This document shows positions 1 to 64,000 of a stretch of 64,000 nucleotides of DNA, one piece after another. The position numbers and the translations under genes were made by a program. The notes below the pieces were generated by a model. That model had not been told where the DNA came from. It made no database searches and saw nothing but the letters and a program-made list of their open reading frames with translations. This stretch comes from Pedobacter montanisoli. GTDB lineage: Bacteria; Bacteroidota; Bacteroidia; Sphingobacteriales; Sphingobacteriaceae. The stretch lies in contig NZ_JALGBH010000001.1 of NCBI RefSeq assembly GCF_022809115.1, forward strand, positions 1,488,001 to 1,552,000, read 5' to 3'. How positions within the stretch are numbered: position 1 is the first letter of the stretch; each line of letters starts with the position of its first letter.

Positions 1-1285
1 TAGCCGGATCAAAGCCTAATTTTTTAGAAACTGAAGGAATAACGGTACCCATTAAACCAGCTGTAAGCATAGAGCAGGTAAGCGCTATGCCAATTACAAT
101 ACCAAATGGGATATGTTTTGCCCATATGGCTCCTATGGTACCTAACACCAGACCACAGGCAACGGCCATTAGTAAAGTTGTTAAGCCTTCTTTTTTTAGG
201 GATATCCAGATATTTTTTTTGGTTGACTTCATATCCAATGCTCTAACGGTAATAGCGGCAGCCTGTAATCCTACATTACCCGATATTGCTGATATTACTG
301 GCATAAATGAGGTAAGCAGGATAATCTTCTGAAGTACAGAATCAAAATGAGAAATGATCATACCTGCGATAAGTTCTATCAGCATTGTGCCTAAAAGCCA
401 GGGCACTCGTATCTTTGCTGCCTGTAATGGACTTAGCTTTTCCATATTTTCTGCGTCGGTACCTACGGCCTGAGTGTATAACTGACGTAACCTGTTTACA
501 ATGATGGGCATGAGATCATCTGCAGGTACAACTCCAACCAGATAACCATCCTGATCTGTTACTGGCAAACTCATAAACTTATATTTTGAAAGAATAGCCG
601 CTGCATCAGTTTCATCCACAACTGCAGCAACAGAAATCACATCTGTAGCCATTACATCATCTATAATTGAATGCGGATTGCTCATCAGTATTTCTCTGAT
701 GGAAATTACGCCCAACAGATGATAACGGGCAGAATCTTGAAGTTCTTCCACAACATATACATCATCAGGTATGTCTATAGCAGGATCTGTACTTTTAATG
801 ATATTTATTGCTTTTGCTATTGAAGTGCCTTTCTCCAAACGCACAAATTGAGTAGTCATCAATCTTCCTACAGAACCTCTGGGATAGCAGAGCCTGTTTT
901 GAGCATCTTCAACTGCTTCTACATCTACTATTTTTTGTTGTGCCTTTCTCAATTGAGAAGGAATATCCGTGATAATTGCAGCAGCTTCACGTGGCGGCAA
1001 TGATTTAATGAGATCTGGTAATCTTTCAGGGTGTAATTCAAGAATTTTATTTGTTCTTTCGGGTTCTAGTTTTGCGAGTACTTCGGTTGCTGTAGAAACA
1101 TCAAGTGCCTCGATCACCTGACATGAATGTTCAGGTGATAACTCTTCCATAGCAAGAGCTATATTGGCAGTCGCCTGTCCCTCCAATACATCTTTTAATT
1201 CTTCTTCTAGGTTAATCTTATTTTTATCGGCTAGTAAAGCATCTAATCTTTTTGCTAAGTCTTTCCATTCTAATTCCTGATGCAT
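1..1285 (-). CDS. mgtE: Magnesium transporter MgtE (3' end outside window)
   Basis: This is an inner-membrane Mg2+ channel/transporter gated by cytoplasmic Mg2+. The frame is open from an ATG at 1285 to the window edge, giving 428 codons that begin MHQELEWKDLAKRLD. The order of domains fits MgtE. An N-terminal helical superhelix (about residues 20-140, with helices such as LEPERTNKILELHPERLP) is followed by a tandem CBS pair (about 145-270, including VVEELQDSARYHLLGVISIREIL and FMSLPVTDQDGYLVGVVPADD). Next come the first transmembrane helices (from about 295), with the conserved SGNVGLQAAAITVRAL segment. The family is usually about 450 residues, so only the last helices are missing. I see no M-box riboswitch in the leader. 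The call is secure. Confidence 0.95.
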   Translation of the reverse strand, partial: MHQELEWKDLAKRLDALLADKNKINLEEELKDVLEGQATANIALAMEELSPEHSCQVIEALDVSTATEVLAKLEPERTNKILELHPERLPDLIKSLPPREAAAIITDIPSQLRKAQQKIVDVEAVEDAQNRLCYPRGSVGRLMTTQFVRLEKGTSIAKAINIIKSTDPAIDIPDDVYVVEELQDSARYHLLGVISIREILMSNPHSIIDDVMATDVISVAAVVDETDAAAILSKYKFMSLPVTDQDGYLVGVVPADDLMPIIVNRLRQLYTQAVGTDAENMEKLSPLQAAKIRVPWLLGTMLIELIAGMIISHFDSVLQKIILLTSFMPVISAISGNVGLQAAAITVRALDMKSTKKNIWISLKKEGLTTLLMAVACGLVLGTIGAIWAKHIPFGIVIGIALTCSMLTAGLMGTVIPSVSKKLGFDPA

Positions 1286-1617
1286 ATCTTAACGTTTTTA
1301 TCTCATCATTTCCTCAACTAGTAGGGAAAAATAGATGTACTGAGTTTTAATGATCTGTTTTTTTGACAAATCAGCACTCAAAATCACATCAAAATTACCC
1401 TTAAGACAGTTAAGAGAGAACCGTAACTGCTAAGCATATAAACACTATAATCTTGATATAGTTTTCTTTAAATTTTAATGATATTTACCTAAGGTGTTAA
1501 GCTGTGATTCATCCAGATTTAGCATATTAAAAGCTTTTTTAGTATCGTAAGCTTTACGGTCAGGATTTTTTCGTAAGAGAAAAAAATGATATATTAGTCT
1601 TTAAATAATATTTCTGC
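1286..1617. other. Divergent intergenic region, mgtE / cupin gene
   Basis: This 332-base AT-rich spacer lies between two divergently transcribed genes, so it should hold both promoters. On the minus strand, 1390-1397 reads TAATTTTG, a match to the Bacteroidota -7 box, about 105 bases before the mgtE start. No matching -33 TTG is evident. I found no convincing TAnnTTTG box for the plus-strand cupin gene, no ORF and no RNA-like structure. Confidence 0.4.
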
Positions 1618-2115
1618 ATGATGAAGTCCCAATTATTTAAAGAAGTTTCAGAAAATTTACAAGCACAAGGATTTAGGGTAACAGGTTATGAAGAAAATCG
1701 GCCATGGGGTGGTTTTTTTTATATTGATGAAGCTCAGGCTCAGAAATTCGCAGATACTTATTTTAAAGGCCTAGATGTTGATTTACTTAAGATAAGCGGC
1801 AAATTAAGCCCTAAGATGTTAATTGTGGCTCCCTATACACGTTTATCGTGGCAGTATCATCATCGCAGAGCTGAAATCTGGCAGGTAGTAAAAGGCAAGG
1901 TGGCTATTATAACGAGTCCAACAGATGAGGCAGGCCCTCAAGTAACTTTAAATGAAGGGGAGCAAGTTAAAATAGATTGTGGTACGCGTCATCGTTTGGT
2001 GGGCTTAGATGATTGGGCAATTGTAGCCGAGATTTGGCAACATACTGATGCTGATCATCCTTCAGATGAAGATGATATTGTTAGAGTTCAGGATGATTTC
2101 GGAAGACAAGATTAA
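1618..2115 (+). CDS. Cupin, mannose-6-phosphate isomerase type II-like
   Basis: This 165-residue protein is a stand-alone cupin resembling the isomerase domain at the C-terminus of bifunctional mannose-1-phosphate guanylyltransferase/mannose-6-phosphate isomerase (type II PMI). Such proteins interconvert sugar phosphates. The RPWG motif lies near residue 28. The metal-binding cupin motif SWQYHHRRAEIWQVVKG is at about 79-95, with the second His in GTRHRLVG at about 128. The C-terminal signature EIWQHTDADHPSDEDDIVR(V)QDDFGR is typical of the family. No nucleotidyltransferase domain is present. Two ATGs start the frame (1618 and 1621). The next gene begins 7 bases after the stop, suggesting cotranscription. 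The exact substrate is uncertain. Confidence 0.8.
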   Translation: MMKSQLFKEVSENLQAQGFRVTGYEENRPWGGFFYIDEAQAQKFADTYFKGLDVDLLKISGKLSPKMLIVAPYTRLSWQYHHRRAEIWQVVKGKVAIITSPTDEAGPQVTLNEGEQVKIDCGTRHRLVGLDDWAIVAEIWQHTDADHPSDEDDIVRVQDDFGRQD

Positions 2116-2122
2116 ATTCTTA

Positions 2123-3241
2123 ATGCCTACATATCTTAAACCTTTATCTCTTATTTTTTTCTTCTTAATGACTATTGATGCGATTGCTCAAAAGATAGAA
2201 AAAAATAATAATGAATTTGATGGTCCTTATCTGATCTATCAAGGCGACAGTATTCTAGTTAAATCAGTAGATTATAAATCTGTAAATGCACCTGTTCAGG
2301 TAAGGTCTTATGCTCAGAAAAATAAGGGAAATATTAAAATTGAAGTTAAGTTTTCTGATTTTCCAGATAAGAATTTTCAGGTAGATTTAAGAAAGAATAT
2401 CACTAATGAACCCTCTGTGTGGAAGCAACCAGAAAAAATGTTTGTGATTTCTGATATTGAAGGTGAATTTGATGCTTTTAGGAATCTGTTACTAGCTAAT
2501 AAGATTATCAACGAAAAATACGAATGGACGTTTGGGAAAGGTCATGTAGTGGTTTGTGGTGATTTATTTGACAGAGGAAAAGAAGTTCCGGCAACACTCT
2601 GGTTATTGTACAAACTGGAAGATGCAGCAAAGACCAAAGGAGGCTATGTGCATACCATTTTAGGCAATCATGATATCATGAATTTAGCAGGTAATCTTAA
2701 ATATCTGGATAAAAAATACCTGAAAAGTGCTGAGTTGATGAACGTTTCTTACAATAATCTGTATGATGAAAATACAGAGCTGGGCAGATGGTTAAGAAGC
2801 AAAAATCTGATTGAAAAAATTGGAGATAACTTATGTCTTCATGGAGGCCTATCACCAGAAGTAAATGACCTGAAGTTAAGTGTACCAGAATTAAACAGGC
2901 TATCTAAACCTTATATAGGATGGAAGGATCTAAAAAATACGGTTACCGATAAAAAAATACTGGATATATTTAGCAGTACAATAGGCTTGTTTTGGTACAG
3001 AGGATATTTTAAGGAACCTCCTTTAGAAGAAAGCGTTGTAGTTCAGACTTTAAAGATGTACCAGGTAAAACGTATAATTGTTGGACATACCATTTTAAAA
3101 AATAATATTAGTTTTTATTACAATGGTAAAGTGTTGGCTGTAGATGTGAACCAGCATGAAGGAGATCATCAGGCTGTATTGTATGAAAATAAGCAGTGGT
3201 ATAAACTTGATTTAACAGGGAGTAAAAATCAACTGAAGTAA
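2123..3241 (+). CDS. Secreted calcineurin-like metallophosphoesterase
   Basis: This is a 372-residue phosphoesterase of the Ser/Thr phosphatase / diadenosine tetraphosphatase superfamily, probably exported. I start it at the ATG at 2123 because that gives a signal peptide (hydrophobic IFFFLMTIDAIA, cleavage near residue 23) and avoids overlap with the cupin gene; the frame is open upstream to 2048. Metal-site motifs are DIEG at 111-114, GDLFDRG at 146-152, GNHD at 181-184, HGGLSPE near 250 and GHT near 325. The first motif is normally D-x-H-G, but here His is replaced by Glu. The layout resembles Shewanella-like phosphatases. The substrate is unknown. A strong terminator follows. Confidence 0.85.
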   Translation: MPTYLKPLSLIFFFLMTIDAIAQKIEKNNNEFDGPYLIYQGDSILVKSVDYKSVNAPVQVRSYAQKNKGNIKIEVKFSDFPDKNFQVDLRKNITNEPSVWKQPEKMFVISDIEGEFDAFRNLLLANKIINEKYEWTFGKGHVVVCGDLFDRGKEVPATLWLLYKLEDAAKTKGGYVHTILGNHDIMNLAGNLKYLDKKYLKSAELMNVSYNNLYDENTELGRWLRSKNLIEKIGDNLCLHGGLSPEVNDLKLSVPELNRLSKPYIGWKDLKNTVTDKKILDIFSSTIGLFWYRGYFKEPPLEESVVVQTLKMYQVKRIIVGHTILKNNISFYYNGKVLAVDVNQHEGDHQAVLYENKQWYKLDLTGSKNQLK

Positions 3242-3265
3242 CGCCTTAAAGGAAGTGGATATAAA

Positions 3266-3296
3266 AAAAGCCTTTTAATTAATTTAAAAGGCTTTT
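3266..3296. terminator. Bidirectional intrinsic terminator
   Basis: A 13-bp perfect stem (AAAAGCCTTTTAA at 3266-3278 with its complement at 3284-3296) encloses a 5-base loop, with A and T runs on either side. It separates the convergent metallophosphoesterase (plus) and FkbM (minus) genes and can terminate both. Confidence 0.85.
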
Positions 3297-3299
3297 AAG

Positions 3300-3994
3300 T
3301 TATATGATGAATTGTGTATGCTTATAAAAATAGGTCTTAACAGTTTTAGCATATAATTGATAGCCCTGCTTTTCCATAAAAGCATCTATATCAGCTTTTA
3401 TAATTTCTTGAATGCTTAATTCATTTTCAACTAACACTATCTTTGGGCAATATTTTGACCAGTTATTAGACTCTAATACCTGAAAATCTAAGCCTTCTGC
3501 ATCAATTGTTAGAAAGTCAATAGATTGCCCTTTTGGTAAGTGTTCGTCAAGAATACTGGATAAAGTTCTAGTGACTACGGGAATCACTTTTCTATTTTAT
3601 AAATAGCTTTATTAGAACGTTCTTCTGCTAATTCCTTTGAAAATGTGTTCAGAGCGGGTTCATTGAAAATATAATAATTTAATGTTTCATTTTTATTTGA
3701 AATAGGAGTTTCAATATTGATATCCAAAGGTCGTACTTTATCAAATTCTAACATGCTTCCTGGCATAGCATCAATATTTATACCCCTCCACCCCTGTTTA
3801 TAAAATTTAAAAGTGTTAGAGAAACGTTTTGGATGGAGCGCCCCAACATCAACATAAAAACCTTTTTGTTGATGTTCAAAAATTCTGGCTAAAACTAAAT
3901 CTTCTCCCTCTTGTGAATATGCTTCATTTAAATATTCGAAAGAATTAGGTAGATTTTTATTTATTATATTTTTGATGAGACGCCGTAAACCCAT
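3300..3994 (-). pseudogene. FkbM-family methyltransferase, split by a one-base frameshift
   Basis: Two adjacent frames encode the two halves of one FkbM methyltransferase, a SAM-dependent enzyme that usually O-methylates sugars or natural products. The 5' part (3994 to 3584, 136 aa) carries YSQEGEDLVLARIF and the SAM-binding GFYVDVGALHPKRFSNT. The 3' part (3587 to 3300) carries TLSSILDEHLPKGQSIDFLT and the IDAEGLDFQVL motif. The first frame stops at a TGA (3586-3584) just after IYKIEK. A one-base deletion in the A-run at 3588-3591, or a -1 slip there, joins them as IEK-VIPVV, as expected for the family. The upstream gene is rhlE, whose stop codon is directly before this ATG. The gene may be inactive, slippage-expressed, or a sequencing error. 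Confidence 0.8.
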
Positions 3995-3995
3995 G

Positions 3996-5252
3996 TTATT
4001 TATGTCTTTGTCCTTTGCGGTGAAATTTCTTTTGCTTGTTTTTTGCCGCGGCTGCGTTGCCTTTGCTATCTTTCTGAGGCTTTCTGCTTACTTCTTTCTG
4101 GGCTATCATTTTTTGCCAGCTTAACGGGTAAGGGTGTTGCTCTACAATAGGGATTACTCTTTTAATCAATTTATGAATAGCAATCAGATATTCGTTCTCC
4201 TCTGCATCAACAAAAGAAATGGCATTTCCATTTATCCCGGCTCTACCCGTTCTGCCTATTCTATGCACATAAGTTTCAGGAACATTGGGTAGGTCAAAAT
4301 TGAAAACATGGGTGAGGTCATCAATATCAATGCCGCGGGCAGCAATATCTGTAGCTACTAATACATTGATTTTTCTGTCTTTGAAATCGGTTAATGCTCT
4401 TTGTCTTGCACCCTGCGATTTGTCGCCATGTATGGCCGCAGCCTTAATGCCTTCTCTGGCCAGATCTTTGGCTATACGGTCAGCTCCATGCTTTGTACGT
4501 GTAAAAACCAAAGTATGATCAATCTTAAGTTCAGTTAAAAGGTGTTTAAAAAGCTTCTTTTTATCGGGCTTATCTACAAAATAAACAGATTGATTAATGG
4601 TTTCGGCGGTAGAAGATACCGGAGTAACTTCTACGGTAACAGGATCTTTTAAAATGGTGTTGGCCAGCTTCTGTATTTCTGGAGGCATAGTAGCCGAGAA
4701 AAACAGCGTTTGTCTTTTTGCAGGCAGTTTGGCTACAATTTTTTTAACATCATGAATAAAACCCATATCTAACATACGGTCGGCTTCATCCAATACAAAA
4801 ATCTCGATGTCATTTAAGCTAATGTAACCTTGATTCATCAGATCTAATAATCTGCCTGGTGTAGCTACAAGAATATCAATACCTTTTTTCAGTGCATCTA
4901 CCTGCGGTTGTTGTCCAACACCACCATAAACAACGGTATTTTTAACAGGAAGATTTTTGCCGTAAGCATTGAAGCTTTCCTGTATCTGAATAGCTAATTC
5001 TCTTGTAGGAGTCAATACCAAAGCTTTAATCGCCTTTTTATTGGTTTTTAAGTGCCTCATGTGCAAAATCTGCAACATGGGAATAGCGAAAGCTGCCGTT
5101 TTACCTGTTCCAGTTTGTGCACAACCCAAAAGGTCTTTGATCTTTAAAATGCTTGGAATGGCTTTTTCCTGTATAGGGGTTGGCTTTTCATATCCTTCGG
5201 CTTCAACAGCCTTTAATATAGGGTCAATTAGATTTAATTGTGTGAATAACAT
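3996..5252 (-). CDS. rhlE: DEAD-box RNA helicase, RhlE-like
   Basis: This 418-residue ATP-dependent RNA helicase probably acts in ribosome assembly, RNA decay or cold adaptation. All core motifs are present in order. The Q motif is near the N-terminus ([10 protein letters not shown], 24-33), Walker A is AQTGTGKT (45-52), then PTRELAIQ (82-89), TPGRLLDL (131-138), DEAD (155-158) and SAT (186-188). Later come [27 protein letters not shown] and [10 protein letters not shown]. The tail after about residue 380 is rich in Lys, Gln and Arg, as in RhlE proteins that bind RNA non-specifically. The frameshifted FkbM gene begins one base after the stop, so the two are probably cotranscribed. Confidence 0.92.
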
Positions 5253-5564
5253 TTTGTTAAGTGAAAAAGTTAAAAGTCAAAATTAAAAAGAGGATATACC
5301 GCTTTTTAAAATTCGAAGAAGCCAGAACAATCATTTATTTGAAGGACTAACTTGCGAGTTGCTTTAAATGATTAAAGAAATTCTGCTTCGAATAGTAAAG
5401 GTATGGAAAATTTTGTTGAGAGTTGTTTTTATTAGTTATAGCTAAAAAGTATTGTTGGATAACCCTGTTTTTTAAATTTATTTCATTTAATTTTTTCAAA
5501 TTCCTTATGGCTTCTTGATACCACTATTTCAGTTGTTGTTCATAATCTGAGTGCTTTTCTCTGG
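5253..5564. other. Intergenic region upstream of rhlE
   Basis: This 312-base AT-rich spacer lies between the rhlE start and the 3' end of the APH-like kinase gene, both on the minus strand. On the minus strand, 5285-5278 reads TAATTTTG, a possible -7 promoter box 26 bases before the rhlE start, with no clear -33 element. Short AGTTAAAAGT-like repeats occur at 5266-5277. I see no ORF, hairpin terminator or RNA gene. Confidence 0.35.
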
Positions 5565-6557
5565 TTATTCTATTTTAATTTCGTTATAAGCAATCCACCG
5601 CTTCAAATTTCCAACCATTCTTTTTAAATGATCTTCATTTAAGAAAATATTTGTCCAATATTCAAATCTATCGCACTGAACACTAATGTAATATATCATA
5701 ATTGCTAAGCAGGCAAAAGGTAAAAGTTTTCTTTCTTCACTACTAATTTCTGTTACGGTTTCGTAACCTTTTAAAAAGCTTTCTGCTTTTATTTGATATT
5801 CTTCTGTGTTTAAATTTGTAGCAAATAACTGAAATAGAAAATAAGAAATGTCAAAACATAAATACCCGTTTCCACAAAAATCGAAGTCAAAAAATGTTAT
5901 TTCTTTTTCACCATCAATATGCAGATTGTCAAACCAAACATCAAGATGAACACTTCCATACCTGATTTTTTGTTTGTCAATGTTTTCGATTTTAGGCATT
6001 AAAAATGCTGACAGTTTCTCTAAAAAGTCAATTTCGCTGATGTTTTTACCAAAGAATTCTTGTGTTCTTAAAACAGAATCTTTAAGTAAGTTTTGAGCAT
6101 GATAAGATATTCTTTTTAGTTCAAAATTTTCTGTCGCTTGATGAACTTTTGCTAACGATTGCCCAATTAAAAAACTTGTTTGATCCGAAAATATGGCTGT
6201 TTTTTTGCCTTTTGCATATGAGAATAAAACACCAAATCTTTTTCCTTCTGGTGCTTCAATTTCTTGAATATATTCCTTTGATTTATCCGCAATTGGAAAA
6301 GCAACTTGTCGTTCGGTTTCTTTTAAATGAAGTAAAAGTCTTAGTTCTTCTTCAATTTCTAATTTGTTTCGCCAATTATGAGTGTAAACTCTAAAAACGT
6401 ATTTTACTTCGTCATCGTGAACAATGTATAAATGGTTCATTGCAAGTCGAAATATACTGCACTTGGTTTTATCGCTTAGTCCATATTTTTGTTGAATAAG
6501 TTTACTAAGTTCCTTTGGTGAAAGCGTACTATTTATTGTCGGAAATTTCTCTGTCAT
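5565..6557 (-). CDS. APH-fold phosphotransferase (kinase), substrate unknown
   Basis: This 330-residue protein belongs to the aminoglycoside phosphotransferase / choline kinase-like superfamily, which transfers phosphate from ATP to a small hydroxyl-bearing substrate. The Brenner-type catalytic loop is VHLDVWFDNLHI, with His204, Asp206 and Asn211, and the metal-binding DFD-like segment FFDFDFCGNG lies at 222-231. The N-terminal region (YVFRVYTHNWRNKLEIEEELRLLL, 53-76) looks like the nucleotide-binding lobe with its Lys/Glu pair. Length suits the family. Similar proteins include homoserine kinase type II and predicted resistance kinases, but nothing here identifies the substrate. It sits in a loosely packed stretch with a gene remnant next to it. 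Confidence 0.8.
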   Translation of the reverse strand: MTEKFPTINSTLSPKELSKLIQQKYGLSDKTKCSIFRLAMNHLYIVHDDEVKYVFRVYTHNWRNKLEIEEELRLLLHLKETERQVAFPIADKSKEYIQEIEAPEGKRFGVLFSYAKGKKTAIFSDQTSFLIGQSLAKVHQATENFELKRISYHAQNLLKDSVLRTQEFFGKNISEIDFLEKLSAFLMPKIENIDKQKIRYGSVHLDVWFDNLHIDGEKEITFFDFDFCGNGYLCFDISYFLFQLFATNLNTEEYQIKAESFLKGYETVTEISSEERKLLPFACLAIMIYYISVQCDRFEYWTNIFLNEDHLKRMVGNLKRWIAYNEIKIE

Positions 6558-6680
6558 TAATTCTTTGTTTAGAAGTCATTTTTACAATGACCGCTTATGT
6601 TTTGGTATTATCTGAGACGGGATTTTAGCATAAAAGTTCAGTCGAAGAGTACCTTTTTGATAATATCTTGGTTCGAGTTG

Positions 6681-6869
6681 TTATTCTGTTGATTTTGTTT
6701 TCTTTTTAAATGTCAGATAAATCATTACCATGAACGTAATTAGATAAAGAATACCTAGCGCTGTTTTTCTAAATGTGAAAGTGTCGAAGTCAAATTCCCG
6801 GAGCAATGTCTATCCAAGTGGAAATGCGAGTAAAGCAAAACCAAAGTTAAAGCTTATTTTCTTTTTCAT
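6681..6869 (-). pseudogene. Remnant of a small membrane protein, interrupted by TAG
   Basis: Reading from an ATG at 6869, a 62-codon frame runs MKKKISFNFGFALLAFPLG, then an in-frame TAG (6812-6810), then continues TLLREFDFDTFTFRKTALG and a hydrophobic stretch ILYLITFMVMIYLTF, ending KKKTKSTE at a TAA (6683-6681). The composition before and after the TAG looks like one small membrane protein with a basic tail; a TGG-to-TAG change would explain the stop. It lies in the 437-base space between the CYTH and APH-like genes. I recognise no family. It could be a decayed gene or a chance frame, and the rest of the spacer shows nothing. Confidence 0.4.
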
Positions 6870-6994
6870 ATTAATTAAGGTTTGCTTAATAAATCTATTA
6901 ATGTATAAATGTCCTTTTGATAATTAGTATGGTCAAAAGAACCAGCTCAGGTGTAAGTAAATATTGTAGATTGTCTTTTTAGCGACAGCTTATT

Positions 6995-7462
6995 TTACCA
7001 GGCCTTAAAAGGTTTGATTGTTAAATTAGAGTTAGTATATCTAGGGTCGTCTGTTACATTTTTGTCTAGCCAATTTGGTATTGAATATTTTTCGTCTTCG
7101 CTTGTCAATTCTATTTCTGCAACAATAAGTCCTTCGTTTAACCCTTTAAACTCATCAACTTCCCAAATGTTACTATCATGAGTTACAATGTGTCTTGTCT
7201 TTTCAATTAGATTTGAACAAAATGCATTGATTAATTCATTTGCGTCTGCAATTGGTATTTCATATTCGAATTCAAGTCTACTGGCACCAACAGTCTTACC
7301 TTTAATCGTAATGAAACCTGACTTGTCTTTTGTTCTAATACGAATTGTTTTCTCAGGATCAGTTTGTAAATATGCTTGCCTGATTTCAACACTTTTGTCT
7401 GGAATGATATTTTTCCAAATGTCTAGATTTACCAAATACTTGTGTTCTATTTCTATCGCCAT
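6995..7462 (-). CDS. CYTH-domain protein (triphosphate tunnel family)
   Basis: This 155-residue protein has the CYTH fold shared by class IV adenylate cyclases, thiamine triphosphatases and inorganic triphosphatases. These enzymes bind triphosphates inside a beta-barrel lined by charged residues. The signature ExExK is at residues 4-8 (EIEHK). Alternating charged strands follow, such as TIRIRTKDKSGFITIKGKT (39-57), RLEFEYEIP and EVDEFKGLNEGLIVAEIEL. The length is that of short bacterial CYTH proteins close to the NE1496 type, which are most often tripolyphosphatases. I infer triphosphatase rather than cyclase activity; no CHAD domain is attached. The neighbours give no functional clue. Confidence 0.85.
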   Translation of the reverse strand: MAIEIEHKYLVNLDIWKNIIPDKSVEIRQAYLQTDPEKTIRIRTKDKSGFITIKGKTVGASRLEFEYEIPIADANELINAFCSNLIEKTRHIVTHDSNIWEVDEFKGLNEGLIVAEIELTSEDEKYSIPNWLDKNVTDDPRYTNSNLTIKPFKAW

Positions 7463-7497
7463 AAATTATTGCTAACTTATTGTTTTGCTCTCATTTT

Positions 7498-8658
7498 TTA
7501 TATTTTCTCCAAAGCCTGTTGTAAATCCTTAATTAAATATTCAGAATCTTCCAGACCAATATACACTCTGATCAGGATATGCCTTTGGTTTTCAGAATTA
7601 AAATCAGCTTTGCTAATCCCGGCACAAGCTGGAATTATTAAACTTTCATAGCCGCCCCATGATACCGCCATAGAGAAATGTTTCAGCTCATTGCAAAAAG
7701 CTTCAATTTGGTTAAGGCTACTTTCTTTTAAGGTAAAACTGAACAATCCCCCGCATTTCTTCATCTGTTTTTTTGCGAGCTCAACGGTTACATTATCTGG
7801 ATTAAAAGGATGAATAACCTGATCTATTTTAGGATGAGAGTTTAAGAAATGAATTACTTTTTCGGCTGTTGAACTGCTTTGCTCCAACCTGATAGGAAGG
7901 GTTCTCAATCCGCGTAAGATGAGCCAGGCATTTTGAGGCGACATAGAAGCGCCTATATTCATGTATTCTTTTTCAAAGATTTGTTTGATTAAGCTCTTTG
8001 TACCCGTAACTACTCCAGCTACAACATCACTGTGTCCGCTTAAGTATTTAGTGGCAGATTGCGCTACCAGATCAATGCCATAGCTAATGGGCTGCTGATA
8101 TAAGGGAGTGCAGTAGCTATTGTCAATCATGGTATAAATACCATGTTTTTTGGCAATTTTGGCAATGGCTTCCAGATCCTGTACATCAAAACTAAACGTA
8201 TTGGGCGATTCTAAGTAAATCAACTTGGTTTGTGAATTAATTGCCTGTTCAATGGCTTCAGTATGGCTACCGTCAACAAAAGTGGTTTTAATTCCAAATT
8301 TCGGGAGAAAATCATTGAACAGTTTTATGGTCCAGCTATATGGATTTTCAACACAAACAACCTCGTCGCCATTTTGCAGTAAAGCCAGTACAGGTATGGT
8401 TACAGCGGCAATGCCACTCCCAAAGACTAAGGCATCTTCTGCTCCGTCTAATGCAGCCAATTTCTTCCTCAGTATATCAATGGTAGGGTTAAAACCTCTC
8501 GAATATAAATTACCCTGATATTCATCCGAAAGGGCTTGTCTAAAAGCTTCTACTGTATCGAACTTAAAATTGCTTGTTTGTATAATGGGCGGAGCAATGG
8601 CGTTGAAATAGTTTTCCCTTTCTTCGCCTAGTTCGTTCAATATGTAAGAAATATCCAC
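7498..8658 (-). CDS. PLP-dependent trans-sulfuration enzyme (cystathionine synthase/lyase family)
   Basis: This 386-residue enzyme belongs to the Cys/Met metabolism PLP family, which includes cystathionine gamma-synthase, cystathionine lyases and methionine gamma-lyase. The PLP-binding lysine is K204 in SATKYLSGHSD. YSRGFNPT (52-59) holds the Tyr and Arg that contact the cofactor of the neighbouring subunit. LVFGSGIAAVT (77-87) lies in the cofactor-binding region and TMIDNSYCTPLYQQP (176-190) is the usual Asp-containing strand. The sequence alone does not decide between synthase and lyase. It is probably cytoplasmic and tetrameric. The amino acid permease gene lies just upstream on the same strand, with 41 bases between, and may be cotranscribed. 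Confidence 0.88.
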   Translation of the reverse strand: MDISYILNELGEERENYFNAIAPPIIQTSNFKFDTVEAFRQALSDEYQGNLYSRGFNPTIDILRKKLAALDGAEDALVFGSGIAAVTIPVLALLQNGDEVVCVENPYSWTIKLFNDFLPKFGIKTTFVDGSHTEAIEQAINSQTKLIYLESPNTFSFDVQDLEAIAKIAKKHGIYTMIDNSYCTPLYQQPISYGIDLVAQSATKYLSGHSDVVAGVVTGTKSLIKQIFEKEYMNIGASMSPQNAWLILRGLRTLPIRLEQSSSTAEKVIHFLNSHPKIDQVIHPFNPDNVTVELAKKQMKKCGGLFSFTLKESSLNQIEAFCNELKHFSMAVSWGGYESLIIPACAGISKADFNSENQRHILIRVYIGLEDSEYLIKDLQQALEKI

Positions 8659-8699
8659 TTTGTTAAGTTAAAAGTTAAAAACCAAAAGTTAAAATTGGA

Positions 8700-10046
8700 T
8701 TAGGTCGTTTTACGCCTATTTAAAAACTTATTGATAAAATAGATCGCCACAAAAGCCAAGAAAATATAAATACCATTTAATGCGGCATTTGGATCATCGT
8801 TGTAAATGCTGATGGCAACAAATAAATAGGCTGCTATGAAAATGATTGGCATTAAAGGATATAATTTCATCGTATAAATGGTGTTCTTATCCAGATGCGC
8901 AGTTTTTTTACGCAGATAAAAAATGGTAGCCGCAGAGAAAATCATGCCTGCACCATCCATAAAAATGGTGTAGTTTAAAATTTTGTCGAAGGTTTTGGCA
9001 TAAAATAAGGTGAAGATAGACAAGATGGTAAAAAGGGTTAAGCTTACCACCATCACATCGTTCTTTTTGGTTTTTTTAGTAAATATTTTGGGTAGCGCAC
9101 CTTCTTCGCCCATGGCATACATGGCTCTTGGATTGCTCAACAGATTTACATTTACGTAGCCCAGTACAGACAAGAATATCAATACCGAAAGTATGGTAAA
9201 GCCGGTTGGACCAAATATCTGTCCTGCTAAAATGGCTGCAATACTTTGTGCTGTTTTTAGCTGCTCAAAACCAATTACTCTCACATAGGCATAGTTAATA
9301 GCCATATATAGAGTGATGATGATTCCCAACCCCACTAAAATTGAACGAGGAATAACTGTTTTTGCCTCTTTAGCTTCGCCACCAAAGTTGATGGTTTGCT
9401 GGTAGCCCCCAAAGCTAAATGAAACAGCAATTAAACAAATTCCGAGCGCCTTTCCATAATCGCTCCAAGTAGCAGGTAAACCGCTTTCTGTACTAAAAAC
9501 CGATGGCAATTGTTGGGTTTGTCCGCCAAAAAATATGGCACAAATTAAAGTGATGACCATTACCAGTTTGATAATGGTTAGTACGTTTTGCGTTCTGGAA
9601 CTGGTTCTCAATCCTAAAAGGTTGATGGTGTAAAATATGATAATGCTCACTAAACCGATGAGGATACGGTGATCATTGGTTTGCATTTCTACAGGGAAAA
9701 GTGCTTTGTTGAGATATTCTGCGCCTATTAACGAAACGCCTGCTACCGAAGCTGCATTACTCACAACAATAATACAGTTGATAGCAAAAGCAATGGAAGG
9801 GTGGTAGCAAACTGAAAAAATCTTATAATAACCACCGGTTACGGGGTAGCGCGAACCAATTTCTGCATAAGTCAAAGCTCCACAAAGCGCTACAAAACCT
9901 CCAACTATCCATGCTAGAAAGAACAGCTCGGGTATTTGGGCTTTGGCAGCTACGTTAACAGGGGTTCTAAAAATTCCCATGCCTATTACCAGGCTTACCA
10001 CGATCATCGATAAGTCGAAGAGGGAAAGTTGCTTCTTTTCTTCCAT
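8700..10046 (-). CDS. APC-family amino acid permease
   Basis: This 448-residue inner-membrane transporter has about 12 predicted hydrophobic helices. The first helix carries the family-typical VSLVIGMGIFRTPVNVA (17-33), with the unwound GMGIF motif that contacts substrate. SFSFGGYQQTINFGGEAKEAKTVIPRSI (about 210-237) matches the conserved APC segment after helix 6. The last helices are followed by a short basic tail. Relatives include the LAT-like exchangers and amino acid/proton symporters; the substrate cannot be read from the sequence. The trans-sulfuration enzyme gene follows on the same strand, so a sulfur amino acid is a reasonable guess only. Divergent to parE. Confidence 0.9.
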   Translation of the reverse strand: MEEKKQLSLFDLSMIVVSLVIGMGIFRTPVNVAAKAQIPELFFLAWIVGGFVALCGALTYAEIGSRYPVTGGYYKIFSVCYHPSIAFAINCIIVVSNAASVAGVSLIGAEYLNKALFPVEMQTNDHRILIGLVSIIIFYTINLLGLRTSSRTQNVLTIIKLVMVITLICAIFFGGQTQQLPSVFSTESGLPATWSDYGKALGICLIAVSFSFGGYQQTINFGGEAKEAKTVIPRSILVGLGIIITLYMAINYAYVRVIGFEQLKTAQSIAAILAGQIFGPTGFTILSVLIFLSVLGYVNVNLLSNPRAMYAMGEEGALPKIFTKKTKKNDVMVVSLTLFTILSIFTLFYAKTFDKILNYTIFMDGAGMIFSAATIFYLRKKTAHLDKNTIYTMKLYPLMPIIFIAAYLFVAISIYNDDPNAALNGIYIFLAFVAIYFINKFLNRRKTT

Positions 10047-10167
10047 TATTTATAGTTTAGTTTTAGGTTTCAATCTGCAATTTAACAATTATTGGCATAA
10101 GCCCTCACTATATGGTAAAAATGTATAAATGTTGATATTTCTGCTAACAAAAGACAGAATAAACAGT

Positions 10168-10175
10168 TATTTTTG
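10168..10175 (+). promoter_or_regulatory. Putative -7 promoter box for parE
   Basis: TATTTTTG matches the Bacteroidota TAnnTTTG consensus, 53 bases before the ATG at 10228, inside the divergent spacer with the permease gene. No TTG stands at the proper -33 distance, so the assignment is tentative. Confidence 0.4.
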
Positions 10176-10227
10176 CTTATAATGGTTAAATCTTTAGTTT
10201 TTCATCAAACTATAAAATCAAAACATA

Positions 10228-12108
10228 ATGGCTAATCCTGCATATAACGAAGATAGTATCAAATCACTCGACTGGCAAGAACATATTCGCCGTAGGCCGG
10301 GTATGTACATAGGCAAGCTGGGAGATGGTTCTGCACAGGATGATGGTATCTATGTTTTGCTGAAAGAAATTCTGGATAACTCCATTGATGAGTTTATGAT
10401 GGGTGCAGGACGTACAATAGATATTACTGTATCTGATCATAAAGTAAATGTACGTGATTACGGACGTGGCATTCCCTTGGGCAAAGTGATCGATTGTGTA
10501 TCAAAAATGAATACCGGCGGTAAATATGACAGTAGTGCGTTTCAGAAATCGGTAGGAATGAATGGGGTAGGAACAAAAGCAGTAAATGCCTTATCTACAA
10601 CTTTTATTGTGCAAAGCTATCGCGAAGGCAAAACCAAGAAAGTAGAATTCAGTAAAGGATTGATCACTACCGATCATCCTGAAGTTGAAACTACCCAGCG
10701 AAATGGTACAGCAATAACTTTTTATCCGGATGATAGCATCTTTAGAAATTACCATTATATCCCTGATTTTGTAGAGAGCATGATCTGGAATTATGTTTTC
10801 CTGAATACAGGTTTAACGATTAATTTCAACAATCAGAAATACTTCTCTGAACGTGGTTTATATGATTTGCTATCTCGTCAGAACAAGCCGGAAGAAATCC
10901 GTTACCCTATCATACACCTTAAAGGACACGATATTGAGGTAGCTATGACACACGGCCAGCAATATGGAGAAGAATACCATTCTTTTGTGAATGGGCAATA
11001 TACCACGCAAGGCGGAACACATCAGGCTGCATTTAGAGAAGCTGTAGTGAAAACAATTAGAGAGTACTACAATAAAGATTACGATGCATCAGACATCAGG
11101 GCTTCTATTATTGCTGCAATTGCCATTCGTGTGCAGGAACCTGTTTTCGAATCGCAAACCAAAACAAAACTGGGATCTGAAAGGGTAGCACCCGATGGTC
11201 AAACGGTGCGAACTTTTGTGAATGATTTCCTTAAAAAGGAATTAGATGACTATTTACATAAGCATAAAGATGTGGCAGATGCTATCGAGGCTCGTATCAA
11301 ACAATCTGAGCGTGAGCGTAAAGACATTGCAGGCATCAAGAAACTGGCTAATGAACGGGCAAAAAAAGCATCTTTACACAATAAGAAGTTAAGAGATTGT
11401 AAAATACATTTCAATTCTAATCACGATAGAAGATACGAAACAACCTTGTTTATTACGGAGGGTGATTCTGCTTCCGGATCTATCACTAAATCGAGAGATG
11501 TAGAAACCCAGGCAGTTTTTAGCTTAAAAGGTAAACCTTTAAATTGTTTTGAACTGACCAAGAAAGTGGTTTATGAAAATGAAGAGTTTAATCTTTTGCA
11601 ACATGCTTTAAATATAGAAGATGGACTTGAAAGTTTACATTACAATAATATCGTTATTGCTACCGATGCGGATGTGGATGGTATGCACATCCGATTGTTG
11701 ATGATGACTTTTTTTCTACAGTTTTTCCCCGATTTGGTTAAAGCCGGACACGTTTATATTTTGCAGACTCCACTGTTCAGAGTACGTAATAAAAAAGAAA
11801 CCATTTATTGCTATAGTGACGAAGAACGCAAGAATGCGATAGAGAAGCTGGGAGGCAAGCCCGAAATCACTCGTTTTAAAGGCTTAGGTGAGATCTCTCC
11901 TGATGAGTTTGGTATATTTATTGGTGACAATATTCGGCTGGATCCTGTGATTTTAAAAGAACAAACTATTAAAAGTCTTTTAGAATATTACATGGGAAAA
12001 AATACACCAGAAAGACAGCAGCATATCATCAGAAATTTGCGCATTGAGAAAGATGAAGCCGAGGAAGTGAGCAAAGCTGAAGCAGAAGAATTGGTATTAA
12101 ATGAATAA
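10228..12108 (+). CDS. parE: DNA topoisomerase IV subunit B
   Basis: This is the 626-residue ATPase subunit of a type IIA topoisomerase, which decatenates or relaxes DNA together with subunit A. It starts with [21 protein letters not shown], the GHKL ATP-binding entry. ILDNSIDEF (the Asn of the ATP site) follows near residue 45, and [15 protein letters not shown] near 109. The Toprim domain carries TEGDSASG (Glu411) and DADVDG (Asp480, 482 and 484), which bind the catalytic Mg2+. Length and the absence of a GyrB insert favour ParE over GyrB. The A subunit gene lies 34 kb away at 46.3 kb rather than next door. The histidine kinase gene follows after 65 bases. Confidence 0.9.
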
Positions 12109-12125
12109 TAATCTCTGCTTTATGT

Positions 12126-12152
12126 TATTTAAGATGATATGATGCTTAAATA
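12126..12152 (+). repeat. Small hairpin between parE and the histidine kinase gene
   Basis: TATTTAAG at 12126-12133 and its complement CTTAAATA at 12145-12152 form an 8-bp AT-only stem with an 11-base loop. There is no T-run after it, so it is a weak terminator at best. Confidence 0.3.
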
Positions 12153-12173
12153 AATCATTAAACTGAGATAAAA

Positions 12174-14291
12174 TTGTTTAACCATAAAAAGGGCGGTACG
12201 TTTCGTTACTGGTTAGTTGCACTACTTATTTTAACAATGCTGGTTTCTTCGATTTTCTTCTATCTGAAGAAAAAAAGAGTGCCCGCATTGATATCCCATT
12301 TAAAGGAACTTTGGCAAAATAAAACTGATTTTGCCGCTGTTGATTCATGTGTTGTTTTACTTTACAGAGCAGATAACGATTGCCGTTTGTACGAAGTTAC
12401 GGCTGATAAAAAATACATACAGAGCTTTAATAAAAAAATAGATACAATTTCAGGTATCATTGCCCGTATAGATACCAGTAATAATGGTAAACTGGCAGAT
12501 CTGTTTGAACAGAAAAAACAAAAAACAGCGCTTTATCTTAAACTCAAGACCCTTGCCGATAGTTTGGTTAAGGTTTCGGCAGGTATAGATACTGCAATTA
12601 GAACCGCCGAACCTAAAACTTATGGTGAGTTTAAATTTGGAAGATTTAAAACCATGGTTACGGTAGATACGATGAGAACTACCGTTCAGGAAAAAAACAG
12701 GAAAAAACTTCTTGGCCGCCTGGTTGATGCTTTTAAGGCTAAACGAAATCAGGATTCGCTCATAACATTTGTTCGTAAAGAGGTTAAGCTTGATACGGCA
12801 TTACAGAGTAAGCAGTATAATCTTGTTCATCTGAAAAGGATGAACAATTATTTCAGAAATCTGTACTCAAGAAAAAATCTTTTATCAAAAGCAGAACTTG
12901 AAATACTAGGTTTAAATACTACGATAATCAGAGATGTAGTAAAAACTTTAAAAAGTTTTAAAGCCAACGAAGTCATATTGCATGAGAAAACAGAAGAAAT
13001 CTTAAAAGATAATATAGATGCTAATATGAGTACAATAGATAAGCTTTATAGAATTGCTATCCTACTACTCTGCTTACTGGGCATCATTATACTCTATAAC
13101 CTTTTCAAAATTTATAAAAATGAAAAATACCTGATCGATTATACCAAAAAGGCTACGCAATATGCACAGTCTAAGAGCAGGTTCCTGGCCAATATGAGTC
13201 ATGAGATCAGAACACCTTTAAATTCGGTTATAGGCTTTTCAGAACAACTCATACAACAGGACCTTACACCTAAACAATCTGAACAGGTAAATGCTATACG
13301 TACCTCGTCTATTATGTTGTTGGATGTGGTAAATGATATTCTGGATTTTTCCAAATATGAAACGGGCAAAGTCAGCTTTGATGAAGTTGTTTTTAATCCG
13401 GCCGAATTGTTAAAAGAACTGATTAGCAGTATTTCTATACAAGCATCTGCAAAAGGATTAAAACTTGAAACCGCTATTACTTTTAATGATAGTATTAATC
13501 TTAAAGGAGATTCTTTAAGGTTAAAACAAGTGGTCATGAACTTGCTAAGTAACGCCATTAAGTTTACCGATCAGGGTTCAGTTACACTTAAAGCCGATAT
13601 TGTTGCGAGTGCAAAAAAACAGGAAATTTTAAAAATTCAGGTTGTTGATACTGGTGTTGGTATAGCACAGGAAGATATGTATATGATTTTTGAAGAGTTT
13701 GCACAGGTTTACTATTCTTCTTCTAAAGTAAAACAAAAAGGTACAGGTTTAGGTCTTGCCATATGTAAACGCATTATTGAATTACAAGGTGGAACAATCG
13801 GTGTGGAAAGCGAACTAGGAAAAGGATCTAACTTTTTCTTTGAAATAGGCTATGAATATGCTGAAGTAAAAGATTACCAGCAATTAAACATTATAGGTGT
13901 AGAGAACTTAAACCGTTTATCAGGAAAACGGGTGTTGCTGGCTGATGATAATAAAATGAATATTCTTTTGGCCGAAACTGTAATTAAGAAATATAACATC
14001 AATATTGATACTGCACTAGATGGCAAACAGGCCTTACATTTATTTGAGCATAACAATTACGATCTGGTTTTAACCGATATTCAGATGCCTGAGATGGGTG
14101 GTGTAGAGCTTACACAACGAATCAGAAAGCTGAAAAATAAAAGCAAATCATCTATTCATATCTTAGCCATAACGGCAAATGTATTGGAAGAAGATAGGAT
14201 TAAATATTTATCGTCTGGAATTAATGACTTAGTACTGAAACCATTTTCTGAAAAAGAATTAATGGATAAGATTACGAAGTATATTAATTAA
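12174..14291 (+). CDS. Membrane-bound hybrid sensor histidine kinase
   Basis: This 705-residue two-component protein combines sensor, kinase and receiver. A TTG at 12174 is used as start; the next in-frame ATG (12237) would remove most of the first transmembrane helix (12-31). A periplasmic region of about 260 residues, helical and without a recognised domain, runs to the second helix (about 293-312). HisKA follows with phospho-acceptor His343 in FLANMSHEIRTPL, and HATPase_c with NLLSNAIKFTD, DTGVGI and GTGLGLAI. The C-terminal receiver has ADDNKMN, phospho-acceptor Asp635 in LTDIQMPEMGG and the conserved Lys in LVLKPF. The signal is unknown. No separate response regulator or DNA-binding partner lies nearby, so an orphan phosphorelay is likely. 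Confidence 0.88.
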   Translation: MFNHKKGGTFRYWLVALLILTMLVSSIFFYLKKKRVPALISHLKELWQNKTDFAAVDSCVVLLYRADNDCRLYEVTADKKYIQSFNKKIDTISGIIARIDTSNNGKLADLFEQKKQKTALYLKLKTLADSLVKVSAGIDTAIRTAEPKTYGEFKFGRFKTMVTVDTMRTTVQEKNRKKLLGRLVDAFKAKRNQDSLITFVRKEVKLDTALQSKQYNLVHLKRMNNYFRNLYSRKNLLSKAELEILGLNTTIIRDVVKTLKSFKANEVILHEKTEEILKDNIDANMSTIDKLYRIAILLLCLLGIIILYNLFKIYKNEKYLIDYTKKATQYAQSKSRFLANMSHEIRTPLNSVIGFSEQLIQQDLTPKQSEQVNAIRTSSIMLLDVVNDILDFSKYETGKVSFDEVVFNPAELLKELISSISIQASAKGLKLETAITFNDSINLKGDSLRLKQVVMNLLSNAIKFTDQGSVTLKADIVASAKKQEILKIQVVDTGVGIAQEDMYMIFEEFAQVYYSSSKVKQKGTGLGLAICKRIIELQGGTIGVESELGKGSNFFFEIGYEYAEVKDYQQLNIIGVENLNRLSGKRVLLADDNKMNILLAETVIKKYNINIDTALDGKQALHLFEHNNYDLVLTDIQMPEMGGVELTQRIRKLKNKSKSSIHILAITANVLEEDRIKYLSSGINDLVLKPFSEKELMDKITKYIN

Positions 14292-14336
14292 AATTTCTGC
14301 TGATTAAGGAAAATAAATTAAAGACGGGTAAATCAC

Positions 14337-14714
14337 TTATCCTGCATTTTCATTTGCTTCAAAAATGCCAAAGGTATTATTGTCTGCATCTAAAAAATAA
14401 CCCTGCCAGCATTTGCCTGGTATGGCAAATTTAGGTAAAGCTACCTGGCCACCATTCTCTAAAATAAGCGTTGCGGTACGGTCAAAATTTTCTACCTGTA
14501 TAGAACAGGTATAGGCATTTGTTCCAGATGCTGTTGGTGGAAGAGCCGCAGGTCGTTTTAATAATCCTCCAGCAATTCCGTTGGTTTCTATCCGGTAATA
14601 TTCAATAGGTAAACCTTCCTGTTTAATAAAAACCCAGTTAAAAACACGCTGATAAAATTTAATCTCACGTGCCGGATCAGAAGATTGTATCTCAAAGTAA
14701 GCAATAGTATTCAT
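14337..14714 (-). CDS. VOC-superfamily (glyoxalase-like) protein
   Basis: This 125-residue protein has a vicinal oxygen chelate fold made of two beta-alpha-beta-beta-beta units. The N-terminal unit is AYFEIQSSDPAREIKFYQRVFNWVF (5-29) and the C-terminal one is CSIQVENFDRTATLILENGGQV followed by GYFLDADNNTFGIFEAN. The final Glu of GIFEAN is at the usual metal-ligand position. The N-terminal His ligand is replaced by Tyr or Phe, so enzymatic glyoxalase activity is not assured. Similar small VOC proteins are widespread and mostly uncharacterised. It is the last gene of the tamB operon, 8 bases after the yihY-like gene. Confidence 0.82.
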   Translation of the reverse strand: MNTIAYFEIQSSDPAREIKFYQRVFNWVFIKQEGLPIEYYRIETNGIAGGLLKRPAALPPTASGTNAYTCSIQVENFDRTATLILENGGQVALPKFAIPGKCWQGYFLDADNNTFGIFEANENAG

Positions 14715-14722
14715 TATGTCTT

Positions 14723-15721
14723 TTAGCTGTTTTTTACCGGTGTAATTTCTTCGGGGTGTTGAGGTGGCAGTTCTTTTACTTCTTTTTCTATTACTACCGT
14801 TTTTAAATGTACCGCATACTTTGAAGGGCTAATTCCCTTATCAAATTTTTCGGCATAAGCCTGAGTAAATTCTGCACCAAAATATAAAATTATGGAGGTG
14901 TAATATATCCATACTAAAATTACGATGATAGAGCTTGCAGCACCAAATGTAGAGCCAGGATTACCTTTTTCAATGTAAATTCCAATAAGATATTTGCCTA
15001 AGCTAAACAGTAATGCGGTAAAAAGTGCACCTACAATGGCCGACTTCCATTTCAGTTTTACATCTGGCAAAACTTTAAAGATCACCACAAATATGGTTGT
15101 GATTACAGCATAAGTTAAGATGTTGGTAATAATGAGCATAAGAAGTTCGGAAACCGAACCAATGCCTAATCGTCTTGCATAAATATCGAGCTTACCACCA
15201 ATAGCAACCACCACACTGTTAAGAATCAATGATACGAGTAGCAAAAAACCCAACGATGCAATGAGCGAAAAGGATAACAGCCTGTTAACGATAAATTTTA
15301 ACCAGCCTTTTTTAGGTATGGCCTTAACTTTCCAGATCAGGTTGATGCTATCTTGTATTTCTACAAAAATAGCCGATGAACCTATCAGTAAGGTAACGAT
15401 ACCAATGATTAAACCTAAAGTACTTCGTCCGCTAAGGTTGGCGTTGTTTACAAATGTTCTTAATTGACCTGTAGCTTGCATGCCTATAAGTTCACTGATT
15501 CCTTCAAATATTTTTGTGCCGGGGTCTAGATTATCACCCAAAAATAAAGTAACAGAAGAAAGAATAATGATGATGAGGGGGGTTAGAGAAAAGATGGTAT
15601 AATAGGCCAATGAAGCGCTTAATTTCATCACTCTATCATCAATAAAGCCTTGGCCTGCAGCAGCAAAAAGCTGGTACAGATTATGAAAAAATAACTTTAT
15701 CTTTCTAAATAGTCTCTTCAT
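14723..15721 (-). CDS. YihY/BrkB-family inner-membrane protein
   Basis: This 332-residue integral membrane protein belongs to the YihY/virulence factor BrkB family (once misnamed ribonuclease BN). It shows about six hydrophobic helices. The family signature LSASLAYYTIFSLTPLIIIILSS (34-56) comes first, then the helix pair of SLIASLGFLLLVSLILNSVVVAI, and the final helix IIVILVWIYYTSIILYFGAEFTQAYA (about 263-288), whose YxxxxxxxGAEFT motif is typical. The tail (about 300-332) is charged and Pro-rich. The family function is not established. It sits 4 bases downstream of the TamA-like gene in the same operon, so an envelope role is plausible. Confidence 0.88.
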   Translation of the reverse strand: MKRLFRKIKLFFHNLYQLFAAAGQGFIDDRVMKLSASLAYYTIFSLTPLIIIILSSVTLFLGDNLDPGTKIFEGISELIGMQATGQLRTFVNNANLSGRSTLGLIIGIVTLLIGSSAIFVEIQDSINLIWKVKAIPKKGWLKFIVNRLLSFSLIASLGFLLLVSLILNSVVVAIGGKLDIYARRLGIGSVSELLMLIITNILTYAVITTIFVVIFKVLPDVKLKWKSAIVGALFTALLFSLGKYLIGIYIEKGNPGSTFGAASSIIVILVWIYYTSIILYFGAEFTQAYAEKFDKGISPSKYAVHLKTVVIEKEVKELPPQHPEEITPVKNS

Positions 15722-15725
15722 GGTA

Positions 15726-18038
15726 TTAAAATGGGTAACCTATTCCGATGTTTAAAATTAAATTGTCTTTACGCCAGTTCTTACTGCCAAAATCAATCTG
15801 ATTCAAAACCCAGCGATTTCCGGCAGGTAAATAAGGTTTTCTTAATGGGAATGCTCCATCAAGTCTTATCACAAATATTTTGGCATCCACCCGTAAGCCC
15901 AAACCTGTACCAACAGCCATTTCGCTTAAAGCATTTTTAAGTTTAAATCCTGATCCAGGTCTCTCATCAGCCTTGCGTAGCCAGATATTGCCGGCATCAA
16001 CAAAAGCTGCGCCCTCAAATATGCTCACTAATTTAAATCTTAATTCTGAATTAAAAAGCGCTTTCACATCTCCAGACTGGTCTGCATAGGTAACATCATC
16101 AGGTATCTGATAGGTACCCGGCCCTAAAGATCTTGCCCTGAAAGCACGGACATCACTACTTCCACCGGCAAAAAACTGTCTGATAAAAGGCATTGAGGTA
16201 CTGTTGCCATAAGCATAGCCATAGCCTAAATTTAAGCGGTTAACCCAGGTTACCTTGCGGTTAATTTTATAATAATCGCGCAGATCGGTTTCTATTCTTA
16301 CAAACTGTGTTAAAGGTTGGCCAAATAGGGTTCTTTCGCCTTCTGAATTTTTTACGTTGAATAAACCCAATAGATTTCCAGATGTTTCTATACCTCCAAA
16401 GAAGTAAATGTTATTTTGGCGATTGGTTAAAGCTTGATTGGTATAGGTAAAGTTATAGGTGCTGCCTAATATAAACTGTTTCTGCAAGGATTGTTTAAGT
16501 CCGGGGTTCTCTTGTTCTAGTTTTTCTATTTTAGCACTATCTCCTTTGTTAGGTTTAACCAGATTAATTACAAAAGGATTTAGATTGTGTTCTTTAAACT
16601 GGTTTTCTTTCCAATTGTAACCATATTCTGCCTTAAATGAATTAAGTGTATAAAGACTATCTCTCTTTAGTAATTGGTAAGTTAACGATATGAGGGTTTT
16701 AGGAATAAAGGCCGTTGTGCTTTCGAACTTAAAAAAAGGTATAATAAATCTTGGAAAAGTTAGCTTTCCATTTCCAGTAAGAGAATAAGAATTTATACCA
16801 CTGGTATGTCCGCTGTATTGAGTTTCGAAACCGCCACTTACACTTACATCTAATTGCTCGGCACCCCTAAATAAATTGCGGGTTGTTTGGGTTAATTTAA
16901 TTTCAGATCCTATAAAATTGTTCGACTTGTTTGTACCCGTAACAGAAAAAGTAAGCGAATTCTTTTTCAATGGGGTTAGATAAATATTTAAATCCAAAAT
17001 ATCATCTTTAAAACCGTTATGCGGTATAAACTCCATTCTTACATCTTGAAAAGTACCTAAGTTCACCATACGATTTAACGATTGATTATGGTCTTTACGG
17101 TTGTAAGTTTCACCTTTTGAAAAGAAAACTAAACGATCAAAAACTTTTGGTTTAAAGGTATTCCGGTTATCGTAGATGTTAAAATCTTTATAAGTAGCTG
17201 GTGTCAATTTTCTTAAAATACTATCTCGGCGAAGATTGTAGTTAGGGAAAATATTAATGTCATTGATCCGATACGGTTTTAATGCCTCGGCAGGACTGGT
17301 GTTCTTTATTCTTACGTTTACATTGGTCATATTCTTGCCAATGGTACTATCAACCTGCATGATAATAAAGTCGGGATTAAAGTAGAAATATCCTCGTTCT
17401 TTTAGTTCATTGTCGATTCTTAAACGTTCATTTTTGAAGGTTTCGAGATCGTAAAAGTTTCCTGTCTTTACTAGGCTTTTTGATGAGGTTTGCTGAATAG
17501 CCGTAGTAAGGTTACCAGTATCGGGTGGAAAAGTAACCCGGTTAATTTTGTATCTGATATCTGTATTAGCGGTATATATGGCTTTGCCTTTTTTGTTTTT
17601 TACTATGGTATCAGCCGTTACCGTTGCCTGCAAATACCCTTTGCTAATCAGGTAGCTTTTCAGCACATCTGTATTGTATTTGAGTTTTACATCACTTAAT
17701 AATACAGGTGGTTCGCCCACCTTGGTTCTGAGCCAATGCCTAAAACCTTTGGGTTTTGTAGGTTCTCCGGCCAGATTGTAAATAAACAATTTAAACTTTA
17801 AACCCAATATAGATTTGTTAGGAGCGGGTCTGATCTTGCTCTCCAGGTCTTTTACCAGTTGTTTTTGATCATCTACTTTTTTGGCGCTATCAGGATTTAC
17901 TTTTACAACAGCACCTGTATAAAGTACCTGCCCCGGTTTTAAATAACGGGTATTACTGCAACTTGTTAAAACCGAATAGGTAAATAGCAAAGCTGCTGCG
18001 GCAATTAAATTAATTTTTAGGTTTCTGTTCAGTCTCAT
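15726..18038 (-). CDS. TamA-like Omp85 outer-membrane protein with lipobox
   Basis: This 770-residue protein belongs to the BamA/TamA (Omp85) superfamily, which helps insert or assemble outer-membrane components. A signal sequence ends in a lipobox with Cys27 (VLTSCSNTRYLKPGQ), so the N-terminus is probably lipidated, common for the Bacteroidota TamA-like group. POTRA-like regions lie at about 100-340 (for example YLISKGYLQATVTADTIV and DNELKERGYFYFNPDFIIMQVD). The C-terminal half is a beta-barrel with the surface-antigen motif FFAGGSSDVRAFRARSLGPGTY, ending in LNIGIGYPF with the terminal aromatic. It overlaps the tamB frame by 29 bases, evidence of translational coupling and a shared module. 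Confidence 0.88.
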   Translation of the reverse strand: MRLNRNLKINLIAAAALLFTYSVLTSCSNTRYLKPGQVLYTGAVVKVNPDSAKKVDDQKQLVKDLESKIRPAPNKSILGLKFKLFIYNLAGEPTKPKGFRHWLRTKVGEPPVLLSDVKLKYNTDVLKSYLISKGYLQATVTADTIVKNKKGKAIYTANTDIRYKINRVTFPPDTGNLTTAIQQTSSKSLVKTGNFYDLETFKNERLRIDNELKERGYFYFNPDFIIMQVDSTIGKNMTNVNVRIKNTSPAEALKPYRINDINIFPNYNLRRDSILRKLTPATYKDFNIYDNRNTFKPKVFDRLVFFSKGETYNRKDHNQSLNRMVNLGTFQDVRMEFIPHNGFKDDILDLNIYLTPLKKNSLTFSVTGTNKSNNFIGSEIKLTQTTRNLFRGAEQLDVSVSGGFETQYSGHTSGINSYSLTGNGKLTFPRFIIPFFKFESTTAFIPKTLISLTYQLLKRDSLYTLNSFKAEYGYNWKENQFKEHNLNPFVINLVKPNKGDSAKIEKLEQENPGLKQSLQKQFILGSTYNFTYTNQALTNRQNNIYFFGGIETSGNLLGLFNVKNSEGERTLFGQPLTQFVRIETDLRDYYKINRKVTWVNRLNLGYGYAYGNSTSMPFIRQFFAGGSSDVRAFRARSLGPGTYQIPDDVTYADQSGDVKALFNSELRFKLVSIFEGAAFVDAGNIWLRKADERPGSGFKLKNALSEMAVGTGLGLRVDAKIFVIRLDGAFPLRKPYLPAGNRWVLNQIDFGSKNWRKDNLILNIGIGYPF

Positions 18039-21000
18039 TTCTTACCCGGTTTCTTCTTTTCTGAAAAATTTCGCGAAACTTATTATAATCCACTACCATT
18101 GTGAAGCCTAAACCTGTTTCAATAATCTGGCCCTCAATCACAGCTTCGGTCTGGTTGCGCCTGTAAGCTCTTAACCTATATCTTCCATCTCTTGATAGTG
18201 CATATTCAACATTTACATTGCCCGCAATATTCGCCGCGTTTTGGTTAGAAGTATTCGATCCTTCCAGTGCAAAAGAACTGCCTACAGTAACAGTAAGCCT
18301 ATCGTCAAATAATTTTTTAGACAAGGCTACTTCTAAATCGGTTTTATGTTCTAAAGCGCCTGTAGAATAATCATCGGTAGAATTGAGGTCGAAGTTAATA
18401 TCTACTCCCTGTATAAGATCTGAAGCCAGACTATTTAACTGTGCACCTAACAATTTACTAACACTTGAACGAGCCATGGAATTTACGCTTGTTCCGCCTG
18501 CAAGACTTTGAAAAGGATTATCGGCAATGAATCTATTTAAGGCCAGTAAAGCAAAAACCTGTTTGTTAAGCTCATTCTCATCGCGATTTATGATCTGCAA
18601 CTTGGTATAAGCTAAAGTCCCCACATCAGAACTTCTTTCTTCTTCAGGTAGATCTATCTTGAAGGAAATCAGTGGTTTTAATAACTCTCCTTTTATATAT
18701 AGATACACCTGAAAAGGCATTTTGGTTTTTGCCGTTACATTTGAAGGATCATTTAAAAGATCTATTGGTGCTGCACTAACTTCATATAAAGCCGTTAAAT
18801 TAACATTGGCTTGTGTGGGCTCACCCGTCCAGATAATGGTACTTCCTTTAACCAGCTTAAAAGGTTTTTTGGATAGAGGAATAACCGATAGGCTATAAGA
18901 TCCGTCTTCTACTTCGTATTTCCCCGTCATGCTTATTTTTCCACTCGGATCAATGGTGGCATTCAAATCGGCTGTACCCCGTGCAGTAAGTATATCATCA
19001 TTTGCCGGATCAACAACTACGCTTAATTCTGCTTCGGGATCAATACTGATGTCTGCTACCAAATTCATTCCCTTGAAAGAAGATTTACTAATGCTATCAA
19101 CCTTTAGGCTTTTTTCACCATTAAATGGAGGAGCATCTTCATCAATAAACTGCACAATGCCTTCCTGGTCAATTACCGAAGGATCTGAAACGGGAAGTGC
19201 ATAAAAGAATTTGGTTCCCTTATTTATTTTCAGATTCATGTTTACATCAGGACTGTTCATGGTACCGCGTACTTTAATTGTACTTGTGAGATAAAGTGTA
19301 CCATAGATCATATTGTTATCTTGTACGGTTGAATTGATCAGTCTGAAATTATTGGTTCTGGCATCGATACCGAATTTGATATTCTTGAAATCGGCAGTAT
19401 AAATAGTTCCGTCAATAACAGCGGCCTGACCAAGAGAATCGAGCAGGTTGAAGCGATTAAAATGTATGCCTTCGGTGTCAAATTTTATTTCCTGATTAGG
19501 GACTTTAAAGAATGAATTTACGTAAGCAACCCTGAAAGAGGCATCGTTAAATTTTAATGAACCTAAAATCTGTGGTGCAGTGGGTTCTCCTTTTATATTA
19601 AACGCACCGCTTAAAGTTCCTTGGCCTTGTTTGATTTGCCCCATACTCAGGCTCTCAATCTGTTGCAGATCTATTTTAGCAATATTTACTTTTAAATCTA
19701 AACTGCTTTTAGGTGCGGTATAATAAAAACCTGATGCATTGAGTTCGTGCACACCTTTTAAACCGGCATTTATTTCAAAAGCATTTTCTGTTTCGTTGTT
19801 AACTTTTAAACTCAGATTGCCTAATTCATCTTTTAAGTATCTTAGTTTGTTTACGCTAAGGTCGGCTTCAAATTTAGGACTGCCGGTAAGCTCTTTAACA
19901 TTTACCAAACCGTTAATAGTTCCGCCAACCAAAGTGCTGTCTGTTTCGGCAAATTTTGTAAGCGTTTCTATTTTAAAGTTTTTAAACTCTACATTTATTG
20001 GCGCATTGAGCTGATCTGAAGTACTATTTATGCTTAATATTTCTTCATTTCTGCTGATATTGAAGGTATGAGCCAGGATGCCCGCTTTGCCAAATTGTAT
20101 GTAATTATCTGGCGATACGGTCCATTTTTCATAATCTAATATCAATTTATCAGGAACGAGGTTAAATTTAAAACCGTTATTAACCGCTTGCAACAGACCT
20201 GACAATGCATACTTATCTTTTCGCTGCCTATCTCTCAAGAACAAATTTATACCTAAATCGTTATTGGCTACATCGCCTAATAATTCTGTATTAAACAATT
20301 GAATGGAAGGACTTTGGATATGATTAACATTGAGCTTGTAGTTTAACTTATCGTTTTCATTCCGCGTATTAAATTTAACGGTATCTATATTAAAACTACC
20401 ATATACAATTTTAGGAAAGGAAGCATTTACCACCAGACTGTCTTTTTGGGTATCTAAAAATCCATTCAAATTAGCAGGTGCGAAAGCGGTAAGCTGTGGT
20501 ACAAAATCTTTGATAAACTTAGGGTAATACAAGTTAATGTTAAATCTTACCGACTGCGGGTCTATTTTAGTAGTTTCGCCAAATTGGTAATACTTGTTGA
20601 TTTGGTTAATAAAAGCGTTGCCCAATTTGCTTAGCTCATATTTACCTTCCACTTGCGCGGCAAGTATTTCAGATTTAACGGTAAGTTTATTGGCTGTACT
20701 TGTGCTGGTTGCGCTGATTTGTATGGTATCTAAAGCATAGTGGTGATCATCTTTTACCAATTGCAGTTTGGTGGCAAAAATATCTCCGTTCAGAAAATCC
20801 ACATCAGCTGTTTTAATGTCGGCATTGATACTTCCGGCTATCCTTAAAGGTGTTTTGCTGAAATTCAGTTTTTGCAGGTCAATTTGCTTAAGGTTAATTA
20901 CCCCTTTAACAGAAGGATATTTCGACGCCAATCCTGCATTTAAATTCAGGTTAAAATTGGCATTGCTATCGGCCATGGCGCCTTTAACACTAACATTTTG

Positions 21001-22995
21001 TTTTTTATAACTGCCTGAAAGGATAAGATTTTTGTAAGTGTACTTGTTGTAAGAAGCAGCTAATACCTGTGCTTTAAAAGTTGCATCTATTTTTTTTGGA
21101 TCAAAGTACTGGCCTCTTATCTGTGCTTTTGTAGTGATACGACCTATGGTTTGCGATTGTTTAATGAGCCTGCCAACATTAAAATTTAACAGGTCAATAT
21201 CGGCGGCATAAGTTTCATGACCTTTTCTTCCGCCAAGCTTAGCAATCAGTTTTGCATTGCCCATATCGGTGCGTATATCGAATCGGGTATTAAAATTAGA
21301 TATGCTGCCATTGAATTTACCTTTAGCATTTATAACGCCCGGTAACTCGATGTTTTTGGGTAGTGATTTTTTAGGAATAACAGCCAGCAGGTCTCTTTTG
21401 GTGAGGTTAAATTTTCTGATGTCTAAATCGAGAAAAGTTTTGTTGATATTGGGTAGTCCCTTTGCATGACCGCTGATATCGATTTCTGTATTCTTTAATC
21501 CGCTGATCTGTAATTCAGGAATAGACAGATTGCCCAAATATCCATTTACTCTACCATTTACTTTGATCTTTTCATTAACATAGTTTTTAGGAATGGCATT
21601 GCTGAAATAAGCAGCATCCTTTAATCCAATGATGGTATTCTTTAATCTGAGGTTTACCTTCACTTTTTCGGGATGCTTAGAAAAATCATCAAGCGATGAA
21701 TAATTTACCTCGGTTGTATTTTCAATGTTAGTATAAGGTGTTTTAAGGATCAAACCAGATAGTTTGATCTGTTTATCTGAGTAAATGGCATCGCCGCTAA
21801 GCCGGTCTAATTTAAATCCACTTTTGTCTGTTAAAGACCCATATTTCACATTTACTTTTGTAGCACTGGCATTGTATTGCAGGTCTGTTGCACCTAAGAA
21901 TAGTTTGCTCACATCCAAATGGCTAAAATCTATTCCTGATGAAATTGGTTTAACCGCCAGATTATCAAACTTAAAAGCATTGTTCTTAAGGTCTATCTGT
22001 TTTATCATTACCAACAGAGAAGAAGGTTGTTTATTTACAGTATCTTTTAACTTACTGAGATTATTTGAAGGAGCCGGTTTAAAAGCAAAACCTACATTTG
22101 AATGATGAAGAAAGGCTTTATCGGCTATGTATTTGCTATGCGTTAAATCAACTTTTAAATTGGTAAAACCAAGTGTATCAATTAAGCTTTTTAAGCGAGT
22201 TGCGGCTAAGTCATCATTGTAATTGATGTTAATATGGTTTAGATCAAGCGCTTCAAATTCTATGGTAGGCAATTTTCCGGTTTGTTTTTGCGTACTGTCA
22301 ACGCTGTTAACAATATGTTGTGCTAAATGTACCAACGGCTTTTGTTGCAAATAGTTTAAAGAAGTATTTTGTAACGCTAAGTTTTTGATTACATAATGTT
22401 GGTTGTCTAAATCAAAAGTCTTGATTTTTGTCTTGAGGCTTCCTAAGCCGAAACGGATATCATTACCTGCTACATCATCACGATAATGGATATTTATTTT
22501 ATTGAAACTGATCTGGTCTATTGCAAATTTTAGTGTAGAGCTGCTGTCTTTTTTTACCTTTTCTTCGGGCTTTTGCTGTTCGCTCATAAAAGCATCAACC
22601 AAAAAAGAGAAGTTAAAAGTAGTATCGGGACTAACGCGTTTTACATTGGCGGTAACGGTACTTAGCTCAAGGTCTTTGATCTCTACCTTATTGGAAAAAA
22701 TAAGCGCAAATAAATTGAGATTCACATTAAGTTTATCGGCATAAAGCAAGGTGTCTTTTTTAAGATCGGCTACATATAGTTTGTTTAGGGAAATATCATC
22801 TGGGAAAGCAATGCGCACTTTCTCTAAGCTGATTTCGGTCTTTGTTTTGTCTTTTAAATAGCTTACGATTTCATTTTTGATGATGTTCTGAACAAATGAA
22901 AAATTGATCAGTATAATAAGCAAGATTACCAAACCCAAAAGCCCGGCTATAATCCAAAGAAAAACTTTAAGACTTTTGCTGTAAAACTGCTTCAA
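18010..22995 (-). CDS. tamB: Translocation/assembly module protein TamB
   Basis: This 1661-residue AsmA-like protein bridges the periplasm and takes part in outer-membrane protein assembly or lipid transport. One N-terminal transmembrane helix (about 11-30, FLWIIAGLLGLVILLIILI) anchors it. The long middle is repetitive beta-strand sequence, expected to form a hydrophobic groove. The C-terminal TamB domain is clear from about 1300 (AELSVVVDPANDDILTARGTADLN, GSYSLSVIPLSKKPFKLVKGSTIIWTGEPTQANVNLTA) and continues to GLGFTMVVDYNKFREIFQKRRN. The next gene overlaps its 3' end and encodes the partner TamA-like barrel. The gene is divergent to cdd, so the operon promoter should lie at 22996-23142, where I see no clear TAnnTTTG box. 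Confidence 0.9.
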   Translation of the reverse strand: MKQFYSKSLKVFLWIIAGLLGLVILLIILINFSFVQNIIKNEIVSYLKDKTKTEISLEKVRIAFPDDISLNKLYVADLKKDTLLYADKLNVNLNLFALIFSNKVEIKDLELSTVTANVKRVSPDTTFNFSFLVDAFMSEQQKPEEKVKKDSSSTLKFAIDQISFNKINIHYRDDVAGNDIRFGLGSLKTKIKTFDLDNQHYVIKNLALQNTSLNYLQQKPLVHLAQHIVNSVDSTQKQTGKLPTIEFEALDLNHININYNDDLAATRLKSLIDTLGFTNLKVDLTHSKYIADKAFLHHSNVGFAFKPAPSNNLSKLKDTVNKQPSSLLVMIKQIDLKNNAFKFDNLAVKPISSGIDFSHLDVSKLFLGATDLQYNASATKVNVKYGSLTDKSGFKLDRLSGDAIYSDKQIKLSGLILKTPYTNIENTTEVNYSSLDDFSKHPEKVKVNLRLKNTIIGLKDAAYFSNAIPKNYVNEKIKVNGRVNGYLGNLSIPELQISGLKNTEIDISGHAKGLPNINKTFLDLDIRKFNLTKRDLLAVIPKKSLPKNIELPGVINAKGKFNGSISNFNTRFDIRTDMGNAKLIAKLGGRKGHETYAADIDLLNFNVGRLIKQSQTIGRITTKAQIRGQYFDPKKIDATFKAQVLAASYNKYTYKNLILSGSYKKQNVSVKGAMADSNANFNLNLNAGLASKYPSVKGVINLKQIDLQKLNFSKTPLRIAGSINADIKTADVDFLNGDIFATKLQLVKDDHHYALDTIQISATSTSTANKLTVKSEILAAQVEGKYELSKLGNAFINQINKYYQFGETTKIDPQSVRFNINLYYPKFIKDFVPQLTAFAPANLNGFLDTQKDSLVVNASFPKIVYGSFNIDTVKFNTRNENDKLNYKLNVNHIQSPSIQLFNTELLGDVANNDLGINLFLRDRQRKDKYALSGLLQAVNNGFKFNLVPDKLILDYEKWTVSPDNYIQFGKAGILAHTFNISRNEEILSINSTSDQLNAPINVEFKNFKIETLTKFAETDSTLVGGTINGLVNVKELTGSPKFEADLSVNKLRYLKDELGNLSLKVNNETENAFEINAGLKGVHELNASGFYYTAPKSSLDLKVNIAKIDLQQIESLSMGQIKQGQGTLSGAFNIKGEPTAPQILGSLKFNDASFRVAYVNSFFKVPNQEIKFDTEGIHFNRFNLLDSLGQAAVIDGTIYTADFKNIKFGIDARTNNFRLINSTVQDNNMIYGTLYLTSTIKVRGTMNSPDVNMNLKINKGTKFFYALPVSDPSVIDQEGIVQFIDEDAPPFNGEKSLKVDSISKSSFKGMNLVADISIDPEAELSVVVDPANDDILTARGTADLNATIDPSGKISMTGKYEVEDGSYSLSVIPLSKKPFKLVKGSTIIWTGEPTQANVNLTALYEVSAAPIDLLNDPSNVTAKTKMPFQVYLYIKGELLKPLISFKIDLPEEERSSDVGTLAYTKLQIINRDENELNKQVFALLALNRFIADNPFQSLAGGTSVNSMARSSVSKLLGAQLNSLASDLIQGVDINFDLNSTDDYSTGALEHKTDLEVALSKKLFDDRLTVTVGSSFALEGSNTSNQNAANIAGNVNVEYALSRDGRYRLRAYRRNQTEAVIEGQIIETGLGFTMVVDYNKFREIFQKRRNRVRNETEQKPKN

Positions 22996-23142
22996 AACGG
23001 AAGAATTAGAATTTATAAAACTGAAATCGACTTATCTAAATATTATAAACTTAAACAATAAAAGCCGATAAAAGGTTTAGAGAGGGGAATAAAAATTGAT
23101 TTTTTTCTTAAAAAACTGGAATAATGATTATGTTTAACAATT

Positions 23143-23637
23143 ATGGAAAAATTGGAGTTCACAATTAACTACGAAACCTATCATAATTTAGCAGAATTAA
23201 GTGATGAAGACAGATTGCTTTGCGAAAAAGCTGAAGCTGCTTTAAGTACATCTTATTCTCCTTATTCTAAATTTAAGGTAGGCAATGCAGTTTTATTGAA
23301 CAATGGAGAGATTGTTTTAGGAAGCAATCAGGAAAATGTAGCCTATCCTTCGGGTTTATGTGCAGAGCGGGTGGCTTTGTTTGGCATAGGTGCCAAATAT
23401 CCTGATGCAGTAATTAGCAAAATGGCTATTACAGCATATACAGATCAGTTTAAGATAGAACAACCCGTAACTTCATGCGGTGCCTGTTTGCAGGTTATGG
23501 CAGAGTTTGAACAGAAGCAAAATACCCCGATAACGGTATTGTTTTACTGTATAGGTGGAAAAATTTTAAAAGTTAAGGGTATTAAAAGCCTGTTGCCTTT
23601 CTTATTTGTAGAGAATAGGTTAAGTGTGGGCGCTTAA
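23143..23637 (+). CDS. cdd: Cytidine deaminase
   Basis: This 164-residue zinc enzyme deaminates cytidine and deoxycytidine to uridines for pyrimidine salvage. The catalytic motif is Cys73-Ala-Glu75 (GLCAERVALFGIG), where Glu is the proton shuttle. The other zinc ligands are Cys112 and Cys115 in SCGACLQVMAEF. The Cys-Cys-Cys site and short length point to the homotetrameric class. The residue before the first of the paired cysteines is Ser rather than the common Pro. SYSPYSKFKVGNAVLL (38-53) is the usual substrate-side segment. Its stop overlaps the convergent miaA stop by four bases, so the two transcripts must share or cross a termination zone. Confidence 0.93.
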   Translation: MEKLEFTINYETYHNLAELSDEDRLLCEKAEAALSTSYSPYSKFKVGNAVLLNNGEIVLGSNQENVAYPSGLCAERVALFGIGAKYPDAVISKMAITAYTDQFKIEQPVTSCGACLQVMAEFEQKQNTPITVLFYCIGGKILKVKGIKSLLPFLFVENRLSVGA

Positions 23638-24542
23638 GAAACAATAACAGTATTTAGATAAGACAAGATTTCCTGAGTTTGCTGGGGCTCAAACCATTTG
23701 ATCTCTGCGTCACGTTTAAACCAGGTAATTTGTCTTTTAGCAAAACGCCTGGTGTTTTGTTTGATTTTTTCTATAGCAGTTTTAAAATCAGTTTTACCAT
23801 CTAAATATTCAAAAACTTCGCTATAGCCAACAGTATTGAGGGCGTTGTAATTTCTGTACTTTTCTAAGCTTTTAACTTCCTCAATTAATCCTTCTTGTAC
23901 CATTAAATCTACTCTTTGGTTAATGCGGTTATAAAGGGTTTCACGTTCGGTATTCAAACCGATTTTTATCATGTTAAAAGGTCGCTGTTTTTTTTGTGAG
24001 GTTAGCATTGAACTCAGCTTTTTACCGGTAGATAAAACCACTTCCAAGCCCCTGATCATACGTTGAGGATTGCTCTGGTCTACTTTCGCAAAATACTCGG
24101 GATCTAATAAGGCTAATTTGCTTCTGATGGCTTCTATACCCTCATTTTCAAAAAGAAGATTCAGTTGTTCTCTTATGTTGAGGTCTATTTCAGGAAGATC
24201 ATCTAAACCATTGCATACCGCATTGATGTACAAACCAGAGCCACCCACCATGATAACAGTATCATGCGTTTTAAAAAGCTTTTCTATAATTTGTAGTGCT
24301 TCTACTTCAAAATCGCCTGTGCTGAACAAAGTGGTGACACTATGCGAATTGATAAAGTGATGTGGAGCAGCAGCTTGTTCTTCTGTTGAAGGTTTGGCCG
24401 TGCCAATGCTCATTTCTTTAAAAAACTGCCGTGAATCTGCAGATATGATTTCGGTATTAAATGCCTTAGCTAATTCTATGGCTAAGGCAGTTTTACCAAT
24501 GGCTGTTGGCCCAACTACAACGATAAGATTTTTTTGTGGCAT
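23634..24542 (-). CDS. miaA: tRNA dimethylallyltransferase
   Basis: This 302-residue enzyme transfers dimethylallyl to N6 of A37 in tRNAs that read UNN codons. The P-loop is GPTAIGKTALA (11-21). It is followed by the DSRQ-type motif IISADSRQFFKEMSIGTAKPS, whose Asp is catalytic, and VGGSGLYINAVCNGLDDLP in the middle. QNTRRFAKRQITWFKRDAEIKWF near the C-terminus is the conserved RRFAKRQxTWFRR family ending. The length is normal. It is convergent with cdd. Two other tRNA maturation genes, cca and tsaC, lie upstream on the same strand within 3 kb. Confidence 0.95.
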   Translation of the reverse strand: MPQKNLIVVVGPTAIGKTALAIELAKAFNTEIISADSRQFFKEMSIGTAKPSTEEQAAAPHHFINSHSVTTLFSTGDFEVEALQIIEKLFKTHDTVIMVGGSGLYINAVCNGLDDLPEIDLNIREQLNLLFENEGIEAIRSKLALLDPEYFAKVDQSNPQRMIRGLEVVLSTGKKLSSMLTSQKKQRPFNMIKIGLNTERETLYNRINQRVDLMVQEGLIEEVKSLEKYRNYNALNTVGYSEVFEYLDGKTDFKTAIEKIKQNTRRFAKRQITWFKRDAEIKWFEPQQTQEILSYLNTVIVS

Positions 24543-24583
24543 GGGCTTGTTGTAATATTTTAAAGTTGAATGAGGCAGTTTAT

Positions 24584-25237
24584 TTAATAATCATCGCGAT
24601 CTTCGCTATAATCATCATTGCCATATTCATCCTCATCGTTAGAAAATACATCGTCTTCATCACTTTCCTCTTCTTCATTTTCTTCCTGTGCATTGATACC
24701 CCGGCCACCCATTGCTTCAAGTTCATCGGTATCTTCAGGTACAAAATCCATCTCGTTCAGGAAATCAAAATCATCTGACGATGAACTGCTGGCAACACTT
24801 GCACCACCTACAGAACCGCTTTTATCCATGATTTTTGGTGCTTCGCCAACACTTTTTACGATGTAAGGGTATTCAATATTCGGATCGTTTTCCAAAATGA
24901 TCTTGATCAGTTCAACATGGAAATCGTAAGGACGTTCAAAATTATAGATATAATAAAATTTTTGATGTGGGTCTTCTATAAAGCTACTGATCTTTGCTTT
25001 TTCCATTAACACCACACCATTATCTATTTTACGCTGATTAGGCATAAGCGCAATTTCTTCGCCTTTGATCCAGTTATCTGTACTTACATAAAACGAAGAA
25101 GATTTTTCGGCGTTATAGCCCGTTGATTTATGTATCGCTCTGTGTAAATCTTCGAAAGTCTGACCAGGTTTAATATCTATTTCTCTGTTAATGTCATCAA
25201 AATCTTCAAAAGATATTCTAAATCTGTAAATTGCCAT
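24584..25237 (-). CDS. pRiA4b ORF-3-like protein with acidic tail
   Basis: This 217-residue protein has an N-terminal domain (about 1-130) resembling the plasmid pRiA4b ORF-3 / IS1096 TnpR-like family: YRFRISFEDFDDINREIDIKPGQTFEDLHRAIHKSTGY, then FYVSTDNW and the aromatic YIYNFERPYDFHVELIKI. The tail from about 145 is highly acidic, with long runs of Asp and Glu and a Ser-rich linker. The family is uncharacterised despite its mobile-element names, and nothing mobile is visible here. It stands between cca and miaA on the same strand, with gaps of 41 and 65 bases, so an RNA- or translation-linked role is possible but unproven. Confidence 0.65.
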   Translation of the reverse strand: MAIYRFRISFEDFDDINREIDIKPGQTFEDLHRAIHKSTGYNAEKSSSFYVSTDNWIKGEEIALMPNQRKIDNGVVLMEKAKISSFIEDPHQKFYYIYNFERPYDFHVELIKIILENDPNIEYPYIVKSVGEAPKIMDKSGSVGGASVASSSSSDDFDFLNEMDFVPEDTDELEAMGGRGINAQEENEEEESDEDDVFSNDEDEYGNDDYSEDRDDY

Positions 25238-25302
25238 TCTGGGTATTAAAATAAATTGCTAACGTAAAAATATAAATTATTAATGATTTTTGAGCGTTTA
25301 AA

Positions 25303-26712
25303 TTATTCTGATAGGGGATTTAAACCCATTTCTTTGCCTTTTTCAAGCATAAAATCATAGGCTTCCTGATAATTATTACTTATTTCGCCTTCTAATATGG
25401 CCTCTCTTATTGCATTCTTAAGCAGTCCCACTTCCTTGCCTGCATTTAGGCCAAAAGTTTGCATAATATCATTACCCGTAACAGGTGGCTGCCAGTTGCG
25501 TAATTGATCACGTTCTTCAACATCTTTAAGCTTTTGTTTTACCAGCTCAAAGTTATTGCGGTATTTTTTGACTTTATACTCGTTTTTGGTCGTAACATCT
25601 GCCTGGCATAATAACATAAGGCTTTCTATTTCATTTCCAGCTTCAAAAAGAAGTCTGCGCACGGCAGAGTCGGTTACTTTATCCTGCGCTAAAACAATGG
25701 GGCGGAGGTGAAGTAATACCAGCTTTTGCACAAACTTCATCTTATCATTAAGTGGTAATTTAAGATGAGCGAAGATTTGAGGTACCATTCTTGCACCTTT
25801 ATCTTCATGTCCGTGAAAAGTCCATCCATGGCCTTCTTCAAAACGCTTGGTAGCGGGTTTGGCAATATCGTGTAAGATGGCTGCCCAACGTAACCACAAA
25901 TCATCAGAAGTTTGACTGATGTTATCTAAAACCTGTAAAGTATGGTAAAAATTGTCTTTATGCGCTTTTCCGTTTCTTGTATCAACACCATATAATTTTA
26001 CCATTTGCGGAAAAATAAGATGTAGCAAACCGGTGTCAAATAAATAATTAAAACCGATAGAAGGTGTTTTGGCTAAAATAATCTTGTTCAGCTCATCGGT
26101 AATACGCTCTTTTGATACGATGTTGATGCGTTCTTTCTGCGTATGTATGGCAACCAAAGCTACCTGATCTATTTTAAAATCGAGTTGTGTTGCAAAACGT
26201 ATGGCCCGCATCATGCGTAGGGGATCATCAGAAAAAGTAACTGCGGGATCAAGTGGTGTACGGATCAGTTTATTTTCCAGATCTTCTAGTCCATTAAAAG
26301 GATCTATGACCTCCCCGTAATTACCTGGGTTAAGTGAGATCGCTAAAGCGTTGATGGTAAAATCTCTGCGCAACTGATCATCAGCTAAAGTGCCGTTTTC
26401 TACAATAGGTTTGCGTGAATTGGCTCGGTATGATTCTTTTCTGGCACCCACAAACTCAATTTCCAGTTCGTTGTATTTAAGCATGGCAGTGCCAAAATTC
26501 TTAAACACAGAAACCGTAGACCTGAGTTTTCTACCAACTTTTTCGGCAAAATCTATCCCGTTTCCCAATACCACGATATCAATATCTTTAGAAGGTCTTT
26601 TTAAGAATAGATCTCTTACAAAACCTCCTATTACGTATATCTCGGTTCCTTCCTTAGCTGCGGTTTCGGCTAATATCTTAAAAACAGGGTCTTCTAAATT
26701 AATTTTATACAA
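25303..26712 (-). CDS. cca: CCA tRNA nucleotidyltransferase / poly(A) polymerase family with HD domain
   Basis: This 469-residue class II nucleotidyltransferase most likely adds or repairs the 3' CCA of tRNAs. The active-site signature [20 protein letters not shown] (25-44) supplies the catalytic Asp pair. [10 protein letters not shown] near 114 and [17 protein letters not shown] near 162 are the conserved neck and base-selection segments. An HD-type phosphohydrolase domain follows (HDIAKP, about 285-290), as in several bacterial CCA enzymes. The single tRNA gene in the window lacks an encoded CCA, consistent with need for such an enzyme. Poly(A) polymerase activity cannot be excluded from sequence alone. 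Confidence 0.9.
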
Positions 26713-26761
26713 GTTGATGGGTGTATTTGAGGGATTAATCCTGTATGTAAAAACGCTCCTG

Positions 26762-26769
26762 CAAAGTTA
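26762..26769 (-). promoter_or_regulatory. Putative -7 promoter box for cca
   Basis: Read on the minus strand the site is TAACTTTG, matching TAnnTTTG, 49 bases before the cca start in the short gap after tsaC. The -33 element is not clear. Confidence 0.45.
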
Positions 26770-26808
26770 ATAAAACACAGTAAAAATAAGCCTTAAAGAA
26801 AAAGTCTA

Positions 26809-27372
26809 TTATTTTCTGATGAACTCAAACTGTCCGGATGGACTCAGTTTGATAATAGTTGAAGGTTTTTTGACCGTTCTGTTTTCCTGTTCCCAGTTAA
26901 CCACATAATCTACTGCTTCCAGAATTTCATCACTGATCTCATCAAAAAAACGAGGTGTAGGCTGCCCGCTGATGTTTGCTGAAGTAGAAACGATAGGTTT
27001 TCTGAAACGTTGTAAAAGCTGTTGGCAAAACTCGTATTTCGGAATACGGATACCTATGCTGCCATCGGCATTGATTGCGCTTGGGGCAAGGTTTTTAGCA
27101 TTTGAAAAAACTACGGTTAAAGGATTTTCTGCATATTCAATAAGATCGTAGGCAACCTCAGGTATATCGTTTACATATGAAGCCAGTTTGTTGTCATTAT
27201 CTAACAAGACAATAAGGCTTTTATCTGCCGCTCTACCTTTGATTGCGTTTACCTTTGCAACAGCGGTTTCATTTGTGGCATCACAACCTAAGCCCCAAAC
27301 TGTATCGGTAGGATAAAGAATTACACCACCGTTTTTGAGTACTTCCAACGCTTTATTAATTTCTTCTCTCAT
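26809..27372 (-). CDS. tsaC: L-threonylcarbamoyladenylate synthase (TsaC/Sua5 family)
   Basis: This 187-residue enzyme makes threonylcarbamoyl-AMP from threonine, bicarbonate and ATP, the first step of t6A37 tRNA modification. I start it at the ATG at 27372, two bases after the upstream stop codon, because MREEINKALEVLKNGGVILYPTDTVWGLGCDA matches the family. An in-frame ATG at 27384 would add four residues and overlap the glycosyltransferase gene. Conserved features are YPTDTVWGLGCD, IKGRAADKSL (the KxR substrate site) and the SANISGQPTP segment near 135. There is no Sua5 C-terminal domain, so it is of the short TsaC/YwlC-like type. Confidence 0.92.
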   Translation of the reverse strand: MREEINKALEVLKNGGVILYPTDTVWGLGCDATNETAVAKVNAIKGRAADKSLIVLLDNDNKLASYVNDIPEVAYDLIEYAENPLTVVFSNAKNLAPSAINADGSIGIRIPKYEFCQQLLQRFRKPIVSTSANISGQPTPRFFDEISDEILEAVDYVVNWEQENRTVKKPSTIIKLSPSGQFEFIRK

Positions 27373-27374
27373 GA

Positions 27375-28367
27375 CTACAACCATTTGGTTTTTTTACCGG
27401 TTATTGAATTTTTTATGGTATCGATAATATTTTCTAAACTGATATTTACGCCTGTCTGTTTTTGAAGTTGCCTGTTTTTATGGCGTGATCTGGCAATATC
27501 TGTATGCATCATCAAAAATTGTTTCAAACTTTTTAATATCCAGAAATCACCTTTTATGAAATGGCCAAGCAGGGTAAGGGTGAACAGTTGCACATACCAT
27601 AAATTTCTTTTAGCTCCGTTTAGATGGATACTTTGTAAAATAAAACTGTTTCTGTTGTAAATGATTTTGACAAAGTTTGATTTGTTGAGTTTATTGGTAG
27701 ATGAACTGATCTGGTGAAAACAAACAGCTTTATGTTCATAGTATAGAGACCAGCCCATTTTCCATGCCCTAAGACCTAAATCAAAATCCTCAAAATAAAA
27801 AGGAGAATAGATTTCATCAAAGCCATTTAACATGATAAGTTTTTTGCGGTCTATTAAAGCATTGGCACCCGATAGGTAACAGGTAAGCGTTTGATGATCG
27901 GTATCTTCTACATAATAAAAACGGTTGGCTTTAAATTTAAAACCTTTGAATTTTGGCATTCTGGCAGCATCTTCGATTTTCTTTCCGTCAAAATTCATAA
28001 TGCAGCCCATTACACCAAAGGTATCGGGCAGATTAAAGTAGCTTAATTGTTTTTCAAAATAATCAGGGGTAAGTTCAACATCCGAGTTCAGTAAAAGAAC
28101 CAGGTCTTTGGATGCACGTTGTATGCCCTGATTACAGGTATAAGAAAAACCAGCGTTGTAAAGGTTTTTGATCAGTTGTATTTCGGGATAATGTTGTTGT
28201 ATAAAATCAACCGAATCATCGCATGAACAATCATCAATTACAATAAACTCGAAATTGAGCTGACTTTGGTGTAATGCATGGTAAACAGAAGGAATATATT
28301 TTTCCAATAAATGTTTACCATTATAATTAGGTAAAACCACCGAAATACTTTTAAAGTTCTCTGTCAT
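27375..28367 (-). CDS. Family 2 glycosyltransferase
   Basis: This 330-residue GT-A fold transferase opens with SVVLPNYNGKHLLEKYIPSVYHAL (9-32), the nucleotide-sugar binding strand. FIVIDDCSCDDSVDFI follows and LLLNSDVELTPDYF carries the DxD-like metal site (NSDVE). The later FEDFDLGLRAWKMGW is the ED motif of the catalytic region. One moderately hydrophobic stretch near 265-285 may associate with the membrane. Likely role: addition of a sugar such as rhamnose to a surface polysaccharide; the donor is unknown. It is the first of three consecutive glycosyltransferase genes counting from tsaC, 4 bases from the next, so they form an operon. Confidence 0.88.
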   Translation of the reverse strand: MTENFKSISVVLPNYNGKHLLEKYIPSVYHALHQSQLNFEFIVIDDCSCDDSVDFIQQHYPEIQLIKNLYNAGFSYTCNQGIQRASKDLVLLLNSDVELTPDYFEKQLSYFNLPDTFGVMGCIMNFDGKKIEDAARMPKFKGFKFKANRFYYVEDTDHQTLTCYLSGANALIDRKKLIMLNGFDEIYSPFYFEDFDLGLRAWKMGWSLYYEHKAVCFHQISSSTNKLNKSNFVKIIYNRNSFILQSIHLNGAKRNLWYVQLFTLTLLGHFIKGDFWILKSLKQFLMMHTDIARSRHKNRQLQKQTGVNISLENIIDTIKNSITGKKTKWL

Positions 28368-28371
28368 TTAC

Positions 28372-29253
28372 CTATGCTATCTTTTTATAATTTTTATATT
28401 CAAAGCACCTGATGCCTGTTAATTTCTCTATCCATGCCAGTACTTTACGTCTGAAAGGCATTTTATTTTTAAGACCTGTGGGGTCAAAATTAAATTTCCA
28501 GTTGCCATTTTGTACCCTTGAGTTAAAAACAGCGGGATGCGTATCTGTAAACCTGAACAATTCATCGGCATTGCCATAATCAAAATCAGTGGCTTCGGGA
28601 TAGGTATTGTCTATCCACTGATCATTCTGAGTGTAGAATTTATTGAAATTTCTCACCTTCTGGTTAAGGCCTTTAGGTGGTTTTACCCAGCCGTAATGAT
28701 AAATATAAGCATCAATATGTTTTACCTTGATCTTGCGGTCGTTGAATCTGAAACCCTGGGCATCACGATAAGAATGCATACCTTTTATATTACGGATTAC
28801 TCTGATTTCCCTTCTATACCAGCGTCTTGACTGGGCAAAAAAATCATAAGAACCATAGAAATGTTTATAGTTAAATAATAAACCTTCTATACGCTGATCA
28901 TTTAAGCATAACTCCATTTCTTTTTTGATGACAGGCAAATATTTCTCATGCACACATTCATCAGCCTGTATGTAAAAAGCCCAGTCAACATCAGTACTGA
29001 TGGCATTAAAAGCCTTATCGGTTTCCTGCGCAAAAGTCCTACCGCCTTCTCTCAAGCCGTCATCCCAAACCGTTTGTATGATTTTAATCTTATCAGAACC
29101 AATTTGTTCAATCAGTTTAAGGGTATCATCATCAGAATTGCCATGAGCTACAATAAATTCATCGCAAATGGGAAGAATGGAAGTGATTGCTTCAACTACG
29201 GGATAATCATTCTTAACAGCATTGCGAATAAATGTAAAACCTGCAACTTTCAT
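28372..29253 (-). CDS. Glycosyltransferase, GT2-like
   Basis: This 293-residue protein looks like a diverged family 2 glycosyltransferase. The N-terminus AGFTFIRNAVKNDYPVVEAITSILPICDEFIVAHGNSDDDTLKLI (4-48) has the Rossmann-like strand layout, with a GNSDDDT segment in place of the usual GSTDGT. YIQADECVHEKYLPVI (about 96-111) holds the D-x-x-x site where the DxD motif normally stands. The rest is rich in aromatic and basic residues. No transmembrane helix is present, so it is likely cytoplasmic or peripheral. Donor and acceptor are unknown. It lies between two other glycosyltransferases and is probably cotranscribed. Confidence 0.75.
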   Translation of the reverse strand: MKVAGFTFIRNAVKNDYPVVEAITSILPICDEFIVAHGNSDDDTLKLIEQIGSDKIKIIQTVWDDGLREGGRTFAQETDKAFNAISTDVDWAFYIQADECVHEKYLPVIKKEMELCLNDQRIEGLLFNYKHFYGSYDFFAQSRRWYRREIRVIRNIKGMHSYRDAQGFRFNDRKIKVKHIDAYIYHYGWVKPPKGLNQKVRNFNKFYTQNDQWIDNTYPEATDFDYGNADELFRFTDTHPAVFNSRVQNGNWKFNFDPTGLKNKMPFRRKVLAWIEKLTGIRCFEYKNYKKIA

Positions 29254-29301
29254 TAACGGTAAAGAGATTTAATTGTTTAAGGATAAATAAAGGGCTTAGT
29301 T

Positions 29302-30504
29302 TTAGTTGCTTAAAGTTTTAAGGTAGCAATTCATCAGATTATGTGCAACTAAATTGTTATTAAACTTTTGAACGTACTCATAACCTTTATGTTGCATTTG
29401 CTGTGCCAAAGCAGGATCTGATAAAACATGATTACTTGTTTTTGCCAATGTATCAGGATCATCTGGCTGTATGTATAGGCTGTCTGGTCCACCTGCTTCT
29501 TCAAGGCATGAGCCTGTAGCTGCAATTACCGGAACTTTGCTGTATAAAGCTTCTATAATAGGAATACCAAATCCTTCATATCTGGAAGGATAGATAAATA
29601 AGCTTGCATTCTGATAAATAGCCGGGAAATCAGAAAATGGCACGTTTTTAAGAAAAATTACCCGGTTTTCCAGGTTTTTACTTTTTATTTTTTCTTTTAT
29701 CAACGCTGCATAGCTGGTTTCCTTACCTATAACAACCAGTTTATAGTTCTCGTTAATATGAGGTAAAGCATCTATGATCAGTCCTAAATTTTTTCTGGCT
29801 TCAATGGTGCCTATACTTAATATATAATGCTCAGGCAGTTGGTATTTTTCGCGAGCCGATTTTTTGGCTTCTTCTGTAAGAGGCTTTTTAAAAATATCAT
29901 CGCAACTTTGGTAAACTACATCAATTTTTGATGGAGATATATTGTAAAGTTCAATAATATCTTTTTTAGTGCATTCACTTATGGCGATAATCCTGTCTGC
30001 ATTTACACAGGCATAACGACTCTTAAATGTATAGATTTTTCGGTCAATCAATTTATAGAGCTGCGGCATGCGTAAAAAGATAAGGTCATGTATGGTTACA
30101 ACGCTTTTAACCTGAGTATGCTGTATGCCAAAAGGAATCTCATGACTCAAACCATGAAACAAATTGATCTGATCTTTAATGAGCTGCTTTTTTACAGAAA
30201 AACTTCTCCATATTACCTGAGCTAAGCCTTTAACTTTAGCCAGCTTTAAATGTACATTGTCCAGTTTAAATAGGGGCAATTGCAAGAGATTTTCTTTGAT
30301 TTTAGTCGTATAGATATAAAAATTATGTGAAGGATAAATCACAGCTAACTGCTCAATAAGTGAACGGCTGTAATTGCCCAAACCGGTAAGGTTATTGGCA
30401 GCTCTTTTGCCATCGTAGCCAATCTTCAAAGCAGAAAGCCCAAAGCCTTTCGGCAGCTTTGAGCTCTCCTGTAATGCAGTATGTAAATCGTTTTGTTGCT
30501 CCAA
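29302..30504 (-). CDS. Family 4-type (GT-B) glycosyltransferase
   Basis: This 400-residue transferase has two Rossmann-like halves. The N-terminal half holds KIGYDGKRAANNLTGLGNYSRSLIEQL (27-53), with an acceptor-side Gly-rich loop, and SVVTIHDLIFLRMP. The C-terminal half has the donor-binding signature LSIGTIEARKNLGLIIDAL and FIYPSRYEGFGIPIIEALYSKVPVIAA, where E-G-F-G-x-P-x-x-E is the GT4 EX7E motif. Mannosyl- or glucosyltransferases of polysaccharide assembly are typical relatives. It is 12 bases downstream of dapD and upstream of two further glycosyltransferases, a small minus-strand glycan cluster that lacks flippase or polymerase genes in this window. Confidence 0.88.
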   Translation of the reverse strand: MEQQNDLHTALQESSKLPKGFGLSALKIGYDGKRAANNLTGLGNYSRSLIEQLAVIYPSHNFYIYTTKIKENLLQLPLFKLDNVHLKLAKVKGLAQVIWRSFSVKKQLIKDQINLFHGLSHEIPFGIQHTQVKSVVTIHDLIFLRMPQLYKLIDRKIYTFKSRYACVNADRIIAISECTKKDIIELYNISPSKIDVVYQSCDDIFKKPLTEEAKKSAREKYQLPEHYILSIGTIEARKNLGLIIDALPHINENYKLVVIGKETSYAALIKEKIKSKNLENRVIFLKNVPFSDFPAIYQNASLFIYPSRYEGFGIPIIEALYSKVPVIAATGSCLEEAGGPDSLYIQPDDPDTLAKTSNHVLSDPALAQQMQHKGYEYVQKFNNNLVAHNLMNCYLKTLSN

Positions 30505-30516
30505 TTTCAGAATTAC

Positions 30517-31335
30517 TTAAACAGCTACATTATTTTCTCTTAATGCGTCATTTAAGGATGTTTTCTTATCGGTAGATTCTTTACGTTTTCCAATAATTAA
30601 AGCACAAGGCACCTGATACTCGCCTGAAGGGAATTTCTTGGTATAAGAACCAGGAATAACTACCGAACGCGAAGGTACTACACCCTTGTATTCAACAGGG
30701 GTTTCGCCAGTTACGTCAATAATTTTTGTAGATGCGGTAAGTACAACATTGGCACCTAAAACGGCTTCTTTTTCTACTCTTACACCTTCTACTACTATCG
30801 CTCTTGAGCCAATAAAGCAATCATCTTCTATAATTACCGGAGCTGCCTGTACGGGTTCTAAAACACCACCAATACCTACTCCGCCGCTTAAATGTACACG
30901 TTTACCAATTTGGGCACATGAACCTACGGTAGCCCATGTATCAACCATCGTACCTTCATCTACATAAGCGCCAATATTTACATAAGAAGGCATCATAATT
31001 ACTCCGGGAGCCAAATAAGCACCATAACGAGCTATGGCATGTGGCACTACTCTTACGCCGGCATCTTTGTAATTGGTTTTCAGATCCATTTTATCATGGA
31101 AAACAAAAGGGCCAACTTTTGTTTCTTTCATCTGCTTTATAGGGAAATATAAGATTACGGCTTTTTTGATCCATTCGTTAATGCCCCAGCTGTTCAATAC
31201 TGGCTCAGCAACACGTAACTCACCTTTATCAAGCCTTTGTATTACTTCTTCAATTGCTTCGCAATAATTATTGTAAATAAGCAAACCTCTATCTTCCCAG
31301 GCCTCTTCTATAAGTTTTTTTAAATCTGCAACCAT
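30517..31335 (-). CDS. dapD: 2,3,4,5-tetrahydropyridine-2,6-dicarboxylate N-succinyltransferase
   Basis: This 272-residue enzyme succinylates tetrahydrodipicolinate in the succinylase branch of lysine and meso-diaminopimelate synthesis. The N-terminal helical domain (1-100) includes LRVAEPVLNSWGINEWIKKAVILYFPI. The left-handed beta-helix follows, with hexapeptide-type sequence such as APGVIMMPSYVNIGAYVDEGTMVDTWATVGSCAQIGKRVHLSGGVGIGGVLEP. The C-terminus has SVVIPGSYTKKFPSGEYQVPCALIIGKRKESTDKK. Length and motifs match DapD exactly. The enzyme acts as a cytoplasmic trimer and feeds peptidoglycan synthesis. Divergent to the S4-domain gene. Confidence 0.96.
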   Translation of the reverse strand: MVADLKKLIEEAWEDRGLLIYNNYCEAIEEVIQRLDKGELRVAEPVLNSWGINEWIKKAVILYFPIKQMKETKVGPFVFHDKMDLKTNYKDAGVRVVPHAIARYGAYLAPGVIMMPSYVNIGAYVDEGTMVDTWATVGSCAQIGKRVHLSGGVGIGGVLEPVQAAPVIIEDDCFIGSRAIVVEGVRVEKEAVLGANVVLTASTKIIDVTGETPVEYKGVVPSRSVVIPGSYTKKFPSGEYQVPCALIIGKRKESTDKKTSLNDALRENNVAV

Positions 31336-31397
31336 GATAAAATTTAAATTTTTACAAAATAAATCAAAATATTGTAATAGGTCATGCTTTAGTTGCT

Positions 31398-31405
31398 TAT
31401 TTTTG
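31398..31405 (+). promoter_or_regulatory. Possible -7 promoter box for the S4-domain gene
   Basis: TATTTTTG matches TAnnTTTG but ends only 8 bases before the ATG at 31414, implying an almost leaderless transcript. The -33 region has no TTG at the usual spacing, so confidence is low. Confidence 0.3.
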
Positions 31406-31413
31406 AATTATTT

Positions 31414-31818
31414 ATGGATGAGAAGGAAAAATTACGTGTAGATAAATATTTGTGGGCCATTAGAATGTTTAAAACACGGAGCATGGCAACAGAAGCCTGT
31501 AAGGCCGGAAGAGTAAAGTTAAATGGCCAAAATGTAAAGCCATCGGCTATTGTAAAGATTGGTGATGTTTACCATCTATCTAAAGGGCCTGAGCGTAAGA
31601 TTATAGAAGTTTTAGAGCTTTCTTATAACCGTACAGATGCCAAAATAGCGGTTACCAAATACAAAGACCTTACGCCAATTGAAGAAACCAGAGCGTATAA
31701 GTCTGTTTTTCATGCACCTACTTTACGCAGAGATCGTGGAGCTGGCCGCCCAACCAAGAAAGAACGCAGAGAAACCGATGAGCTTTTAGACAATTGGTTT
31801 GGTGCGGATGACGAATAA
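31414..31818 (+). CDS. S4-domain RNA-binding protein (Hsp15-like)
   Basis: This 134-residue protein carries an N-terminal S4 RNA-binding domain: LRVDKYLWAIRMFKTRSMATEACKAGRVKLNGQNVKPSAIVKIGD (about 6-50). It resembles heat-shock protein 15, which binds stalled 50S subunits with nascent chains, and RqcP-like ribosome rescue factors. The C-terminal part is basic (TLRRDRGAGRPTKKERRETDELLDNWFG), with a conserved GRPTKKERR tail seen in many Bacteroidota homologues. I use the ATG at 31414; the frame is open to a TTG at 31393, but that would add an unlikely hydrophobic extension. Monocistronic, divergent to dapD. Confidence 0.85.
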   Translation: MDEKEKLRVDKYLWAIRMFKTRSMATEACKAGRVKLNGQNVKPSAIVKIGDVYHLSKGPERKIIEVLELSYNRTDAKIAVTKYKDLTPIEETRAYKSVFHAPTLRRDRGAGRPTKKERRETDELLDNWFGADDE

Positions 31819-32064
31819 TAAAAAATCTTTAAAAAATATTGGGCTATTAAAATTCTTTGAAAATACCTGTAATTATAATGGGTGGCACAAATAGACCAAA
31901 TACCAATTTGTTCTGCTAAAAAGCGCTTTTAAAGCATTTGAAAGTATAATTTAATTTGTTTATCATTGCTCTCAACCAAATATAAATCTAACAAAACTGT
32001 TTAAATCATTTGCTCGCATGCATTTTAATTTAAACAGTTTTTTGTTTTTAAATCTTTATAAATT

Positions 32065-33216
32065 ATGCAATCAGGCTTTAGCTTTGAAGTGAGCGAAAAC
32101 CAACAGATCATTAGAAAAATGGTAAGTGATTTTGCCGAGAAAAAAATCAGGAAAAATGTAATGGAGTGGGATGAACAGCAATATTTTCCGGTTGAGATTT
32201 TTAAACAGCTGGGAGAATTGGGTCTAATGGGAGTACTTGTTCCAGAAAATTACGGCGGATCTGGGTTTGGATATCAGGAGTATGTGGATGTAATTGTAGA
32301 AATATCCAGAGTTTGTGGTTCTATAGGCCTTTCTGTAGCAGCGCATAATTCTTTGTGTACAGGTCATATCTTGGCTTTTGGTAATGAAGCGCAAAAACAA
32401 AAATGGTTGCCCAAATTGGCTACCGCTCAATGGATTGGGGCTTGGGGCTTAACCGAAGCCAATACAGGTTCTGATGCTTTACGCATGAAAACTACGGCTG
32501 TATTGGATGGCGATCATTATGTAATTAATGGAGCCAAGAACTGGATTACACACGGTAAAACGGGCGATGTTGCTGTGGTAATGGTGCGTACAGGCGAGGC
32601 AGGAAGCTCAAAAGGTATTTCGGCAATTGTTGTTGAACGTGGAACTCCCGGTTTTTCGGCAGGTAAAAAAGAAAATAAACTGGGTATGCGGGCATCAGAA
32701 ACCACAGAGATGATTTTTGATAATTGCAGGGTACCCAAAGAAAACTTATTGGGTGTAGAGGGCGAAGGCTTTAAACAAGCAATGAAAGTATTAGACGGTG
32801 GTCGTATTTCTATCGCTGCACTGGCTTTGGGTATTGCTAAAGGTGCGTATGATGCGGCTTTGGCTTATGCGCAGGAACGCCAACAGTTTGGTGTGCCGAT
32901 TTCTTCTTTTCAAGGAATCAGTTTTAAACTGGCAGATATGGCAACAGAGATTGAAGCAGCTGAATTGCTGATCAGACAGGCTGCTTATTTGAAAAACAAC
33001 GGCATGCCGGTAACCAAGCAATCGGCTATGGCAAAATATTATGCTTCTGAAGTATCTGTAAAAGTAGCTACAGATGCAGTTCAGATTTTTGGTGGCTATG
33101 GCTATACCAAAGATTTTCCGGTAGAGAAATTTTATCGCGACAGCAAATTATGTACAATAGGAGAGGGAACTTCTGAAATACAGAAGATTGTAATTGCCCG
33201 CGAAATTTTAAAGTAA
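32065..33216 (+). CDS. Acyl-CoA dehydrogenase
   Basis: This 383-residue FAD enzyme oxidises acyl-CoA thioesters to enoyl-CoA in fatty acid or branched-chain amino acid degradation. The helical N-terminal domain (1-110) precedes WGLTEANTGSDALRMKTTA (about 131-149), the flavin and substrate signature. The C-terminal helical bundle contains RQQFGVPISSFQGISFKLADMATEIEA and the family ending QIFGGYGYTKDFPVEKFYRDSKLCTIGEGTSEIQKIVIAREIL. The Glu of the EGT segment is near the active site. The size fits short- or medium-chain or isovaleryl-type enzymes. No beta-oxidation genes are adjacent, and an intrinsic terminator follows 27 bases after the stop. Confidence 0.93.
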   Translation: MQSGFSFEVSENQQIIRKMVSDFAEKKIRKNVMEWDEQQYFPVEIFKQLGELGLMGVLVPENYGGSGFGYQEYVDVIVEISRVCGSIGLSVAAHNSLCTGHILAFGNEAQKQKWLPKLATAQWIGAWGLTEANTGSDALRMKTTAVLDGDHYVINGAKNWITHGKTGDVAVVMVRTGEAGSSKGISAIVVERGTPGFSAGKKENKLGMRASETTEMIFDNCRVPKENLLGVEGEGFKQAMKVLDGGRISIAALALGIAKGAYDAALAYAQERQQFGVPISSFQGISFKLADMATEIEAAELLIRQAAYLKNNGMPVTKQSAMAKYYASEVSVKVATDAVQIFGGYGYTKDFPVEKFYRDSKLCTIGEGTSEIQKIVIAREILK

Positions 33217-33243
33217 AACTATTAACTAACCTATACTAAATCT

Positions 33244-33270
33244 GGCATCTCTGAACGGGGATGCCTTTTT
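33244..33270 (+). terminator. Intrinsic terminator of the acyl-CoA dehydrogenase gene
   Basis: GGCATC at 33244-33249 pairs with GATGCC at 33260-33265 around a 10-base loop, followed by five T residues. It lies 27 bases after the stop codon. Confidence 0.7.
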
Positions 33271-33285
33271 TATATACGGTAAAAA

Positions 33286-33366
33286 AGAGAGTGTTCAAAA
33301 TTAACCATCTTCGTCATCCTGAACTTGTTTCAGGATCTTGAGAAAAGTTGAATTTGAACACCCTCT
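33286..33366. repeat. Nested palindromic repeat (REP-like), copy 1
   Basis: Outer arms AGAGAGTGTTCAAAATT (33286-33302) and AATTTGAACACCCTCT (33351-33366) are imperfect inverted repeats. Inside is a second hairpin, ATCCTGAA (33316-33323) and TTCAGGAT (33329-33336) with a 5-base loop, preceded by CGTC. The element lies between the convergent acyl-CoA dehydrogenase and ettA genes. The same CGTCA-CCTGAA core recurs at 38.1-38.5 kb and 52.0 kb, each time between convergent genes. It may act as a bidirectional terminator or a dispersed REP element. Confidence 0.7.
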
Positions 33367-33376
33367 AATGGAAAAA

Positions 33377-35056
33377 TTATCCCAGTTTTTTATATCTGAT
33401 ACGCTTAGGCGCAACATCACCCAAACGTTTTTTACGGTTTTCTTCGTAATCAGAGTAGTTGCCTTCAAAGAAATACACTTGCGAATCGCCTTCGAAAGCT
33501 AAAATGTGCGTACAGATACGGTCTAAGAACCACCTGTCGTGGGAAATAACTACGGCACAACCACCAAAGTTTTCCAAAGCTTCCTCTAAAGCACGTAAAG
33601 TATTTACGTCGATATCGTTGGTAGGCTCATCCAGTAATAAAACATTGGCACCTTCTTTTAAGGTAATGGCCAAATGAACACGGTTACGCTCTCCACCTGA
33701 TAATACACCTACTTTCTTTTGCTGATCGGCACCGTTGAAATTGAACTTAGAAACGTAAGCTCTTGAGTTTACCTGTTTGTTACCCAATAACATGTTGTCC
33801 AAACCATCGGTAATGTTTTCATAAACCGTTTTATCAGGGTTAAGATCATTATGCATTTGATCTACATAACCCAATTTTACGGTTTCACCCACTTTAAAAT
33901 CGCCACTGTCTGGTTGTTCCTGACCGGTAATTAAACGGAATAAAGTGGTTTTACCTGCACCGTTTGGACCAATAATCCCTACAATGCCCGCTGGTGGTAG
34001 GGAGAAGCTTAGATCTTCAAATAACAGTTTACCATCGTAAGCTTTGGAGATGTTATTGGCCTCGATCACCACATTACCCAAACGAGGGCCTGCAGGAATA
34101 AATAGCTCTAATTTTTCTTCGCGTTCTCTTCCATCCTCACTCGCCAATTTGTCGTAGTTAGATAAACGGGCTTTAGATTTGGCATGACGTGCTTTTGGTG
34201 CCATACGAACCCATTCTAACTCACGCTCTAATGCTTTTTGGCGTTTACTTTCCGTTTTCTCTTCTTGTGCTAAACGTTTCGCTTTTTGATCTAACCATGA
34301 AGAGTAATTACCTTTCCATGGAATACCTTCGCCACGATCCAGTTCTAAAATCCAGCCTGCAACGTTGTCTAAGAAATACCTGTCGTGGGTTACCGCAATT
34401 ACAGTTCCCTCGTAGTTTTGCAAGAACTGCTCTAACCAGTCGATACTTTCGGCATCTAAGTGGTTGGTAGGCTCATCTAATAACAATACATCTGGCGATT
34501 GTAGCAATAGACGGCACATCGCCACGCGACGGCGCTCACCTCCTGATAATACACTGATTTTGGTATCTGGATCTGGACAACGCAAAGCGTCCATTGCACG
34601 CTCTAATTTATTGTCCAATTCCCAGGCGTTAGAAGCATCAATTTTATCCTGAAGCTCGCCCTGTCGCTGCATCAACTTATCCATTTTATCGGCATCAGAG
34701 TAGTTTTCTTCTAATCCAAATGCTTCATTAATTTCTTCGTATTCTTTAAGAATAGCAGTAATCTCAGCAACCCCTTCTTCTACCACTTCACGTACGGTTT
34801 TATGTGGGTCTAATTCTGGTTCCTGTGCTAAGTAACCTACTGAGTAACCTGGAGAAAATACCACTTCTCCCTGAATAGATTTATCTAAACCAGCAATGAT
34901 TTTTAATAAGGATGATTTACCCGAACCGTTTAAACCTACAACACCAATTTTGGCACCGTAGAAAAACGACAGATATATATTTTTTAAGACTTGTTTTTGT
35001 GGCGGGTAAATTTTACTTACACCGGCCATTGAAAAAATGATCTTCTCGTCTGACAT
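33377..35056 (-). CDS. ettA: Energy-dependent translational throttle protein EttA (ABC-F)
   Basis: This 559-residue cytoplasmic ABC-F ATPase binds the ribosomal E site and gates entry into elongation according to ATP/ADP ratio. Two ATPase domains are present. The first has Walker A GLNGSGKS (42-49), signature LSGGERRRV (about 168) and LLLDEPTNHLD. The second has GPNGAGKT, LSGGERNRV and LLLDEPTNDID. The arm between Walker A and the signature of domain 1 (KTVREVVEEGVAEITAILKEYEEINEAFG) and the linker of about 80 charged residues (LEWVRMAPKARHAKSKARLSNYDKL) match EttA rather than Uup. No transmembrane segments. It ends near the REP-like repeat at 33.3 kb. Confidence 0.95.
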   Translation of the reverse strand: MSDEKIIFSMAGVSKIYPPQKQVLKNIYLSFFYGAKIGVVGLNGSGKSSLLKIIAGLDKSIQGEVVFSPGYSVGYLAQEPELDPHKTVREVVEEGVAEITAILKEYEEINEAFGLEENYSDADKMDKLMQRQGELQDKIDASNAWELDNKLERAMDALRCPDPDTKISVLSGGERRRVAMCRLLLQSPDVLLLDEPTNHLDAESIDWLEQFLQNYEGTVIAVTHDRYFLDNVAGWILELDRGEGIPWKGNYSSWLDQKAKRLAQEEKTESKRQKALERELEWVRMAPKARHAKSKARLSNYDKLASEDGREREEKLELFIPAGPRLGNVVIEANNISKAYDGKLLFEDLSFSLPPAGIVGIIGPNGAGKTTLFRLITGQEQPDSGDFKVGETVKLGYVDQMHNDLNPDKTVYENITDGLDNMLLGNKQVNSRAYVSKFNFNGADQQKKVGVLSGGERNRVHLAITLKEGANVLLLDEPTNDIDVNTLRALEEALENFGGCAVVISHDRWFLDRICTHILAFEGDSQVYFFEGNYSDYEENRKKRLGDVAPKRIRYKKLG

Positions 35057-35430
35057 AGCAATTTTAATTAAGCATACAAAGATGCAGTTAAAACTTGAGA
35101 GCTAAAAATATAAATGCAGCCTCTTTTATGCCATTTTAGTGTAGTGATTAGAAACCTCCTTCTTCTGCCAACTTAGCGGTTTTCTTTGCTCTTGCTGGCA
35201 ATTTGGCTGATTTTTACTGTTACATAAACCTTACAATTTACCGACAAAGCCTTTTGCAGTGCTATTTTTCGCTGTTTTTATGCTTTCCATTTAAAATAAT
35301 CACCCAACTGTGCCAGAGATAAGCGCCTTAATCCACCAAAATGGCTTAATTGTTGATAAAATATAAAAATCGAGACGTAGGTTTTATAAAACAAATTTAT
35401 AGCTTAGCATTGTCTCGATATGAACAAATT
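35057..35430. other. Divergent intergenic region, ettA / clpC
   Basis: The 374 bases between the ettA and clpC starts should contain both promoters. I found no TAnnTTTG box in either direction, no CtsR/HrcA-type inverted repeat (no CIRCE element), no ORF with support and no riboswitch. The frame of clpC is open upstream to 35350, but that part is not conserved-looking and is treated as leader. Confidence 0.4.
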
Positions 35431-37971
35431 ATGGAAGCTAAATTTTCTCCACAGGTAAAAGACGTGATTTCTTTCAGCAGGGAAGAAGCGTTGAGGTTAG
35501 GACACGAGTATATTGGCGCCGAGCATTTATTGTTGGGCCTTATACGTGAAGGTGATGGAATGGCTATTAAGATCTTAAAATCTTTAGGTATAGATACAGC
35601 TAAATTACGTCGCTCAGTTGAAGATGCTGTACGAGGCACCTCAAGTGTTACGGTAAATTTGGGCAATATACCTTTGACCAAACAGGCCGAAAAAATTTTA
35701 AAAATAACGTACTTAGAAGCTAAAATATTTAAAAGTGATCTGATCGGTACAGAGCATTTATTGTTGTCTATATTAAGAGACGATGATAACATTGCATCGC
35801 AGATTTTAATGCAGTACAATATCAGTTACGACTTATTTAAGCAAGAAGTAGAAACCAATAAAAACGGTTTTAAAGACGAAGCACAGACCGGAGGCACAGC
35901 CGGAGGTGATGACGATTATCAAGAAGAAGATGGCGGCGGTTTCTCTGCTCCTAAAAAGGTTTCTGATATCAAATCTAAAACCCCGGTGTTAGATAATTTT
36001 GGTCGTGATCTTACACGTGCGGCAGAAGAAGGTCGTTTAGACCCAATAGTTGGCCGTGAAAAAGAAATTGAACGTGTATCGCAGATCTTATCTCGTCGTA
36101 AAAAGAACAACCCTATTTTAATTGGTGAACCGGGTGTTGGTAAAAGTGCTATAGCCGAAGGTTTGGCATTACGCATTGTACAACGCAAGGTTTCGCGTGT
36201 ATTGTTTGGCAAACGAGTGGTTACTTTAGATCTGGCTTCGTTGGTTGCCGGAACCAAATACCGTGGACAGTTTGAAGAACGTATGAAAGCTGTAATGAAT
36301 GAATTGGAAAAATCACCTGATGTGATTCTATTCATTGATGAGATTCATACTATTGTAGGTGCGGGTGGGGCTTCAGGTTCTTTAGATGCTTCAAACATGT
36401 TCAAACCTGCATTAGCAAGGGGCGAAATACAATGTATAGGTGCAACAACCTTAGATGAGTACCGTCAGTTTATTGAAAAAGATGGCGCATTAGATCGTCG
36501 TTTCCAGAAAGTGATGATTGAGCCGGCTACTCCTGACGAGACCATTGAAATTCTGAACAGAATAAAAGAAAAATACGAAGATCACCACGGTGTAACTTAT
36601 ACAGAAGATGCGATAAAAGCATGTGTGGCTTTAACATCGAGATATATCACAGATAGATTTTTACCCGATAAAGCAATTGATGCTTTAGATGAGGCAGGTT
36701 CACGTGTCCATTTAACCAATATTCACGTGCCTGAAAATATTATTGCTATCGAAAGTAAGATAGAAGATATTAAACAGGAAAAAAACCGTGTGGTAAAAAG
36801 CCAGAAATACGAAGAAGCTGCAAGATTGCGTGATACCGAAAAAAGCTTATTAGAAGAACTCGATAAAGCCAAAGCCGATTGGGAAGCTGAAACCAAAGCT
36901 AAACGCTATGTGGTAACAGAAGATAATGTAGCCGAAGTAGTTTCGATGATGACGGGTATTCCTTTGCAACGTGTTGGACAAACAGACAGTAACAAACTGT
37001 TAAAAATGTACGATACCATTGCAGATAAAATTATTGGTCAGGATGATGCGATTAAAAAGCTTACTAAAGCAATACAACGTACAAGAGCCGGATTAAAAGA
37101 TCCTAAAAAACCAATTGGTTCGTTTATTTTCTTAGGTCCTACGGGAGTAGGTAAAACTGAGCTGGCTAAAGAACTTGCCCGTTTTATGTTTGATAGCGAC
37201 GATGCGCTGATCCAGATAGACATGAGCGAGTACATGGAAAAATTTGCCGTTTCTCGTTTAGTTGGAGCGCCTCCGGGCTATGTTGGCTATGAAGAAGGTG
37301 GGCAATTGACAGAGAAAGTACGTCGTAAACCTTATTCGGTGGTTTTATTGGATGAGATTGAAAAAGCACACCCTGATGTGTTTAACATTTTACTGCAAGT
37401 GCTTGATGAAGGACAATTAACGGATAGTTTGGGTAGGAAAGTAGATTTCAGGAATACAATTATCATTATGACTTCAAATATTGGTGCCCGTCAGCTAAAA
37501 GATTTTGGACAAGGTGTAGGTTTTTCTACCAATGCCAAAATGAGCCAGACCGAAACTCATAGTCGTAATGTAATAGAAAATGCGCTTAAACGTGCATTTG
37601 CCCCTGAGTTCTTAAACCGTATAGATGATGTGGTGGTGTTTAACAGCTTAGGTAGAGAAGAAATATTTAAAATTATTGATATTGAGTTAAAAGCCTTGTT
37701 TAGCCGCGTACATAACTTGGGTTATGAAGTAAAACTTACAGATGCGGCTAAAGACTTTATCGCAGAGAAAGGTTACGATAGTAGTTTTGGTGCTCGTCCG
37801 TTAAAACGTGCTATTCAGAAATACCTTGAAGATCCAATTGCCGAAGAGATTTTAAAAGGAGAGATCCACGAGGGGGATACATTGGAAGTTGATTTCAACA
37901 AAGAGAAAGAAGAAATCATTGTGCAGGCAAAAGGTAGTGGTAAGAAAAAGAAAAAAGAAGAAGGCGCTTAA
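35431..37971 (+). CDS. clpC: ATP-dependent Clp protease ATP-binding subunit ClpC
   Basis: This 846-residue AAA+ unfoldase feeds substrates to ClpP. I start at the ATG at 35431, whose product [37 protein letters not shown] matches the ClpC N-terminus. Two Clp_N repeats fill residues 1-145. AAA module 1 has Walker [16 protein letters not shown] (about 232) and [11 protein letters not shown], the M-domain holds a UVR-like coiled coil (about 445-500, [26 protein letters not shown]), and AAA module 2 has [15 protein letters not shown] and [18 protein letters not shown]. The Lys-rich end ([10 protein letters not shown]) is usual in Bacteroidota. The UVR-like M-domain separates it from ClpA and ClpB. 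A strong terminator follows. Confidence 0.95.
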
Positions 37972-37990
37972 GCACACAGAATTGAATTGA

Positions 37991-38017
37991 AAAAGGATGG
38001 CATTGCCATCCTTTTTT
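37991..38017 (+). terminator. Intrinsic terminator of clpC
   Basis: AAAAGGATGGCA (37991-38002) and its complement TGCCATCCTTTT (38004-38015) form a strong hairpin followed by T residues, 19 bases after the clpC stop. Confidence 0.9.
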
Positions 38018-38072
38018 GTTAATTATCTTATCATATTGAGCTTGTCTAAATGTAAAATGCCTTCTCCTCAAT

Positions 38073-38517
38073 CGTCACCCTGAACTTGTTTCAAGGGCTT
38101 TTTCATCATGTGTTCCTGAATTTATTTCTGGATCTATTACTTATATTAAGCAGTTTGCCCATAGGGAAACTAAAGATGCTGAAACAGCTTGTCCCGAATT
38201 TACTTCGGGGAGTTCAGCATGACGAGATAAGTTTAATATTATATTTATTTTACGTCACCCCGACTTGGAGTGAAAAGTAAAGCTACGGAGTAAATTTATT
38301 TCAGGTCTTTTCCCATCACGCGTCTTCCTGAATTTATCTCAGGGTCTATTGCTTATATTAAAGTGTTTGTCCATAGATGCTGAAACGAGTTCAGCATGAC
38401 GAGATAGGTTAATTTATTTCAAAATCTTTTCTCAATATCCGTCACCCTGAATTTATTTCAGGGTCTACCATAAGGCCTTGTTATTTCTAAATATGTCGAG
38501 ATAAATTCAGCATGACG
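38073..38517. repeat. Array of three REP-like palindromic units
   Basis: Three units stand in a row, each opening with CGTCACCC(t/c)GA and closing with TTCAGCATGACG, an imperfect terminal inverted repeat: 38073-38224, 38253-38401 and 38440-38517. Units 1 and 2 share a long internal direct repeat (38113-38185 and 38325-38386, beginning TTCCTGAATTTAT and ending GATGCTGAAAC). Unit 3 is shorter. Small hairpins such as CCCGAA/TTCGGG lie inside. No ORF fits; the only open frame here has no coding character. The array fills the space between the convergent clpC and ATP-grasp genes. Confidence 0.75.
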
Positions 38518-38529
38518 ATAATGATATTC

Positions 38530-39411
38530 TTATAAACCAATCAAATTACGTAAAGCCTGGTAATACCTTTCATAACTGTTTTGGTCGGTTTCTAAAAACA
38601 AGAACGGTTCTATCAATTCTAATTCCATTAAATGGAACACACCGTTCAGGTACACACCGTCAACCCGGGCATAAAGACAAGATTGCGCAAACTGTTTTAT
38701 ATACTGTTCTGCTGCTTTGGTTTCATCCAGTGTAACGGTTTTAGGTATAATTGTTCCGCCAAAAGTATGCTGAACCCTGAAATCACCTGGTTTGGCAGTT
38801 TTCAATAAAGCATGGCTAAACTTACCACCAAAAAAGAGGTAAGACCATTCTCCGGTTTCTTCAATTTCCTTTAAGAAAGGCTGAACAATAAAATCTTCAT
38901 CTTTAAGAAAAATATGTAATTGTTGTTCTGCCTCCGCTAAATTTTCAGGAGTGATTTTGAGCGTGTTTTTTGCACCGCCGCTTACCGTAGGTTTTACAAT
39001 CAGTTGTTGGGTATTAAAATGAGTAAAGTAAGCTTTTAGATCAACTGGTTCTCCCTTTAGTAAAAATGCACTTGGTGTAACGTTTAAACCCGCATCGGCA
39101 ATATCTTTTAAATAATGTTTGTTGCTGTTCCATCTTACCACATTAAAAGGGTTCAACAATTTAACCCCCGAAGCTTCAATTTGATTAAGCCATGCATTAA
39201 AATCATTGATCAGGTCAAAATAATCCCATGGCGATTTGAGTATCGCATATTCAAAATCAGACCAGTTTACGTTCTGGTCGTTCCAAATTATCTTTTCTAT
39301 ATTTAAGCCTTTGCCTTTTAAAAAACGTAATAGGATATCATCTTCATTTTCGGCAGTGGGAGAAGCGTATTTACCTTTATCTAGATAAGTGATTAATGCT
39401 AATTTCATCAT
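38530..39411 (-). CDS. ATP-grasp domain protein
   Basis: This 293-residue protein resembles the RimK/glutathione synthetase-like ATP-grasp ligases, which join a carboxylate to an amine or thiol via acyl phosphate. The N-terminal preATP-grasp part has ALITYLDKGKYASPTAENEDDILLRFL (4-30) and the family-typical SPWDYFDLINDFNAWL (about 60-75). The ATP-grasp core shows LIVKPTVSGGAKNTLKI, the glycine-rich phosphate loop, VQPFLKEIEETGEWSYLFFGG, and LYARVDGVYLNGVFHLMELELIEPFLFL with the Mg2+-binding Glu residues. The closest named relatives include DcsG-like enzymes, but the product is unknown. It stands alone on the minus strand with the repeat array after it. Confidence 0.82.
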   Translation of the reverse strand: MMKLALITYLDKGKYASPTAENEDDILLRFLKGKGLNIEKIIWNDQNVNWSDFEYAILKSPWDYFDLINDFNAWLNQIEASGVKLLNPFNVVRWNSNKHYLKDIADAGLNVTPSAFLLKGEPVDLKAYFTHFNTQQLIVKPTVSGGAKNTLKITPENLAEAEQQLHIFLKDEDFIVQPFLKEIEETGEWSYLFFGGKFSHALLKTAKPGDFRVQHTFGGTIIPKTVTLDETKAAEQYIKQFAQSCLYARVDGVYLNGVFHLMELELIEPFLFLETDQNSYERYYQALRNLIGL

Positions 39412-39473
39412 TCAATTTTTTGCTAAATTATAAAAATGCCCGGTTCAAAAAATCATAGCAACGTTAAGAATGC

Positions 39474-40541
39474 TTAAAATAGGCTGAGTTGCGGCGTGGG
39501 GATCTTAAATAAATCGGTGCGCAGTTCAGTACGGTTTACATTCAGTTGGTTTATGCGGCAGTGCAATTTAAAAGTATCATGTATCATGTCAGCAATATTG
39601 CCTTCGCCCCGCATTCTCACAGAATAACGACTGTCATTTACATTTCCGTTGTGGCAACTTTGGATTTGATGCCATACTTTTTCATAACGATCTGGAAAAC
39701 TCTTTTTCAACCAATCTTCAAAAATGTTTGCAATGGAGCCGTTTAACCTCACTACAGTATATCCTGTAGCTAAGGCGCCTGCATTTGCTGCTGCTTTAAG
39801 CAGAGCAGGAATTTCATGGTCATTTAAACCTGGTATAATAGGCGCTGTCATTACGCCTGAAGGTACATTGAGCGCACTCAGTTCTTCTATTACTTTTAAG
39901 CGTTGCCGGGCGGTTGTAGTACGTGGCTCCAGTTTTTGTCTTAACTTTTCATTTAAACTGGTAATAGAAACCATTACATGAACCAGATTGAGCTTTGCCA
40001 GTTCAGCCAAAATATCTTTATCTCTTAAGATCAAAGCATTTTTAGTGATCATAGATATCGGGTGCTTGTAAGCCAAAGCAATCTCTAAAATCTGTCTGGT
40101 AAGTTTAAATTTCCTTTCGCAGGGCTGGTAACAATCTGTATTGCCCGATATTGAAATGGGTACTACATTCCAGCTTTTTTTCTCTATAAATTGTTTAAAC
40201 AATTGCGGTGCATTATGCTTGATCAGAATTTTACTTTCAAAATCCAACCCGGCACTATAGCCCCAATATTCATGAGAATTACGGGCATAACAATAAATAC
40301 ATCCATGCTCACAACCCTGATAAGGATTTAATGAATAGAACATGGCAGTATCCGGGCTGTCAACTTTATTAACGATGGTTTTAGGATGGGTAGGTATAAA
40401 AGTAGTTTTAGGATTTTCTATTTCCCAGTCATCAATAGCCTCTGCATGTTCAATTACCAGATTGTTTTTGGCAAAGCGGTTATGCGTATTGATCTGGGCT
40501 CCTCTGCCGTTTAGATAATCAGTTGAATTAGCATTTTCCAT
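39474..40541 (-). CDS. Radical SAM protein, PA0069/Rv2578c family
   Basis: This 355-residue radical SAM enzyme has the cluster motif C77-x3-C81-x2-C84 in YQGCEHGCIYCYARNSHEYWG, which binds a [4Fe-4S] cluster and SAM. The YCYAR form and the following region (KILIKHNAPQLFKQFI, SGNTDCYQPCERKFKLTRQILE) mark the PA0069 family, related to spore photoproduct lyase-like proteins but of unproven function. Further features are ISITSLNEKLRQKLEPRTTTARQRLKVIEEL and APIIPGLNDHEIPALLKAAANAGA. A substrate cannot be inferred. No accessory maturase or partner gene is adjacent. Confidence 0.88.
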   Translation of the reverse strand: MENANSTDYLNGRGAQINTHNRFAKNNLVIEHAEAIDDWEIENPKTTFIPTHPKTIVNKVDSPDTAMFYSLNPYQGCEHGCIYCYARNSHEYWGYSAGLDFESKILIKHNAPQLFKQFIEKKSWNVVPISISGNTDCYQPCERKFKLTRQILEIALAYKHPISMITKNALILRDKDILAELAKLNLVHVMVSITSLNEKLRQKLEPRTTTARQRLKVIEELSALNVPSGVMTAPIIPGLNDHEIPALLKAAANAGALATGYTVVRLNGSIANIFEDWLKKSFPDRYEKVWHQIQSCHNGNVNDSRYSVRMRGEGNIADMIHDTFKLHCRINQLNVNRTELRTDLFKIPTPQLSLF

Positions 40542-40577
40542 TGAGTAAAAATGCTAAAATTTTTAGCAAAATGAAAA

Positions 40578-41804
40578 TTAATTTTTCAACGTTGGTTCAA
40601 ATTCAAGAGGAAGAAGCTCCGCGATTTTCTTATACGACCAATAACCTTTAAATAACATGCTTTTAGGGTCTGCAACATTGCCACCATTAAAGAAAAAGAT
40701 ATGAGGACTTAATTTTTGGACAACCGAAACTTGATAACTTGCATAATCCATAGGTTTAGACATGCTGAAATTTAAACTTATATATTCTTTATCTTCTTGT
40801 GCTTTAGTATAGGCAATATAAAGCTCATCGCTAAAGTTCATATATTTAACATCGGCATTATAAGTTTTAACTAAGGTGTCGGTATTTACCTGTGCCCGGT
40901 CTAACATGCTAATGGTTTTAGGTTTTGACCTTTCTTTACTCCAAAAAGCAAGTGAATCTGATTTGGTATAAGTAAGCACATTTATGGAACGCATATTATT
41001 AGTGATCTGCTTAATTTTGGCATTGATCAAACTGTCAGGGAGTCGGTTTTTGTTAGGAATAGTAATCAGCTTATTGATGATAAATCCTTCCTGCTGCGAA
41101 GTGCCTTTTGCAAGCGATTTAAAAAAATGGATATATGAACCATAATAAGCTTCATTTCTCATTTTCTGCCATTTCTTTTGCCTGGTTTTAGAGGCGGGTA
41201 GCTCTTCAAAATAAGGATAACCAGCGTAAAATATAATCTGCGTACGGTAATCGTATTCGAAATATTGCAGTAGATATTTTAAACGATAACCCAGTGCTTT
41301 GTTCTCTATAATTAAGAAATCATCACTTTTTAAGCTCAAAACCTTATCTTTTTGGTTGTAATCAACCTGTAATACTTCGCTGTTTAATACTTTGCATTGC
41401 TTGGCGTTAGGGCTTTGACCTAAAAATAATTCATAAAATAAACGCAGGTATGCCAGTCGGTTTGGATCAGGTTTGATCACAACTTCTTTTAAAGCAATTT
41501 CGCTTTCTTCGAGAACAATATCTAATTGAATGTTTTTATTGAGAACTTCTACATTTTGAACAAAAGGCTTATAGCCGATCATTTTTACAATTACATCATA
41601 ATTACCAGGGCTAAGGTTCGGGAGCAGAAATTTACCCTCATTATTGCTCATGGTAGATATTTTAGTATTACCTATATATATACCAGCACCCGGTAAACTT
41701 TCTCTCTTGTCTTTTACAATACCACTTATGGTAAAAGAGTTTTGAGCCATTGCTACAAGGTTAACCTGCAACAGGAAGAATAAGATAAATCGTTTGAAGT
41801 TCAT
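40578..41804 (-). CDS. Exported carboxypeptidase-regulatory-like domain protein
   Basis: This 408-residue protein has a signal peptide (FILFFLLQVNLVAMAQ, cleaved near residue 20). A CarboxypepD_reg-like Ig-fold domain follows (24-100: FTISGIVKDKRESLPGAGIYIGNTKISTMSNNEGKFLLPNLSPGNYDVIVKMIGY). The same domain heads many Bacteroidota TonB-dependent receptors, but no plug or barrel follows here. The remaining 300 residues (for example LGYRLKYLLQYFEYDYRTQIIFYAGYPYFEEL) form a separate unrecognised domain, seen in other Bacteroidota proteins as a conserved hypothetical unit. It is probably periplasmic or outer-membrane associated. Function unknown. Confidence 0.75.
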   Translation of the reverse strand: MNFKRFILFFLLQVNLVAMAQNSFTISGIVKDKRESLPGAGIYIGNTKISTMSNNEGKFLLPNLSPGNYDVIVKMIGYKPFVQNVEVLNKNIQLDIVLEESEIALKEVVIKPDPNRLAYLRLFYELFLGQSPNAKQCKVLNSEVLQVDYNQKDKVLSLKSDDFLIIENKALGYRLKYLLQYFEYDYRTQIIFYAGYPYFEELPASKTRQKKWQKMRNEAYYGSYIHFFKSLAKGTSQQEGFIINKLITIPNKNRLPDSLINAKIKQITNNMRSINVLTYTKSDSLAFWSKERSKPKTISMLDRAQVNTDTLVKTYNADVKYMNFSDELYIAYTKAQEDKEYISLNFSMSKPMDYASYQVSVVQKLSPHIFFFNGGNVADPKSMLFKGYWSYKKIAELLPLEFEPTLKN

Positions 41805-41901
41805 AATCAGCTTTGTGAACTAAGGTAAATAGATTTACTTTTCAGTGCAAGAAAAATTACGAAAATATCGTAGATTTATTGAGTATAAAAAGTTGATATA
41901 C

Positions 41902-41943
41902 AAAAACTGTCCGAAAAGAATGATGTATCTCTCCGGACAGTTT
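41902..41943 (-). terminator. Intrinsic terminator of the LLM oxidoreductase gene
   Basis: On the minus strand AAACTGTCCG pairs with CGGACAGTTT (41934-41943 with 41904-41913) around a 20-base loop, followed by a T-run. It lies 26 bases after the oxidoreductase stop codon. Confidence 0.75.
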
Positions 41944-41968
41944 ACTTTTCTTAAGGTTATTGTAAGAT

Positions 41969-43000
41969 TTATTTCTTTAATGCTTCTCTTACTTTAGGGG
42001 CAATCTGGGTACCATATAACTCAATTGATTTCATCATGTGTTCATGAGATGGACCGCCCACATCCATATGTGCTGAAAAACGCGTTAGGCCAAAAAGCTC
42101 ATGCATTTGCAGAATTTTATCTACAGCTTCATTTACATCACCTATAATTAAAGCACCATGTTTTGAACGCCCGAAATCGAACTGGCCTTTTTGAAAAGGA
42201 GGCCAGCCTCTTGAACGTCCAATACGATCCATTTGAGCCGCATATACAGGATAATAATAATCGGCAACGGCCTGACTGTTCTCTCCAAAGAACGAGTGCA
42301 TATGAACCCCAACTTTAAAATTGTTCATATCGTGACCATGATCTTCATAAGCCTGTTTATAATATTCAAACAAAGGTTGAAACTGTGCCGGATTACCACC
42401 AATAATAGCGAACATAACAGGTAAACCCAATTTGCCTGCACGAACAACAGATGCAGGTGTACCACCTACAGCTACCCAAATGTTAAGATGGTTGTGATCT
42501 GCACGGGGCAGAACCATCTGTTCATTTAGCTCAGGTCTAAACTTGCCTTTCCAGCTAAGGGTTTCATTTTTATTTATTTTTACCAACAGGTCTAATTTTT
42601 CTTCAAAAAGGGCATCATAATCTGCCAGATTGTAACCAAATAGGGGGAATGATTCTATAAAGCTGCCTCTGCCAGCCATTAATTCTGCACGTCCGTTAGA
42701 GATCAGGTCTATGGTGGCAAAGTTCTGATAAAGTTTAACAGGATCCGAAGAACTCAGTACAGAAACAGCACTGCCCAATTTGATATTTTTGGTAACCGTA
42801 GCCGCTGCAGCAAGTACAATTTCAGGACTTGAGACCGCATAATCAGGGCGGTGATGCTCACCTATACCGTAAAAATCAAGACCCACTTCATCCATCAGTT
42901 TAACTTCTTCAATGATTTCCTGTAAGCGTTGTTTTGCCGGTTGTATTTCTCCTTTGGCGTTCACTTGCAAATCGCCAAACATTCCGATACCTAATTCCAT
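41969..43000 (-). CDS. LLM-class flavin-dependent oxidoreductase
   Basis: This 343-residue TIM-barrel enzyme belongs to the bacterial luciferase-like monooxygenase family, which uses reduced FMN or F420. Features are the N-terminal MELGIGMFGD, VGLDFYGIGEHHRPDYAVSSPEIVLAAAATVTKNIKLGSAVSVLSSSDPVKLYQNFATIDLISNGRAELMAGRGS (about 39-110), LNIWVAVGGTPASVVRAGKLGLPVMFAIIGG, and the C-terminal GDVNEAVDKILQMHELFGLTRFSAHMDVGGPSHEHMMKSIELYGTQIAP. These match the group near YhbW/luciferase alpha-like proteins. The substrate is unknown. The gene appears to be monocistronic, with its own promoter box and terminator. Confidence 0.9.
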   Translation of the reverse strand: MELGIGMFGDLQVNAKGEIQPAKQRLQEIIEEVKLMDEVGLDFYGIGEHHRPDYAVSSPEIVLAAAATVTKNIKLGSAVSVLSSSDPVKLYQNFATIDLISNGRAELMAGRGSFIESFPLFGYNLADYDALFEEKLDLLVKINKNETLSWKGKFRPELNEQMVLPRADHNHLNIWVAVGGTPASVVRAGKLGLPVMFAIIGGNPAQFQPLFEYYKQAYEDHGHDMNNFKVGVHMHSFFGENSQAVADYYYPVYAAQMDRIGRSRGWPPFQKGQFDFGRSKHGALIIGDVNEAVDKILQMHELFGLTRFSAHMDVGGPSHEHMMKSIELYGTQIAPKVREALKK

Positions 43001-43017
43001 AACATTTAAATTTTTAA

Positions 43018-43025
43018 CAAAGATA
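43018..43025 (-). promoter_or_regulatory. Putative -7 promoter box for the LLM gene
   Basis: On the minus strand this reads TATCTTTG, matching TAnnTTTG, 17 bases before the start codon. No clear -33 TTG. Confidence 0.45.
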
Positions 43026-43224
43026 GGGCCGATTAAGCATTTAAATTTTGATCTATGTTAAGAAGTTTGTCAGATATTCTTTTATATCTTATAGCTTCTG
43101 TGTGGTTTAAAAATTTAATCGCTGAGCAACTGTAGAGTAATTTAACCTAAAATTGAACAACTTTCAATTAGTAGAATAAGGATTTAATGTGGAAGATTTA
43201 TTATAAAAAGTTAAAGATCAGATA

Positions 43225-43680
43225 TTATTTCCAAAATTCGTCGTTCCAGTTATCGGCAGGTACGTGCTGATGCTGTTGTTCAATTAGTTCCAGTTGCTCG
43301 GGAGTTGCGTGTTGCTGAATTTCATTGAAAAGAACCCTCTCTTCAAATCGGATATGATTTTCCAATTCTTCTTCAATCAGGCTTAGCGTTCGGGTAGGTT
43401 CGCCCTCTTCGGCAAACAAACGCTTTAACCTGCGGTGCTCTGATAAAGCTTTTTTGATATGTTCGTTTTGAGCAGGTAGAATAGAAAAAAGATATTTTTC
43501 TTCTGTATTAAAATGTGGATGCAGGTGATTTTCCCAAAACCAGTTGGCGTATTTTTTGATACGTTCGGGAGCTATATTACGCTTAAAACCTTCGCGTATT
43601 TTCCAGCTTAAGAGCAGTCCATAATGATGTTCTCTGCTTAAGGGTTGTAGGGCAGGATGACGTTTTAGGGGATTACTCAT
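43225..43680 (-). CDS. Hemerythrin-like domain protein
   Basis: This 151-residue four-helix protein matches the hemerythrin HHE cation-binding family. Candidate iron ligands are H18/H19 in SREHHYGLLLSWKI, the His and Glu of HLHPHFNTEEKYLF (about 52-65), the His of SEHRRLKRLF (about 79-88), and the His and Glu of ENHIRFEERVLFNEI (about 108-122). Such proteins bind a di-iron centre and may sense oxygen or nitric oxide, or repair iron clusters. It is cytoplasmic, with no signal peptide. It is 9 bases downstream of the DUF488 gene and probably the last gene of a three-gene operon of small proteins. Confidence 0.82.
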   Translation of the reverse strand: MSNPLKRHPALQPLSREHHYGLLLSWKIREGFKRNIAPERIKKYANWFWENHLHPHFNTEEKYLFSILPAQNEHIKKALSEHRRLKRLFAEEGEPTRTLSLIEEELENHIRFEERVLFNEIQQHATPEQLELIEQQHQHVPADNWNDEFWK

Positions 43681-43689
43681 TACGGGCTT

Positions 43690-44043
43690 TTATTTTACAT
43701 TCTTTAAAACATCTAATAATATTATGGCATGGTTTATTTTAGGGTCTTTGGCCGCATAAATAAGGGTTAGGTTCTGATGATCCAAAATGGCTTTAACGCG
43801 ATGTAGTTCTTCTTCTTTGCCCGTTAGCTCTTCCCGGTAGCGTAAAGCGAACATTTCAAAAAGTTCTTCTTTATGATTAAATGCCTTTCTGAGTGCTGTT
43901 GAAGGGCAAAGTTCCTTATTCCATTCATCTAAATGAGCATCTTCCTTTTTGATACCGCGTGGCCATAATCTGTCAACCAACATGCGGTAACCATCAGTTT
44001 TTTCGGGCTTGTCATATACCCTTTTAATTTTTGCCCTGTACAT
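43690..44043 (-). CDS. DUF488-family protein
   Basis: This 117-residue protein belongs to the DUF488 family (YeaO-like). The signatures are KIKRVYDKPEKTDGYRMLVDRLWPRGIKKEDAHLDEWNKELCPSTALRKAFNH (5-57), including the RxLVDRLWPRG core, and the C-terminal LTLIYAAKDPKINHAIIL (about 92-109). The biochemical role is not established. Its stop-start junction overlaps the upstream small gene by one base at 44043, showing translational coupling, and the hemerythrin-like gene follows at once. The combination suggests a stress- or redox-related unit, but this is inference. Confidence 0.85.
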   Translation of the reverse strand: MYRAKIKRVYDKPEKTDGYRMLVDRLWPRGIKKEDAHLDEWNKELCPSTALRKAFNHKEELFEMFALRYREELTGKEEELHRVKAILDHQNLTLIYAAKDPKINHAIILLDVLKNVK

Positions 44044-44357
44044 TATTTGATTGCTTTTCTGAGATGTTCTACCAGTTTAGAAGACCTGTAGCCAAAATCT
44101 GCACCAAAGCTGTTGATTACCATACCCTTTATGTTGTGTTTATCTGATGATATCGCAAATACAATGCTTTCGTCGGCAGGATCGGTCATACCTTCAAACC
44201 GATAGATTTCGTCTATCACAAAATCATCAGGAGATAATTCAAAAGAGTTATCTGAGCATATCAGGTAATCCTGATCAGATTTTAATAAAAAATCGGTAGT
44301 ATAACCTCTTTTTATCAGGTCGTTAACGGCCTCGCTGAGTGTATTGTAGCTGTACAT
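44043..44357 (-). CDS. Conserved small protein of unknown function
   Basis: This 104-residue protein begins MYSYNTLSEAVNDLIKRGYTTDFLLKSDQDYLIC and continues with FELSPDDFVIDEIYRFEGMTDPADESIVFAISSDKHNIKGMVINSFG. I know of Bacteroidota relatives that are sometimes labelled phosphoribosylpyrophosphate synthetase, but it is far too short and lacks the PRPP-binding loop, so that label should not be used. The pattern of short strands and the central EIYRFEGMTDPADES segment look like a small alpha/beta domain. It is first in the operon with DUF488 and the hemerythrin-like gene. A 32-bp perfect palindrome stands upstream. Confidence 0.72.
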   Translation of the reverse strand: MYSYNTLSEAVNDLIKRGYTTDFLLKSDQDYLICSDNSFELSPDDFVIDEIYRFEGMTDPADESIVFAISSDKHNIKGMVINSFGADFGYRSSKLVEHLRKAIK

Positions 44358-44426
44358 ATACTAAAGTTAATGAAAAACTTACTAAGGCTAAAACTCTCTA
44401 TTGCCAATAACAAATATAATCAAATT

Positions 44427-44458
44427 CTTTATTTCAGATAAATTTATCTGAAATAAAG
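44427..44458. promoter_or_regulatory. 32-bp perfect palindrome between divergent genes
   Basis: The half-site CTTTATTTCAGATAAA (44427-44442) is followed with no spacer by its exact complement (44443-44458). It stands 69 bases before the minus-strand small-protein gene and 121 bases before the plus-strand membrane protein gene, so a bidirectional operator is more likely than a terminator. A cruciform or an RNA hairpin is also possible. No regulator gene is adjacent. Confidence 0.6.
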
Positions 44459-44579
44459 GATAAGCTCTATTTAAAAGAATAACTTCATGCCAAATCTAAA
44501 TTGTACAAGGTCAACGGCTGCTAGACTTAAATCGTAACAAATACCAGATTTTGCTGTCCTAATAAAATAAAGGGAATAT

Positions 44580-45008
44580 ATGCTTGCCAACAAACAAATC
44601 TTAGAAGATCACAAAGTAAACATCAGAATAAAACTTGCTGCAATATGGACATCAGTAATGTTCTGTTATATTTATGGCGATTATTTTGAATTATATGTGC
44701 CCAAAAAAGTAGAAGGCCTTTTAAATGGGCAGAACATGTTAGATAGCCCTGTAAAATTATTGCTGGCAACTATTATATTAACTATACCGGCTTTAATGAT
44801 TTTCTTATCATTAATGCTCAGTGTCAAATTAGCCAAATGGTTAAATATTGCAGTTGGAATATTCGTTACACTGTTTACGCTGCTGGTAGGTATATCTTCA
44901 ATAACCGAATGGCGGAGTTTTTATGTGTTTCTTTCATTTCTTGAAAGCATATTAACAGCAATAATTGTTTTCAAGGCATGGGCATGGCCAAAATTGAAAA
45001 AGGCTTAA
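44580..45008 (+). CDS. Four-helix membrane protein (DUF6326-like)
   Basis: This 142-residue integral membrane protein has four hydrophobic segments at about 20-37, 60-82, 90-108 and 115-133. The N-terminus is MLANKQILEDHKVNIRIKLAAIWTSVMFCYIYGDYFELYVPKKVEGLLNG, where the WxxxMFxYIYGDYFxLY core looks like the small Bacteroidota family DUF6326; I recall this name but cannot verify it here. No catalytic residues are evident. It is transcribed alone, divergent from the DUF488 operon, with the 32-bp palindrome between them. Function unknown. Confidence 0.7.
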   Translation: MLANKQILEDHKVNIRIKLAAIWTSVMFCYIYGDYFELYVPKKVEGLLNGQNMLDSPVKLLLATIILTIPALMIFLSLMLSVKLAKWLNIAVGIFVTLFTLLVGISSITEWRSFYVFLSFLESILTAIIVFKAWAWPKLKKA

Positions 45009-45039
45009 GGTGTTTTAATTTTAATCAGGTTGAATTGGC

Positions 45040-45522
45040 TTAAGGTTTATCCCGTCCTACAAACCTGCCTTTACCCAATAAAAAATCAATTGCTTTAGCA
45101 ATATTCCGGTTAATACTTTCTTCTGATTTTAAACCTGAAATGTACCGTATGATTTCTTTCTGAAGATAAGGTGGGAGCGCTAAAAATATTTTTTCGGCTT
45201 CAGGATTTTCGGCTAAGGCTTCTGTAAATTTTGGATGAGGTTTTATGCTGCGGTCATCAGTATCATATTGAACGGTAATATGTACCATTTCACCAATTCT
45301 TTTAGGTGAGTTTTTAAGCATCTTAGTGTTGATGTATAGCCGCCATTCGCCTGCATATTTTACCAAAGTCTGTTTGTAATTCTGGTGATTGATCATTCCG
45401 CAAACAGGAATATGTCCTTTGTTTTTACCTGCTTTTACAAAGATATCTTCAAGAATAGCTACAGGAACATAGACAAAAGGATTAATGCCAATGATATCTA
45501 ATGGGGCTTTAAATTGATGCAT
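45040..45522 (-). CDS. YdeI/DUF1905-family protein, paralogue 1
   Basis: This 160-residue protein combines a DUF1905 domain (about 1-90: FKAPLDIIGINPFVYVPVAILEDIFVKAGKNKGHIPVCGMINHQNYKQTLVKYAGEWRLYINTKMLK) with a C-terminal YdeI/OmpD-associated helical part (HPKFTEALAENPEAEKIFLALPPYLQKEIIRYISGLKSEESINRNIAKAIDFLLGKGRF). The families are widespread and uncharacterised, sometimes called bacteriocin-protection proteins. The upstream gene encodes a paralogue of similar length and layout, 8 bases away, so the pair is probably cotranscribed and arose by duplication. Convergent with the membrane-protein gene. Confidence 0.78.
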   Translation of the reverse strand: MHQFKAPLDIIGINPFVYVPVAILEDIFVKAGKNKGHIPVCGMINHQNYKQTLVKYAGEWRLYINTKMLKNSPKRIGEMVHITVQYDTDDRSIKPHPKFTEALAENPEAEKIFLALPPYLQKEIIRYISGLKSEESINRNIAKAIDFLLGKGRFVGRDKP

Positions 45523-45530
45523 ATTTTGCT

Positions 45531-46019
45531 TTACAGGGTTTGTTTCGTTTTTAATCTTTCTCCTTTTTCAAGCTTGTTTAGCATTTGGCTTATGCGCTCA
45601 ACTTTTGTATCATCAGTTTTGGCCGCATAAATCCAGTTGATAAAAGCTTTTTGTTCTCCTTCTGTGTAACTTAAAAAAACCTGTTGCGCTAAAGGATGAT
45701 CTGATAAACATTGCAAAAGCTCTTCGGGAACTTCTACAGGGTCATGATCTGCATATAAGATAATATGTACAAAATCGCCAGCCTGTTTTTTGATTTTCTT
45801 TCTGATTTCGGCTCTTACAGGGAAAAAAAGCCTGTTGTTACCCATAGGCTGTAAGCGGGAATTTTTAAACTCAAAACCATCTATACTACCCTTTACTTTT
45901 ACCCAGCCAAAAGTACTTGTTTTGCTCTGTATAACTTCGGGAATAGCGGCATAAGTCCATCCACCTTTACCCGGATGCTTTTCAAGCAAATATTGTTTGT
46001 TTACCAAAGGCTTTTCCAT
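45531..46019 (-). CDS. YdeI/DUF1905-family protein, paralogue 2
   Basis: This 162-residue protein has the same two-part layout as its downstream neighbour. The DUF1905 domain is at about 8-90 (GKGGWTYAAIPEVIQSKTSTFGWVKVKGSIDGFEFKNSRLQPMGNNRLFFPVRAEIRKKIKKQAGDFVHIILYAD). The C-terminal helical part follows (EVPEELLQCLSDHPLAQQVFLSYTEGEQKAFINWIYAAKTDDTKVERISQMLNKLEKGERL). The two copies agree in pattern but differ at most positions, so the duplication is old. Function unknown; cytoplasmic. It is divergent from the topoisomerase gene, so the promoter lies within 46020-46252. Confidence 0.8.
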   Translation of the reverse strand: MEKPLVNKQYLLEKHPGKGGWTYAAIPEVIQSKTSTFGWVKVKGSIDGFEFKNSRLQPMGNNRLFFPVRAEIRKKIKKQAGDFVHIILYADHDPVEVPEELLQCLSDHPLAQQVFLSYTEGEQKAFINWIYAAKTDDTKVERISQMLNKLEKGERLKTKQTL

Positions 46020-46252
46020 ATTTCGCTATGAATAAGATGAATATCAGTTAAAATCTATTTTTACAATTAATATAGGTAAAAGGCGTGAAATATACAGGGC
46101 ATAATAGGATATTTCAGAGAGAGAAAGTCAAATTATCATAAAATTGCACAGGTAAAGATGAAGCATATTCCTATTCAATGAATGTTAAAAACTTCTGTCG
46201 CATAAATGCACCTCAAATCTTATATTTACGCATCCCAAAAATTTTTGAACGC

Positions 46253-49108
46253 ATGAGTGAAGAATTAGATAACGTAAACGAAAATCAGGAATCTAACGGA
46301 CAGGATAATAAGCATACCGTAATGCCTATTAACGGTCTGTATGAGAACTGGTTCCTTGATTATGCTTCTTATGTAATTTTAGATCGGGCAGTACCGCATA
46401 TTAACGATGGTTTTAAACCGGTACAGCGTCGTATTATGCACTCGCTTAAAGAAATGGACGATGGGCGTTTTAACAAAGCGGCCAATGTAATAGGGAATAC
46501 CATGAAATATCACCCACACGGTGATGCTTCTATTGGCGATGCAATGGTTCAATTGGGCCAAAAAGATCTGCTCATTGATTGTCAGGGAAACTGGGGAGAT
46601 CCGGTTACGGGCGATAGCGCTGCGGCACCACGTTATATTGAAGCTCGTTTATCTAAATTTGCCAATGATGTGGTATTTAATCCTGATACTACAGAATGGC
46701 AACTGAGTTACGATGGACGTAACCAGGAACCGGTAACTTTACCTGTTAAATTTCCTTTGTTGCTTGCTCAAGGAGCAGAAGGTATAGCCGTGGGACTAGC
46801 CACCAAGATTATGCCGCATAATTTTGTAGAACTCTTAGATGCTTCTATAGAAATTCTGCGTGGCAATCGTTCTAACATACTACCCGATTTCTTTACAGGG
46901 GGTATGGCCGATTTTTCTAACTACAACGAAGGACAACGTGGCGGAAAGATCAGGGTTAGAGCCAAAATAACAGAACGAGATAAAAAAACCTTAATTATTA
47001 CCGAAGTACCTTACAGCACTACTACGGGCTCGGTAATTGACAGCATTCTTGCCGCTAACGATAAAGGCAAGATCAAGATCAAAAAAATAGAAGATAACAC
47101 GGCTGCTAAGGTTGAGATAGTGGTACATCTGGCGCCAGGTATTTCGCCTGATGTAACTATTGATGCTTTATATGCCTTTACTTCCTGTGAGGTATCCATA
47201 TCACCAAATACCTGCGTAATTAAAGATGAAAAACCCTATTTCTTAAGTGTTAATGATATTTTAGAACAAAATACCAAAAGCACAAAAGCACTTCTTAAAA
47301 AAGAGCTCGAAATCAGGTTGCATGAATTACAGGAGAAGATTTTCTTTAGTTCTTTGCTTAAAATATTTATACAGGAAGGTATGTACAAACATACCGATTA
47401 TGAAAACTCGGGAGATTTTGATACAGTAGTTACGGTATTGCATCGCTTGTTTGAACCATTTAAACCTTCTTTATATCGTGAAATACAACCTGAAGATTTC
47501 AAGAAGCTGATTGATAAGCCTATGAGTAGCATTACACGTTTTGATGTGAAAAAGGCAGACGAACAGATGAAAGCACTTGAAGAAGAAATTAAACAGGTGA
47601 AAAGCAATCTGCGTCATCTTACTGAATATACTATTGCCTGGTTCCAGAAAATTAAAGATAAATATGGTAAAGGTCGCGAGCGTAAAACAGAAATCAGATT
47701 ATTTGATAAAGTAGAGGCGGCAAAAGTAGCTTTAGCTAATGTAAAACTCTACATGAACCGCGAAGATGGTTTCATTGGTACGGGACTTAAAAAAGATGAG
47801 TTTGTGGGCGATTGCTCAGATATTGATGAGATTATCGTATTTAGGGAAGACGGGCGCTTTATTGTAACCAAAGTAGCTGATAAAACCTTTGTGGGCAAAC
47901 ATATTATACATGCCCAGGTATTTAAAAAAGGTGATGACCGTACGGTTTATAATATGATTTATAAAGATGGGGCCAGCGGTATCAGTTATATCAAACGCTT
48001 TTCTGTTTTGGGGGTAACCCGCGATAAAGAATATGATTTAACCAAAGGTACCAAAGGATCTAAAGTGTTGTACTTTACAGCCAATCCAAATGGCGAGGCA
48101 GAGATTGTTACCGTTCAGTTAAAACCGCATTCAAAACTTAAGAAATTGAGTGTTGATGTTGATTTTGCCAATGTTGCCATAAAAGGCCGGGGCTCTATGG
48201 GTAATATAGTGGTTAAATCTCCGGTTAAAAAAGTATTGTTGAAGAGTAAGGGGGTTTCTACGCTGGCGGGCATTAAAATATGGTATGATGATATTTTAAA
48301 GCGCTTAAATGTAGATGGGCGTGGTAAATACCTAGGAGAATTTGATGGCGATGATAAAATCTTACAGGTATATGGCAACGGTACTTATGAGCTGAGCACA
48401 TTTGAGCTGAACAACCACTTTGATGAAGGCATTGTACTCATGCAGAAATTTAATCCTGAACATGTTTACAGTGTTATACACTATGATGGTAAGGCTAAAA
48501 ATTATTTTGTAAAGAGGTTTGTTTTTGAAACTCAGCCTATTGGTAAAGTGGTGAGCTTTATCAGCGAAGAAAATGGTTCGAAAATGATCCTTATTACCGG
48601 AAAAGCAGATGCCAAAATTATACTGGATGTAGAAAAAGGAAAAACCAAAACACCTGAAACTTTAGAGCTTGAACTGACCGGATTGATAGATATTAAAGGC
48701 TGGAAAGCAAATGGAAACCGTTTAACTCCGCATGTAGTTAAGCAGGTACAACTTATGGATGCCGAATTGGAGATCGGTATTGTTGAAGAGGAAGAACCAC
48801 TACAGGATAATGATGCAGAAACTACAGAAGAAGAAATAAACGATACGGAAACCAACTCCAAAGAAGAGACGACCGAAATAGAAGATACTGAGGAAGAAGA
48901 AAAACCTAAAGCTAAGGCTACATTCAAATCGGCCGCTAAAACTGAAACTCCCGAACCTGTTATAGAAAAACCGGAACCTCAAGAAAGTGAAGAACCGAAG
49001 CCTCAGGAGAACGAGGAACCGAAACCTGAAAAGAAGAAAATATCATTTGAAATTACCAATCCTGATGATATCAAAATGGATGATAAGGGGCAGTTGGGTT
49101 TTTTTTAA
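46253..49108 (+). CDS. parC: DNA topoisomerase IV (gyrase-like) subunit A
   Basis: This 951-residue DNA-cleaving subunit of a type IIA topoisomerase starts at the ATG at 46253; the frame is open to 46178, but the extra 25 residues do not look conserved. The winged-helix region reads GFKPVQRRIMHSLKEMDDGRFNKAANVIGNTMKYHPHGDASIGDAMVQL. The catalytic tyrosine is Y128 in AAAPRYIEARLS. A coiled-coil arm spans about 350-470, then a beta-pinwheel C-terminal domain without an obvious GyrA box (QRRGGKG), favouring topoisomerase IV. The last 120 residues are low-complexity: acidic Glu/Asp/Thr followed by repeated EPKPQE units. The partner subunit is at 10.2 kb. Confidence 0.9.
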   Translation: MSEELDNVNENQESNGQDNKHTVMPINGLYENWFLDYASYVILDRAVPHINDGFKPVQRRIMHSLKEMDDGRFNKAANVIGNTMKYHPHGDASIGDAMVQLGQKDLLIDCQGNWGDPVTGDSAAAPRYIEARLSKFANDVVFNPDTTEWQLSYDGRNQEPVTLPVKFPLLLAQGAEGIAVGLATKIMPHNFVELLDASIEILRGNRSNILPDFFTGGMADFSNYNEGQRGGKIRVRAKITERDKKTLIITEVPYSTTTGSVIDSILAANDKGKIKIKKIEDNTAAKVEIVVHLAPGISPDVTIDALYAFTSCEVSISPNTCVIKDEKPYFLSVNDILEQNTKSTKALLKKELEIRLHELQEKIFFSSLLKIFIQEGMYKHTDYENSGDFDTVVTVLHRLFEPFKPSLYREIQPEDFKKLIDKPMSSITRFDVKKADEQMKALEEEIKQVKSNLRHLTEYTIAWFQKIKDKYGKGRERKTEIRLFDKVEAAKVALANVKLYMNREDGFIGTGLKKDEFVGDCSDIDEIIVFREDGRFIVTKVADKTFVGKHIIHAQVFKKGDDRTVYNMIYKDGASGISYIKRFSVLGVTRDKEYDLTKGTKGSKVLYFTANPNGEAEIVTVQLKPHSKLKKLSVDVDFANVAIKGRGSMGNIVVKSPVKKVLLKSKGVSTLAGIKIWYDDILKRLNVDGRGKYLGEFDGDDKILQVYGNGTYELSTFELNNHFDEGIVLMQKFNPEHVYSVIHYDGKAKNYFVKRFVFETQPIGKVVSFISEENGSKMILITGKADAKIILDVEKGKTKTPETLELELTGLIDIKGWKANGNRLTPHVVKQVQLMDAELEIGIVEEEEPLQDNDAETTEEEINDTETNSKEETTEIEDTEEEEKPKAKATFKSAAKTETPEPVIEKPEPQESEEPKPQENEEPKPEKKKISFEITNPDDIKMDDKGQLGFF

Positions 49109-49154
49109 ACGTTTAATTAAATAACGCTTGAAGACATAAAATACTTGAAGCATA

Positions 49155-49910
49155 ATGAAAAATTTAATTTATATTATCGTTATACTTTGTTTAAGTGTAA
49201 CGTGTTATGCCCAAAAAGTTGGAGATACCGTATCTATATTAATTGATACCATAAATATTTCAGGCAAAGTAATTAATGAAAAAGGGGAAGCCTTGGAGGG
49301 TGCAGTAGTTATTTCTAAGAACCTAAATGAAAAATATCAATATAAAACTGCAAAAACTGATCGCAATGGATATTTTTTTCTAAGTGGGGTTAAGCCAATT
49401 GATACTTTAATATTTTTTTATGGTGTAAATGATCAACGTATTATAAATAATAAGAGCAGGTACTTATTGGTGAAAATAAGGAGTAAGATCCAAAGCTATA
49501 GTAATAACTCATCATTATTTATTTCAGCAAAAAGACAGTCGACTGATTCGGGGGGGCTTCTGGTTAAAAAAGTTATTAAACAACCAGAGTATTATTTCGA
49601 TGGAATTTATAATCCTTTACCCGCAACATATCCTGGTGGCCTTAATAAACTCTATCAACTCTTAAAAACAAATATTGTTTATCCTAAAGCGGCTATTGAA
49701 TATAATGTTGAAGGAGATGTTGAAATCGAATTTACGATAGATACTTTAGGAGCAGTGAAAGATTTTTTAATCGTTAAAGATATAGGTTATGGCTGTTCAG
49801 ATGAGGTGATAAGAATCCTTAAAACAACAAAGTGGAATGTAGCCATGAATGAAGGAAAACACTACCCTCAACGTACCTCGATTACAGTTCCTTTTAGATT
49901 AGTAGAATAA
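49155..49910 (+). CDS. TonB C-terminal domain protein with regulatory-like Ig domain
   Basis: This 251-residue exported protein has a signal peptide (IIVILCLSVTCYA, cleaved near 19). A CarboxypepD_reg-like domain follows (33-100: INISGKVINEKGEALEGAVVISKNL, then KTAKTDRNGYFFLSGV). The C-terminal TonB-like domain is at about 160-251 (YPGGLNKLYQLLKTNIVYPKAAIEYNVEGDVEIEFTIDTLGAVKDFLIVKDIGYGCSDEVIRILKTTKWNVAMNEGK). It lacks the N-terminal membrane anchor and Pro-rich spacer of true TonB, so energy transduction with ExbB/ExbD is unlikely. Bacteroidota have many such proteins. The gene follows parC by 46 bases. Confidence 0.8.
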   Translation: MKNLIYIIVILCLSVTCYAQKVGDTVSILIDTINISGKVINEKGEALEGAVVISKNLNEKYQYKTAKTDRNGYFFLSGVKPIDTLIFFYGVNDQRIINNKSRYLLVKIRSKIQSYSNNSSLFISAKRQSTDSGGLLVKKVIKQPEYYFDGIYNPLPATYPGGLNKLYQLLKTNIVYPKAAIEYNVEGDVEIEFTIDTLGAVKDFLIVKDIGYGCSDEVIRILKTTKWNVAMNEGKHYPQRTSITVPFRLVE

Positions 49911-50041
49911 TAGCTAAGAAAAATAAAATCACCTTTACTGACAAATCTGTACAAAGAGATTTATTCAAGTCTTAAGGTGGTATAGGAACTGCTAAAAAAA
50001 GCCTTTTTAGAATATTAACATTCGAATTTAATGATTTAAAC

Positions 50042-50049
50042 TATATTTG
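50042..50049 (+). promoter_or_regulatory. -7 promoter box upstream of the TPP riboswitch
   Basis: TATATTTG matches TAnnTTTG exactly and ends where the riboswitch P1 helix begins (50050), the placement expected for a short-leader riboswitch transcript. The -33 element is not clear. Confidence 0.55.
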
Positions 50050-50212
50050 CCTTACTCAAAGGGGTGCTTGTTTATTAAACCTATTACTTAGCAGGCTGAG
50101 ATTATACCCAGTTTTGAGTTAAAAAGAACGTGTATTAAAATTCCAATTTTTTACTTTCAATTTTTAACTCAACAACACACCTGATGCGGATAATACCGAC
50201 GTAGGGATAAGG
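50050..50212 (+). ncRNA. TPP riboswitch (THI box)
   Basis: The conserved thi-box segments appear in order: GGGGTGC (50061-50067), CTGAGATTATACCC (50097-50110), and ACCTGATGCGGATAATACC followed by GACGTAGGGA (50180-50207). P1 is CCTTA (50050-50054) pairing with TAAGG (50208-50212). The optional P3 arm is long: TTGAGTTAAAAA pairs with TTTTTAACTCAA (50161-50172), lengthening the element to about 160 bases. Downstream, ACTGC (50219-50223) could pair with GCAGT (50245-50249) before a T-run, a candidate expression platform. It should turn off the following transporter gene when TPP is plentiful. No other known thiamine gene is in the window. Confidence 0.93.
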
Positions 50213-50290
50213 AGGTTACACTGCAATACTGTTTTGCCCTGAAAGCAGTTTTCAATAAATTTTTAGGTTTTGAATTAAAATTCATTGAAG

Positions 50291-50902
50291 ATGGAATTTC
50301 AGGAGTGGTTTTCTTTATTTAAAGAACAGGTATTGGCAACTTCTTTTTTAGAATGGTTTGCCGTTATTTTTGGTGTAGCCGAAGTTTTACTGGCACGTAA
50401 AAACAATATCTTATTATATCCTGCAGGTATCATATCTGTGGTGTTGTCTATGTATCTTTTGGTACATACTATGCTCTATGCCGAAGCCTTATTGAATCTA
50501 TATTACCTAGTAATGAGTATTTATGGTTGGGCGGTATGGCAAAGAAATAATCAGGAAGGAAAAACCTTAGCCGTATCATGGACCAACAGATCTGAAATGC
50601 TCAGGGCCTGTTCAATAGTTGTTGGGGGTTATATCTTATTATATACCATACTGGTTAAATTTACAAAATCTGATGTACCTGCTTTTGATGCTTTTGTTTC
50701 ATCTGCAGCTTGGGCTGGTATGTGGCTGCTGGCACGTCGTAAAATAGAGAATTGGGTTTTTCTGAACGTTTCTAATATCGTGGCCATACCTTTGCTTATA
50801 CATAAAGGCTTGCTTATGATGGCCTTACTTACCGCTTTCTTGTTTGTGGTGGCCATTTTTGGATTTATAGACTGGAAAAGAATATATAAGGCACAATATT
50901 AA
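50291..50902 (+). CDS. PnuC-family transporter, probably thiamine (PnuT type)
   Basis: This 203-residue membrane protein of the PnuC family has about seven hydrophobic segments. I start at the ATG at 50291; the frame is open to a TTG at 50285. The family-typical region is EWFAVIFGVAEVLLARKNNILLYPAGIISVVLSMYLLVHTMLYAEALLNLYYLVMSIYGWAVWQRNN (18-83), with the WxxxNxxxYPxGI-type and YGWxxW motifs. Conserved aromatics in VFLNVSNIVAIPLLIHKGLLMMALLTAFLFVVAIFGFIDWKR end the protein. PnuC imports nicotinamide riboside, but the TPP riboswitch directly upstream points to thiamine. This assignment is by regulation, not by residues. Confidence 0.85.
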   Translation: MEFQEWFSLFKEQVLATSFLEWFAVIFGVAEVLLARKNNILLYPAGIISVVLSMYLLVHTMLYAEALLNLYYLVMSIYGWAVWQRNNQEGKTLAVSWTNRSEMLRACSIVVGGYILLYTILVKFTKSDVPAFDAFVSSAAWAGMWLLARRKIENWVFLNVSNIVAIPLLIHKGLLMMALLTAFLFVVAIFGFIDWKRIYKAQY

Positions 50903-50907
50903 CAGCA

Positions 50908-52008
50908 ATGGGCATAAGCATGAAAAATATTTTAACCGAAGCGCATCGCGAGCTGATACGGTCTTTGTCGGCAGAATCAGAAAAACTGGGTCAATTGCAT
51001 CCCTTGATATTAGATATGGCTTATCAGCACAATTGGTTTAAACTTTTTGTGCCTGAAATTTATGGCGGCCCGGGGATGAAACTACCTGATATTTTAAGAC
51101 TGGAAGAAGAACTGGCTTATTTAGACGGAAGTTTGGCGTGGACTATAACTTTGTGCAGTGGTGCTTCGTGGTTTACCGGTTTTATAGATTCCTCATTAGT
51201 TAAAGCTATCTTAGCAGATGATCAGGCTTGTTTTGCAGGTAGTGGCGCAACAGGAGGTACGGCAAGGAAATCAGCAAATGGTTATATCATTAATGGTAGA
51301 TGGCAGTATGCAAGCGGCGCATTGCATGCTACGGTTTTTACGGCTAATTGCATTTTGCAGGATGAAAAGGGGAATGCTATACAAGATGGGGAAGGCAATC
51401 CTTTAATTAAATCATTTGTTTTTAAAAAATCAGAAGTACAGGTATTGCCGGGCTGGTCATATATAGGTATGATCGCTACAGGTAGCCATTCGTTTGAGGT
51501 AAACGAATTAGAAGTGCCTGAAAATCGTTCTTTTGTAATCAATACCCATATACAGGTAACCGATAGAGGATTTGACTATCCTTTTCTTCAACTGGCAGAA
51601 ACCACGCTTTCCGTAAATAGTTTAGGAATGGCAAGACATTTTACAGATTTAGTAGAGCAGCACTTCTTTACAAGAGCAGCAGCTAAAAGATATGAGCCAC
51701 AACAGGTCAGCGTTTTTACAACGGAACTTAAAAAGAATAAAAATGAATTGGATGCGGCTCGCAATCAGTTTTACCAAGCTTTTGATGATTCGTGGCAACA
51801 ATTAAACAGGAAAGGAACTATTGATGAACATGCCTTGCTTAAAGTGAGTAAATTGAGCAGGGAACTGGCACATCAAACCAGAACAAGTGTTGATAGGCTT
51901 TATCCTTACGCCGGCCTCGAAGCGGCAAAAAAAGAAACTGAAATAAACAGGGTATGGCGTGATTTGCATACAGCCAGTCAACATGCTTTACTTACGTTTG
52001 CTATTTAA
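50908..52008 (+). CDS. Acyl-CoA dehydrogenase-fold flavoprotein, substrate unknown
   Basis: This 366-residue protein has the acyl-CoA dehydrogenase fold, closest in style to the HsaA/two-component flavin monooxygenase group: VPEIYGGPGMKLPDILRLEEELAYLDGSLAWTITLCSGASW (about 47-89), then FAGSGATGGTARKSANGYIINGRWQYASGALHATVFTANCI and a C-terminal Acyl-CoA_dh_2-like helical part (ELDAARNQFYQAFDDSWQQL, LSRELAHQTRTSVDRLYPYAG). The usual catalytic Glu of acyl-CoA dehydrogenases is not visible. It starts 5 bases after the PnuC-family gene and so should share the TPP riboswitch transcript. Its role with thiamine is unknown. An intrinsic hairpin and convergent gene follow. Confidence 0.78.
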   Translation: MGISMKNILTEAHRELIRSLSAESEKLGQLHPLILDMAYQHNWFKLFVPEIYGGPGMKLPDILRLEEELAYLDGSLAWTITLCSGASWFTGFIDSSLVKAILADDQACFAGSGATGGTARKSANGYIINGRWQYASGALHATVFTANCILQDEKGNAIQDGEGNPLIKSFVFKKSEVQVLPGWSYIGMIATGSHSFEVNELEVPENRSFVINTHIQVTDRGFDYPFLQLAETTLSVNSLGMARHFTDLVEQHFFTRAAAKRYEPQQVSVFTTELKKNKNELDAARNQFYQAFDDSWQQLNRKGTIDEHALLKVSKLSRELAHQTRTSVDRLYPYAGLEAAKKETEINRVWRDLHTASQHALLTFAI

Positions 52009-52027
52009 TTGTAAACCATACAATAAT

Positions 52028-52120
52028 AAGAGGATATTTAAAGTCCATTTCTTCGTTGTCATCCTGAACTTATTTTCAAGATCTTAATTAAGAATGACGA
52101 AAGACTTTAAATATCCTCTT
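52028..52120. repeat. Nested palindromic repeat (REP-like), copy at 52 kb
   Basis: A perfect 17-bp outer inverted repeat, AAGAGGATATTTAAAGT (52028-52044) with its complement at 52104-52120, encloses a second imperfect pair (TTCGTTGTCAT and AATGACGAA) and the CCTGAACTT core shared with the repeats at 33.3 and 38.1-38.5 kb. It lies between the convergent flavoprotein and lipoprotein genes and could terminate both. Confidence 0.75.
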
Positions 52121-52138
52121 CTTTTAGAATTTGATCAA

Positions 52139-53197
52139 TTACTGATACTGGATGTAAATAGGAACAGGTTTTAATTTCATGAGTTCCTCTGGTGTCATTA
52201 AGCGGTTAGGTGCTTTTTTCAGGTCGTTTTTATAAAATAATTTAAAACCTGTAAACTGTACCGGTTCACCATAAATAAAGTGTCTGTAAGTACCTAATTT
52301 TAAATCTGGTTCTCCCCATCCGTCCATATGCATTACAATCTGTACCTCTGGTCTTAATTTAATGCTCTGAGAATTGGTAACCATTTTCTTGGTAAAACGG
52401 TGTACTACAAATACTTTAGGAGGTAAGTTGTGTTTCTTTACAAGATCAGCAAGATAACCTGATACATAGTTGATATCAGCAGCATCATAAGTGCCAATTT
52501 TTTTACCCGGTAAAGAACCATCTTTCATTGAAAATTCAGGATCTATACCTAAATGTACATAAGGTAGTTCAAGGTATTTCTCAATATGAGGTAATTCAGA
52601 TTTGATGTTACTCAATGCCACTTGTAAATCTAAAAATACAATCGTATTCGGACGCATTTTAGCAATTTTCAATACAGAATCAATCTGAGAGTTAGCCATA
52701 CGGTTAATGTATTTGCCATCTTTACCTGCAGTGCCACTTGCAACGGCAGCTATATAATGCAAGCCAGCCTGTACAGGTGTGCTAGGATCTACTTTTTCCC
52801 AATGCTTGATTTCTGCATTTAAACGTTTCCACATTTCTTTCGGTTCATACTCGCCCAAAGCACCCATTTTTTTTGAATGCAGGTTGCCATAATAAACCAC
52901 GATACGTTTAAAAGGTAGAATAGCACCAGCCAATGGATAAGGTTGATTTTTTACAGGCCATTTTCCAGTAGTATCACCATTTGCCAGTTTCTTTACCAGT
53001 TCATTGTATTTTGCTGTATCAACAGGTGTTCTGGTATCTATTTCTTCTTCAGCTACGAGTTCGGTACCTGTGCTATCTGTTTTCTTAGAACCGCCAGCTT
53101 TACCAGATACTTTTTTAGCATCAGAAGTACAGTAAGAAAATGTACTGATTACTAATGCGGCTAAGGCCAATGCCCCTGCCATCCTTTTTAATTTCAT
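52139..53197 (-). CDS. Lipoprotein of unknown function
   Basis: This 352-residue protein is an exported lipoprotein: from the ATG at 53197, MKLKRMAGALALAALVISTFSYCTSD ends in a lipobox-like FSYC with the Cys at residue 23. The frame is open to 53227, but that start would put charged residues before the signal peptide. After a charged low-complexity linker (about 25-60), the globular part has PYPLAGAILPFKRIVVYYGNLHSKKMGALGEYEPKEMWKRL, TIVFLDLQVALSNIKSELP, YVHLGIDPEFSM and QIVMHMDGWG. Alternating strands and helices look like a TIM barrel, with acidic residues after strands as in glycosidases, but I know no matching family. It has a promoter box at 53233-53240. Confidence 0.65.
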   Translation of the reverse strand: MKLKRMAGALALAALVISTFSYCTSDAKKVSGKAGGSKKTDSTGTELVAEEEIDTRTPVDTAKYNELVKKLANGDTTGKWPVKNQPYPLAGAILPFKRIVVYYGNLHSKKMGALGEYEPKEMWKRLNAEIKHWEKVDPSTPVQAGLHYIAAVASGTAGKDGKYINRMANSQIDSVLKIAKMRPNTIVFLDLQVALSNIKSELPHIEKYLELPYVHLGIDPEFSMKDGSLPGKKIGTYDAADINYVSGYLADLVKKHNLPPKVFVVHRFTKKMVTNSQSIKLRPEVQIVMHMDGWGEPDLKLGTYRHFIYGEPVQFTGFKLFYKNDLKKAPNRLMTPEELMKLKPVPIYIQYQ

Positions 53198-53232
53198 GTT
53201 AGATATATAAAATTTAGTTTTTTCCAATTTGT

Positions 53233-53240
53233 CAAAAGTA
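53233..53240 (-). promoter_or_regulatory. Putative -7 promoter box for the lipoprotein gene
   Basis: On the minus strand this reads TACTTTTG, matching TAnnTTTG, 35 bases before the ATG at 53197. No -33 TTG is evident. Confidence 0.4.
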
Positions 53241-53325
53241 AGCTAATTAAACAAGTAAAATTGTGATAATTATCAACACTTTAACATTGTATTCCTGATT
53301 TGAATTGGATGTTAAAATAAGGGTT

Positions 53326-53360
53326 AAAAAAAAGCTCCGAAAATTACTTCGGAGCTTTTT
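53326..53360 (-). terminator. Intrinsic terminator of atpD-atpC
   Basis: On the minus strand a 12-bp stem (AAAAAGCTCCGA at 53360-53349 with its complement at 53340-53329) is followed by a T-run. It lies 21 bases after the atpC stop codon. Confidence 0.9.
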
Positions 53361-53381
53361 ATTTAATTTTAATGTATAAAA

Positions 53382-53627
53382 CTAAGCTACGATTGCCTCA
53401 GCTAATACAATGATTTTATTGTCCAAAACCTCAACAACTCCACCTTTAATGTTAAAGATTTCTTCGTGGCTGCTGTTTTTAACTATTACTGGTCCATCTT
53501 CCAAAGTTGATATAATAGGAGCGTGGTCTTTCAAAATCTGGAAAGAACCTGATGTTCCCGGCACAGTAACCGCTGTTACTTCGCCTTCATAAACTTTTTT
53601 ATCTGGGGTTAATATTTCTAAATTCAT
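53382..53627 (-). CDS. atpC: ATP synthase F1 subunit epsilon, short form
   Basis: This 81-residue subunit belongs to the central stalk of F1F0 ATP synthase. MNLEILTPDKKVYEGEVTAVTVPGTSGSFQILKDHAPIISTLEDGPVIV is the typical N-terminal beta-sandwich, ending in VLDNKIIVLAEAIVA. Many bacterial epsilon subunits are about 130-140 residues; here the C-terminal two-helix domain that inhibits ATP hydrolysis is absent, as in other Bacteroidota as far as I know. It should still couple the rotor to F1 but cannot provide the usual epsilon brake. It is downstream of atpD with 113 bases between them, which contain inverted repeats. Confidence 0.92.
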   Translation of the reverse strand: MNLEILTPDKKVYEGEVTAVTVPGTSGSFQILKDHAPIISTLEDGPVIVKNSSHEEIFNIKGGVVEVLDNKIIVLAEAIVA

Positions 53628-53633
53628 TTCTTT

Positions 53634-53735
53634 AGTAGTTAGTATTTAGTAATTAGTTTTAAGCCAATTCACTAAATGAATTAATGAGGTAGTACTTAGG
53701 CTAAAGAGTTATCTATATGCTAAGTACTAACTACT
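53634..53735 (-). repeat. Inverted repeats between atpD and atpC
   Basis: TAGTACTTAG (53690-53699) pairs perfectly with CTAAGTACTA (53720-53729). AGTAGTTAGTA (53634-53644) can alternatively pair with TACTAACTACT (53725-53735), so the atpC-proximal leader has two competing folds. A smaller AATTCA/TGAATT hairpin lies between. The structures sit in the atpC leader within the atpDC transcript. Confidence 0.6.
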
Positions 53736-53740
53736 ATATA

Positions 53741-55261
<1,521 letters not shown>

Positions 55262-55313
55262 TTATAAAAATCAAAATGTTAAACGCGTTTTTACGCACCT
55301 ACTTTTCGGTTGG

Positions 55314-55321
55314 CAAAGTTA
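55314..55321 (-). promoter_or_regulatory. Putative -7 promoter box for atpD
   Basis: On the minus strand this reads TAACTTTG, matching TAnnTTTG, 70 bases before the atpD start. A 10-bp palindrome AAACGCGTTT (55281-55290) lies in the leader. Confidence 0.45.
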
Positions 55322-55484
55322 TAACTTTTAAATGTAATTTTTACAGATAAATAAAAAGTTTTTTAACAATTATTTAAACATCAAAACCGATGCATTTTAA
55401 ATGTTGTAAATAACGTATTTTTAGGCTTAAATTCACTTGTCTTCTGTAGCTGAAAGTACAGGAGAATTTGCTTGAGATATAGAA

Positions 55485-56393
55485 ATGAAAAAAATATTGG
55501 TAACCGGCAGCAACGGACTGTTGGGGCAGAAATTAACAGATTATATTCTTTCTTTAGATAACCTGCAACTGATAGCTACAGGTAAGGGAAAGAACAGGGT
55601 TTTTGCAGATGGAAATTATACTTATGAAGAAATGAATATTTGTGATATAGAACAGGTGAGCCAAGTTCTTAGAAAACACAAACCTGATACGCTGATTCAT
55701 GCGGCCGCAATTACCAATGTAGATACCTGCCATGCCGATAGAGAATTATGCCAGAAAGTAAATGTAGAAGCCACCGCTAACCTGATAGCGTTGTGCGAAG
55801 AACTGGCTATACATTTTATATATATATCTACCGATTTTGTTTTTGATGGCAAAGCAGGACCTTATAAAGAAACAGATTTGCCAAATCCTGTAAGTTATTA
55901 TGGTGAGAGCAAACTGGAAGGAGAACGATTAACACAACAGATGAAAGGTAAGTGGGCTATTGTCCGTACCATATTGGTATATGGTATCTTAAAAGATATG
56001 AGCCGCAGTAATATTGTATTGTGGGCTAAAAATGCTTTGTTGAGTAATACAGCTGTTAACGTGGTAAATGACCAATGGCGTATGCCTACCTTAGCCGAAG
56101 ACCTGGCTTGGGCAAGTGTTGCTGTGGCAGAGAAAGAAGCAGAAGGTATTTTTCATATTTCAGGGCCAGATATGATGCGTATTGCTGATATTGTTTATAA
56201 AGTTGCTGATTTCTGGAACTTGGATAAATCTCTGATTAAAGAAGTCAGTTCTGCCACATTAAATCAGGAAGCTAAACGGCCGTTAAAAACAGGTTTTATT
56301 TTAGACAAAGCAATGACCGAATTAAATTATCGACCTCATAGCTTTGAAGATGGGTTAGCCTTAGTGAGGAAGCAATTAGGGAATAAAGAATAA
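55485..56393 (+). CDS. SDR-family reductase, dTDP-4-dehydrorhamnose reductase-like (RmlD)
   Basis: This 302-residue extended short-chain dehydrogenase resembles RmlD, which reduces dTDP-4-dehydrorhamnose to dTDP-rhamnose with NAD(P)H. The cofactor loop is KKILVTGSNGLLGQKLTDYIL (2-22), and LIHAAAITNVDTCHADRELCQKVNVEATANLIALCEELAIHFIYISTDFVFDG (about 71-123) includes the Thr of the STDFVFDG motif. The catalytic YYGESKLEGE holds the Y-x-x-x-K pair (near 138-147). The C-terminus GLALVRKQLG follows the usual FEDGL segment. No rmlA, rmlB or rmlC is near, so the role could be another sugar reductase. Confidence 0.85.
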   Translation: MKKILVTGSNGLLGQKLTDYILSLDNLQLIATGKGKNRVFADGNYTYEEMNICDIEQVSQVLRKHKPDTLIHAAAITNVDTCHADRELCQKVNVEATANLIALCEELAIHFIYISTDFVFDGKAGPYKETDLPNPVSYYGESKLEGERLTQQMKGKWAIVRTILVYGILKDMSRSNIVLWAKNALLSNTAVNVVNDQWRMPTLAEDLAWASVAVAEKEAEGIFHISGPDMMRIADIVYKVADFWNLDKSLIKEVSSATLNQEAKRPLKTGFILDKAMTELNYRPHSFEDGLALVRKQLGNKE

Positions 56394-56435
56394 GGATTAA
56401 AGATGAAGTATTTTAAATATCAGTACTGCAGATTT

Positions 56436-56602
56436 TTTAGCAGTTAACGATTAACCAACCAAATGAACCAATTAACTTTATAATTTTGAAGAAAGATTGG
56501 AGATAGAAGGCTAAACAGTTGGCTGTTTTTGAACCACAAAAGACACAAAAGTTCCTGCCCAGCTACCCCGATAAACTAATCAACTAACTAACCAATCAAC
56601 AA
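56436..56602 (+). other. Low-complexity leader before the peroxiredoxin gene
   Basis: The 225-base gap between the RmlD-like and peroxiredoxin genes contains two clusters of AACC/AATCAACTAAC-type repeats (about 56442-56475 and 56574-56600). They resemble AC-rich simple sequence. I see no -7 box, hairpin or ORF there. Confidence 0.3.
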
Positions 56603-56618
56603 TTAAAACAATTATATT

Positions 56619-57083
56619 ATGGCATTACAAACAGGCGATAAAGCGCCTTCATTTAAACTTTATAGTTCAGATTTAAAAGAGGTGTCTTTACAAGACTACC
56701 AAGGTAAAAAACTGATTATCCATTTCTTTCCATTGGCTTTTACGGGAGTATGTACAACTCAGCTTTGTACAATGAGAGATAGTTTTGGATATTATAAAGA
56801 TCTTAATGCAGAGATTGTGGGTATTTCTATTGATTCGCCTTTTACCTTAGCTAAATTTAAAGAAGATCAAAATTACCAGTTTCCTTTGTTATCTGATTTT
56901 AATAAGGAGGCCGCCCGAGCATATGGTGCCATTTATGAAGAATTTGTATTTGGTATGAAAGGTGTAGCCAAAAGAGCGGCTTTTGTGGTAGATGAGAACG
57001 GCACGATAATTTATGCTGAGGTTTTAGAAGAAGCAGGAAATCTCCCTGATTTTGAAAAGATTAAAGCAATTGTAGCAGGATAA
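56619..57083 (+). CDS. Peroxiredoxin (AhpC/TSA-type redoxin)
   Basis: This 154-residue thiol peroxidase reduces hydrogen or organic peroxides. The peroxidatic motif PxxxTxxC is PLAFTGVC, with Cys45, and Cys50 follows in TTQLC, a spacing that suggests an atypical 2-Cys (Bcp/AhpE-like) enzyme. Other landmarks are GDKAPSFKLYSSDLKEVSLQDYQGKKLIIHFFPLAF, VVGISIDSPFTLAKFKEDQNYQFPLLSDFN and the closing IIYAEVLEEAGNLPDFEKI. No signal peptide, so it acts in the cytoplasm. The gene is preceded by an AC-rich leader and followed by the tRNA promoter region. Confidence 0.9.
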   Translation: MALQTGDKAPSFKLYSSDLKEVSLQDYQGKKLIIHFFPLAFTGVCTTQLCTMRDSFGYYKDLNAEIVGISIDSPFTLAKFKEDQNYQFPLLSDFNKEAARAYGAIYEEFVFGMKGVAKRAAFVVDENGTIIYAEVLEEAGNLPDFEKIKAIVAG

Positions 57084-57127
57084 AACCGATACACAGATTA
57101 TTTTTTCTTGTTATTGTACAAAAAAAA

Positions 57128-57158
57128 TTGCGAAATTAATTTTGAAGCATTACCTTTG
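57128..57158 (+). promoter_or_regulatory. Promoter of tRNA-Arg
   Basis: TTG at 57128-57130 and TACCTTTG at 57151-57158, with 20 bases between, match the Bacteroidota TTG-N(19-20)-TAnnTTTG promoter. The tRNA begins 24 bases after the -7 box. This is the best promoter in the window. Confidence 0.7.
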
Positions 57159-57181
57159 CAGACCGTTACAAAAACGAGAAT

Positions 57182-57255
57182 GCATTCGTAGCTCAATTGG
57201 ATAGAGCATCTGACTACGGATCAGAAGGTTTGGGGTTCGAATCCCTACGAGTGCA
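57182..57255 (+). tRNA. tRNA-Arg (anticodon ACG)
   Basis: A 74-base cloverleaf: acceptor stem GCATTCG (57182-57188) pairs with CGAGTGC (57248-57254), with the discriminator A at 57255. The D-arm contains TAGCTCAATTGGATAGAGC, the anticodon stem TCTGA/TCAGA surrounds the loop CTACGGA, giving anticodon ACG, and the T-arm is GGGGTTCGAATCCCT. CCA is not encoded, matching the presence of a CCA-adding enzyme gene. The ACG anticodon reads CGU codons, and CGC/CGA after deamination to inosine by TadA. Confidence 0.97.
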
Positions 57256-57260
57256 CAAAA

Positions 57261-57287
57261 GGACATTCATTTGAATGTCCTTTTTTT
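57261..57287 (+). terminator. Intrinsic terminator of tRNA-Arg
   Basis: The arms GGACATTCAT and TTGAATGTCC (57261-57280) form a near-perfect hairpin immediately after the tRNA, followed by seven T residues. Confidence 0.9.
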
Positions 57288-57652
57288 ATGCTTAATACTT
57301 TGTGTTTTTCTGTTTCTGTAAGAAATAACAAATATGCAATTCCTCCTTATTTCTTTAGGAAAGTTGGTTTTGAAGTTAAATACCCTCAAATATCAGGTAA
57401 GCATTTGTTAGCATTGTAAACAAATTATATCTTATTTGTTAATTTTTGTAGAATCTAATACCCTAAATAATATTTTAAAATTTATATATTTGCAGCTCAA
57501 AAATAAGGTTAAGGATTTAGTATAAAAAATACACTATCTTACTGTTAAACCTTAAATAATTAAACATTGGCAGCTTTACTTTTTGTTTTTAAGGTAAGGC
57601 TTTTTTAAAAAAAGTCTTTGTAAAGGCTTAAAAATAAAAGATAGATACTTAA
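57288..57652 (+). other. Intergenic region with the adk promoter
   Basis: This 365-base AT-rich stretch lies between the tRNA terminator and adk. At 57485-57492 it has TATATTTG, a TAnnTTTG box, giving a leader of about 150 bases for adk. The leader is A/T-rich with short repeats (TAAGGCTTTTTTAAAAAAAG) but no riboswitch-like conserved segments. No ORF is supported. Confidence 0.45.
57485..57492 (+). promoter_or_regulatory. Putative -7 promoter box for adk
   Basis: TATATTTG matches TAnnTTTG, 161 bases before the adk start codon. No TTG at the expected -33 distance. Confidence 0.45.
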
Positions 57653-58222
57653 ATGCTTAATTTAGTTCTCTTTGGCCCTCCGGGTGCAGGCAAAGGTACC
57701 CAATCACAAAAATTGATTGATAAATATCAATTGGTTCACATCTCGACGGGTGATTTATTCAGAGCTCATATCAAAAACCAGACAGATTTAGGGAAACAGG
57801 TTAGTCAGCTTATTGCAGACGGAGAACTGGTACCTGATAGCATTACCATTGCTATGCTGGAAGAAGAAGTTGACAGGAATAAAACAGCTAAAGGATTTAT
57901 CTTTGATGGCTTTCCACGTACGGTTCCGCAGGCAGAAGAATTAGATCGTTTCCTGGAAAGTAAAGGTGCTAAAGTTAACGGTGTAATTGCTTTAGATGTA
58001 AATCAGGAAGAATTAACCCGTAGAATTGCTGAGCGCCATAAGCTTAACGGAAGACCAGATGATGACGCTGAGAAACTGAAAAAGCGTATAGGAGAGTATT
58101 TTGATAAAACCATTCACGTGTTACCTTATTACGAAGCTCAAGGAAAATTGGCAAAGGTTAACGGAATTGGTGAGATTGAGATCATCTTTAATAGCCTTTG
58201 TGAGGTTATAGATAGTTTTTAA
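57653..58222 (+). CDS. adk: Adenylate kinase
   Basis: This 189-residue enzyme interconverts ATP, ADP and AMP. The P-loop is GPPGAGKGTQS (8-18), the AMP-binding region begins with HISTGDLFRAHI, and FDGFPRTVPQAEELDRFL (about 83-100) is the adenylate kinase signature. The LID part RIAERHKLNGRPDDDAEKLKKRIGEYF is the short form without a zinc finger, so the protein is shorter than the 215-residue long form. It is followed by a strong terminator, so obgE downstream probably has its own promoter. Confidence 0.96.
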   Translation: MLNLVLFGPPGAGKGTQSQKLIDKYQLVHISTGDLFRAHIKNQTDLGKQVSQLIADGELVPDSITIAMLEEEVDRNKTAKGFIFDGFPRTVPQAEELDRFLESKGAKVNGVIALDVNQEELTRRIAERHKLNGRPDDDAEKLKKRIGEYFDKTIHVLPYYEAQGKLAKVNGIGEIEIIFNSLCEVIDSF

Positions 58223-58247
58223 TTCAATAATATATATTGTACACATC

Positions 58248-58288
58248 AAATTTTAACCTGCGGGCATAACCTGCAGGTTAAAATTTTT
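58248..58288 (+). terminator. Hairpin terminator between adk and obgE
   Basis: A perfect 14-bp stem (AAATTTTAACCTGC at 58248-58261 and its complement at 58273-58286) with an 11-base loop is followed by T residues. It lies 26 bases after adk. Confidence 0.85.
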
Positions 58289-58326
58289 AATGATATTTAT
58301 AATTTAATAGTCGTAAATTCATCTTC

Positions 58327-59334
58327 ATGTCCCAAGGTTCAAATTTTGTAGATTATGTAAAAGTATGTTGCCGTTCTGGTAAAGGCGGGGCAGGTTCTGC
58401 GCATTTACATCGCGATAAACATACTGCAAAAGGAGGCCCGGATGGAGGAGATGGTGGCAGAGGTGGCCATATTATCCTAAAAGGTTCTGCACAGATCTGG
58501 ACTCTCTTGCACTTAAAATACCGTAAGCATATCATTGCCGAAAATGGCGAGGGTGGAGGCAGTGCTTTGAGATCTGGTAGAAATGGTAAAGATGAAATCC
58601 TGGAAGTGCCTTTAGGTACGATTGCCAAAGATGCTGAAACTGGTGAAACCTTGTTTGAAATTACGGAAGACGGCCAGACAGAAATCTTAACAGCAGGAGG
58701 TCGGGGTGGTTTAGGCAACTGGCATTTTAAAACTCCTACTATGCAAACGCCTCGTTTTGCCCAACCAGGCGAACCTGGAAAAGAAGAATGGATGATCTTG
58801 GAGTTAAAGGTTTTAGCAGATGTTGGATTAGTTGGTTTTCCGAATGCGGGTAAATCTACTTTGCTATCAGTTGTATCGGCAGCTAAACCAGAAATCGCAG
58901 ATTACCCTTTTACTACCATTGTACCTAATTTAGGTATAGTTGCTTATCGGGATTCCAAATCTTTTGTAATGGCAGATATACCGGGTATCATTGAAGGCGC
59001 ATCAAAAGGAAAAGGTCTAGGTTTCAGATTTTTAAGACATATAGAGCGTAACTCTGTATTATTGTTTATGGTTCCGGCTGATACCAGCAGAAGCATTAAT
59101 GAAGAATACCAGATCTTGAAACGCGAATTACATGAATATAATCCTGAGTTAATGCAAAAGCCGCATGTTCTGGCTATTACCAAATCAGATTTATTGGATG
59201 AAGAGTTGAAACGGGAAATGAAAAATGACCTGCCAAAACTTCCTTATGTTTTTATTTCATCTGTTGCCCAACAAGGTTTGGTTGAGCTTAAAGACATACT
59301 TTGGAAAGCCATCAATACTGAAACCGAAAGCTAG
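58327..59334 (+). CDS. obgE: GTPase ObgE/CgtA
   Basis: This 335-residue P-loop GTPase associates with the 50S ribosomal subunit and takes part in ribosome assembly and stress control. The N-terminal Obg fold is glycine-rich (about 1-155: [34 protein letters not shown], then [27 protein letters not shown]). The G domain has G1 [11 protein letters not shown] (about 167), switch [10 protein letters not shown]3 [16 protein letters not shown], and G4 TKSD. There is no C-terminal OCT domain, as in many Bacteroidota. It ends one base before the convergent carbamoyltransferase. Confidence 0.95.
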
Positions 59335-59335
59335 A

Positions 59336-61063
59336 TTATTCTCTGGTGATTATATAGTTTTCCAGCACCAGCATATCCATTTTAGTTCTTAAGAAACAAT
59401 CTAGCGCATGAGCCGGATGGTTTACAATAGGTTCATTTTCGTTAAAAGAAGTATTTAATAATACTGGAACATCCGTTTTTTCATAAAAACGATTGATTAA
59501 GCCGTAATATTTAGGTTCAATATGCTGATCTACAGTTTGCAGACGACCTGTGCCATCTACATGGGTAACTGCCGGAATAAGTACTTTTCTTTCTTCTTTT
59601 ATCTGAAATACCTTTTCCATGAAGGGTACATTATCTGTTTGTTCAAAATAAGTTTCAACATGCTCCTTTAAGATAGAAGGTGCAAAAGGTCTGAACGATT
59701 CGCGTCGTTTAATCTTGGCATTTAAAATATCTTTTGCGTCCGTGCGTCGTGGGTCTGCAATAATAGAACGATGACCTAAAGCTCTTGGGCCAAATTCTGC
59801 TCTGCCCTGAAACCAGCCTACTACACCTGCATTGATGAGACAATCGGTAACCCGGTCAAAAAGTTCATGATTTTCCAACTTTTCAAACTTTACATTTTTG
59901 TCAGACAGGAACTCCTTGATATCCTCATTATTGTACTGACTACCCAAATAACCATGTAACATGGGTTCGGTACGTGGCTGTTGTAACAAATGATTGTAAA
60001 CCCATAATGATGCACCTATGCAGGTACCAGCATCGTGTCCGGCAGGAGGGATGTATAATTGCTTAAAAGGTGTATTCAGTAATATCTTGCCATTAGCAAC
60101 CGAATTTTGTGCAACACCTCCGGCAATGCAAACAGAATCTAATCCTGTTTTTGTATGGAGATGTTTTAATAAATGAAAGATAATTTCTTCGGTAATACGT
60201 TGTATAGATGCAGCCCAGTCTTTATGATCTTGTGATAATGGTTCATCAGATCTGCGGGCAGGACCAAAATCCTTGATCAGCTCATCAGAAAATAAACTGT
60301 CCATCGCAGGTATGCCACCTTCCCATACCATATTTACACCTTTTGTGGGGTGATTAAAATATTTTAAGTTCAGCTCGAAAAGCCCATTATCTGTAGCTTT
60401 AATAGCTTCTCTTAATTTTTCTACATATTTAGGTTTACCATAAGGAGCAAGACCCATTACTTTGTACTCATCGCCATAATGAGGAAAACCCAGCCATTGC
60501 GTAAAAGTGGTATAAAAAACACCTATAGAATGGGGATAAGAAACGGTTTCAAGTACTTTGATCTGATTGTCATTTCCTATACCAGTCATTGTACTGGTGA
60601 AATCTCCAAAGCCATCAATAGAAAGCAATGCCGCTTTTGAATACGGAGAAGCAAAAAATGCACTGGCTAAATGGCTACGATGATGTTCTACATTATGTAT
60701 TTGCGCTTTAAGCTGCTGAGGTTCAATGTTAAAATGATTGCAGAATTCGTCGGTTATGGAAGCTGCCTTTTTTAAATTTTTTACGCGGTTAAGCATATTG
60801 CTTATGCTTAACCTATTTTTAAGTGCTGTAAAAACTTTACGGCTAAAATTGGCTTTGGGATCTCTTGAAATAGCAATATGATCTACATCTGTAATTCTAA
60901 TTCCAGCTTCGTCTAAGCAAAACTGAATGGCCTGAGATGGAAAACCCGCCCAATGTTTGATGCGTCTGAAACGTTCTTCTTCTGCCGCTGCTATGAGTGT
61001 GCCATTTTGATATATACAGGCAGAAGAGTCGCCATGATAAGCATTAATTCCCAGGATGTACAT
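59336..61063 (-). CDS. Carbamoyltransferase (NodU/TobZ family)
   Basis: This 575-residue O-carbamoyltransferase transfers a carbamoyl group from carbamoyl phosphate via carbamoyl-AMP to a sugar or other hydroxyl. The N-terminus MYILGINAYHGDSSACIYQNGTLIAAAEEERFRRIKHWAGFPSQAI is the Kae1-like fold. HNVEHHRSHLASAFFASPY (about 122-140) is the His metal site. The C-terminal YrdC-like part has GWFQGRAEFGPRALGHRSIIADPRR and PVLLNTSFNENEPIVNHPAHAL. Relatives modify Nod factors, antibiotics and, in some Bacteroidota loci, exopolysaccharides. It overlaps the exosortase frame by 20 bases, so it belongs to the same operon. Confidence 0.9.
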   Translation of the reverse strand: MYILGINAYHGDSSACIYQNGTLIAAAEEERFRRIKHWAGFPSQAIQFCLDEAGIRITDVDHIAISRDPKANFSRKVFTALKNRLSISNMLNRVKNLKKAASITDEFCNHFNIEPQQLKAQIHNVEHHRSHLASAFFASPYSKAALLSIDGFGDFTSTMTGIGNDNQIKVLETVSYPHSIGVFYTTFTQWLGFPHYGDEYKVMGLAPYGKPKYVEKLREAIKATDNGLFELNLKYFNHPTKGVNMVWEGGIPAMDSLFSDELIKDFGPARRSDEPLSQDHKDWAASIQRITEEIIFHLLKHLHTKTGLDSVCIAGGVAQNSVANGKILLNTPFKQLYIPPAGHDAGTCIGASLWVYNHLLQQPRTEPMLHGYLGSQYNNEDIKEFLSDKNVKFEKLENHELFDRVTDCLINAGVVGWFQGRAEFGPRALGHRSIIADPRRTDAKDILNAKIKRRESFRPFAPSILKEHVETYFEQTDNVPFMEKVFQIKEERKVLIPAVTHVDGTGRLQTVDQHIEPKYYGLINRFYEKTDVPVLLNTSFNENEPIVNHPAHALDCFLRTKMDMLVLENYIITRE

Positions 61064-61625
61064 TACTTTTTTTATTTTCTTTTAACCAGAACCAAATCAT
61101 TAAAATAATTACCAAATATGCAAAAATGTTATATAAATCATGATGCAGATCGGCATGTTGTCTAACTGTTTTAAACCTGCTGAATATGAAGCCAACCAAA
61201 GCAATGCGTATAACGTTGGTTAAGATAATGATCAGCGTACCAGCCAGAATAAAATATAATTTCTTTTTTACTGTTTTATAAGGATAGGCAATTACAAAAG
61301 CCCAAAAAGACGTAATGATACCCATGCCATAACAAGAGTAACCTACATTTACCCATACTCCTCTGCTTATTTTAATACTATCGTGATAAACAAAATTATC
61401 AACTCCGAACAGGTGAAGCATGCCACTGGCACTTTTTAAAAGTATTTGTTGCAGCCAATGAGGGTAATTCAAGTAATGATCAAGAAAAGGGCTGTAATAT
61501 CCTCCTCCTTTATTAACCAGACCAATGTAGAAGTAGTTAAAACGATATAGAGCAAAGGCTAAAACCACAAAACTTAAGGCAAAAAACCATGGTTTCTTAT
61601 AAATAAGTTTTAGTTTGCTGGTCAT
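61044..61625 (-). CDS. Exosortase-family protein (XrtY-like)
   Basis: This 193-residue integral membrane protein has the exosortase triad: Cys98 in NVGYSCYGMGIITSF (C-x-G motif), Arg140 in TNVIRIALVG, and His161/His162 in HHDLYNIFAYLV. The layout matches short exosortases of roughly 180-190 residues, with about five hydrophobic segments. Exosortases are thought to cleave and anchor proteins with a PEP-CTERM-like C-terminal signal, usually in exopolysaccharide loci. From memory, this subfamily resembles exosortase Y of Sphingobacteriaceae, but that subtype is unverified. No substrate with a sorting signal is in the window. It is cotranscribed with a carbamoyltransferase and glycosyltransferases. 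Confidence 0.8.
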   Translation of the reverse strand: MTSKLKLIYKKPWFFALSFVVLAFALYRFNYFYIGLVNKGGGYYSPFLDHYLNYPHWLQQILLKSASGMLHLFGVDNFVYHDSIKISRGVWVNVGYSCYGMGIITSFWAFVIAYPYKTVKKKLYFILAGTLIIILTNVIRIALVGFIFSRFKTVRQHADLHHDLYNIFAYLVIILMIWFWLKENKKSNVHPGN

Positions 61626-61658
61626 AGGAACAAAATTAATAAAGTTCTGTAAAGCAAG

Positions 61659-62522
61659 TTAATTAAAAGGGCGAGCTTTTTTCTTTAGCTCGCTAATTTT
61701 TATATCAATAACTAATCTGAACCAGAAGCCTTGCAGGTAATGGAAAATGAAGCCTGTTTTGCCATCTAAAAAACCCAGCTTAATAAAGTAACGGTAAAAA
61801 AAGTATAAAAACGGGCGGATATATAGAGGCATTTTCCACCATATGTTTTTTAGATATGCAATTTTCTGATTGGGGTCTCCAAATAATGAAGGTTCTGTGG
61901 CTGATTGTTTTATGGTTTGTAACCGTTCAAACTCTTCAAGGGCAACAAGTGTACTATATCTGTTGTGTTTGGCTATCCAAAACTCAATATCGTTTTCTTT
62001 AAGATTTTCTTCTATGATATGACCATCTTTCCATGTCATGGTTTTTCCCGGAACTACAAATCTGTGATCCATATTTTCATTCAGGTCAGAATAACCCACG
62101 TTAAACTTGAACATTTTTAACAGATATTTTGGATAATAGCCACCATATTTGATCCATTTACCTTTAAAAATATTTTTACGGTTAAAATAAATGCCGTTGA
62201 TTGCTTCATAATCCTTACTCTTAAAACTTTGTAAACGTTTAAAAAGTTCTGGAGTAACAATCTGATCGGCATCTAAACCTATTACCCAAGGGGTTTGAAC
62301 TGAAAAGTTATTTAAAGCAAAATGCCATTGTTTAGGATGATTAGTAAAAGCATATTGCTGTACTGTTGCACCATAAGTTTCGGCAATCTGCAGGGTATTA
62401 TCTTTACTGCCTGAATCCAGAATAAAAACAGCAGCTTCTAATCCTTTTATGGAATCAAGTAAACGGGGTAAATGTTGTTCTTCGTTAAAAGTAAGTATAA
62501 TGAAGCTAAACTCGGTATTCAC
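61659..62522 (-). CDS. Family 2 glycosyltransferase (WaaE-like)
   Basis: This 287-residue GT-A transferase begins at a GTG (62522) that overlaps the TGA of the methyltransferase gene (GTGA); a longer frame from an ATG at 62576 adds 18 non-conserved residues. The product starts VNTEFSFIILTFNEEQHLPRLLDSI, then FILDSGSKDNTLQIAETYGATVQQYAF, and holds GLDADQIVTPELF (D-x-D metal site). WIKYGGYYPKYLLKMFKFNVGY and TWKDGHIIEENLK follow the pattern of WaaE-like enzymes that add a sugar to a glycan core. It is 33 bases upstream of the exosortase gene and is probably part of the same operon. Confidence 0.85.
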   Translation of the reverse strand: MNTEFSFIILTFNEEQHLPRLLDSIKGLEAAVFILDSGSKDNTLQIAETYGATVQQYAFTNHPKQWHFALNNFSVQTPWVIGLDADQIVTPELFKRLQSFKSKDYEAINGIYFNRKNIFKGKWIKYGGYYPKYLLKMFKFNVGYSDLNENMDHRFVVPGKTMTWKDGHIIEENLKENDIEFWIAKHNRYSTLVALEEFERLQTIKQSATEPSLFGDPNQKIAYLKNIWWKMPLYIRPFLYFFYRYFIKLGFLDGKTGFIFHYLQGFWFRLVIDIKISELKKKARPFN

Positions 62523-63142
62523 GCTATTGTTGCTCTTATAACCATTGATTTCCAAAGATAAGGAAAACGGCCACATCCTTTAAAATGGGTAACCTGGAAG
62601 CCCTGTTCCTTAAGCAGAGCCGTAAGCGTTTTTCTTGACCAGATCTTGATATGACCTCCATCCCAAAGGGGATTAATATGACTATCCATTTTGTTGGTAA
62701 GCGCAATGGTAAGGTTTTTTAGATAACCATGATAAGGCGTAGATAAAATGAATTCGCCACCACCGTTTTTTAAGAGAATTTTTTTTGCAAAAGATACAAA
62801 GGTTCTGGGTGCATATAAATGCTCAATTACTTCTGTTGAAACAATGGTTTTAAAAGGCATATTCTGTATCTGTGCAGGAAGCAGTTCAGAGCTTAAATCC
62901 TGAATAAAAAAACGATCAGGATTAATCTGATTAGCCAGCTTTATTCCCTGTTCTGAAGCATCCGTTCCATATACATCAAAACCATTTTTAATTAACTCAT
63001 TGGCAAAAGAACCGTTGCCACATCCCAGATCTAAAACCGGTGTTTTTTTAGTACTTATAAGGTTTACTATGGGCATTAAAAGATAATTGTGTGTATGGCT
63101 GTTTTCGTTATTGTGAAAACCGTAGTCTTTATACTCTGACAT
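62519..63142 (-). CDS. Class I SAM-dependent methyltransferase
   Basis: This 207-residue methyltransferase has the UbiG-like Rossmann pattern: motif I VLDLGCGNGSFANELIKNGFDVYGTDASEQGIKLA (about 37-71), motif II near QDLSSELLP, and FKTIVSTEVIEHLYAPRTFVSFAKKILLKNGGGEFILSTPYHGYLKNL (about 98-145). Methylation of a sugar or lipid is likely from its setting between two glycosyltransferases, but the acceptor is unknown. The next gene starts at a GTGA overlap, showing translational coupling. No membrane segment. Confidence 0.85.
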   Translation of the reverse strand: MSEYKDYGFHNNENSHTHNYLLMPIVNLISTKKTPVLDLGCGNGSFANELIKNGFDVYGTDASEQGIKLANQINPDRFFIQDLSSELLPAQIQNMPFKTIVSTEVIEHLYAPRTFVSFAKKILLKNGGGEFILSTPYHGYLKNLTIALTNKMDSHINPLWDGGHIKIWSRKTLTALLKEQGFQVTHFKGCGRFPYLWKSMVIRATIA

Positions 63143-63153
63143 AGAATATCTGG

Positions 63154-64000
63154 TTAATAGGTTGTTAGGTCGTGGTACAGGCTAATATACTGATTTACCA
63201 GTAGATCAGTATCGAAATCTTTTTTAATTGTTTCTGGTGCATTTTGCCTGATATGATTGCGTTTATCCTTACTTTGAAATGCTTCTTCTAAACCCTGCGC
63301 AATCTCATTAGGATGATGTTTACAGACCCAACCCATATTATTTTGTAAAATATAATCAGCCAATCCAACTTCTTTTGAAACTAAAACAGGCGTACCAACA
63401 CTTAAGGCTTCTATGATAACATTAGCAAAGTTCTCATTAAAAGAAGTTAATACCAGCAAATCATGATTGGCCATGATTTCAAATTTTTTATCGCCGTTAA
63501 CATAACCTATCCATTTAATATGATGAGCTATGTTTAGATCTTGGGCATATTTTTTTAGCATTTCTAGATACTGCTCTTCTCCGCTCCCGGCGATACTAAG
63601 TTCCCAGTTAAAATCCAGTTTACTTAAACTTTCAAATAATATTTCAAGTCCTTTTTTCTGTTCAATCCTTGACAAGAATAACAGCCGGAAAGAATGAGAG
63701 TAGGGAGGGGCCTCTTTAAGAGCTAAATGACTTAACTTAACGAAATTAGGAATTACGTTTATACTTTTAGTGGTACAGGTTTCTTTAATATCTGTCTGCT
63801 CCTTAAAACTGGTGGCGTGTATGTAAGTGTAGTTTAACAATTTTTTACCTATACCTGAGTGTATAAGCTTTTTAGGCAAAGAATTTTTATTGCTGGTTGT
63901 ATAGTGGTTTAACATCCCTCTTGGTGAAAGGATCACCGGAACTTTATGCATTTTAGCTAACCAGCATGATAGTATGGAAACTAAATTCCACCAGGCATGA
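63154..64000 (-). CDS. GT-B glycosyltransferase (5' end outside window)
   Basis: The frame is open from 63154 to the right edge and continues upstream of its first internal ATG at 63951 (HAWWNLVSILSCWLAKMHKVPVILSPRGMLNHY), so the start is outside the window and the part seen is 281 codons. It is a GT4-type protein: LLFLSRIEQKKGLEILFESL, WELSIAGSGEEQYLEML, and LVLTSFNENFANVIIEALSVGTPVLVSKEVGLADYI, with the E-N-F-A-N-V-x-x-E variant of the EX7E motif. It is 11 bases upstream of the methyltransferase gene and likely part of the same polysaccharide operon. Donor and acceptor unknown. Confidence 0.85.
   Translation of the reverse strand, partial: HAWWNLVSILSCWLAKMHKVPVILSPRGMLNHYTTSNKNSLPKKLIHSGIGKKLLNYTYIHATSFKEQTDIKETCTTKSINVIPNFVKLSHLALKEAPPYSHSFRLLFLSRIEQKKGLEILFESLSKLDFNWELSIAGSGEEQYLEMLKKYAQDLNIAHHIKWIGYVNGDKKFEIMANHDLLVLTSFNENFANVIIEALSVGTPVLVSKEVGLADYILQNNMGWVCKHHPNEIAQGLEEAFQSKDKRNHIRQNAPETIKKDFDTDLLVNQYISLYHDLTTY

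Follow-up and report, generated by a model that had tools for sequence, protein, structure and literature searches.

The end of the window (the whole 64,000-nucleotide stretch of Pedobacter montanisoli DNA analysed here) raises the question of what an exosortase encoded among glycosyltransferases and a carbamoyltransferase sorts, and onto what. In the open-licence literature surveyed we found, among the matches listed, no published substrate for a Bacteroidota XrtY, and the attachment partner of bacterial exosortase substrates stands there as an open question. Drawing on what is directly shown (gene content, protein families, conserved residues, glycosyltransferase fusions, exosortase/CTERM co-occurrence and pairing with T9SS genes), we consider it likely that XrtY of this exopolysaccharide (EPS) locus sorts a small CTERM precursor onto an acceptor of the polysaccharide pathway, with putative cleavage, acceptor, glycan attachment and carbamoylated product.

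An exosortase in an exopolysaccharide locus

All ORFs noted at the window end were verified at their coordinates. The membrane protein encoded at 61044-61625 on the minus strand (193 aa) had been taken for an exosortase on account of its Cys/Arg/His triad, with conservation of the triad in homologues set as a test, and this assignment held. Two superfamily models score it above their cut-offs (TIGR04178, 47.3 bits vs 23; PF09721, 45.8 bits vs 25.7), and C98, R140 (within N137-x-x-R140) and H162 are invariant in 35/35 aligned sequences, as are N137, G102 and Y170. The best of the exosortase models listed was XrtY (NF046083) at 129.9 bits, under its cut-off of 160, while XrtX came second (65.1 bits vs 170) and neither XrtF (TIGR04128, 40 bits vs 90) nor XrtA/EpsH (34.7 bits vs 208) reached its cut-off. 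The locus shares with the NCBIfam XrtY group (NF046083, NF046084 and NF046085) a small Cys/Arg/His exosortase and two neighbours above their cut-offs, the associated Wzy (623.9 bits vs 420) and the GT4 glycosyltransferase XYAG1 (421.5 bits vs 400); it differs from the group in the sub-threshold score of its exosortase, which in the XrtY tree lies on a long branch with UBA1951. This branch groups (support 92/77) with G023, G043 and G024, all of which carry the carbamoyltransferase. A sequence search against solved structures gave no credible match to XrtY, with one hit at E 0.2. Judged by its sequence, the gene is a real exosortase with NCBIfam XrtY as its closest named group, and model searches found no other exosortase in the genome.

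The minus-strand multi-gene unit proposed earlier, bound by two overlaps and continuing past the window, was borne out at the level of coordinates. The carbamoyltransferase gene (59336-61063) and xrtY overlap by 20 bases (61044-61063), and a GTGA stop-start at 62519-62522 joins a class I SAM methyltransferase (62519-63142; PF13489, 72.4 bits) to a GT2 glycosyltransferase (61659-62522; PF00535, 50.7 bits). The GT2 thus starts with GTG at 62522 and is 287 aa long, a start that agrees with its relatives. For the methyltransferase, relatives such as L040-L044 and L046 have, in the corresponding slot, a homologue that shares 55-58% identity. The last minus-strand feature, at 63154-64000, is the 3' part of XYAG1, which passes the NF046085 cut-off even when truncated by the window end; its start lies near genome position 1552311, with an ATP-grasp gene 32 bases upstream, so the unit runs beyond 64000. 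A distance of 9 kb separates the gene of the XrtY-associated Wzy (NF046084) from xrtY, and about 31-34 kb away, at its far end, the locus holds an UpxY antiterminator together with Wzc- and Wza-like ORFs. The window closes within the 3' portion of an exopolysaccharide locus of the Wzy type that carries a divergent XrtY. A search for related loci returned a single relative. The earlier note had described the polymerase or flippase and the sorted substrate as out of view, which is true of the window itself, but outside it the Wzy is present, and a PID-CTERM protein is encoded 1.1 Mb away. The suggested link to surface polysaccharide and protein sorting was upheld.

The carbamoyltransferase slot

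The product of 59336-61063 carries both Pfam domains of the NodU/CmcH/TobZ superfamily (PF02543, 204.7 bits; PF16861, 232.8 bits), aligns over its full length to the NovN and GdmN structures, and matches TobZ in two stretches, which identifies it as an O-carbamoyltransferase. It differs from NodU proper, scoring 134.9 bits against the cut-off of 1000 for the NodU equivalog model NF041651. The earlier note had suggested that a carbamoylated surface glycan is tied to protein anchoring. However, a carbamoyltransferase adjoins xrtY in just 18/132 loci, while a WcaF-like acyltransferase occupies the same slot in 97/132, and in none of the locus stretches read did the two occur together. The slot is interchangeable between the two enzymes, and we rejected carbamoylation as the defining feature of the exosortase system. 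Overall, the analysis confirms the exosortase and its operon and leads us to propose a sorted protein, but it does not support a dedicated carbamoylated-glycan exosortase system.

The gene could therefore lie outside the exosortase system itself, as one of many replaceable glycan-tailoring genes of the EPS locus, and say nothing about protein anchoring, a view that we hold to be slightly favoured and that is compatible with our preferred reading of XrtY as a sorting enzyme. Consistent with this, besides the sharing of its slot, carbamoyltransferase-bearing rows are scattered over separate parts of the XrtY tree. On the other hand, the carbamoyltransferases beside xrtY form one subfamily, the window enzyme sharing 62-94% identity with its counterparts from 17 further genomes or contigs (the stretch end cuts some of these) and 37% with its paralogue in the same genome, whereas the aligned XrtYs beside them, UBA1951 left out, are only 26-37% identical to the window XrtY. 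The overlap with xrtY in the window locus also speaks against this view.

A glycosyltransferase partner for XrtY

A GT2 is fused to XrtY in 27/132 loci and lies directly adjacent upstream in a further 98 (94 counted by script and 4 by eye), giving 125/132 in all, although glycosyltransferases abound in EPS loci and some of this adjacency is to be expected on that ground. The remaining 7 exosortase loci have no GT2 alongside. The fusions are stronger evidence for a GT2-XrtY partnership than the adjacency counts. The window GT2 shares 65% identity with the N-terminal half in fusions such as L039:7964-9400, whose AF2 model has a predicted GT-A fold, the structure look-up covering the GT2 half only. 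For most of the fusions read, identity to the corresponding window protein is about 54-67% in the GT2 half and about 29-41% in the XrtY half.

Both the 27 fusions and the closer resemblance of their GT2 halves would also fit an XrtY that acts on glycan, forming with GT2 a membrane glycan-modifying or transfer enzyme and leaving the CTERM proteins as incidental products of the same loci. We regard this as improbable, since the CTERM proteins described below track the exosortase even if encoded elsewhere and do so with clade-specific motifs, and since disruption of EpsH in Methylobacillus left production of the polysaccharide methanolan unaffected (PMC1569441).

Protein sorting by XrtY, our preferred reading, has parallels in two known systems. 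In the PEP-CTERM/EpsH (XrtA) system, the exosortase is encoded in an EPS locus, its secreted proteins end in a motif, a helix and a basic tail, and the pairing was found by co-occurrence (PMC1569441). These features are common to XrtY here, but the candidates for XrtY are either very small proteins or Cys-rich ones in tandem, and the GT2 fusion replaces the EpsI extension. In Haloferax, archaeosortase A is a Cys enzyme tied to C-terminal processing and lipid attachment, with partner enzymes that have been proposed to synthesize the lipid acceptor (PMC7157517). A Cys enzyme with putative acceptor-making partners is likewise what we propose for XrtY and GT2, except that the Haloferax partners are PssA and PssD, whereas the usual partner of XrtY is a glycosyltransferase.

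Candidate substrates and their co-occurrence with exosortases

The P. montanisoli genome has exactly one match to PID_CTERM (NF046080; 46.7 bits vs 26), so the sorting signal anticipated by the earlier note, and with it the cognate CTERM protein expected of an exosortase genome, is present. In this mini-protein the signal peptide is followed by an acidic stretch of about 17 residues rich in Pro and Cys, and then by VPFDGG, a membrane helix and a basic tail. Its gene lies just downstream of that of a giant T9SS-tailed protein, and 41/48 scanned upstream neighbours of CTERM mini-genes have a T9SS type A tail. With xrtY and the mini-gene 1.1 Mb apart, their pairing rests on co-occurrence.

We sampled 301 family genomes, 140 exosortase-positive and 161 exosortase-free, and found that CTERM-type proteins track the exosortase. 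NF046080 matches occurred in 42/140 vs 2/161 genomes (p=1e-13, a value that overstates independence because the genomes are related). The widened model A1 (E<=0.001) raised this to 76/140 vs 3/161, and to 52/116 vs 3/161 once the 24 seed genomes were removed; two of the 76 (G209 and G245) have 38-codon CTERM-like frames that lack a signal peptide and are probably remnants. Counting all of our models at E<=0.001, 125 exosortase-positive genomes have a candidate and 15/140 have none. A few exosortase-free genomes also have candidates (G034, G133, G281 and G123), besides a 45-codon frame in G212 (the L250 match) that we rejected as no credible protein. XrtX was also rejected as the PID-CTERM enzyme here, since none of the 301 genomes has an XrtX above cut-off and P. 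montanisoli has a single exosortase, although PID_CTERM genes do have XrtX-like genes as direct neighbours in G048, G204 and G075, and in G157 the neighbour is a second XrtY-like gene.

The motif kind of the candidates differs by XrtY clade. In one clade they are tandem secreted 'GC...CP[LI]D' (GC-CTERM) proteins, most of them encoded close to where the locus ends with wza. Model A6 (E<=0.01) found them in 45/45 genomes of the XrtY clade without PID_CTERM vs 0/34 exosortase-free genomes; 13 of the 45 supplied seeds, chosen from matches in exosortase-positive genomes, and 32 did not. NF046080, which fits the single CTERM protein of P. montanisoli, misses these candidates (0/45), and we therefore rejected PID_CTERM as the sole XrtY signal. 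The GC-CTERM type is named by none of the database models tried, and its ectodomain (AF2 pLDDT 77, pTM 0.56) has no PDB match at E<=0.001. A6 found no such protein in P. montanisoli, nor did we find one in the interval from the Wza-like gene to the genes that follow it.

Alternatively, the PID-CTERM protein could be nothing more than a small protein anchored in the membrane, or one that another protease processes, with its correlation to XrtY reflecting shared ancestry of EPS-forming lineages. This would suit the relatedness of the genomes and the lack of linkage here, but we consider it the least probable account, given that candidates occur in 52/56 XrtY-positive genomes of the genus (E<=0.001), that the 13 XrtY-free genomes of the genus in the sample show just a weak match in a 59-codon frame (G281) and the doubtful frame in G212, with 0/13 for A6, and that the motif kind shifts with the XrtY clade.

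If XrtY sorts proteins, as we favour, a small precursor, here the one PID-CTERM protein, would be exported by Sec and retained by its C-terminal helix. XrtY, as a polytopic Cys/Arg/His transpeptidase, would cut at the P-x-D motif and transfer the new C terminus to a polysaccharide-pathway acceptor, probably a lipid-linked sugar in whose synthesis its usual partner GT2 takes part. After processing, the peptide would thereby join the polysaccharide or the outer surface, where the giant protein exported by the T9SS, whose gene immediately precedes the mini-gene, may make use of it. The carbamoyltransferase would decorate a sugar of the same polysaccharide; its slot is occupied by an acyltransferase in most relatives. 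More speculatively, XrtY could be a protein-to-glycan ligase whose acceptor is made by the fused or neighbouring GT2 and which caps the polysaccharide or its lipid-linked unit with ribosomally synthesized peptides. In the window type these might be peptides of <40 residues that anchor a surface protein built in two parts, the other part being the large T9SS-exported protein encoded just upstream; in the largest clade of Pedobacter they might be Cys-rich GC-CTERM proteins encoded in arrays. We offer this extension tentatively.

From these data, candidate substrates can be named for individual genomes and type IX secretion is linked to sorting by exosortases, and the natural exosortase-glycosyltransferase fusion offers a hint as to what the acceptor is. 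A Pedobacter strain that has a single exosortase and a single mini-substrate would open the acceptor question to mass spectrometry of a peptide of <40 residues.

An XrtY-like exosortase in a conserved glycosyltransferase arrangement

Reading the sequence, we recovered every ORF and overlap that the earlier note had placed at the end of the window, where a minus-strand unit runs, 5' to 3', from the XrtY-associated glycosyltransferase XYAG1 through a methyltransferase, GT2 and the exosortase to a carbamoyltransferase. XYAG1 (63154 to beyond the window end) scores 421.5 with NF046085 against a cut-off of 400, though truncated by the window end. It is followed by the methyltransferase (62519-63142), the glycosyltransferase GT2 (61659-62522), which has a GTG start inside the GTGA overlap, the exosortase (61044-61625) and the carbamoyltransferase (59336-61063), which overlaps the exosortase by 20 bases. 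An ATP-grasp ligase gene lies upstream of XYAG1 in both the window's genome (3.29 Mb, three contigs; L002:845-1924) and the UBA1951 Pedobacter MAG contig (L005:40-1146), the nearest named relative in our sample, whose exosortase is 88% identical to the window's.

The membrane protein scores above the superfamily models TIGR04178 and PF09721, and all 35 sequences aligned share C98, R140 and H162. Among specific models, NCBIfam exosortase Y (NF046083) fits it best, with 129.9 bits where the cut-off is 160, and XrtX comes second at 65.1; the protein is thus XrtY-like yet outside XrtY membership by NCBI's rule. A profile search of the window's genome found no second exosortase.

Across the 301-genome family sample, NF046083 matches 140 genomes at E ≤ 0.001, about ten of them with a sole match nearer XrtX, and 113 score above the cut-off. 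We examined 132 exosortase loci: those of the window and of L005, plus 130 from 128 family genomes (two each in G048 and G157). GT2 and the exosortase share one ORF in 27 loci. At a further 98, GT2 is the gene immediately upstream, 94 of them detected by script and 4 by eye (G140, G170, G242 and G185, where the exosortase frames are extended or broken), giving 125 of 132. In most fusions examined, the GT2 half shares ~54-67% identity with the window's GT2, and the exosortase half ~29-41% with the window's XrtY. The AF2 model of one fusion reached a mean pLDDT of 93 and a pTM of 0.74; residues 1-277 gave structural matches to GT-A glycosyltransferases (ThuS 7msk, Z 18.8, 2.9 Å over 201 residues). 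One XrtY-like gene (L058 of G025, 7721-8284) has no adjoining GT2 and is preceded by a deaminase-like gene, judged by eye. More than one exosortase place occurs in G048, G151, G157, G204 and G288, and the exosortase frames at G242:C30:19591-20102 and G185:C29:155509-156025 are split or hold internal stops.

The gene 3' of the exosortase encodes a WcaF-like hexapeptide acyltransferase at 97 of the 132 loci and a carbamoyltransferase at 18; the two occur together in none of the stretches examined, some of which are just 3.5 kb long. Carbamoyltransferases linked to xrtY share 62-94% identity with that of the window, to which a paralogue elsewhere in its genome is 37% identical. Since they are spread over separate regions of the XrtY tree, this downstream slot was probably refilled at least twice.

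Candidate substrates and their neighbors

The PID_CTERM model NF046080 has exactly one match at E ≤ 1 in the window's genome (G000:C1:414542-414616, 46.7 bits vs 26). In this protein, a signal peptide precedes GFPCPDPDEPCDPDDVNVPFDGG, after which come a hydrophobic helix and a basic end. The open frame starts 106 bases past a giant ORF, of which 1961 aa were read and whose sole Pfam match is a T9SS sorting tail. No more than a few per cent of genes would be expected to carry a tail of this kind. Among 69 fetched loci with this kind of C terminus (CTERM), mini-proteins were extracted from 57 (55 by script, L227 and L229 by eye), and for 48 of these we scanned the upstream neighbor, defined as a same-strand ORF of ≥150 aa. 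The T9SS type A tail TIGR04183 (E ≤ 0.001) is present in 41 of the 48, with partner lengths in the other genomes mostly bounded by short stretches. The seven untailed neighbors include five from related genomes (G100, G105, G125, G287 and G296) that have, by sequence, another protein upstream. XrtX-like exosortase genes directly adjoin a PID_CTERM gene at G048:C6:44723-45335, G204:C45:15120-15782 and G075:C29:11606-12418, as does an XrtY-like gene at G157:C31:16334-17040.

NF046080 matches 42 of 140 exosortase-positive vs 2 of 161 exosortase-free genomes, a count taken, like every co-occurrence count here, over related genomes. With A1, a widened alignment of 27 C termini, the numbers are 76/140 vs 3/161 at E ≤ 0.001, and 52/116 vs 3/161 without the 24 seed genomes; two of the 76 (G209 and G245) matched through 38-codon remnants. 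The A1 misses cluster in a single XrtY-tree clade, whose 42 rows belong mainly to the window's genus and include most of the top NF046083 scores. A further model, A5 ("PLDTW"), was run on the 42 clade genomes, G242 and G185 (broken copies), G128 (a neighbor) and 12 exosortase-free genomes, and then on 21 exosortase-positive genomes still without a match. Altogether, some model finds a candidate at E ≤ 0.001 in 125 of the 140 exosortase-positive genomes, and the models used find none in 15. Exosortase-free genomes with a match at this threshold are G034, G133 and G281 (A1) and G123 and G212 (A5), with A5 and the GC-CTERM model A6 applied to part of the 161; the G212 match was rejected as not a credible protein.

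The A5 matches led to proteins of ~120-190 aa, often in tandem, with a signal peptide, an early Gly-Cys, C-P-[LI]-D or a close variant, a helix and a basic end (GC-CTERM). Gly-Cys follows soon after the signal peptide, at residue 21-39, in 32 of 33 extracted ORFs (13% expected by composition), and of two further conserved cysteines one is invariant and the other present in at least 90%. Built from 21 such C termini from 13 of the exosortase-positive genomes, A6 matches at E ≤ 0.01 all 45 clade-set genomes (32 non-seed; G236, G263 and G284 weaker than E 0.001) vs none of 34 genomes lacking an exosortase (13 of these in the window's genus), and has no match in the window's genome. In at least 35 of the 45 genomes, an A6 match and xrtY share a contig and are no more than 60 kb apart, and in 33 of these the nearest, among the matches listed, is 22-48 kb away. 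Four GC-type proteins among those scanned have no NCBIfam match at E ≤ 1 and Pfam matches only far below cut-off. A gene judged Wza-like by eye adjoins several GC-type arrays (L246, L247, L253, L254 and L256).

Proposed working and parallels

We propose anchoring, cleavage, acceptor transfer and carbamoylation as the steps in the window's organism. Through its CTERM helix, the exported protein would stay anchored in the membrane; the cysteine exosortase would then cleave near the motif and pass the new C terminus to an acceptor. The XrtA and ArtA systems have been proposed to work in this way (PMC1569441, PMC7157517). For Haloferax ArtA, the proposed acceptor is a phospholipid from partner enzymes (PMC7157517), whereas the usual partner of XrtY here is a GT-A glycosyltransferase, fused in one fifth of loci; because of this partner, we infer that the XrtY acceptor is probably a glycolipid or lipid-linked glycan. 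In Porphyromonas, T9SS cargo is joined to sugar, and amino-acid-modified sugars are speculated to be exosortase acceptors (PMC7468200). The carbamoyltransferase would most likely modify a sugar of the polysaccharide from the same locus. Exosortases are reported to have a role in colonization and biofilm in work on Flavobacterium XrtF (PMC10936215), and Nostoc cyanoexosortase B is reported to be essential for motility and biofilm (PMC12188702).

NCBIfam already models the exosortase, Wzy, XYAG1 and PID_CTERM, so systems of this kind are known. Among the matches listed from the open-licence literature, we found no GT2-exosortase fusion, no XrtY pairing with PID-CTERM proteins or with GC-CTERM arrays, no pairing with T9SS proteins and no carbamoyl/acyl exchange; part of these findings may already be stated in NCBI model notes.

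The wider polysaccharide locus

The XrtY-associated Wzy lies at genome position 1558686-1560125 (623.9 vs a cut-off of 420), in a locus of ~34 kb whose far end holds an UpxY antiterminator (159.8 vs 100), a Wzc-like autokinase (TIGR01007, 158.4 vs 108) and a Wza-like lipoprotein, named by eye and with no NCBIfam match at 1e-10. A permease, a peptidase and a PAS kinase, by eye unrelated to EPS, separate the xrtY unit from Wzy. Genes recognized by eye as encoding two Wzt-type ABC-transporter ATPases and an ABC-2 permease lie inside this Wzy-type locus (L003:1403-8040), so two export routes may coexist. Wzy frames are split or hold internal stops in G100, G135, G188 and G260, and two genomes without an exosortase match have an XrtY-associated Wzy above cut-off (G176:C43:189542-190939 and G006:C11:775353-776765). 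Some relatives carry two or three tandem copies of the Wzy-like gene (L049 of G210, 10195-14973; also G056, G011 and G031).
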